Origin: a virus
Length of the DNA stretch: 32,264 nt
Reading direction: 5' to 3' (one strand)
Virus record (IMG/VR): IMGVR_UViG_3300009593_000070
Coordinates: 1 to 32,264 of that record
A program made the translations under genes and the position numbers. Under the pieces are notes generated by a model. That model was not told the DNA's origin. It did no database searches and was given only the letters and a program-made list of their open reading frames with translations. Below, piece after piece: positions 1-32,264 of the stretch (within the stretch, counting starts at the first letter, position 1; every line of letters starts with the position of its first letter).

Positions 1-2
1 TG

Positions 3-119
3 GATGATGTTGCATTTCCAAGTCCAGAACCATCAATTGTAGAACCTACAACTGCAAGTGCAGATGTAGATGAAGATGAGTCACTCTCATACTTCCAAAA
101 ACTTGCAAATGATGTGTAA
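3..119 (+). CDS. C-terminal end of an unidentified protein (possibly gp32 ssDNA-binding protein)
   Basis: An open frame enters from the left edge and stops at the TAA at 117-119, giving 38 residues. They are rich in Pro, Glu and Asp and finish with a short aromatic tail, SYFQKLANDV. An acidic, disordered C-terminus closed by a small hydrophobic patch is the arrangement of single-stranded DNA-binding proteins such as T4 gp32, which use the tail to recruit replication partners. That identity is only an inference from tail chemistry, because the DNA-binding core lies outside the window. A late promoter begins 28 bases after the stop, so this gene ends a transcription unit different from the one that follows. 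Confidence 0.6.
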   Translation, partial: DDVAFPSPEPSIVEPTTASADVDEDESLSYFQKLANDV

Positions 120-146
120 GGATACACAATCCTAAAGTTATTGAAT

Positions 147-154
147 TATAAATA
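147..154 (+). promoter_or_regulatory. T4-type late promoter
   Basis: Perfect TATAAATA, the -10 octamer of T4-like late promoters recognised by the gp55 sigma factor with the gp33/gp45 co-activators. Transcription would start near 160 and run through the structured stretch 182-310 before reaching the gene at 341. Confidence 0.8.
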
Positions 155-159
155 TACTA

Positions 160-318
160 TGCACTAATAGGATTGAGGGGACTGGGTTAACACTGAGACC
201 CAGAGAGATATACCAAGTAGGATGGAAGAGGTTTGGGTATACATATCGAGGTAAGATATCAAATGCGGCAGAGGATATCGGTTAGACTGCGGGACTGAGG
301 GGCAGGTTTAACAATTCT
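160..318 (+). ncRNA. Structured non-coding leader or small RNA candidate
   Basis: No plausible gene lies between the late promoter at 147-154 and the start codon at 341. The stretch contains four consecutive potential hairpins: CTGGGT 182-187 with ACCCAG 198-203; ATACCAA 210-216 with TTTGGGTAT 232-240 (one bulge); GATATC 255-260 with GATATC 274-279; and CTGC 287-290 with GCAG 302-305, the last extended by TTA/TTAA on the flanks. The stretch is visibly richer in G than its surroundings, as often seen for structured RNAs in AT-rich genomes. It could be a long 5' leader controlling the gene at 341 or an independent small RNA. No known RNA family was recognised. Confidence 0.4.
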
Positions 319-340
319 AATTTTTCCAAGAGACAAGATA

Positions 341-541
341 ATGAGTAACTGGCATGGTGGCAAAGGTTCTAAGAGAAGAGATTCTAATGAAGAACTATAT
401 GGTGATAACTGGGAAAAAATCTTCGGTAAGAAGAAACCAGAGATAAAGTCACGCAAGCATCAACCAGACCATAGTGTAACACGAGTCCATAAGGATAAAA
501 CCAAAGTCATTCCAAGACACCAAAAATACAAATCAGAATAG
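341..541 (+). CDS. Small basic protein of unknown function
   Basis: A 66-residue protein beginning MSNWHGGKGSKRR. It is strongly basic and hydrophilic, with many Lys, Arg and His, no hydrophobic segment and no recognisable domain. Short proteins with this kind of N-terminus are a familiar type in marine T4-like phages, but I know of no function. An SD-like AGAGACAAG lies upstream of the ATG. It is the first gene after the late promoter at 147-154 and its hairpin-rich leader, so it is probably expressed late. The next gene starts 12 bases after its stop. Confidence 0.6.
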   Translation: MSNWHGGKGSKRRDSNEELYGDNWEKIFGKKKPEIKSRKHQPDHSVTRVHKDKTKVIPRHQKYKSE

Positions 542-553
542 GAGAATAACATC

Positions 554-763
554 ATGAGTTATTCCAAGTACGAGACCTACTCGGTAGGTAAAATTACATT
601 CGCAGATTATGATATCTACAGAACAGAAGATTGTAAGATACAATTAGATTCAGAGTTAACTCTTGATACCTTAACACAAGGTAATTGGAAAGAGGGTGAC
701 CACATTCTAGTTGAAGTGGATGATGATTCTTTAGTCACCTTTACTAAGGTTAATGTAGTGTAG
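554..763 (+). CDS. Small acidic protein of unknown function
   Basis: A 69-residue acidic protein with alternating hydrophobic and polar residues suggesting a small beta-rich fold. It has no cysteines, no membrane segment and no family I recognise. AGGAG at 541-545 is a good ribosome-binding site 8 bases before the ATG. It appears co-transcribed with the basic protein just upstream. Its last 14 bases overlap, tail to tail, the end of the tape-measure gene on the opposite strand, so no terminator separates the two converging units. Confidence 0.6.
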   Translation: MSYSKYETYSVGKITFADYDIYRTEDCKIQLDSELTLDTLTQGNWKEGDHILVEVDDDSLVTFTKVNVV

Positions 764-2708
764 AATGGATGTGATGGTTTGCACGACTGTTTCTATGTGC
801 AGTACCAGTTGCAGCAAAGTTCTTTTGTACTCTCATCTGATTTGATGTAGGTACAATTTGTGTCACTACATTATTGACATTTTCTGCTTTACCACCACCT
901 TTTACATCAAAAGTTGCACCAGCAGTAGTTGGACTTGCACCAAAGTTTAGAGTTATATTCTCAAAGTCATCAATTTGTTTGACAAATGATTTTAGTTTAC
1001 TAGAATCTAAGTCTTCAAGACCAGCTGATATACTGTTAACACCAGCACCTAAAGCAACCATATTTGAACCCAGATGAGGGTCTACGAATTTGATTTTTGC
1101 AAGGGATGCTAATTGGTCAACACCAGACTCACCAAATAAACTCTTAAGTAATCCATCTTTATTCTCTGGTAATTCAAAGTCTGCCATTGCCTCTTTGATT
1201 TTGGTTATGTTATCTACAAAGGTATCTGTTTCCATGTCCATGAATGGTTTAACTGCACTTGCAAATCCAGCAACATCTTGACCCATATCAGTAAATGGTG
1301 TTGCATCACCTTTAAACCAAGATAAGAATCCAGCAAAAGAACTTTGCATAGATGCACCAAATAACATATCGACACTATTATTGAACTTTTCAGTATCAAT
1401 GTCCATGAATCCACTACCATTGATTGCATTTGCAAATCCAGCTGCATCTTCACCTAGTTTTGTATATACATTTGAATCGCCAGGTAATAGGTCTATCAAT
1501 CCAGCAATTGAATTAAGGACAGATGCACCAGCCAACGCTGCAAGACCAGCTGCAACCTTAACCATGTCTATCTTTTCCATCCTCTCAAGGGAGTCATTTG
1601 CACCAGTTTCTTCAAACGATGCAATCCCATTTGCAAATCCCTTCATCAATGCACCAATAGCTGCACCAGCACCTAATCCAACCAATGCAATAAAGCCTGC
1701 AACACCAGCACCTAATAAAAGTAGACCCGCAGCTGCAAGTGCAGATGCAGTCACAAATGCTGTCATCGTCGCAGGATTAAATATTGGTGCAGTTGCACCT
1801 AGTGCTGCAGCTCCAGCAGCAGCTTCAAACAATCCACCATCACCTTCACCTTTTTCACCTTTATCAACATCTGGTTCATTGAGTCCACCAGTTAAACTTG
1901 ATTGAGGAGCAATGAATGCTTTTGCATCTCTTCTTAAGTTATCCTCTAACTCTTTGTTCTGCATTTTGTTAGAGTCTGCATTTTGCTTTTCTACCTTCTT
2001 CTGGTGTTTTCGGTCTAATTTTCTTTCCCTTCTCCAGATAATGAAGTTTGCAATTTGTTTCTTGATTAAATTACCAGCAAATTTTGCTATAGTACCAAGG
2101 AATGGTAGGTTTTGTAATGCACCAGCAGCAGGCCCTAGGAATGCAGTAACTTTATCAAAGTCACCTCTTAAGTCTGCACCAAGGCCTTGCCATGGTTTAT
2201 TAAGTGCCGATTCTTTGTCACGATTTTGTTCTAATAACTTTTCAACCCAATCTTTCGAAAAGAACATAAGACCTTTTTCCATTGAAGAAAGATTCCTACC
2301 AAACTTACGCATGTTAATCATATTCTCTTCATCATATTGGAGTTGCTTGAGAATAGTGCTATCCCTTGCAGTTAACCCACCAAACTCTTCTTGTAAATCT
2401 GTCAGTCTTTTTTGTTCTTCTTGATTTGCTTTCAACATCTTATTGGCAGATATTCTTAGGTCTGCATCATCCTCAGAATAACCAAGTTGCATTAACCCAA
2501 GTTTATTTTGTAATGCTTCCTCATCTTCGGTTGATGCACCACCTTCTTTCAGTGCTTGCTTAAAAGCTTTAACAGTATCCATAGAAGATTGAGATTTGGT
2601 CTCAGCAACCAAAGTATCCATCTTAACACTAAGTGTTTCTAACCACTTAGCTTGGAGTTCCATTGTTTCTTGTTGAGCTTTCTTTTCGCTATCTGTTAGT
2701 TCTGCCAT
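750..2708 (-). CDS. Tail tape-measure protein (gp29-like)
   Basis: A 652-residue protein with the build of a tail-length tape measure. The N-terminal third is charged and helical or coiled-coil (about residues 1-280). A long Ala/Gly-rich hydrophobic stretch with two membrane-like segments lies at about 290-370. The C-terminal part contains diverged repeats of a GxDxAGFAxA type (about 420-500). Tape measures occupy the tail-tube lumen, set tail length and are ejected with the DNA. T4's equivalent, gp29, is about 590 residues. It is the last gene of the leftward operon, and its position after gp26 with the -1 extension matches the usual chaperone-then-tape-measure order of long-tailed phages. 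No SD is visible. A degenerate late-promoter box sits 5 bases before the ATG. Confidence 0.8.
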   Translation of the reverse strand: MAELTDSEKKAQQETMELQAKWLETLSVKMDTLVAETKSQSSMDTVKAFKQALKEGGASTEDEEALQNKLGLMQLGYSEDDADLRISANKMLKANQEEQKRLTDLQEEFGGLTARDSTILKQLQYDEENMINMRKFGRNLSSMEKGLMFFSKDWVEKLLEQNRDKESALNKPWQGLGADLRGDFDKVTAFLGPAAGALQNLPFLGTIAKFAGNLIKKQIANFIIWRRERKLDRKHQKKVEKQNADSNKMQNKELEDNLRRDAKAFIAPQSSLTGGLNEPDVDKGEKGEGDGGLFEAAAGAAALGATAPIFNPATMTAFVTASALAAAGLLLLGAGVAGFIALVGLGAGAAIGALMKGFANGIASFEETGANDSLERMEKIDMVKVAAGLAALAGASVLNSIAGLIDLLPGDSNVYTKLGEDAAGFANAINGSGFMDIDTEKFNNSVDMLFGASMQSSFAGFLSWFKGDATPFTDMGQDVAGFASAVKPFMDMETDTFVDNITKIKEAMADFELPENKDGLLKSLFGESGVDQLASLAKIKFVDPHLGSNMVALGAGVNSISAGLEDLDSSKLKSFVKQIDDFENITLNFGASPTTAGATFDVKGGGKAENVNNVVTQIVPTSNQMRVQKNFAATGTAHRNSRANHHIHSTLH

Positions 2709-2713
2709 AGTAG

Positions 2714-2721
2714 TATTTATC
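2714..2721 (-). promoter_or_regulatory. Late-promoter-like box abutting the tape-measure start codon
   Basis: On the minus strand this reads GATAAATA followed by CTACT and then ATG. It differs by one base from TATAAATA and, including the downstream bases, closely matches the perfect promoter at 31049. By T4 spacing the start of transcription would fall on the A of the ATG, giving a leaderless message. There is no SD here. The box is inferred from sequence alone. Confidence 0.4.
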
Positions 2722-3104
2722 TATTTTTCTGCGTTAGTTGAATGTTCTTTAGCTGCACTATTAACATATAGTCCAAACCATGCTGCTCCAGCACCTACCA
2801 GAATACTGATAAGACCAGATTGTTCCATTGAAGGTTCTGGTAATTCCATGAACCAAATAGCTGCATAGTACACCAAGAATATGTAAACACTTAAGAATGC
2901 ACGAGGCCATATTCTCCATGCGTCAACTGTTCTTGCAAGGTGTACCCACTTTTGCCAAGGGTTCACTGTATCGTTTGCTTTAAGGTCTCGTATCTCATCT
3001 TTAAGGGCACCATTCTCTTGAATCATCTCCATAAACTTCGATAAGTCCATTTCGACTTCGTTTCGACTCATGTCTCCACCAAATCTATCTCTATTGTCAC
3101 TCAT
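2721..3104 (-). CDS. Small two-span membrane protein (holin-like candidate)
   Basis: 127 residues: a charged N-terminal half with a short heptad-like segment (about residues 17-45), then two hydrophobic stretches, about 68-90 (FLSVYIFLVYYAAIWF) and 98-114 (GLISILVGAGAAWFGLYV), and a short polar tail. The topology suits an inner-membrane protein with both ends on the same side. Proteins with this PRAFLS and GAGAAWFGLYV style are frequent in marine phages. Some phages keep holins near tail genes, but a structural role cannot be excluded. AGGAG at 3112-3116 provides a good ribosome-binding site. It sits between the -1 extension of gp26 (12 bases upstream) and the tape-measure gene (12 bases downstream). 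Confidence 0.65.
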   Translation of the reverse strand: MSDNRDRFGGDMSRNEVEMDLSKFMEMIQENGALKDEIRDLKANDTVNPWQKWVHLARTVDAWRIWPRAFLSVYIFLVYYAAIWFMELPEPSMEQSGLISILVGAGAAWFGLYVNSAAKEHSTNAEK

Positions 3105-3116
3105 AATACTCTCCTA

Positions 3117-3305
3117 TTATTTATTTTGAGCCTGTTTAGATTGCAACTCTTGGTCTTCAAGGTGTTGCAATAGTAAGGAAATGTATATTTCCCTTTCCCA
3201 TGGATACATCGAGTCCAATTCTGTTAATGACCAACCATGATGTTGGATTAACCCAAAGTTAGTTTGTATGTAGTTTGCTAGTGTCTCATGAGAAAGGGCT
3301 ATACG
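3117..3305 (-). CDS. -1 frame extension of gp26 (GT-type tail chaperone domain)
   Basis: After the gp26 stop, the -1 frame stays open from the slippery site to the TAA at 3117-3119 and encodes 62 residues. They include a protein-like helical segment (HGWSLTELDSMYPWEREIYI, then SLLLQHLEDQE) resembling the T-type second domain of tail-assembly chaperones and the hub assembly protein gp51. No ATG, GTG or TTG occurs near its beginning. The first ATG lies inside the WERE helix and has no ribosome-binding site, so independent translation is unlikely. A -1 shift at 3305-3311 would join it to gp26 residues 1-241, giving a 303-residue fusion. The coding character is seen in the sequence. The frameshift is inferred from analogy with lambda G/GT and P2 E/E'. 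Confidence 0.7.
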   Translation of the reverse strand, partial: RIALSHETLANYIQTNFGLIQHHGWSLTELDSMYPWEREIYISLLLQHLEDQELQSKQAQNK

Positions 3306-4027
3306 AAAAAATTCTGTAACCCTTCTAGTGTTTGTTGTTGTCTTAAACTACACTCTTCACACTCGTAATCTACTTTATATACCATCTTTGGAACTGAACC
3401 AAACCAATCCATCATAATATTGAACTGGTCAATTTGAAGATTGTCAACGAAGTCATTTACTTCTTTGGCGGTAAATTCATGAATTTCATGAACTTCTTCA
3501 CCATCAAATACTTGAATAATACATCTATTCAAGACTTCAAAAAGATTGTTGGTCACATGACCTTCACCTTCAGCATCTGCATATATCTCTTGCATATCAG
3601 TGTAACTTGGAAACCTTAAAACTACACCAACATCATCTGTTAGCATAACTCTATTGTCTCTTAGTTCACCTTCAATCTCCATCTTATCAAACTCAATCTC
3701 AATTGGGGTATGTCCATCACAACTTTGTTTCTTACATCCCAATCTTATTTGAGTAGTTTCACCTACAGATTTCATTCTTATTTGTACAAATAACCATTCT
3801 AAATCTGTATTGGATAAGTCTTCTACTTGCCAGTTATCAGCTTGGAGTTCTGCACACGACTCTATCAATCCTATCAATGAATTGGCAATCCCTTTCGTTT
3901 GCCCCTCTTCTAATGCTTGTAACAAAATCTTTTGTTCCTTCACATTAAAAGGTCTATACTTCACTTCTATTTGTGATATCGGTAGTGTACCAAAGTACTC
4001 CACTGAATTTAATTTAGGTAATCCCAT
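3299..4027 (-). CDS. 26: Baseplate hub / tail-assembly chaperone gp26-like
   Basis: A 242-residue protein matching the T4-like gp26 baseplate family by length (T4 gp26 is about 208 residues) and by features such as the N-terminal EYFGTLPISQIEVKYRPFNV segment and an acidic central region. Four cysteines occur as one CKKQSC pair (about 99-104) and one CEEC pair (about 225-228), a possible metal-binding arrangement. In T4, gp26 is needed for hub assembly. Its gene lies between the gp54-like tube gene and the tape measure, and its last codons form a slippery heptamer, so it probably acts as the G-like short form of a tape-measure chaperone pair. AGGAG lies 8 bases before the ATG. Confidence 0.75.
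   Translation of the reverse strand: MGLPKLNSVEYFGTLPISQIEVKYRPFNVKEQKILLQALEEGQTKGIANSLIGLIESCAELQADNWQVEDLSNTDLEWLFVQIRMKSVGETTQIRLGCKKQSCDGHTPIEIEFDKMEIEGELRDNRVMLTDDVGVVLRFPSYTDMQEIYADAEGEGHVTNNLFEVLNRCIIQVFDGEEVHEIHEFTAKEVNDFVDNLQIDQFNIMMDWFGSVPKMVYKVDYECEECSLRQQQTLEGLQNFFV
3305..3311 (-). other. Putative programmed -1 ribosomal frameshift site
   Basis: On the coding strand the gp26 codons read AAT TTT TTC GTA TAG, so the heptamer T-TTT-TTC has the X-XXY-YYZ layout with both tRNAs able to re-pair one base back. It lies one codon before the stop. P2 uses the near-identical T-TTT-TTG in its E/E' shift. After slipping, the frame reads CGT ATA GCC and remains open for 62 codons. No strong stimulatory stem begins 5-9 bases downstream. 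The closest clear hairpin is at 3231-3246. Confidence 0.65.
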
Positions 4028-4047
4028 AATATACTCCTATTTCAATA

Positions 4048-4659
4048 TTAGCCGAAGACTGCATCCTCAACTTTTCTTCTTACCTTATTCTCTAGTTTAC
4101 TTATGTGTTTATCCATAAACCCAGTAATTAAACCATCTTGTTTTGAGTTCAAGAACTCACTTTCCCAGAATCTATAACGAAACTGAGCATTAAACTTTTG
4201 TACTTCTGAATTTGCATAACCAAAATTGACAACACCTAATTGCACTGGAAATGCATCGGTCATTATACATCTATAATTGACACCATCTGTATTATCTAAT
4301 GCTTCTAGATATATCAGTCCAGTATAATCATCATGGTATCTACTATGGAAATTTTGACTAGAACCACCATTCATAGTACTCATCCATAACTCAATCAACT
4401 CTCTATCTTCCATATCGTTGGTTAAATAGAAAGAACAATCAAATGCATCGTATTGTGGTTTATGTACTATTGCTCTCTTCGGGCCATACTCTGAATCTTC
4501 TACTGCAAAGAATCCTTTGCCAGGCAAAGCTGCAGTTTCACATCTAATTCCTCTTATTGCAAGTCCACTGTTCTTACCACCAGTACCAAAGAAAGATACA
4601 TTGTATCTATTTGCTCTTTGTAGATTGTCTATCTGTGCTTTAAATCTATCTATTCTCAT
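4048..4659 (-). CDS. 54: Baseplate tail-tube initiator gp54-like (tube-fold protein)
   Basis: A 203-residue protein of the tail-tube fold: an N-terminal segment binding neighbouring subunits, a central FDCSFYLTNDMEDRELIELW segment typical of tube proteins, and a C-terminal beta strand with FRYRFWESE. In T4, gp48 and gp54 stack on the hub and start polymerisation of the gp19 tube. T4 gp54 is longer, about 320 residues. The other tube-initiator gene, gp48, starts at 5728 on the opposite strand, which favours gp54 over gp19 for this one. A main tube protein gp19 cannot be fully excluded. Its ATG overlaps the stop of the upstream gene by 4 bases (ATGA), indicating translational coupling. Confidence 0.65.
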   Translation of the reverse strand: MRIDRFKAQIDNLQRANRYNVSFFGTGGKNSGLAIRGIRCETAALPGKGFFAVEDSEYGPKRAIVHKPQYDAFDCSFYLTNDMEDRELIELWMSTMNGGSSQNFHSRYHDDYTGLIYLEALDNTDGVNYRCIMTDAFPVQLGVVNFGYANSEVQKFNAQFRYRFWESEFLNSKQDGLITGFMDKHISKLENKVRRKVEDAVFG

Positions 4660-5240
4660 GCCATTTTTTTCCTACTTTCTTTCCAGACTGCTTGCATACT
4701 GGATTTCTTAAATGATTCTATTGGTAAGAATATTGCAATTTCCCAGTCTGCACTGTCTACTTTTGCAAATCCACTTCTTACATGGGTTGAGAGGTAATGT
4801 TTATAACATGCCTTGTAGTAAGGTTTACCCTTTATACTCTTAAGTAAATCGTATGTTAATCTAAATCTTGTTGTCTCATCAAATTTATCGTTATTTGTCC
4901 TATCATACAATGCGTCTAAAAATTGTGCTCGTAATGAGTGTGGTAGATAGTGTAGATTCAATCCATAAAATCCACCTTTAGCAGGTTCTACTGGTATACA
5001 CAAGGGAAACCTATCATAATAAGGTAGTGTCTTCTTGTGTTTAGGGTCGTACATGTACATATACATGTCACCAAATATTTGTCTCTTTCTTTTCTTTGCA
5101 TCCCTTAGTAGTTCTTGTCTACTTACACCTTTTATTTGAGATACACGAGTACGAAACCATCTCATGGATTCTTGGGTTCTTGCTTGAATACCACCACGAA
5201 ATGCTTCTCGTTCTAATTTGTCAAATAGTTTACCTGCCAT
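4656..5240 (-). CDS. Conserved T4-like virion protein, probably gp2-like DNA end protector
   Basis: 194 residues, basic (many Arg and Lys), with a characteristic stretch at about 58-105: MYDPKHKKTLPYYDRFPLC followed by GGFYGLNLHYLPHSLRAQFL. This pattern recurs in T4-like marine phages. By its position immediately downstream of gp4 and its basic character it most likely corresponds to gp2, which caps DNA ends in the packaged head. In T4 the genes also lie side by side (3-2-4). The tail completion protein gp3 is the main alternative. It lies 13 bases after gp4 and has no SD. A degenerate late-promoter box precedes the ATG by 5 bases. Confidence 0.6.
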   Translation of the reverse strand: MAGKLFDKLEREAFRGGIQARTQESMRWFRTRVSQIKGVSRQELLRDAKKRKRQIFGDMYMYMYDPKHKKTLPYYDRFPLCIPVEPAKGGFYGLNLHYLPHSLRAQFLDALYDRTNNDKFDETTRFRLTYDLLKSIKGKPYYKACYKHYLSTHVRSGFAKVDSADWEIAIFLPIESFKKSSMQAVWKESRKKMA

Positions 5241-5245
5241 GATAG

Positions 5246-5253
5246 TATTTAGG
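5246..5253 (-). promoter_or_regulatory. Late-promoter-like box abutting the gp2-like start codon
   Basis: On the minus strand this reads CCTAAATA, CTATC, ATG. It shares TAAATACT with the perfect late promoters and has the same 5-base spacing to the start codon as the boxes at 2714 and 12660, which would place transcription initiation on the ATG. It has two mismatches to TATAAATA, so support is modest. Confidence 0.3.
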
Positions 5254-5685
5254 TCATTTTACAAGGTGGTCTTCGGTAATTATTCTAAATTTATAACCTC
5301 TATCCTTACAGTACTCTTCTGCAGCTTCCCATTTCAGTTGATTGATACCATAGGTTCGTGCTTCTTTCAAGTATCTACCATAAGGTTTGTTTTTCTTGGT
5401 GGGTTTCTTGGTTTGTCTTTTAGGTTTGACCTCAATAATCTCTACAATCATTTCATTCCTTGCATTTCTATATTTTATTTTGAAGTCTGGGAAGTAACGA
5501 TGGATTTTACCATCTAATCCACGATAAGGTATTATGACCTCTTCACTTGACCATTCAAGTATATAAGGGTTCTTATCACAATATTTCATGAATCTTAATT
5601 CCCACATAGAACGATACACAACCTTGGTGGGGTCACCTTTATACTTTTTATACTGTTTTGGTTTGAATCTTCCCTTGTAACTCAT
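5254..5685 (-). CDS. 4: Head completion protein gp4
   Basis: A 143-residue protein clearly of the gp4 head-completion family (T4 gp4 is 150 residues). Its N-terminus YKGRFKPKQYKKYKGDPTKV is near-diagnostic, followed by YRSMWELRFMKYCDKNP and the nuclease-like core with FPDFKIKY (PDF at about residues 66-68) and IVEIIEVKP (ExK). The PD-(D/E)xK-type pattern (Asp in the PDF, then ExK) suggests a restriction-endonuclease fold like TnsA. gp4 acts after DNA packaging, before neck and tail joining. It is the first gene of the leftward block. Its start codon overlaps the rightward late promoter, and its own promoter lies at 5721-5728. Confidence 0.9.
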   Translation of the reverse strand: MSYKGRFKPKQYKKYKGDPTKVVYRSMWELRFMKYCDKNPYILEWSSEEVIIPYRGLDGKIHRYFPDFKIKYRNARNEMIVEIIEVKPKRQTKKPTKKNKPYGRYLKEARTYGINQLKWEAAEEYCKDRGYKFRIITEDHLVK

Positions 5686-5692
5686 ATAAATA
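5685..5692 (+). promoter_or_regulatory. T4-type late promoter for the rightward baseplate operon
   Basis: Perfect TATAAATA, extended to TATAAATACT as at other promoters in this window. It overlaps the first base of the gp4 start codon on the other strand. Predicted transcription start is near 5698, giving a leader of about 30 bases to gp48. Confidence 0.85.
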
Positions 5693-5720
5693 CTCTATAC
5701 ATAACTAAATCTATAGAGAG

Positions 5721-5728
5721 TATTTATA
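5721..5728 (-). promoter_or_regulatory. T4-type late promoter for the leftward operon
   Basis: The minus strand reads TATAAATA followed by CTCTC. It overlaps the A of the gp48 start codon. Predicted transcription start is near 5715, with a leader of about 30 bases to gp4. The 5' ends of the two divergent transcripts would be complementary over roughly 5698-5715. Confidence 0.85.
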
Positions 5729-7248
5729 TGAAATTTTTCAAGAATCTAAAAGAGTCTATATTGGGGTCAATTAAGGAAGACCTCAATTCTGCACTAGGTG
5801 GTAAACAAGCATTATTCAACTCCAAGATATCTGGTGCATTAGATGACTTGATTGCAATGAAGACTGGTATTAACATATCCAATGTTCCATCTAAAATAAC
5901 AGAAGAGGCTGCACTAGCAGGAGAGGCTAGAAGGTTAAAGATAAAAATGCCTAATTCAGATGCTGGTTCCAAAGATGCAAAAGGGGCTCCTAAAGAAAGA
6001 GCAATGATGAAGTTTCCAACATCTAATAATAGATTCATTGATAACTGGGTTATATTCAGAACACTACCTAGAGTAATAGAAGGTGAGCATATGACTGGTA
6101 CTCTATATTCAGATACAGGTTCATCTCATGGTGGTAGTGTTGTTACAGGTACTAATGGGAAGAAGGGTAAGAGTGAAAAATCAACCTTCCAGAATAAAGA
6201 TGTGACTATTGCATTATATTTCCCTAACAATGTTAAGGATACTGTTCAAGTTGACTACGATGTAAAAGAGGTAGGACTAGGAGATGCTGCTGTAAATGAC
6301 CTAATGAATTGGGACTGGCCAGACATGGGTGATATATTCGGTGAAATGACAGAAGGAATGAAACAGAGTATGGTTGCAATGAGGTCAATGGAAGAAGGTA
6401 TTGCAACAGGTAACCCTAAGTTTTTAGGATATCAAGGTGTTACAATGAGAGAACATCAATATACCTTTAATTTAAACCCATATAACGAATCAGATTCAAA
6501 AGAAATAACAGAAATAATCCATTGGTTTAAGTTAATGGCCTTACCTATGTCATCACAAAAGAACCCTAGAATCATGATATTACCACCAGAATGGGAAATC
6601 AATTTCATGGGGCCTATATTAGGACATATAGAACATCCACAAAACTGTTTCCTTGCATCTGTAGATGTAGACTATTCTGGTGGAAAGGATATGTCATTCA
6701 TTGAGAGTGCTGGTGCAGAAGCAAGAGATAGAAAGTCTATTAGAGAAGAAATAGAGGCAGGAAGAGCATCAGATGATAACTTCGATGAGAGTGGTGTAAA
6801 TAAAGCTAAGAACCATAGAGTACAACATTATCCTAATGGAGTCATAATGACCCTTACATTTAAAGAGATATTGAACCTAGATAGACTTAGATATGTCGGT
6901 AGAGTAAGTGCAAAAGCAGAGGGTGCAAGACAACATGTTCTTGATGAAATACAAGACTTTGAATATAATAATCACAATAGTGATTCAACAATGGAGACTA
7001 CTGAATATAAAACAGATAGTGAGGAAGAATTCAGAAAACTCTATAGAGAGAAGTATGGTGTAGAACCAACTGATAGAGATGTAAGAAGGGCAAGAAGAAA
7101 AGGTTCTTATATGACTGCTTTGCCTGGTGGTGGCCCCATGGGAAATCTGACACATCATGTTGGGTATAAGTTCGAACACGATTCCCCAATACCAAATAGA
7201 AACAATTATACAGGCAATCAGACAAGTAGTCAGTCTGGTGGAGATTAA
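5728..7248 (+). CDS. 48: Baseplate tail-tube cap gp48
   Basis: A 506-residue protein of the gp48 family. It has an N-terminal amphipathic region, the hallmark VTIALYFPNNVKDTVQVDYD around residues 152-171, a tube-fold domain with TFNLNPYNESDSKEITEIIH at about 249-268, and LPPEWEINFMGP at about 288-299. T4 gp48 is about 364 residues. The extra C-terminal part, after about residue 400, is acidic then basic and looks like a disordered extension. gp48 caps the hub and with gp54 nucleates tail-tube growth. GAGAG at 5716-5720 is the ribosome-binding site. It is the first gene of the rightward block. Confidence 0.85.
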   Translation: MKFFKNLKESILGSIKEDLNSALGGKQALFNSKISGALDDLIAMKTGINISNVPSKITEEAALAGEARRLKIKMPNSDAGSKDAKGAPKERAMMKFPTSNNRFIDNWVIFRTLPRVIEGEHMTGTLYSDTGSSHGGSVVTGTNGKKGKSEKSTFQNKDVTIALYFPNNVKDTVQVDYDVKEVGLGDAAVNDLMNWDWPDMGDIFGEMTEGMKQSMVAMRSMEEGIATGNPKFLGYQGVTMREHQYTFNLNPYNESDSKEITEIIHWFKLMALPMSSQKNPRIMILPPEWEINFMGPILGHIEHPQNCFLASVDVDYSGGKDMSFIESAGAEARDRKSIREEIEAGRASDDNFDESGVNKAKNHRVQHYPNGVIMTLTFKEILNLDRLRYVGRVSAKAEGARQHVLDEIQDFEYNNHNSDSTMETTEYKTDSEEEFRKLYREKYGVEPTDRDVRRARRKGSYMTALPGGGPMGNLTHHVGYKFEHDSPIPNRNNYTGNQTSSQSGGD

Positions 7249-7251
7249 GAC

Positions 7252-7980
7252 ATGGCAGAGCAATATTTTAAACACTATCCAAGTATGGATTTTGACCTTA
7301 AAAACGATGGTAATTTAATTAAAGCAAAAGATATATTCAGAAGTATACGAATACAATCAAATGCAATAGAGGGTGTCGCAGGATACGAATATTACTATGT
7401 ACAAGACCAAGATAGACCAGATGTAACTGCAACTAAACTGTATGGAGATGCAACTTTATACTGGTTATTCTGGATGGTTAATGAAGAACTTGCAGTACAT
7501 AGTGACTGGCCAAAGTCTCAAAGAGTACTAGAGAGATATATTGCAAGAAAATATTCAGGCAAAGCACTCGTCAGTTCGGCACAAGGAGATATAGTACTAT
7601 CAAATACATCTAAATTTCTCCAAGGGGAAAAGGTAGTAGGTTCTACCAGTTCGGCATTTGGATATGTCACCAAGATAGACCCTACCAATAAACAAATCAT
7701 ATTAAACGATATACAGGGAGTATTCGTTAATGGTGAAACTGTCACAGGCTCCAAGTCGGACAAGAGTTTTACTCTCAGTTCGGTTCGGAATTTCCAAGAC
7801 TCACCTCATCACTATACAGATTCAGAGGGTAATAAAACCACTATTTCAACGAGTAATACAGCAGTTTCCAATAACGACTATGAGCAAGAACATAACGATT
7901 CCAAGAGAACTATCAAGTATATCAAACCACGATATATACCACAACTCATCAGAGAATTCAAGAGTTTCATAAGAGCATAA
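7252..7980 (+). CDS. 53: Baseplate wedge protein gp53, with C-terminal extension
   Basis: 242 residues. The N-terminal half, with YPSMDFDL, the IEGVAGYEYYYVQDQDRPD stretch and TKLYGDATLYWLFWMVNE, is the conserved gp53 core. gp53 links neighbouring wedges when they join around the hub. T4 gp53 is about 196 residues. Residues 110-178 form a beta-module with GEKVVGSTSSAFGYV and GETVTGS motifs, also found in gp7 and the DUF4815-type protein, and the end returns to a basic helical segment (YIKPRYIPQLIREFKSFI) typical of gp53 C-termini. The module therefore looks like an internal insertion. The gene begins 3 bases after gp48, using a GGAG inside the gp48 end. Confidence 0.8.
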   Translation: MAEQYFKHYPSMDFDLKNDGNLIKAKDIFRSIRIQSNAIEGVAGYEYYYVQDQDRPDVTATKLYGDATLYWLFWMVNEELAVHSDWPKSQRVLERYIARKYSGKALVSSAQGDIVLSNTSKFLQGEKVVGSTSSAFGYVTKIDPTNKQIILNDIQGVFVNGETVTGSKSDKSFTLSSVRNFQDSPHHYTDSEGNKTTISTSNTAVSNNDYEQEHNDSKRTIKYIKPRYIPQLIREFKSFIRA

Positions 7981-7981
7981 T

Positions 7982-9487
7982 ATGGGTCAAGCAATAGGGT
8001 TAAATAAACCTAATTCTTATAGGTTAATAGCAGTTACCATCAGTAACAATGAAGGTAGTTCATGGGATGTAAGTAATCTCGTAGACTCCTTTGAGATTAA
8101 TGAGAGTATATATCAGATGTTCCTTACAGGTTCTATATCAATATTTGATAATATGAACATATTTGCAAGGGTTAATTTCACTGGACAAGAATATATTCGA
8201 ATACATTTTGCTGGTATACAGGGTAATGAAGAAGAAGTACCAGAAGACGAACATATAAATCAAGTGTTTCGTATATTTAATGTCTCTAATTACCTTAGAG
8301 ATACCTCTGAGAACCTATCACATGTCATGTATAAGTTAGATTTATGCTCTCCTCTACTCTATGAAGCAAAGACTAAGAGACTCTCTAGGATGTATAGAGG
8401 GAAGTCTGGGGATATATTGAATAAAATATGTAAGGAAGAATTAAATTTTATTGAGCAAGAAAGTGGTTCTGAACCCCTTACAGCTGGGGGGAAGGAACTC
8501 GGTAACTTCTTCTCTGTATTCGATAGTGATGTGGGAGAGGTATCTGGGTTTCTAGCACCTAATTGGAGTGTGCATAGGGTCTTAGAGCATCTGAGAGACT
8601 CCACCTCAGACGATTCTAATCAACCTTATGGCAATTCTTACTACTTCTATCAGACTGCTATTGATGGTTTTAGGTTCTGTAACATAGATACCATGCAGAA
8701 CATAGTGTATCTGGATGGTGGAGTAGAGTTTGCACCAAGGGATTCAGGCGCAGAGCTCCCAGAAAACTACGATGATGAGGTAGGTGTGGGTAATGACATC
8801 CTCTCCTACAACAAAGTGGACTCTTTTGACACTCTCTTAGGTCACCAAGATGCACTTTATGCTGGTAAGATAGTATCTTATGACACAATCTCCAAGCAAA
8901 TCACCTATATTGATAGTCAATTTACGCAACAATTCGAGATTGGAGAGGATGGTACTTATAAAAAGGAGCTTCTGTCAGTGGCCCCTAGCTTCAGAGTGGG
9001 TGCAGAGGGTATCAGAGTACCAGATGATGGTGGTGCAGAGGGAGAAGTAATGCCACCCGCTCCTATCGCGGTGCATGGAGACCCTATTATAGAACGATTT
9101 GGAGCTGCTGTCAACTTTAATTACAATCAGAGTAGTGCATTCAGTAACAAGATAGAGACAGCAGGTGGTAGTTTATCCTCTGGTGGTACACATACAGTAT
9201 ACAATAGAGCAAGAGTAGAGAGACTCTTTGAGCTCAATAGAATAAATATACAACTATCTGGTAGAACTAATATATCTGCTGGTATGATTATACAGGTAGA
9301 CATACCTATGCCCACACAGATAGGTGGTGAGCATGATGAGATACAACATAATGGTAGGTTATTGATAGAAGGTATTACTTGGAAGGGTAATAGAGATGGC
9401 TTAGAGACGCAGCTCAGCTGTACCACAGATGGATTCCAAGTCAATCCAGATACTTGGGAAGGATTAGGACTATCACAACAATATTAA
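7982..9487 (+). CDS. 27: Baseplate central hub protein gp27-like
   Basis: 501 residues. The N-terminus with VTISNNEGSSWDVSNLVDSF, INESIYQMFLTGSISIFD and later SCTTDGFQVNPDTW matches the gp27/GpD hub family, whose trimer forms the ring linking spike to tube (T4 gp27 is about 391 residues). The central region carries two tube-like beta domains with a helical insert (about 120-260). The start lies directly behind the gp53 stop. It would partner the gp5-like spike encoded at 10467. In T4-like phages hub and spike genes are usually neighbours, but here about 980 bases with panD separate them. Confidence 0.75.
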   Translation: MGQAIGLNKPNSYRLIAVTISNNEGSSWDVSNLVDSFEINESIYQMFLTGSISIFDNMNIFARVNFTGQEYIRIHFAGIQGNEEEVPEDEHINQVFRIFNVSNYLRDTSENLSHVMYKLDLCSPLLYEAKTKRLSRMYRGKSGDILNKICKEELNFIEQESGSEPLTAGGKELGNFFSVFDSDVGEVSGFLAPNWSVHRVLEHLRDSTSDDSNQPYGNSYYFYQTAIDGFRFCNIDTMQNIVYLDGGVEFAPRDSGAELPENYDDEVGVGNDILSYNKVDSFDTLLGHQDALYAGKIVSYDTISKQITYIDSQFTQQFEIGEDGTYKKELLSVAPSFRVGAEGIRVPDDGGAEGEVMPPAPIAVHGDPIIERFGAAVNFNYNQSSAFSNKIETAGGSLSSGGTHTVYNRARVERLFELNRINIQLSGRTNISAGMIIQVDIPMPTQIGGEHDEIQHNGRLLIEGITWKGNRDGLETQLSCTTDGFQVNPDTWEGLGLSQQY

Positions 9488-9660
9488 TTCTCTGAGACCT
9501 GCTAGCCACAGTGCTATGGGACTCCTAGAATAAAAAAGCAGGGGCTATGCAACCCCATATAATATGTTGGGAAGTTTTATTAGAAAAAGTAAGCTTCCTA
9601 TGGTGGGACTCCTAGACCTTTTATGGGACTCCTAAATATTAAATAAGAAATGGAGAATGT
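9488..9660. other. Non-coding structured spacer before the panD island
   Basis: 173 bases without a credible gene. Visible pairings are CCTGCT 9498-9503 with AGCAGG 9537-9542, GGGG 9541-9544 with CCCC 9553-9556, and GGAAG 9570-9574 with CTTCC 9594-9598. Some are mutually exclusive. None is followed by a clear T-tract, so a terminator is not supported. Three copies of TGGGACTCCTA lie in it. Confidence 0.5.
9516..9636 (+). repeat. Three dispersed copies of TGGGACTCCTA
   Basis: Copies lie at 9517-9527, 9604-9614 and 9624-9634, the last two only 20 bases apart. A 12-base GGTGGGACTCCT is shared between 9602-9613 and the panD coding sequence at 10074-10085. Copies 1 and 3 are preceded by A, giving ATG GGA CTC CTA, but these tiny frames end within a few codons. 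Confidence 0.6.
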
Positions 9661-9801
9661 ATGATAAAAAATATTCTACACTCACATAAGAAGATGATGT
9701 TCACCTTCTTGGATGTGACAGACATGGATGAATATGGATTAGCATGGTTTTGTTTTTTAAAGGGTGCATTATTTACTGCACTATTAGTATGGTTATTTTA
9801 A
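9661..9801 (+). CDS. 46-residue membrane protein of unknown function
   Basis: A short frame starting at ATG 9661, with GGAG at 9652-9655 as ribosome-binding site, and ending at TAA 9799-9801. The N-terminal half is basic then mixed (KNILHSHKKMMF). The C-terminal half, about residues 29-46, is one hydrophobic span ending WFCFLKGALFTALLVWLF. The good ribosome-binding site and direct abutment with the next frame support expression. No family recognised. It is the first of three tiny membrane-protein frames around panD. Confidence 0.55.
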   Translation: MIKNILHSHKKMMFTFLDVTDMDEYGLAWFCFLKGALFTALLVWLF

Positions 9802-9966
9802 ATGACTAATTGGTTATATAATAAATTAGTACCACATGCTCTAAGGTTTAGAGAGTGGTCAGAAGGAAAGACTTGGATAAAGATACCTTTATTCATATTA
9901 ATACTATGGATGTTAGGGTTTGCTAATCCCTATTGGTGTGTATATCCAGTCTGTTGGATACAATAA
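9802..9966 (+). CDS. 54-residue membrane protein of unknown function
   Basis: The start codon follows the preceding stop with no gap (TAA ATG), indicating translational coupling. About 30 polar or basic residues are followed by a hydrophobic span IPLFILILWMLGFA and a short aromatic tail with two cysteines four residues apart (CVYPVC). It ends 3 bases before panD, so the three genes form a tight unit. No family recognised. A lysis-related or regulatory peptide is possible but unsupported. Confidence 0.55.
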   Translation: MTNWLYNKLVPHALRFREWSEGKTWIKIPLFILILWMLGFANPYWCVYPVCWIQ

Positions 9967-9969
9967 ATT

Positions 9970-10383
9970 ATGATTAGAACTTTATTAGGTACAAAGATAC
10001 ATGGTTGTATCTGTACCGATGTAGATTTAGACTATGAGGGTAGTATTCTCATAGATGAAGACTGGATGGATGAGGTGGGACTCCTTATTCATGAACAGGT
10101 TGATGTATATAATAAAACAAATGGTAACCGACATACAACTTATGTCCTACCATTACCTAGAGGGTCTAATGAGGTATCAGTCAATGGTGCTGGTGCTCAT
10201 TTGACCGACATAGGTGATGAACTTATTATTTGTTCTTATATACAATTGGATGAGAGTAACGAGACACTTCCTCTCAATCATACTCCGAAGATTAAGATTA
10301 TAGACCCCAAAGACCGACTTTATAGAGAGTTGCTGGGACTTGATGGGAGTTCAGAGAAGTTAAGGAAACATATAGATGGATAG
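9970..10383 (+). CDS. panD: Aspartate 1-decarboxylase PanD
   Basis: A complete 137-residue L-aspartate alpha-decarboxylase, which converts aspartate to beta-alanine for pantothenate and coenzyme A synthesis. It is a pyruvoyl enzyme made by self-cleavage of a proenzyme. The sequence starts MIRTLLGTKIH and keeps the family numbering of the bacterial enzyme (about 126 residues in E. coli). Lys9 and His11 are in place, Tyr22-Glu23-Gly24-Ser25 forms the self-processing site (cleavage Gly24/Ser25), Arg54, Thr57 and Tyr58 lie in NGNRHTTY, and Asn72 is in VNGAGAH. No residue needed for processing or catalysis is missing, so it should be active. The C-terminus is about ten residues longer than usual and basic. 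It lies between the hub and spike genes and is probably transcribed late with them. Confidence 0.93.
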   Translation: MIRTLLGTKIHGCICTDVDLDYEGSILIDEDWMDEVGLLIHEQVDVYNKTNGNRHTTYVLPLPRGSNEVSVNGAGAHLTDIGDELIICSYIQLDESNETLPLNHTPKIKIIDPKDRLYRELLGLDGSSEKLRKHIDG

Positions 10384-10495
10384 TATTGTACTGGTTTTCC
10401 ATATGGTAATATTAATACCTATGGTTTATTTCATATGGAAAGATGGTTATAATAAAGGATTAAAACATGGCAGAGTTCGCAGGATTAAAGAATAA
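10376..10495 (+). CDS. 39-residue membrane protein overlapping panD and the spike gene
   Basis: ATG at 10376 lies inside the panD end, and the TAA at 10493-10495 lies inside the gp5-like gene, so it bridges the 83-base gap. It encodes one hydrophobic span near the N-terminus (IVLVFHMVILIPMVYFIW) followed by a basic tail (NKGLKHGRVRRIK), which fits a single-span protein with a cytoplasmic C-terminus. The hydrophobic composition is hard to explain as chance, but no homologue is recognised and the ribosome-binding site is weak. Confidence 0.4.
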   Translation: MDSIVLVFHMVILIPMVYFIWKDGYNKGLKHGRVRRIKE

Positions 10496-11558
10496 TTTCT
10501 ACACAGGTGTCGTAGAAGACCGACATGACCCATTATCTTTGGGTCGTGTGAGAGTTCGTGTCTATGGACTTCACACAGACGACAAATCCCTAATACCGAC
10601 TCCAGATTTACCTTGGAGTGATGTTCTTATGCCTGTAACCTCTCCTTCTCTTTCTGGACTGGGATTATCTCCTCATGGACTTGTAGAAGGTTCTACAGTC
10701 ATGGGAATGTACCGAGATGAGTCTGGAATGCAAGATTTCGTGGTTTTGGGTTCATTATTTGGAAAACCCAGTGATAAATGGAAGATTCCGAACAATAAAG
10801 TGGATAATGCAGTCACAAGGAGTGCAGATGAGGGTTTTAACGACCCTAGAAGGGATTCTAAAGGCGATTATGCAGAAAGTCTTGATAAACCCCAGAATGG
10901 TCGCAACTTTACTCTTACAGGGGCTCTAGACACAGCACCTCTGGGAAGACCGACTCTTACTACTGTTACTCCAGTGGATGGTTCTGGTACAACCATTGAA
11001 AATAATGACAAAGGTGAAAGGTATCCAAGGGACTCCTACACCAAAGATTCAAAGTCCGATGTAAATGAAAATGCAATCATTGGGTCTTCTGCAACCTATC
11101 CCAATGATATTATATTAAAACACGAAGGTACATCTGTTAAAGAACCGACTCGACAAAGTATATCTCCAGCATATCCTTATAATCATATGATTGAATCTGA
11201 GAGTGGACATATATTAGAGATGGATGACACTCCTAATGCAGAAAGGTTGCACTTATATCACAGGTCTGGTAGTAGAATAGAGTTCCTACGAGATGGTGAT
11301 ATGACTCTTAAGGTTGCAAATAATAATTACGAAATAATATTAAAAGATAAGAAAGTATTAATTGCTGGTAGTGCCGATATTGAATTGTCTAATGGTAATT
11401 ATAATATTAATGCATATAAAGGTAAGACAGAGGATGGTGGAAATATTACATTTAATTCTCATGGTGGACATATTACAATTAATGCAACCGATGGTGAGAA
11501 AGCAATTAGATTAAAAGGTAAAGTATCTATTAATGGAAGTGCTTACGATGAATCCTAA
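10467..11558 (+). CDS. 5: Baseplate spike / hub gp5-like, without lysozyme domain
   Basis: 363 residues. Residues 1-105 form the OB-fold of gp5/VgrG-type spikes, with FYTGVVEDRHDPLSLGRVRV at about 11-30. Residues about 105-230 are a polar, low-complexity linker. Residues 235-363, starting PYNHMIESESGHILEMDDTP, form the intertwined beta-helix needle with repeated short strands. In T4 gp5 (575 residues) a lysozyme domain lies between these parts, but here the linker has no lysozyme-like catalytic segment. The protein should trimerise below the gp27-like ring and puncture the outer membrane. AAAGGAT precedes the ATG. The absence of the lysozyme means peptidoglycan must be opened by another virion protein. 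Confidence 0.8.
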   Translation: MAEFAGLKNNFYTGVVEDRHDPLSLGRVRVRVYGLHTDDKSLIPTPDLPWSDVLMPVTSPSLSGLGLSPHGLVEGSTVMGMYRDESGMQDFVVLGSLFGKPSDKWKIPNNKVDNAVTRSADEGFNDPRRDSKGDYAESLDKPQNGRNFTLTGALDTAPLGRPTLTTVTPVDGSGTTIENNDKGERYPRDSYTKDSKSDVNENAIIGSSATYPNDIILKHEGTSVKEPTRQSISPAYPYNHMIESESGHILEMDDTPNAERLHLYHRSGSRIEFLRDGDMTLKVANNNYEIILKDKKVLIAGSADIELSNGNYNINAYKGKTEDGGNITFNSHGGHITINATDGEKAIRLKGKVSINGSAYDES

Positions 11559-11610
11559 AGAATATTTAGATTATATTGGTTCATGGTTAAGATGGTATTA
11601 TAATGTCTGA
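11548..11610 (+). CDS. 20-residue frame bridging two genes (coupling peptide candidate)
   Basis: It begins at an ATG inside the last codons of the spike gene and ends at a TGA overlapping the next start region, encoding an aromatic peptide (DYIGSWLRWYYNV). It may only serve to carry ribosomes across the 44-base gap. The short length makes chance likely, so this is a weak call. Confidence 0.2.
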   Translation: MNPKEYLDYIGSWLRWYYNV

Positions 11611-12664
11611 AGCACAAACACCAGTTGCAATTGAATGTCCTCAAGTTGTTATTCCTAGTGCAGATGACCTAGAAAAAATAATAATACAAATAGGGAATCA
11701 ATATGGTTGGGAATATATTCAACCTATTGAAGAATTATTAGGTGCGTTTCCTTTATCTCATACATGGAATAAAGTTAATCTAGATATTCCAGAATTAGAA
11801 TGGGAAGGAAAGATACAATGTATTATAGAAGAATTTAAATTATATCCTATAGTAAAAATATGTGAGTTCCTATCTATCCCATTAAAAATTCCAGTACCAC
11901 CTTTTGGTATTACAGTTGATTGTCAAAGATTATTTACAGAGCCTGGATATAAAGCAGAACTATTAAAAGAATTAGAAGAGTCTGTTGACATCTCTAAAAT
12001 AATGGATGGTTGGAACTTAGAACAATGGGATGGAACAAATGGTATTGATGTACCAGATATTAAATTATCCCAAGCTTGGAAAGAATTAGTAGAAGAAATA
12101 AAAACTATATTATCGAAATCAATGTTTCTTGGTATAGGAGAAATTCTTGGTAAGTCACCAGTAAAAGAAATAGTAGAGTTATTACCAGACCCTATAGGAT
12201 TCCTACTTGAACTTGTTATTTCTGTTCCTAAAGGTGGATATGACTTTGACTCAGAAAAATTATTTAAGTCCTTACAGAAACAAGCAGAAGAAGCGGGTGA
12301 AGACTTTAAAGAAATGTTACTTGAGTTTGAAATACCTTTTGTTTCCGAAGTACCTTCTATTCTAGGACTTGAAGATGTATTACCTAAAACCATAGGTGAT
12401 TTAATTGACTTAGATGTAAGTGGTGAATTTAAAGAAATAGATTTTCCTAATTGGGATACACAGAAAATAAAAAATAAGTTTGATTCATTTATAAAAGACT
12501 TACCTCAAATATTACTTGAAGCATGTCTAGAAAAACTTACTAAACTAATATCATTCCTTATTCCATCATCGATTCCGATTCCATTTACTCTATGTACATT
12601 CCTAACTGCAATTGGTTTTCCAAAAGAGATATCAATTGATAATCTAGTACTAGAAGGGACATAA
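11603..12664 (+). CDS. Virion structural protein of unknown function
   Basis: 353 residues, acidic, predicted mostly helical with several amphipathic stretches (about 60-100, 160-200, 225-245, 300-330) and Pro-rich turns such as PLKIPVPPFGI and PSSIPIPF. Six cysteines are scattered and form no clear metal site. No family was recognised. It lies between the spike gene and gp25 inside the baseplate operon, so a baseplate or hub role is likely from position alone. It uses the same AT-rich codons as its neighbours and shows no sign of recent transfer. Confidence 0.6.
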   Translation: MSEAQTPVAIECPQVVIPSADDLEKIIIQIGNQYGWEYIQPIEELLGAFPLSHTWNKVNLDIPELEWEGKIQCIIEEFKLYPIVKICEFLSIPLKIPVPPFGITVDCQRLFTEPGYKAELLKELEESVDISKIMDGWNLEQWDGTNGIDVPDIKLSQAWKELVEEIKTILSKSMFLGIGEILGKSPVKEIVELLPDPIGFLLELVISVPKGGYDFDSEKLFKSLQKQAEEAGEDFKEMLLEFEIPFVSEVPSILGLEDVLPKTIGDLIDLDVSGEFKEIDFPNWDTQKIKNKFDSFIKDLPQILLEACLEKLTKLISFLIPSSIPIPFTLCTFLTAIGFPKEISIDNLVLEGT

Positions 12665-12667
12665 ATA
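12660..12667 (+). promoter_or_regulatory. Late-promoter-like box abutting the gp25 start codon
   Basis: CATAAATA followed by ATAGT and then ATG. It has one mismatch to TATAAATA and the same 5-base spacing to the start codon as the boxes at 2714 and 5246. It would give a leaderless gp25 message. It overlaps the previous stop codon, and composition alone could produce it. Confidence 0.3.
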
Positions 12668-12672
12668 ATAGT

Positions 12673-13092
12673 ATGAGTCAGAATTATCTAAAAAACAAAA
12701 GTAAAATTACTGCAAGAAGATGGTACACTGATATTGATTTAAATATCACACCTCATCCTTCTTCTGGTGACTTAGTTTTAAAGCAAGATATAGATGCAGT
12801 TAAAAGGTCAATAAGAAATATCATGTTAACTAACAATTATGAGAGACCTTTCAAACCAAACTTTGGTGCAAATCTTAGGGGACTCCTATTTGAACTTGCA
12901 GATGACTTAACAAAGTTTGAAATAAGGTCACAGATAATTGAAGCAATAACTCAATTAGAACCTAGAGTTTCTATTGAAGAGATATATTTAAACAATTCAA
13001 GGGCAAACACAATGCATGTTAACTTGCATTATGGAATCAGAGGTGTACAAGAACCTCAAGAAATAGAAGTTATACTACAGAGAATACGATAA
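12673..13092 (+). CDS. 25: Baseplate wedge protein gp25 (GpW/gp25 family)
   Basis: 139 residues, close to T4 gp25 (132). The family core is clear: KQDIDAVKRSIRNIMLTNNY, then ERPFKPNFGANLRGLLFEL, and the conserved EPR motif at LEPRVSIEEI (about residues 96-98). gp25 is the sheath-initiator-like wedge component that joins the gp6-gp7 bundle and offers the handshake strand for the first sheath ring. No SD is visible close to the ATG. Its stop overlaps the gp6 start by one base (TAATG), so gp6 is translationally coupled. Confidence 0.92.
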   Translation: MSQNYLKNKSKITARRWYTDIDLNITPHPSSGDLVLKQDIDAVKRSIRNIMLTNNYERPFKPNFGANLRGLLFELADDLTKFEIRSQIIEAITQLEPRVSIEEIYLNNSRANTMHVNLHYGIRGVQEPQEIEVILQRIR

Positions 13093-14963
13093 TGGCAACA
13101 GTAAAAAGTTCACAAGTCAATATTACCGATTTAGATTTCGATGATATTGCATCCAATTTAAAAGAATATCTTAAAGGTCAGACGACTCTTAAAGACTACA
13201 ACTTTGAAGGTAGTAATATTAGTTTACTCATAGACCTTCTTGCATACAGTTCACATGTGTCCGCGTTTAATGCAAATATGGTTGCGTCTGAATTGTTTTT
13301 AGACACTGCACAAATAAGAAAGAATGTAGTATCTCGTGCAAAAGAGATTGGTTATACTCCTACTAGTGCAACTGCTTCTTCATCAATAGTTGACTTAACA
13401 GTGAACAATCCTTTGATTGGTGGAAATACACCTTCATCATTAACTCTTAATAGAGGACATAAATTTAAAACAACTTATGATGGATTCGTATTCCCATATG
13501 TATTATTAGAAACAAAAACAATTAGTCCATTAAATGGTATCTTTAAATTTGAAGACCTTAAGTTATCTCAAGGGACAATGAACTCAGATATCTTTGCATA
13601 TAATGGTCAGATACAAAATCAAAGATTTCCATTAACAGAAAGTTTAGTAGACACTACAAGTGTTACAGTTACAATATCATCTACTGGTGGTTCAACTTCT
13701 GCGTGGACACAATCAACTGATATTAGTTCAGTGGACAAAGATAGTAAAGTATGGTATGTTCAAGAGAATGACCAAGGTCTCTTTGAAATATATTTTGGTG
13801 ATGGTGTTATTAGTGCAGAACCTTTAGATGGAGATACAATTACAATCTCATACTTGGTAACAAACGAAACACATACAGAAGGTGCAAGTATATTTACAAT
13901 GACTGATGCAATAGCAGGAAATTCAGATGTAACTATTACATCTAAAGAGGCATCCTCTGGTGGTAAAGATAAAGAAGGAATTGAATCAATTAGATTTGCA
14001 GCCTCCAAGTTCTATACCTCACAAAACAGATTAGTAACAGTAGACGATTACAAATCTAAACTACAAACTTTATATCCAGGCGCAGATTCAATTGCAGTCT
14101 GGGGTGGAGAAGATAACAACCCACCACAATATGGAAAGATATTTATTTCTATTAAACCTTCTCAGAATGTAAACAAACTAACAAGTTCAGAAAAGGTTTT
14201 GTTAAGAGATAAGTTGCGTTCATTAAATATGTTAACAGTCAGACCAGAGTTGGTTGATGCAAATATAATTGATATTATAATTGATTGTAACTTTAAATTC
14301 AATCCTCGTGCAACAACTAAAACTGCATCTGAATTAGAAACATTAGTAAGGGCTGCAATCGTTACACACGACAGTACTTACTTAAGTGGTTTTGATAGTA
14401 TCTTTAGGCACTCAGTTCTAACATCAGATATAGACAGTGCAGAATCTTCGATTCTTTCGAACATTACAACTATCAAACTTCGTAAGTCAATTTCACCTAC
14501 ATTAAGTCAGTCATTAGGATATACTGTAGAGTTTGGAAGTGGTAATTCATTCCATAGTCCTAATGTAGGATACAATAAAGCAAATGGTGGTATAACTACC
14601 ACAACAGGATTTAAAGTATCTGGGTATACAGATACATACTACTTTGATGATGATGGAGAAGGTAATCTCCGAAGATATTCATTTAGTGGTTCAACAAGAG
14701 TCTATGCAGATACTCAAGCAGGAACTGTAGACTATACAAATGGTAAAATAACTGTAAATGGAATAAACATAATAGAGACATCTAATACAGATGATACTAT
14801 TTACTTTACAGTAATTCCGAATTCATATGATGCAGTTGCATACAGAAGTAATCTTCTAGATATCAACACATCATTGATAAGTGCAACTGGAGTCGCAGAC
14901 TCTATTGCATCTGGTGATACGAGTGCTGGGGTTGGATATACATCCTCTTCTAGTTACTCCTAA
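13092..14963 (+). CDS. 6: Baseplate wedge protein gp6 (J-like)
   Basis: 623 residues, close to T4 gp6 (660). The start with ITDLDFDDIASNLKEYLKGQ and LIDLLAYSSHVSAFNANMVA, the central WYVQENDQGLFEIYFGDGVIS, and RLVTVDDYKSKLQTLYPGADSIAVWGGE (as separate segments) are hallmark gp6/GpJ signatures. gp6 dimers form the continuous ring around the hub that transmits the switch from dome to star. The C-terminal part is beta-rich and ends in a Ser/Gly/Thr-rich tail (TSAGVGYTSSSSYS). It follows gp25 with a one-base overlap. Confidence 0.92.
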   Translation: MATVKSSQVNITDLDFDDIASNLKEYLKGQTTLKDYNFEGSNISLLIDLLAYSSHVSAFNANMVASELFLDTAQIRKNVVSRAKEIGYTPTSATASSSIVDLTVNNPLIGGNTPSSLTLNRGHKFKTTYDGFVFPYVLLETKTISPLNGIFKFEDLKLSQGTMNSDIFAYNGQIQNQRFPLTESLVDTTSVTVTISSTGGSTSAWTQSTDISSVDKDSKVWYVQENDQGLFEIYFGDGVISAEPLDGDTITISYLVTNETHTEGASIFTMTDAIAGNSDVTITSKEASSGGKDKEGIESIRFAASKFYTSQNRLVTVDDYKSKLQTLYPGADSIAVWGGEDNNPPQYGKIFISIKPSQNVNKLTSSEKVLLRDKLRSLNMLTVRPELVDANIIDIIIDCNFKFNPRATTKTASELETLVRAAIVTHDSTYLSGFDSIFRHSVLTSDIDSAESSILSNITTIKLRKSISPTLSQSLGYTVEFGSGNSFHSPNVGYNKANGGITTTTGFKVSGYTDTYYFDDDGEGNLRRYSFSGSTRVYADTQAGTVDYTNGKITVNGINIIETSNTDDTIYFTVIPNSYDAVAYRSNLLDINTSLISATGVADSIASGDTSAGVGYTSSSSYS

Positions 14964-14996
14964 ACTATGATTCATGTATATGCATGAAGTAGAATT

Positions 14997-15019
14997 CCCA
15001 CAATTATGTGGGTTTATAA
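14997..15019 (+). terminator. Possible transcription terminator after gp6
   Basis: A perfect 6-bp stem, CCCACA 14997-15002 and TGTGGG 15007-15012, with loop ATTA, followed by TTTATAA. A second short hairpin, TTCATG with CATGAA, lies just upstream (about 14970-14990). The T-tract is short, so it may be a weak terminator or an RNA-processing site. Confidence 0.45.
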
Positions 15020-15046
15020 TAATGCTAAATTAGAGAGGAACTAAAA

Positions 15047-15517
15047 ATGGCAGATAAGAAAGTAACAGCATTGTCCGATTTAGGGACAGGCATCGCAGGT
15101 GAAGACTTGCTTCATGTTATTGACGACCCTTCTGGAACTCCAGTAAACAAAAAGGTGTCAGTCAGTAATGTTTTAAATAACCTTCCAGACTACCTTGGAT
15201 TTGCACAATCAGCAGAGGCTGTAACATACAGTTCAAACGCTGCAACTGCAACAATAGGTAAGTATGCTCACTTTATCACAGGTAGCTCAAGTGGAACTAG
15301 AGATATCCTTACATTAGGAAATGGTTCTACAGGACAAATCAAATGGTTTGTGTTTGCAGTAGATAATGCCAAGGACACTCGTGTGACTCCTTCTGGTACA
15401 TTTACTGGTGGTTCATATGTTGAACTTAACACAGCTGGTGACACTGTATGCATGCTATACACAGGTTCAACTTATGGTTGGGTCGTGATAGGTGGTCACA
15501 ACTACACTGTTGCATAA
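15047..15517 (+). CDS. Small fibre-like virion protein
   Basis: 156 residues. The N-terminus (KKVTALSDLGTGIAGEDLLH, then VIDDPSGTPVNKKVSV) is a short module often seen at the start of phage fibre or appendage proteins in marine phages. The rest is a Gly/Ser/Thr-rich beta domain with few charged residues. The gene sits between gp6 and gp7, after a putative terminator, with AGAGGA as ribosome-binding site. It probably decorates the baseplate or forms a short fibre. It is not one of the core T4 wedge proteins. Confidence 0.6.
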   Translation: MADKKVTALSDLGTGIAGEDLLHVIDDPSGTPVNKKVSVSNVLNNLPDYLGFAQSAEAVTYSSNAATATIGKYAHFITGSSSGTRDILTLGNGSTGQIKWFVFAVDNAKDTRVTPSGTFTGGSYVELNTAGDTVCMLYTGSTYGWVVIGGHNYTVA

Positions 15518-15527
15518 GGATAATTAA

Positions 15528-18500
15528 ATGCCAATTCTCAATGATAGGTTAGTAGACCAACTTGATGAACTCCTACCAGAGTACATTAGTGAGGAAGGAC
15601 AAGGACTCAAAAAGTTCTTGTCTGCATACTTTGACTTTCTTGAGAAAGGTATTCTTATTCATAAACAGGGTACAGACCTTGACCAAATAGGTTTAGAAGA
15701 TGGAGAGGGTTCAGTTTTACAAGAGACTGCAACCTTCTCTCCATCACCTTTAGACAGTGCAAGGTTTATATACGAACAAGATTCTCTTGGACAGTCACAA
15801 ACTGGTTCTTGGGAAATAGGTGAATATGTGGTTGGTTCAACATCTGGTGCAACTGCAAGAATCGATGTTATAGGAAGTACAACTAATAAACTATACATTG
15901 AAATATTTACCGAAGCACAATTTTTACCAGATGAAACAATCGTTGGTCAGAATAGTGGATACACTGCAAAGGTTGATGCCTTTGAAGGTGGTGCATTATT
16001 CGCTGCAAACAATCTGTTAGACTATGCAGATGTAGATAAGACAACAGGAGACTTTTTGGAATACTTCCGAAAAGACTTCATGCCTTCGATTGATACAAAG
16101 ATACTTGCAGATAAGAGATTACTTGCAAAACATATTAATAGCATCTATCTTGCAAAAGGTAGTATGGCATCATACGATTTTCTTTTTAGGGTTCTCTACA
16201 ATGAAGACATAGATATTATATATCCTAAAGACCAAATGATTGCACCATCTGATTCTAAATGGTCAGAGTATACAGTTCTTAATTTATATTCTACAAAGAA
16301 TTTATTAGAATATGAAAAAGGAAAGATAGTAAAAAAAGATGGTGACCAAAATATAATAACTGAGATTCAAGCAGATACTATTTCTAGACTGGAAATGTCT
16401 GGAGAAACCGAAAACATTTACCGAGTGGTAATCATGGAGCCATACATTGGTTCATTAAGTATTGGTGATTCAGTAGAACTACAATCAAGAGAAAGTAGTT
16501 TAAAATTCCATGAGGCAACAGTAAGAGGAATTATATCAGACCTTGATAAAGAAGAAGGTAATGTTTTAGTTGCAATGGAAAATGAAACAGGATTTGTTTC
16601 AACCGAATCAGACAATACAGAAGGATTCCATTTAGAAAACGAAGAAGCAGGAGATATAATTCTATTAGAGAGTGCAACACAATCAGACAATACTCTAAAT
16701 GAAGTTCATGGTAAAACTCCGATATTAGTTTTAGAGACAGTAAACACCACAAGTACAACAGCAGTGATTGGTGGTGCATTAAAAGATGAAGAGATTTCAA
16801 TAGGTTCATTATATACTCCATCAGAAAATGTACAAGTTAATATACCACAATCAGAACTTGGTGTGGGTAAGGAAGCAAGAACAATAGTTGGTCAAGTTAA
16901 TGATGGTAAAGTAGAAAAGATTATTGTAGACCCAAGTAATAGAGGAACAGGATATAGTGATGGTGACCTAGTTGTATTTGATAATAGAGCAACTGGTGGT
17001 ACACTTGGAATGGGTGAAGTAACATCTACTTCTGGAGACATGCTTTTAGAATCTGGAACTACATTTGGTTCATTTGAGTTTATTGCAACTGCTGGACAAA
17101 CTACATTCACTGGAAGAGACAGATATAATAACATTTTAGTTTATGACCCAGAGAAAGTTATGGTCAGAGTTAAGAGGGCAAATGTATCACAAACAATTGC
17201 AGCTCAAGGTGGTGGTGTTCCATTTACAGTATTCGAAGAAGTTAAAGGAGTTGCAAATGTAGGACTCAATGGTACATCAATTGTATTCACAGGAACTTAT
17301 GCAAACGCTTCTCATGCAAATTATGTAGGTGGTGCTAATACTATTATAGAAGTGTTTGCAGAACCAGAAGAAACAACTTTGATTCTGGAAGATGGATTAC
17401 AGGTTACTGGAGAAAACAAAATTATTTACGACCAGTCTGGTGCAAATCCAACTGGTGCAATTTCAAAGGTTAGAGTTAAAACAAGTGGTGTAGGATATAC
17501 ATCATTACCTAAAATATACCCAGGCGGTGAAGTATTCTATAATGAAGATTTAGACTATACGCCCAGTGCAACAAAATCAAATTTTATAATAGGAGAAACA
17601 GTTACATCTGGAAGTACGACTGGTATTCTGGTCGACCATGACAAAGGTGCAGATAAACTTATTATAGGTAAACTACAAACTACAACCGATACTACAACAT
17701 TTAGTATAGGAGATACAATTACAGGTTCATCTTCTGGTACAACTTGTACAGTCAAACAAAACAGTTTTACAACAGGGGTTGGTGCAAACCTTTTAGCATA
17801 TGGTAAATCAATTGGAACGATTGGACAACTTAGAGTTATACAGCCAGGAAATCATTTCGATAAATCAAATGGTATTCCAGACTTCAAACATAAGTTTATT
17901 TTTGGTAGGGCATCTGCAAATCCAGTAGTTGACACTACACTTACAGGTGATTTTAGTAAAGCAACAGGTACAGTTACATCTGTTAATGGTGATTTAAATT
18001 TAATAACTATTACACCTACAACTGGGATGTTTAAAGTAAATGAAACTGTAACTGCATCAGATGGAAAGACATTCCAGATACTAGAAGGTAATCCAGCAAC
18101 AGTTAGTGGTAAACACAACACTATATCAAGGATAGATGGAAACTATACAAGTGATATAGGTTTCCCATCTGTAACATCACAAAGAATTCAAGACTCAAAA
18201 TTCTATCAAAATTTCTCTTATGTAATTAAAGTTGGTCAAAGTATTAACAACTATCGTTCAGTAGTACAACAATTATTAAACCCAGCAGGTACAATCTTCT
18301 TTGGTGAAGTTGCAATTACAAACAACCTTGATGGTAGTGCAGAAACATATCGTGCTGGTGCAAACGATGCTGGATTTGATGGAGACAGGGTAACAAGGTC
18401 ATTCGTACCAACATTGTATATTGGTTCTAAGATTGACCCAGCAAAAATTATTTTAGAGGAAGGTACAGTTGCATCTGGAGAAGAAGATGTATTCTATGCA

Positions 18501-20462
18501 GATGAACAAAATGTAATTCTAGAATCTGGAGAAGGTGTTGCAGTAACAGAAAGATTCCTTTCAGACGATAGATTAAGATTAAATATAACTACAACAGGTA
18601 TGTCACCTGCTGGTTCAAGAACATTTACGATTGGTGAAACAGTATCACAGAATCAATTTAAAACTTCAAGTGGAGATATTGCAACGATTACAGGTAGAGT
18701 TGTAGATAGAGAAAGAGATGGAAGTGGTAATTTACTTGCAGACCCAACTTATATAATCATTGACCAAATAACACCAGACCACACTGCAATCAAACAGTAC
18801 ATATCAGAAGGTGGAAGAGGTGGTATCTGGGGATGGTTCATGGAGACCAGTGGTGATTGGAAAACAGACCAGTCAGATACAGACATAGAATTTGTACATG
18901 GTATTGTTGGTGCCTCTTCTGGTAAGAAAGCAATTCTTAATTCTGTAGTAGATAACAATGTTAAAACAGACCAAGGTTCTGGTCAAGCATTTATTGTTGG
19001 TGAAGATATTACTGAATCAGATGTTGGATTATACGATAGGATTATTCGTGCAAATGTACAAGTGCATGGACATAAGGTAGAAAAAGAAATAGAGATATAT
19101 CCTCATTATGCACATCACAGAATATATTATACCACACTTAACAATGCAATTACAATAGGACAAACAATTAAAAACAATGGTGTATTGGGTCGTGTTATGG
19201 AACACGATACAGTCAATAAGTTTATTATTGTCTGGTCTGCTTCAGATGAATTTGGTGCAAACATAGGAAGTTTCACTGCAAGTGCAGTAACAAACGAAGC
19301 AGGAAATACAACACACTTTACTGCAACTACAGTAGAACTACATCATGTCCACGAAAGAATACTTGATTTCTCTGATGGACATTATACTACAGTTACTACT
19401 CCATCTAGACCATCAATATCAGTTGACCCAAATGCACATACTCTTTATAAATCTGAATTCTACGATGGTGAGACAAGACAACATAGAAAGAACATTACAA
19501 TACTACAAACATTTGCAACTGCAACTGCAAGGTCTGGTAGAACATTATCAGTTGTTCCAGATATTAATGAAGTTGTAAATCAACATGGTAAAAGAGGAAG
19601 TGGTGCAACAACTGCTATAGTACAAACAGGTGGACTGGATTGGGGTGAAACAATTAAGAGTGCAAACAGAGATTCTATAATCAATAACCTTGCAACAGGA
19701 AATACTAATTACCTAGTTCCATCCGATGCAAAACGAATCAACTCAGTTGCAAATGTTGATGAAGAGTTTATAATTACAGAAGATGGTTTATATCTAATAG
19801 AAGAGACAGACCATGGTTTCTTAATGGCAGAACCAGAACCAGAAAGATACAATTCTGTTACTACATCCGATGGTCACTATTATGTTGGTGATTTGTGGAC
19901 AGTAGACCCAACAGAAGAACTAACATTAGAAACTGGTGATAGACTTGCATTAGAAGATGCAACAGATATAGAAAAGAATGAAAGGTTTGTGACCGAGAGG
20001 TCATTTAACTTGGGTTCATACTTTATGAAATCCGAAGTACAAGATACACTTGTATATGAGGATGGTACAAGAATAATCCAAGAGAATGCAATATCATTTG
20101 GTGAACCAGTCGAAAGACTAGGCCCTACACTAGGTGACCTTGCAAAAATAGGTTTCTCTCAATCACTTGAGATTGAAGATAGACTTAGATTAGAATCTGG
20201 AAATGCAGTTGGAACAACTCCAACTTCAAGTAACGGCTGGGATAAGGGTGATTTAATCCTTATGGAAAATGGTGTTCCACATGGACATTCAGATTACGAA
20301 GGTTCAGTTGGTGGAAGGATTCTACATGAAGCACCTTATGAAGGTGTTAAAATTAGTGATATAAGTACTTTATATCCAAATGAAAGTATTAATGATTTAC
20401 AGGAACACATTGGAAGAAGAATGGTATTAAATTATCCAGCTTCTGTTCAATCTGGTATATAA
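15528..20462 (+). CDS. 7: Baseplate wedge initiator gp7, greatly enlarged
   Basis: 1644 residues, against about 1032 for T4 gp7. The N-terminal core, with LLPEYISEEGQGLKKFLSAY near residue 14, DFLEYFRKDFMPSIDTKILA near 180 and KGSMASYDFLFRVLYNEDID near 211, is the recognisable marine gp7 part. gp7 with gp6, gp8, gp10, gp25 and gp53 forms each wedge. The rest is a chain of beta-modules: IGE-x-V-x-GS-x-SG-x-T types at about 93-140 and 685-745, and a C-terminal array (about 960-1030 and 1400-1600) of short strands of the form LE-x-G-x-x-(I/L) such as NVILESGEGV and LTLETGDRLALED. Two tandem late promoters overlap its stop codon and drive the next gene. Confidence 0.8.
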   Translation: MPILNDRLVDQLDELLPEYISEEGQGLKKFLSAYFDFLEKGILIHKQGTDLDQIGLEDGEGSVLQETATFSPSPLDSARFIYEQDSLGQSQTGSWEIGEYVVGSTSGATARIDVIGSTTNKLYIEIFTEAQFLPDETIVGQNSGYTAKVDAFEGGALFAANNLLDYADVDKTTGDFLEYFRKDFMPSIDTKILADKRLLAKHINSIYLAKGSMASYDFLFRVLYNEDIDIIYPKDQMIAPSDSKWSEYTVLNLYSTKNLLEYEKGKIVKKDGDQNIITEIQADTISRLEMSGETENIYRVVIMEPYIGSLSIGDSVELQSRESSLKFHEATVRGIISDLDKEEGNVLVAMENETGFVSTESDNTEGFHLENEEAGDIILLESATQSDNTLNEVHGKTPILVLETVNTTSTTAVIGGALKDEEISIGSLYTPSENVQVNIPQSELGVGKEARTIVGQVNDGKVEKIIVDPSNRGTGYSDGDLVVFDNRATGGTLGMGEVTSTSGDMLLESGTTFGSFEFIATAGQTTFTGRDRYNNILVYDPEKVMVRVKRANVSQTIAAQGGGVPFTVFEEVKGVANVGLNGTSIVFTGTYANASHANYVGGANTIIEVFAEPEETTLILEDGLQVTGENKIIYDQSGANPTGAISKVRVKTSGVGYTSLPKIYPGGEVFYNEDLDYTPSATKSNFIIGETVTSGSTTGILVDHDKGADKLIIGKLQTTTDTTTFSIGDTITGSSSGTTCTVKQNSFTTGVGANLLAYGKSIGTIGQLRVIQPGNHFDKSNGIPDFKHKFIFGRASANPVVDTTLTGDFSKATGTVTSVNGDLNLITITPTTGMFKVNETVTASDGKTFQILEGNPATVSGKHNTISRIDGNYTSDIGFPSVTSQRIQDSKFYQNFSYVIKVGQSINNYRSVVQQLLNPAGTIFFGEVAITNNLDGSAETYRAGANDAGFDGDRVTRSFVPTLYIGSKIDPAKIILEEGTVASGEEDVFYADEQNVILESGEGVAVTERFLSDDRLRLNITTTGMSPAGSRTFTIGETVSQNQFKTSSGDIATITGRVVDRERDGSGNLLADPTYIIIDQITPDHTAIKQYISEGGRGGIWGWFMETSGDWKTDQSDTDIEFVHGIVGASSGKKAILNSVVDNNVKTDQGSGQAFIVGEDITESDVGLYDRIIRANVQVHGHKVEKEIEIYPHYAHHRIYYTTLNNAITIGQTIKNNGVLGRVMEHDTVNKFIIVWSASDEFGANIGSFTASAVTNEAGNTTHFTATTVELHHVHERILDFSDGHYTTVTTPSRPSISVDPNAHTLYKSEFYDGETRQHRKNITILQTFATATARSGRTLSVVPDINEVVNQHGKRGSGATTAIVQTGGLDWGETIKSANRDSIINNLATGNTNYLVPSDAKRINSVANVDEEFIITEDGLYLIEETDHGFLMAEPEPERYNSVTTSDGHYYVGDLWTVDPTEELTLETGDRLALEDATDIEKNERFVTERSFNLGSYFMKSEVQDTLVYEDGTRIIQENAISFGEPVERLGPTLGDLAKIGFSQSLEIEDRLRLESGNAVGTTPTSSNGWDKGDLILMENGVPHGHSDYEGSVGGRILHEAPYEGVKISDISTLYPNESINDLQEHIGRRMVLNYPASVQSGI

Positions 20463-20465
20463 ATA
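20458..20465 (+). promoter_or_regulatory. T4-type late promoter, upstream copy of a tandem pair
   Basis: Perfect TATAAATA overlapping the gp7 stop codon. It lies exactly 10 bases before an identical octamer, one helical turn. Confidence 0.8.
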
Positions 20466-20467
20466 CA

Positions 20468-20475
20468 TATAAATA
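20468..20475 (+). promoter_or_regulatory. T4-type late promoter, downstream copy of a tandem pair
   Basis: Perfect TATAAATA continuing to ACTT. Predicted start is near 20481, giving a leader of about 35 bases to gp8, which includes AGAGGAAGGA just before the ATG. Confidence 0.8.
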
Positions 20476-20515
20476 CTTAATAGAAAATATTTTTTAAACT
20501 TAGAGGAAGGAAAAA

Positions 20516-21973
20516 ATGGCAGCGATTATTACAGAAAAATTCAGACTGCACAACGCAAAGGAATTCAAACAGAGTGCTACCGAAACTGGTAATGCAATGT
20601 ATATGTTTATTGGAAGACCTACTGCGTGGTCAGATGATAATAGTCCACCTACTCCAGTTGACTCTTTAAACGATGAGTATGATGCATATGCAAATATGAC
20701 AGCTTTGAAGAAAGTTTCATCAACAGATGTAAGTCATGCCATTATCCGAAGAGACTGGACAAGTGGGACAAAGTATGACGAGTATCGTCATAACTACAAA
20801 TCAGGCAACACTTCAACCAGTGGTGCTACAACCCTATGGGCATCAACATTTTATGTTGTAACCAGCGATTATAATGTATACAAATGTATATCTAATAATG
20901 GTGGTGCAGATTCAACAGTAATGCCTACAGGAACAACAACATCAGTAACCACATTATCTGATGGATATAAATGGAAGTTTATGTATTCCATTTCTGCATC
21001 CGATGTTATCAAATTTGTAACATCAGACTTTATACCAGTTAAGACACTTGGTAGACAACTTGCAGTTGAAGGTGATTCTGGAGCATTAGGTGCTCAAGCA
21101 TCAGACGACAACTCTGCACAATACCATGTAGAAGATGAAGCAGTTGATGGTGCAATTTACCATGTAAGAGTTACAAATGGTGGTTCTTCATATGGTACAA
21201 ACTCAACAACTAGAACAGTTGCTGTCAGTGGAGATGGTGCAAGTGCAGTAATGACTTTCACAGTTGCATCTGGTGCTATTACAGCAGCATCAATAACTAC
21301 TGCTGGAACTGGTTATTCAGTTGCAAATATTGACAATGCATTAGTTCAAGCTGCAACAAGTTCATCTGGAACAGGTGCATTATTTGATGTAATCGTCAGT
21401 CCTAAGAATGGACATGGTGCAGACCCAGTTGAAGAACTAGGTGGAAACTATGTTATCGTTAACTCAAGACTTGAGTATGCAGAAGGAAGTGGAGACTTCC
21501 CAACTGATAACGATTTCAGACAAATAGGTCTTATTGTAAACCCAACCAATATTGGTGGTCATACTTTATCAAGTGCAGTAACACTTAGTGCATTAAATAG
21601 ATTCACAATGGCAAGTGGTGCTCAAATGCCTAATGTAGATGACTATATTGCAAATGCTGGAACTATCACAACAGGAACTGCTGTTGGAAAAGTCGTATCA
21701 GTAGATGCAACAAACAGACATATTTACTACTTACCAGATGTAGATTCAGTTGGAAACTATGGTGCATGGGCAAATTCAAACCCAGTTCATAATGGAACTG
21801 CAAGAGGTTCTTTAGGAAGTTCTTTAGGAAACCTTGCATCAAGTGGTGCTGTAAGTGCAGCATACCCAGAAGTCAGAAGAAATTCTGGTGACATCGTGTA
21901 CTTAGAAAATAGAGGTGCAGTGGCAAGGGCTGCTGACCAGATTGAGGACATCAAACTAATAATTGAAATGTAG
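20516..21973 (+). CDS. 8: Baseplate wedge protein gp8
   Basis: 485 residues, against 334 for T4 gp8. The start with ITEKFRLHNAKEFKQSATET, then MYMFIGRPTAWSDDNSPPTP, and the SDGYKWKFMYSISASDVIKF segment at about 150-169 are characteristic of gp8 in marine T4-like phages. gp8 is a dimeric wedge protein lying between gp7 and gp10. About 150 residues around 215-310, with repeated Gly/Ala/Ser/Thr strands (TAGTGYSVANI), look like an inserted beta-module of the same sort as in gp7. It has a very strong ribosome-binding site and its own tandem late promoters, consistent with high expression. Confidence 0.85.
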   Translation: MAAIITEKFRLHNAKEFKQSATETGNAMYMFIGRPTAWSDDNSPPTPVDSLNDEYDAYANMTALKKVSSTDVSHAIIRRDWTSGTKYDEYRHNYKSGNTSTSGATTLWASTFYVVTSDYNVYKCISNNGGADSTVMPTGTTTSVTTLSDGYKWKFMYSISASDVIKFVTSDFIPVKTLGRQLAVEGDSGALGAQASDDNSAQYHVEDEAVDGAIYHVRVTNGGSSYGTNSTTRTVAVSGDGASAVMTFTVASGAITAASITTAGTGYSVANIDNALVQAATSSSGTGALFDVIVSPKNGHGADPVEELGGNYVIVNSRLEYAEGSGDFPTDNDFRQIGLIVNPTNIGGHTLSSAVTLSALNRFTMASGAQMPNVDDYIANAGTITTGTAVGKVVSVDATNRHIYYLPDVDSVGNYGAWANSNPVHNGTARGSLGSSLGNLASSGAVSAAYPEVRRNSGDIVYLENRGAVARAADQIEDIKLIIEM

Positions 21974-21984
21974 GATAACTAACA

Positions 21985-24900
21985 GTGGCTCAAAAAACAG
22001 ACCTTAATGTTAGTCCTTATTATGATGACTACGCAGACTCTAAGAATTTTCATAGAGTTCTGTTTAAACCATCAGCTGCAATACAGGCTAGGGAACTAAC
22101 ACAATTACAATCAATACTTCAAAATCAAATTGAGAGGTTTGGTTCTCATATCTTCAAGGAAGGTTCAATCATCCTTGGTGCAAGAACCAACTATGATAAT
22201 CAATACTTTGGAGTAAGGGTTGAGGATACAAATCCAAATGGTAGTGGGGTACAGGCTACTGAATCTTTTCGTGCTGACTCAATAGGTAAGTTCTATCAAG
22301 GAGTAACCTCTGGTGTTGTAGGTAAAGTTGTAAATTCAAGTCAGAAGACAACTACAGACCCACTAACACTACATGTCAAATATCAAAGAACTGGTAATGT
22401 TGGTTCTACATTCTATACAGAATTCCAAGATGGTGAAACATTAAACGAAGTAACCCAAGATTCAAATGGTCTTGGTGGGTACTCAACTGCATCATCAAAC
22501 AATCAATTTAAAGTTTACTCAGTTACAGGTTCTATAAATGTAGGGTCTATGGTTGGAACCGCTGCAAACATATCCGAAGGTATTATATACACAAGAGGAA
22601 TGTTCGTCAAGGTTCCAGCTCAAACAGTAATCTTAGAAAAATATTCTAACACACCATCTTACAAAGTAGGTCTTGATGTTGCAGAAACACTTACATCCTA
22701 CACCGAAGATGCATCATTGTTAGATAATGCACAAGGTTCAACAAACGAGAATGCGCCAGGTGCTGATAGATTAACAGTCACATTAACTCTTGCAAAGAAA
22801 ACAATCAGTTCTACAAACTCAACAGACTTTATAGAATTGATGAGAGTTGCAAATGGTGAAGTAGTTAAGAAACAAGAAATTACAGAATACAACAGACTCC
22901 AAGAAACAATGGCAAGAAGAACCTTTGATGAGTCTGGTGATTACACATTACAACCTTTTACTTTAGGATTTAGAGAACATTATAACGACCTATCTAACAA
23001 TGGTGTTTATACATCTACATCTACTCCTGCTGGAGACACTAGTAAATTTATTGGAGTAGTATCTTCTGGTAAAGCATATGTAAGAGGATACGAAGTAGAC
23101 AAACAAGTCCCTTCATTTATAACATTTGATAAAGCAAGAACAACACAATCAAAAGATAATGTTGCATCTGCATTTAGAATTGGTAACTTCTTAAAAATTG
23201 AGAATGTTTATGGTCAACCAGACATCAGTTCAAGTGGAGATTTAAGTGCATACTCAACAGTAACTTTACAGGACACTGCTGCTGGTAGTGTTTCTGGTAA
23301 TGGAAGTGCAACAGGAAGTGCAATAGGATATGCAAGAGTAAGAGCATACGAAAACTTTGGTAGAAACGAAGGTAACACTGCTGATGTAGACTCATTACAT
23401 TTATTCGATGTACAGATGTTTACTAAGTTAACAGTTGCATCAACTTCATTAACAAAAGGACAAAAGATTAAAGGTGCAACCTCTGGTGCAACAGGTGTTG
23501 TTGCAGTTACAGTATCGAGTGGAACAACAGTATTATTACATAGTGTTGTGGGAACATTCCAGAGTGGTGAGAACATAGAGAAAATGCAAACTAGTTCTGG
23601 TGCAGTAGCAATCAGTGCAGTTAGAACTTACGATGTAGGTAGAATAAGAAGTGTATTCCAAGATAGGGGTGCAAACCAATTCCAAGAATTTGGTGCTGAT
23701 GTTGTATTAGAAGATAACTTCACTTTAACAGGCAGTGGAACAGTCACAGTAGACAACGATTCTTCTGCTGATGCAATAACAGGTATTGCATCTAAGTTTA
23801 CAAGTGAACTTATTGAAGGAGATAAATTACTATTAGCTAATGGTGCAACTACTGTCGTTACATTGGTAGACTCAAATACAGATGTTAATGTAACAGATAT
23901 TGCTGGAACAACTGGTGATGTTATCAGTGGTGCAATCGTAAGACAAAGAGCAAAATTTTATAAACAAGACCAAACAGTTGCAATCTCTGGTTTACCTAAT
24001 AGTGGTATTAAAGACATATCAATCGAAACAGAGATTGTTCAAAGACAAGAAATTGCAACAGTATCATCAAACAAGTTTACAATAAGTTCAACAGATGGAA
24101 CTTATGTTGCATTTAGTAAAGATGCATATTCTGTAACTTGTGATAATAATGGTGCTAAATATGCTCTAGCTTCTAGTAACTTAGACATTGATAATTCTTC
24201 GAATGCTGGTTCTGTTGAATTTACATTATCTGGTATTGCAGATAATACTAAAGTAAAAGTTATCAGTACAGTTCAAAGAGGTTCAGTAACAGCATCAACA
24301 AAAAGTTTAGTTAAAGGTGCAGCTATTGGAGTTGAAACTGCAAACTCAACATCAAACTATGGTAACTCATATCAACACAATGATATTACACTTGGTGTTG
24401 CAGATGTATATTCAGTAAGAGGAATTTTTGAGGGTGGTAACGCAATATCATCTGGTGGTGCAGCTGTATCAACAGACCCAATCACACCTTCATTCACATA
24501 TACTGCTGATGCTGGAAGTAATGCATTATCTACAGAAGGAACAGAAGTTGTAGGTAGTGTTTCAAATGCAAGAGGTATTCTAATTGAGAATGACTCTAAC
24601 ACTTGTTACTTCTATTACAAAAAAGGTTCAGTCAAATTCCAGAATGGAGAAGGGATAACATTTACAGATGGAACTGCAAAAGCAGGAACAATAAGTCAAC
24701 TATCATCAGGCTCAAAAGAGATTACAGATAACTTCTACTTTGATGATGGTCAAAGAGATGGGTATTATGGAATTGCAAAAATTACTAGAAAGAAAAATGC
24801 ACCAGCACCTAATGGTAAATTATTAATCGTATTTGATTACTTTACACATAGTGCTGGAAATGTATTTACAGGTGCATCTTATCCTAGTTTGGAACTTGAA

Positions 24901-27900
24901 GATGTTCCAAATTATGTTGCAGATAGATTTGACCCAAGTGCATCCTTTGATGCAGATGGTGATTTTAATCTTGCAGACTCAATCGACTATAGACCAGTTG
25001 CAGCTAGACTACTTACCAATGCACCGAGTTCTGATTTATCGGCTGCACAAAATATTTCTAGTGTTTCAACATTCCCAATGTCATATGATTCAAATGCATT
25101 TGAAGGAAATGGTTCAAAGTCTAATGACCTTGCACAAATAGGAACTAACATTACAGTAGACTACGACCATTATCTACCTAGAATAGATAGAGTATTCTTA
25201 ACATCAATAGGTGATTTTGTAGTGGTTACAGGTGAACCATCAGACAATCCTAAGAAGGGTGCTAAAGTTGATAATGCAATCGAGGTTGCAGAACTATTCA
25301 TTCCAGCGTACACACCAGATGCTGGTGATGTAGAAACAAAACTAATTCAACATAGAAGATATACCATGAGAGATATTGATGGTATACAAAGAAGACTTAC
25401 TCAATTAGAAACAGCAGTTTCACTTTCTATGTTAGAAGAGAAAACAGAAACATTACAAGTTTTAGATGATGAAGGGTTTGATAAATTCAAATCTGGATTC
25501 GTAGTTGATGCATTTAAAGGTCATGGAGTTGGAGATGTATTCCATCCAGACTATGGTATTGCAGTAGACCAAGGAGAAGGTATTGCAAGACCATCTCACA
25601 GAACAAATTATTTTGACCTAGAATACAACAGTGGTGTATCATCTAATATTACAAAGAGTGGAGATTTAATATCTCTACCATTTACAGAGACAGAATACTT
25701 AAGTGCTAATAAAGCATCTCAACAAGTTAATGTCAACCCATACGATGTTGCAAACTTTGTAGGGAGAATGGAACTAAGTCCAGACAAGGATGTCTGGCAT
25801 GACATGGAACAACTACCAAGTATTACAAGTAACAATGAAGGAAACTTTGATGCAGTACTTGCTGGAGTTACTTTAGGGACAGTATGGAATGACTGGCAAC
25901 AATCATGGGCTGGAACACCAGTAGTCACAACAACAAGTGATACAGTTACAAGAGGTATGATGCGTGGTGATGAACCAGAAGAGTTTGAAGTAGTTAGGGG
26001 TGGTAGAAGAATACCAATTGGAAGAAGAGGTCTTCGAGGAAGAGGAAGAGGAAGAACAGGAATTCAAACTACAGTTACAAGAACTATACCTACAAGAGAA
26101 AGAAGAACAGGTATCGTAACTAGTGTTGTAGAAGATATTACAACTACAAGAAACGATAGAGTGGTTGGTGTATCTGCTGTCAACTTCATGAGAACAATTG
26201 ATATCACCATGAATGGTGAATTACTAAAACCGAATACTGCATTGAATGTGTTCTTTGATAACATCAATGTCAATGCACATTGTACTCCAGCATCTGCAAC
26301 TTATGGTGTAGGTGGTGCAACTGCAAAAGGAACACAACTAGTCACAGACAACCAAGGTAAGTTAACTGCAACATTTACAGTACCAAACGATGATACATTA
26401 AGATTTGAAACTGGTATTAGAACTCTTAAAGTTACCGACACTGTAGCAGTAGATGATGCATTATCAACTACTTCTGCATTTACAAACTTCATGGCAAATG
26501 GTTCATTAACATCTACACAAACAGAAGTTATAAACACAAGAAATGGTAGAACAGTTACAGAATCAATTAATGCATCAAGAGAAGGACAACTTGTTTCTAG
26601 TAATACTACAACAAGATGGATAGACCCACTTGCACAATCATTCTTGGTAGAACAAGAAGAAGGTGTATTTATTAGTTCAGTAGAAGTTTACTTTAGTGCA
26701 AAAGATGGTGGTGGATTACCAGTCACATGTTCAATAAGACAAATGTTGAATGGTTCACCTACACAGAAAATTATGCCATTTGCAGAGAAGACATTATATC
26801 CAAGTGAGATATCAGTCAGTGCAAATGCGAGTACAGCAACCAAGTTTACATTCCCAGCACCAGTTTATTTGAACCCAAATACAGAATATTGTTTTGTACT
26901 TGAATCAAATTCAAATGCATTCTTAACATGGGTTGGTCAGATGGGAGACTTTGATATATTAACAAATGAACCTATTGATGAACAACCATACGCTGGTGTA
27001 TTATTCAAGTCTCAAAACAGTTCGACTTGGACACCAGAACAAATGCAAGACTTGAAATTTAACATCAACAGATGTAAGTTCCAAACTTCTGGTAAAGCAG
27101 TTTTAGAAAATACTGTTATAAACAGTAAGTTATTAAAGAACAATCCAATAGAAACTATTTCTACAGATAGAGATAGAATTAAAGTTCATCATCAATCACA
27201 TGGTATGTATGATACTGATTCTAATGTAACAATCTCTGGTGTTGAAGGAGATAAGGACAATGGTATCTTATCAGTAACTACAAGTGCTGGAACTGGTGGT
27301 GTTGTTAATACATACAATGGCGTGACTGGAACAGGAGCTGGAGATGCAACTTTCGATATCAAACTTGATACAACTACAAGTATTGAGTGGATTAAGATTA
27401 ACAACCCAGGCTATAACTTTGCAGTAGGTAATACAATTACGATTCCAAGAAGTGCAGTTGGTGGAACTGGTGCAACAACATTCTTAACAATAACAGTTGC
27501 ATCTGTAGATGATACTTTAGGTGGAATACCAATTAGTAAGATTAACACAACACATGGAGATGGAAACTTTAAATCATATGATATGGATTCATATGAGATT
27601 GATGTAACTTTAGGTGACCATCTTGGTTCAACAGAATCAACAAGAGCAGGTGGAAGTTCAGTTATTGCATCTGAAAATATGTACTACGATGTGATTCATA
27701 CTTTAGTACCAAACATCATTTATCCTAAAACTTCATTGTCATCACAATTCTTTAAAACAAGTACAGGTGGTGTAAATGCAAATTCTGGTGGAAACAGTTA
27801 TACTAGAAATACTGCAAGTCAAAATATTGTCTTGAACGATAATAACTTTATGGTTACATCTGGTATCGTTGCATCACAAATCAACGAAACGAATGAGATG

Positions 27901-28431
27901 GCATCTGCAAAATCATTTAGAATAGAACTTGACTTAATATCTGAATCTGATTTCGTATCACCAGTTGTTGATGTTGCATCTATAGGTGCAAACACAATCA
28001 TGAATAGAATTAACCATGTTACTACAACTAGTGATATTGCAACTAATACATCTTTAGTTGCTGGAACAGAACCAGATGGAGATAACAATGCATCCATCTA
28101 TTGTACAAGATTAGTACAGTTAGAGAACCCAGCAACACAATTAAAAGTTATCTTTGATGGATTCAGAGCAGCTGGTACTGCTGATGGTGAGATTAAAACA
28201 TATTACAAATTATTAAAATCAGATAGTACATTACCAGTAGAAGAATTGGGATGGACTGAGTTTGGAACAGATAATGTTCCAGATGCAGATTCAAGTAAAT
28301 TTAGGTCATACGAATATGATGCAACTAACCTAGAAGACTTTGTAGGATTCTCGGTTAAGGTTGTAATGAAGAGTAAAGACACAACCATGCCTTGTGCTAT
28401 AAAGGCATTTAGAGGATTGGCACTTGCATAA
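21985..28431 (+). CDS. Giant DUF4815-type baseplate/fibre protein
   Basis: 2148 residues, starting at GTG 21985 with AGGATAA 10 bases upstream. The N-terminus (NVSPYYDDYADSKNFHRVLF, then AIQARELTQLQSILQNQIER) is the hallmark of the DUF4815 structural family found downstream of gp8 in marine T4-like phages, where it takes the gp9/gp10 place at the wedge periphery. The remainder is beta-rich. A gp7-like module lies at about 487-545. An Arg/Gly-rich stretch with 15 arginines in 54 residues lies at 1323-1376. A C-terminal region with WIDPLAQSFLVEQEEGVFIS (about 1540) probably contacts fibres. Its precise role, as tail-pin or fibre-attachment protein, is inferred from position. Confidence 0.75.
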   Translation: MAQKTDLNVSPYYDDYADSKNFHRVLFKPSAAIQARELTQLQSILQNQIERFGSHIFKEGSIILGARTNYDNQYFGVRVEDTNPNGSGVQATESFRADSIGKFYQGVTSGVVGKVVNSSQKTTTDPLTLHVKYQRTGNVGSTFYTEFQDGETLNEVTQDSNGLGGYSTASSNNQFKVYSVTGSINVGSMVGTAANISEGIIYTRGMFVKVPAQTVILEKYSNTPSYKVGLDVAETLTSYTEDASLLDNAQGSTNENAPGADRLTVTLTLAKKTISSTNSTDFIELMRVANGEVVKKQEITEYNRLQETMARRTFDESGDYTLQPFTLGFREHYNDLSNNGVYTSTSTPAGDTSKFIGVVSSGKAYVRGYEVDKQVPSFITFDKARTTQSKDNVASAFRIGNFLKIENVYGQPDISSSGDLSAYSTVTLQDTAAGSVSGNGSATGSAIGYARVRAYENFGRNEGNTADVDSLHLFDVQMFTKLTVASTSLTKGQKIKGATSGATGVVAVTVSSGTTVLLHSVVGTFQSGENIEKMQTSSGAVAISAVRTYDVGRIRSVFQDRGANQFQEFGADVVLEDNFTLTGSGTVTVDNDSSADAITGIASKFTSELIEGDKLLLANGATTVVTLVDSNTDVNVTDIAGTTGDVISGAIVRQRAKFYKQDQTVAISGLPNSGIKDISIETEIVQRQEIATVSSNKFTISSTDGTYVAFSKDAYSVTCDNNGAKYALASSNLDIDNSSNAGSVEFTLSGIADNTKVKVISTVQRGSVTASTKSLVKGAAIGVETANSTSNYGNSYQHNDITLGVADVYSVRGIFEGGNAISSGGAAVSTDPITPSFTYTADAGSNALSTEGTEVVGSVSNARGILIENDSNTCYFYYKKGSVKFQNGEGITFTDGTAKAGTISQLSSGSKEITDNFYFDDGQRDGYYGIAKITRKKNAPAPNGKLLIVFDYFTHSAGNVFTGASYPSLELEDVPNYVADRFDPSASFDADGDFNLADSIDYRPVAARLLTNAPSSDLSAAQNISSVSTFPMSYDSNAFEGNGSKSNDLAQIGTNITVDYDHYLPRIDRVFLTSIGDFVVVTGEPSDNPKKGAKVDNAIEVAELFIPAYTPDAGDVETKLIQHRRYTMRDIDGIQRRLTQLETAVSLSMLEEKTETLQVLDDEGFDKFKSGFVVDAFKGHGVGDVFHPDYGIAVDQGEGIARPSHRTNYFDLEYNSGVSSNITKSGDLISLPFTETEYLSANKASQQVNVNPYDVANFVGRMELSPDKDVWHDMEQLPSITSNNEGNFDAVLAGVTLGTVWNDWQQSWAGTPVVTTTSDTVTRGMMRGDEPEEFEVVRGGRRIPIGRRGLRGRGRGRTGIQTTVTRTIPTRERRTGIVTSVVEDITTTRNDRVVGVSAVNFMRTIDITMNGELLKPNTALNVFFDNINVNAHCTPASATYGVGGATAKGTQLVTDNQGKLTATFTVPNDDTLRFETGIRTLKVTDTVAVDDALSTTSAFTNFMANGSLTSTQTEVINTRNGRTVTESINASREGQLVSSNTTTRWIDPLAQSFLVEQEEGVFISSVEVYFSAKDGGGLPVTCSIRQMLNGSPTQKIMPFAEKTLYPSEISVSANASTATKFTFPAPVYLNPNTEYCFVLESNSNAFLTWVGQMGDFDILTNEPIDEQPYAGVLFKSQNSSTWTPEQMQDLKFNINRCKFQTSGKAVLENTVINSKLLKNNPIETISTDRDRIKVHHQSHGMYDTDSNVTISGVEGDKDNGILSVTTSAGTGGVVNTYNGVTGTGAGDATFDIKLDTTTSIEWIKINNPGYNFAVGNTITIPRSAVGGTGATTFLTITVASVDDTLGGIPISKINTTHGDGNFKSYDMDSYEIDVTLGDHLGSTESTRAGGSSVIASENMYYDVIHTLVPNIIYPKTSLSSQFFKTSTGGVNANSGGNSYTRNTASQNIVLNDNNFMVTSGIVASQINETNEMASAKSFRIELDLISESDFVSPVVDVASIGANTIMNRINHVTTTSDIATNTSLVAGTEPDGDNNASIYCTRLVQLENPATQLKVIFDGFRAAGTADGEIKTYYKLLKSDSTLPVEELGWTEFGTDNVPDADSSKFRSYEYDATNLEDFVGFSVKVVMKSKDTTMPCAIKAFRGLALA

Positions 28432-28624
28432 GAAAGTAAAAGGACATGACCATCTTGTTAAAGATGAATTTAGTAAAGCAGTTATAAATACTGATACTGA
28501 TGGTTATGCATTGTATAAAAAAAGACAAATACTTATGCAAACAAAGAATAACGAAATACAAGAAATTAAAAACGAAATGTCAGAATTAAAACTAATGATG
28601 ACTAAAGTATTGGAAAGAATATAA
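28424..28624 (+). CDS. Small coiled-coil protein between baseplate and fibre genes
   Basis: 66 residues. The N-terminal KVKGHDHLVKDEFSKAVINT resembles a short motif recurring in T4-like marine phages. The C-terminal half is a heptad-like coiled coil (NNEIQEIKNEMSELKLMMTK). The only start available before the conserved part is TTG at 28424, preceded by AGAGGA at suitable spacing and overlapping the previous stop by 8 bases. Its stop overlaps the fibre start by one base (TAATG). It may help assemble or attach the fibre. Function unknown. Confidence 0.7.
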   Translation: MHKKVKGHDHLVKDEFSKAVINTDTDGYALYKKRQILMQTKNNEIQEIKNEMSELKLMMTKVLERI

Positions 28625-31044
28625 TGGCAAAGAATGTTAGTAACAACGAAACCTTAGAAGTATTAAGAACTTCCTATAACGACCTCGTAGATGAGGTTGG
28701 TGGATTAGGTACACTTAGAACAAGTCAAAAAGGTTCTATCGTAGATGCAGTCAATAGTATTGTTGACCAGTATTTCTTTTTCCAAGAGTTTGAATATGAT
28801 GGTTCAGATGGTGCAAGTTCAAATAAAATATTCAGTGGTGCAGACAACTTTGGTGAATCATTAAACTATTCTGTTAATAGACTACTAGTATTTAAAAATG
28901 GTACATTATTAAGAAGTGGTACAGATTATTCTGCAACGAATGGTACAAGTATAACATTACAAACATCCGCTGGAAATACAGACATTATAAGAATAGTATC
29001 CTTTACTGGTTCATACGAAGGGGTTGCTGGTGCAACTCAAGCTAGTACAACACAATGGACTAAGACTGGTGCTGGTTCTATTTACAATCATGACACCACA
29101 GGTGGTGTTGTAATCAATGCAGATGAAATTGGAGTTGTTACTGCACCATCATCTGGAATTGGAATACAACTTGAAGCAGATGGTGATGACATTTTATTAA
29201 ATGTTGGTGGTGCTTCAAACAAGGTTGATGTTAATGGTAATTTAAGTTTAAGAAGTGGAATGAAACTTCAAAAGGCAGGTGGTGATATTGCTATAGGTGA
29301 TATTCAAGGATTACAGGCTGCAGTTAGAGGAGCTTTAAGTGCAAGTGGAGATATCTCATATAATAATTCAACAGGTGTAATATCATTTACAGCTGCTACT
29401 GCACCAGTGACAAGTGTTGCTGGTAAAACAGGTGCAGTCACACTTGCAGAGGCAGATGTTTCATTTACAGGTGGTAGTTTACAAGAAAGAGTACAGGACA
29501 TTATAGGTGGATGGGTAAGTGGTTCTGGTTCAACTACAGTAACATATGATGATACAGCGAATACATTAGTAGTATCATCAACAGGTAAAACTACAGAAGA
29601 GATTCAAGACATTGCTGGTGCAATGTTCTCAAGTAATACTGAAACTGGTATTACTGCAACATACGAAGATGGAGATGGCACTATTGATTTAGTAATTGCA
29701 GATGCATCTACATCTGCAAAAGGTATAGCAAGTTTTGACAGTGGTGATTTTGATGTATCCAGTGGTGCAGTTTCACTTGATGCAACACAAACTATTCCAA
29801 CACAATCTAGTCAGAGTGGTAAATACTTAACAACTAATGGTAGTGCATTAAGTTGGGGAACAGTTACACAAACAGATACAACTTATTCACAAGCATTTGT
29901 AGATAGTTCTGCCGATGCAATTCTTAGATTAACTGCTGGTGGTTCTGGGTCTGGAAACGATGACCTTAAATTTGTAGCAGGAAGTAATATAACTTTAACA
30001 CCAAGTGGTGATAACTTAACTATTTCATCAACAGATACTAACACACAATTAACAACAGAACAGGTTGAAGACATTGTGGGTGATATGGTAAGTGGTGGAA
30101 CTGAAACTAGAATTGGTGTTACTTATGATGATGTAAATGGAAGATTAAACTTTGTTGTAGATGATATGACTGCAAATACAACTTATGCAGAAGCAACATC
30201 ATCTGCATTAGGTCTTATTAAAATAGGTTTTACAGAAAGTGGTAAAAACTATCCAGTAGAATTGTCTAGTGGTAAAGCGTATGTTAATGTTCCATGGACA
30301 GATACAAATACAGATACCAACACTACGAACTGGAACTTTAATGCAAATGGTGGTACAAACGAAAACATATCTGCTGGGGAAACATTAAGATTTAATGGTG
30401 GTGGTGCAACTACTGTATCAAGAAGTGGTAATACTCTTACAATTAGTTCAACAGATACCAATACTGATACCAACACTACATATTCAACTGCAACAGCATC
30501 TACATTAGGTCTTGTTAAAATTGGATTCACAGAAAGTGGTAAAAACTACCCAGTTGAATTATCAAGTGGTCAGATGTATGTCAATGTTCCATGGTCAGAT
30601 ACAAATACAGACACTAACACAACATATAGTGCTGGTACAGGTATGTCATTGTCTGGAACTACATTCTCTATTGGTCAAGCAGTTGCAACTAGTTCTACAG
30701 TAACATTTGGAGAAGTTAGGTCAACAGGTAATGTTACAGCATATTACTCAGATGATAGATTAAAAACAAGATTAGGTAGTATAAAGAATCCAGTAGATAA
30801 AGTATGTGCATTAAATGGATTCTACTTCAAACAGAATGAAAAGGGTAATGAAATTACTCCACAATATGCAGACCAACTACAAGTTGGTGTATCTGCACAA
30901 GAAATTAAATCAGTTCTTCCAGAAGTTGTAGTTGAAAATGCAATTGAAGGTCAATACGATAGTGTCCACTATGATAAAGTAGTCCCTCTACTTATTGAAG
31001 CAATCAAAGAACTTAAATCAGAAATAGAATCTTTAAAGTCTTAA
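28624..31044 (+). CDS. Tail fibre with C-terminal S74 intramolecular chaperone
   Basis: 806 residues. The N-terminal 110 residues resemble a baseplate-attachment module (EFEYDGSDGASSNK, then VFKNGTLLRSGTDY). The middle is a repetitive Gly/Ser/Thr-rich beta shaft including two near-identical 49-residue copies at 520-568 and 619-667. The C-terminus (about 705-806) is a peptidase S74 domain, with SDDRLK, VGVSAQEIKSVLPEVV and KVVPLLIEAIKEL. In this family the chaperone domain cuts itself off after trimerisation. Ser709 before Asp710 and Lys714 five residues on match the Ser-Lys dyad, so a 97-residue fragment would be released. Receptor binding is expected just before the cut. Confidence 0.88.
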   Translation: MAKNVSNNETLEVLRTSYNDLVDEVGGLGTLRTSQKGSIVDAVNSIVDQYFFFQEFEYDGSDGASSNKIFSGADNFGESLNYSVNRLLVFKNGTLLRSGTDYSATNGTSITLQTSAGNTDIIRIVSFTGSYEGVAGATQASTTQWTKTGAGSIYNHDTTGGVVINADEIGVVTAPSSGIGIQLEADGDDILLNVGGASNKVDVNGNLSLRSGMKLQKAGGDIAIGDIQGLQAAVRGALSASGDISYNNSTGVISFTAATAPVTSVAGKTGAVTLAEADVSFTGGSLQERVQDIIGGWVSGSGSTTVTYDDTANTLVVSSTGKTTEEIQDIAGAMFSSNTETGITATYEDGDGTIDLVIADASTSAKGIASFDSGDFDVSSGAVSLDATQTIPTQSSQSGKYLTTNGSALSWGTVTQTDTTYSQAFVDSSADAILRLTAGGSGSGNDDLKFVAGSNITLTPSGDNLTISSTDTNTQLTTEQVEDIVGDMVSGGTETRIGVTYDDVNGRLNFVVDDMTANTTYAEATSSALGLIKIGFTESGKNYPVELSSGKAYVNVPWTDTNTDTNTTNWNFNANGGTNENISAGETLRFNGGGATTVSRSGNTLTISSTDTNTDTNTTYSTATASTLGLVKIGFTESGKNYPVELSSGQMYVNVPWSDTNTDTNTTYSAGTGMSLSGTTFSIGQAVATSSTVTFGEVRSTGNVTAYYSDDRLKTRLGSIKNPVDKVCALNGFYFKQNEKGNEITPQYADQLQVGVSAQEIKSVLPEVVVENAIEGQYDSVHYDKVVPLLIEAIKELKSEIESLKS
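30181..30327 (+). repeat. Tail-fibre shaft repeat, copy A
   Basis: 147 bases encoding residues 520-568 of the fibre. Both copies share the core IGFTESGKNYPVELSSG and the flanking YVNVPW and TDTNTDTNTT. The second copy lies 297 bases downstream. Confidence 0.85.
30478..30624 (+). repeat. Tail-fibre shaft repeat, copy B
   Basis: 147 bases encoding residues 619-667. Nearly all differences from copy A are synonymous or conservative, concentrated in the first 15 residues (TYSTATASTLGLVK against TYAEATSSALGLIK). Confidence 0.85.
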
Positions 31045-31048
31045 ATCG

Positions 31049-31056
31049 TATAAATA
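31049..31056 (+). promoter_or_regulatory. T4-type late promoter
   Basis: Perfect TATAAATA continuing to CTACT, 4 bases after the fibre stop. Predicted start is near 31062, giving a leader of about 27 bases to the gene at 31089, which has an AAAAGG ribosome-binding site. Confidence 0.85.
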
Positions 31057-31088
31057 CTACTTAGATAACATCAAAAGGTAGTTTTTTT

Positions 31089-31424
31089 ATGGCGAGTATA
31101 AGTAATTTATTTGTAGACCAAGGGAGTGATTTTACTATCACTTTGTCCCTTACTGATTCTGTAGATAACGCACTTAACTTAACAGGTGCAACTTTTTTGG
31201 GACAAATCCGAAAGTCTCATGGAAGTAATACAGTTAAAGGCACATTTACGACATCCAATGATGGAACAGGTGGGAATCTAACAGTAAAACTCACTGATGT
31301 TCAAACAGCAGCACTTGATAGTGGAAGATATGTTTATGATATTATCCAAACTGCCAGTGATGGAATAAAAACAAGATTGATTGAAGGGCAGTTAATTGTG
31401 ACCCCAAGTGTAAGTAGGAGTTAA
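31089..31424 (+). CDS. Small beta-sandwich virion protein
   Basis: 111 residues. The pattern of an N-terminal ISNLFVDQGSDFTITLSLTD, a central LTGATFLGQIRKS and a final GRYVYDIIQTASDGIKTRLI is an all-beta, Ig-like or BppU-N-like domain often found next to fibre genes in marine phages. It probably attaches or decorates fibres. It opens a new transcription unit led by the late promoter at 31049, and the next gene starts 2 bases after it. Confidence 0.65.
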   Translation: MASISNLFVDQGSDFTITLSLTDSVDNALNLTGATFLGQIRKSHGSNTVKGTFTTSNDGTGGNLTVKLTDVQTAALDSGRYVYDIIQTASDGIKTRLIEGQLIVTPSVSRS

Positions 31425-31426
31425 AA

Positions 31427-31639
31427 ATGTCGACCATTAAGGTTCAAGTTGCTAATCCTACTAATAAACAGGTAAAACAAGTTACTGTTGGTAAGATGGA
31501 TGCATCTACTGTGGCAATGAACGATTTGTCAAATGTAGATACCACTACTGTTACACTGCAAAGTGGAACTACCCTTATATATGATGCAAGTACAGGTAAG
31601 TTTGAAGCTGCCAACACTATAGATGGTGGGACTTACTAA
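31427..31639 (+). CDS. Small fibre-associated protein
   Basis: 70 residues with an N-terminal IKVQVANPTNKQVKQVTVGK. The second half (LSNVDTTTVTLQSGTTLIYD) resembles the short repeats that decorate phage fibre shafts, where TGKFEAAN-type turns recur. GTAGGAG at the end of the previous gene supplies a ribosome-binding site. It is probably a small fibre subunit or an assembly partner of the next, larger protein. The exact function is not known. Confidence 0.6.
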   Translation: MSTIKVQVANPTNKQVKQVTVGKMDASTVAMNDLSNVDTTTVTLQSGTTLIYDASTGKFEAANTIDGGTY

Positions 31640-31662
31640 AAGGATTATATTAGGAGAGATAT

Positions 31663-32264
31663 ATGTCAACAGTAATTCAGATTAAAAGAAGCACAGGTGT
31701 TTCTGCCCCTACTACATCTGAACTGGCTCAAGGTGAATTAGCATATTCAATGGATGCATCCAATAGTGGTGCTGGTGCAATTTTATATGTAGAGTCCCAG
31801 AACAGTGGTGGTAGTGCAGTAATACAAAAATTAGGTGGTAAATATTATACAGATATTCTAGATGGTTCAACACCAACACCAGCAGATTTCAAAGTAGGGA
31901 ATGGAAACTCAACTGGTGGTAGTTTAAAACTATACGAAGATTCTGATAATGGAACAAACTTTACCGCTATTAAAGCTGCAAACACTATTGCATCAGATGT
32001 AACATACACACTTCCAAGTGCAGATGGTACAAATGGTCAATTCCTTAAAACAGATGGTTCTGGAGCGTTAAGTTTCGGAACAGTAACAAGTTCATTATCA
32101 TTAGCTGCAGACAGTGGTTCTAATGATACATTCAATACTGGTGAAACATTAACCTTTACAGGTGGTGAAGGTATTGATACAACAGTAAGTAATAATGCAA
32201 TTACTATTGCTGGTGAAGATGCAAGTACATCCAATAAGGGTGTTGCATCATTTAACAGTTCACA
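31663..32264 (+). CDS. N-terminal part of a second tail-fibre protein (cut by window edge)
   Basis: The frame starts at ATG 31663, with AGGAGA 7 bases upstream, and runs open to the edge, giving 200 codons. The N-terminus [20 protein letters not shown], then GELAYSMD, is a common fibre-attachment module in marine phages. [20 protein letters not shown] and the later [13 protein letters not shown] closely resemble the shaft of the S74 fibre encoded just upstream (STSAKGIASFDSG). It is therefore a second fibre or long structural protein. A C-terminal S74 domain beyond the window would be expected but cannot be seen. Confidence 0.75.

Follow-up and report, generated by a model that had tools for sequence, protein, structure and literature searches.

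A gene at positions 3117 to 4027 of a 32,264-nucleotide contig from a marine T4-like phage (IMG/VR record IMGVR_UViG_3300009593_000070; this whole stretch is called the window below) very probably encodes a short and a long tail-assembly chaperone produced by −1 ribosomal frameshifting, as judged by comparison of its sequence with those of related phages. In the proposed mechanism, gp26 would be the short form (TAC-N, lambda G-like), and a minority of ribosomes would slip back one base on the heptamer T-TTT-TTC just ahead of the gp26 stop codon; translation would then continue through a C-terminal domain of 62 residues to yield a long form of 303 residues (TAC-NC, lambda GT-like). Probable roles are coating of the tape-measure protein for the short form and recruitment of tail-tube subunits for the C domain of the less abundant long form; in T4, two genes encoding a short gp26 and a long gp51 would yield the equivalent two products. 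A G/GT-type chaperone pair made by a −1 frameshift had been proposed for this gene in a sequence-only reading of the window, and comparative evidence supports that proposal well; the slippage itself, its frequency and the chaperone function are inferred.

The gp26 gene and its −1-frame extension in the window

The gp26 gene occupies positions 3299..4027 on the minus strand (242 aa, with the stop codon included in the coordinates), sets the zero frame and is preceded by an AGGAG ribosome-binding site. Its product matches the profiles PF12322 (E 1e-46) and phrog_150 (E 3e-47). The 3′ end of the gene reads CAG AAT TTT TTC GTA TAG and places the slippery heptamer T-TTT-TTC at 3305..3311 on the minus strand, in the canonical phase and three bases ahead of the gp26 stop, so that the coordinates, strand and phase first read from the letters alone are all correct. 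From there the −1 frame runs for 62 codons, from 3305 to 3120, and closes with a TAA stop at 3119..3117, which together form the C-terminal domain (RIALSH...QNK; 3117..3305, minus strand, 62 aa plus stop); the sequence across the junction of gp26 and extension is ..LQNFFRIALSHE.. in this contig. An open frame of 62 codons is expected by chance with a probability of about 1.4% in the window's composition and TTTTTTC is not a rare word there (5 occurrences against 10 expected), so the heptamer site alone proves little.

Profile searches matched the 62 residues to phrog_634, described as 'baseplate hub assembly catalyst' (gp51), with an E-value of 2e-24 and, more weakly, to the C-terminal end of phrog_150; both parts of the gene therefore match profiles of the T4 gp26/gp51 family (PF12322, phrog_150 and phrog_634). 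The −1-frame domain is the one that cyanophage records call 'gp51' and that forms the C-terminal end of T4 gp51. Relatives that have diverged in DNA sequence keep the −1 frame, with changes by codon position of 7/5/18, 10/2/21 and 6/4/17, and the protein-like content originally ascribed to this frame is borne out by the phrog_634 match and by the third-position bias of the −1 frame. Start codons first occur in the −1 frame at residue 30 (TTG) and residue 33 (ATG); both fall within the conserved domain and lack a Shine-Dalgarno sequence, and a search of the window found no start codon with a ribosome-binding site that could serve the 62-residue domain separately. The earlier statement that the domain has no usable start and no ribosome-binding site accordingly holds for this contig.

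Upstream of gp26 lies a gene for a tail-tube-like protein of the gp54/tube family (4048..4659, minus strand), which matches the phrog_45 tail tube profile with an E-value of 2e-26. Downstream, the tape-measure gene had been said to follow, but the candidate is not directly next: a 127-aa open reading frame with hydrophobic segments (2721..3104, minus strand) intervenes between the chaperone gene and a 652-aa candidate tape-measure protein (750..2708, minus strand). The 127-aa product matches phrog_10198, a family of unknown function, with an E-value of 8e-21, and its gene is also preceded by an AGGAG ribosome-binding site; phage HTVC008M has a hydrophobic open reading frame of similar size in the same position, with no significant similarity to it. 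The 652-aa protein is a candidate by position and length; it has no clear family match and does not significantly resemble the protein proposed as tape measure in HTVC008M. No second copy of gp26 was found within the 32-kb record, which is itself a fragment.

Heptamer, −1 frame and RNA structure among relatives

The sequence-only reading had proposed looking for the heptamer and the −1-frame protein in related phages, and both are conserved. The sample comprised 178 gp26 loci, taken from IMG/VR and from named phages; grouping at <60% identity gave 69 clusters. A T6N heptamer in the right phase is present in 176 of the 178 loci and in all 69 clusters (T6T in 32, T6C in 31, T6A in 4 and T6G in 2), mostly 0 or 3 bases ahead of the gp26 stop, and is always accompanied by a −1-frame domain of 56–69 residues, with the frame intact in all complete loci. 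The groups that carry it include Kyanoviridae, Emdodecavirus, Menderavirus, Innesvirus, Schizotequatrovirus, Ceceduovirus, Angelvirus and Ishigurovirus. In every one of the 69 clusters a T precedes the first Phe codon, which is itself TTT, an outcome that synonymous choice at each gene's own codon usage would produce with a probability of about 1e-30 if the clusters were independent, as they are only in part. At the level of sequence comparison, this conservation settles that the heptamer and −1 frame of the window are more than a chance pairing. Two large Aeromonas Straboviridae, phages PX29 and 65 (loci L228 and L229), have the heptamer as well; the PX29 annotation lists the C domain as a hypothetical protein with no name.

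Two loci are arranged differently. Vibrio phage D493 (L189) lacks the T6 heptamer; at L189:2417-3330 the gp26 stop overlaps a start codon (TAATG) and a diverged C domain is encoded in the −1 frame, making this phage a candidate, from its sequence, for re-initiation in place of frameshifting. In a 236-kb cyanophage-like contig (L064, positions 2001-2891), the heptamer region is shorter by 2 bases and gp26 and the gp51 domain share one 297-aa frame; no second gp26 copy was found in that 236-kb record. The L064 locus is either a natural long-only form, which would be a third arrangement, or a sequence or assembly error.

Comparison of the 75 nt past the junction with synonymous shuffles gave a mean folding z of −1.5 for extension codons 2–27, with values of about 0 further down and of about −0.3 to −0.6 in gp26. 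In cyanophages (60 sequences) an 11-bp hairpin begins 5 nt past the heptamer, at columns 13-43 of the A4 alignment of cyanophage loci L024-L092. This hairpin contains 35 double-changed cells against 12.5 when shuffled (0/500) and its covariation score is higher than those of all slid controls; RNAalifold alone recovers only its core. Most cyanophage loci have the covarying hairpin, whereas no downstream structure was found in the window clade (folding z −0.15 and −0.3). A stimulator of Shine-Dalgarno type upstream of the heptamer was rejected, as anti-Shine-Dalgarno pairing is no better than in synonymous shuffles (median percentile 0.475) and the invariant GG at −11/−10 is explained by a conserved Gly codon. 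We offer tentatively, with confidence that falls a little short of even, an evolutionary reading in which the heptamer is fixed across T4-like phages and the stimulator is lineage-specific (the hairpin in cyanophages, strong stems in some other lineages, none detectable in the window clade), the T4 branch lost frameshifting in favor of paralogues, and L064 may be fused-only. If true, the gene would be a natural series for the retuning and loss of a translational switch.

Protein family, fold and competing readings

T4 gp26 (208 aa) and T4 gp51 (249 aa) both match PF12322. Alignment of profiles with hhalign matched gp26 to residues 7-198 of T4-type gp51 (E 4e-11) and the extension to residues 207-245 (E 5e-7). 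On this evidence T4 gp51 is a full-length paralogue with the predicted long N+C form, and the short form has its counterpart in T4 gp26. The profile comparison of the 62 residues with T4 gp51 that had been suggested from the letters thus returned a match, and the accompanying idea that T4 gp51 might be the now-separate second domain proved wrong.

In VIA-align, an AlphaFold model of the window gp26 (pLDDT 90) matches the HK97 tail assembly chaperone (2ob9_A) best, a modest resemblance with a Z of 7.0 (<8) over 83 aligned residues and an rmsd of 4.1; the next row has a Z of 4.7. Foldseek saw the HK97 chaperone weakly with the gp26 model (E >0.1), a sequence search of solved structures found no detectable similarity, and a model of T4-type gp51 neither recovered the HK97 gp13 match nor gave an informative match in the PDB. 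The modeled resemblance of gp26 to HK97 gp13 supports a chaperone fold, short of proof. The second-best fold match of gp26 is PDB 5ir0 (Z 4.7, a low score). This protein, ORF19 from a PICI-like element of Vibrio cholerae, has no known function and may possibly be a case of a chaperone-like fold carried by a phage satellite.

Two readings do away with frameshifting. It is scarcely credible that the heptamer is merely fixed by a conserved Phe-Phe in gp26 and that the −1 frame is the decaying remnant of a once-fused gene. The Phe-Phe pair is indeed conserved in the gp26 protein, T-rich codons are common and TTT accounts for about 69% of Phe codons, yet a T followed by TTT in every cluster is far beyond this codon preference (about 1e-30, as above), the heptamer is retained where the second codon is Leu TTA or TTG, and downstream substitutions obey −1-frame coding constraint (3109/1440/7178 at codon positions 1/2/3 in 362 close pairs) in a frame that no complete locus has lost. 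We also regard as very improbable, if less so, a separate gene 51 with its own start that is translated by re-initiation or coupling past the gp26 stop. No start codon lies near the junction in 34 of the 69 clusters, the window's among them, an SD-like motif is present in just 2 of the 69, and in HTVC008M the start chosen in the annotation falls inside the domain, although most public records annotate the domain as such a gene and an ATG near the junction would permit re-initiation in 13 of the 69 clusters, the window excluded. Several named phages (L185, L186 and L187) have an in-frame TAATG or TGATG that overlaps the stop of gp26, where re-initiation could consequently add to frameshifting, and D493 pairs TAATG with the absence of a heptamer; a separate gene, however, leaves unexplained both the synonymous-site conservation of the heptamer and the covarying hairpin, and the same domain is fused to the gp26 domain in T4-type gp51 and in L064.

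Another reading accepts the frameshift and assigns gp26 and its extension to baseplate hub assembly rather than to chaperoning the tape measure. We consider this unlikely: work cited in PMC10885494 and PMC12846349 reassigned these proteins as tail-assembly chaperones, and a slippery site with two products is the architecture of tail-assembly chaperone genes. The resemblance of the gp26 model to its top VIA-align hit, the chaperone of HK97, likewise argues against a hub-assembly role.

Annotation, earlier work and known chaperone pairs

A frameshifted chaperone pair would also bear on how this gene is annotated. The sequence-only reading had suggested that ordinary annotation misses a small gene here, which is true of some records and not of many cyanophage records, in which gp51 is listed; in ACG-2014d and ACG-2014i (L226 and L227) the gp51 domain is unannotated, with heptamer and −1 frame intact. 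The cyanophage gp51 domain is probably not the stand-alone gene that these annotations make of it. Sullivan et al. 2010 described cyanophage gp51 as having about 20% of T4 gp51's length, with the first ~200 residues absent (PMC3037559), a shortness explained if the small open reading frame covers no more than the C domain of the frameshift product. The labels 'baseplate hub subunit' and 'hub assembly catalyst' would then merge, across hundreds of genomes of marine phages, into a single chaperone pair.

Conserved −1 frameshifts in tail-assembly genes are known from lambda G/GT and P2 E/E′. These two systems and HK97 gp13 likewise produce short and long forms by −1 slippage near a stop codon, and gp26 is about twice as long as the lambda, P2 and HK97 chaperones. 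The T4-like version of this arrangement has already been described, as far as PMC10885494 and PMC12846349 convey, and the window gene is not a new discovery. According to those citing papers, it was Vladimirov, Gautam & Davidson 2022 (Virology 566:9-15) who identified these chaperones in T4-like phages, which limits the novelty of the pair, and PMC12846349 (2025) cites the same authors for the poly-T slippery sites of TAC-N genes in such phages. With chaperones and poly-T sites already in print, the gain made here is one of breadth and detail and not of new principle; within limited access to the literature, we did not find the covarying cyanophage hairpin or the extent of heptamer fixation in print.

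Judging by the citing papers, the T4-like TAC-N and TAC-NC are the same proteins as the pair proposed for the window. Among the closest known systems are Kyanoviridae cyanophages and Pelagibacter phages (P-SSM2, P-SSM4, HTVC008M and Mosig), which share the gene order, T6N heptamer and −1-frame domain of the window, with gp26 identity between Kyanoviridae and window of ~31-34%. In some T4-like phages, according to PMC10885494, two genes, one short and the other long and fused, take the place of frameshifting, and T4 gp26 and gp51 as analyzed here fit that pattern. T4 differs from the window in having two genes, which lie on opposite strands, and no slippery heptamer was found at the end of its gp26, the position at which the window and its relatives carry theirs.
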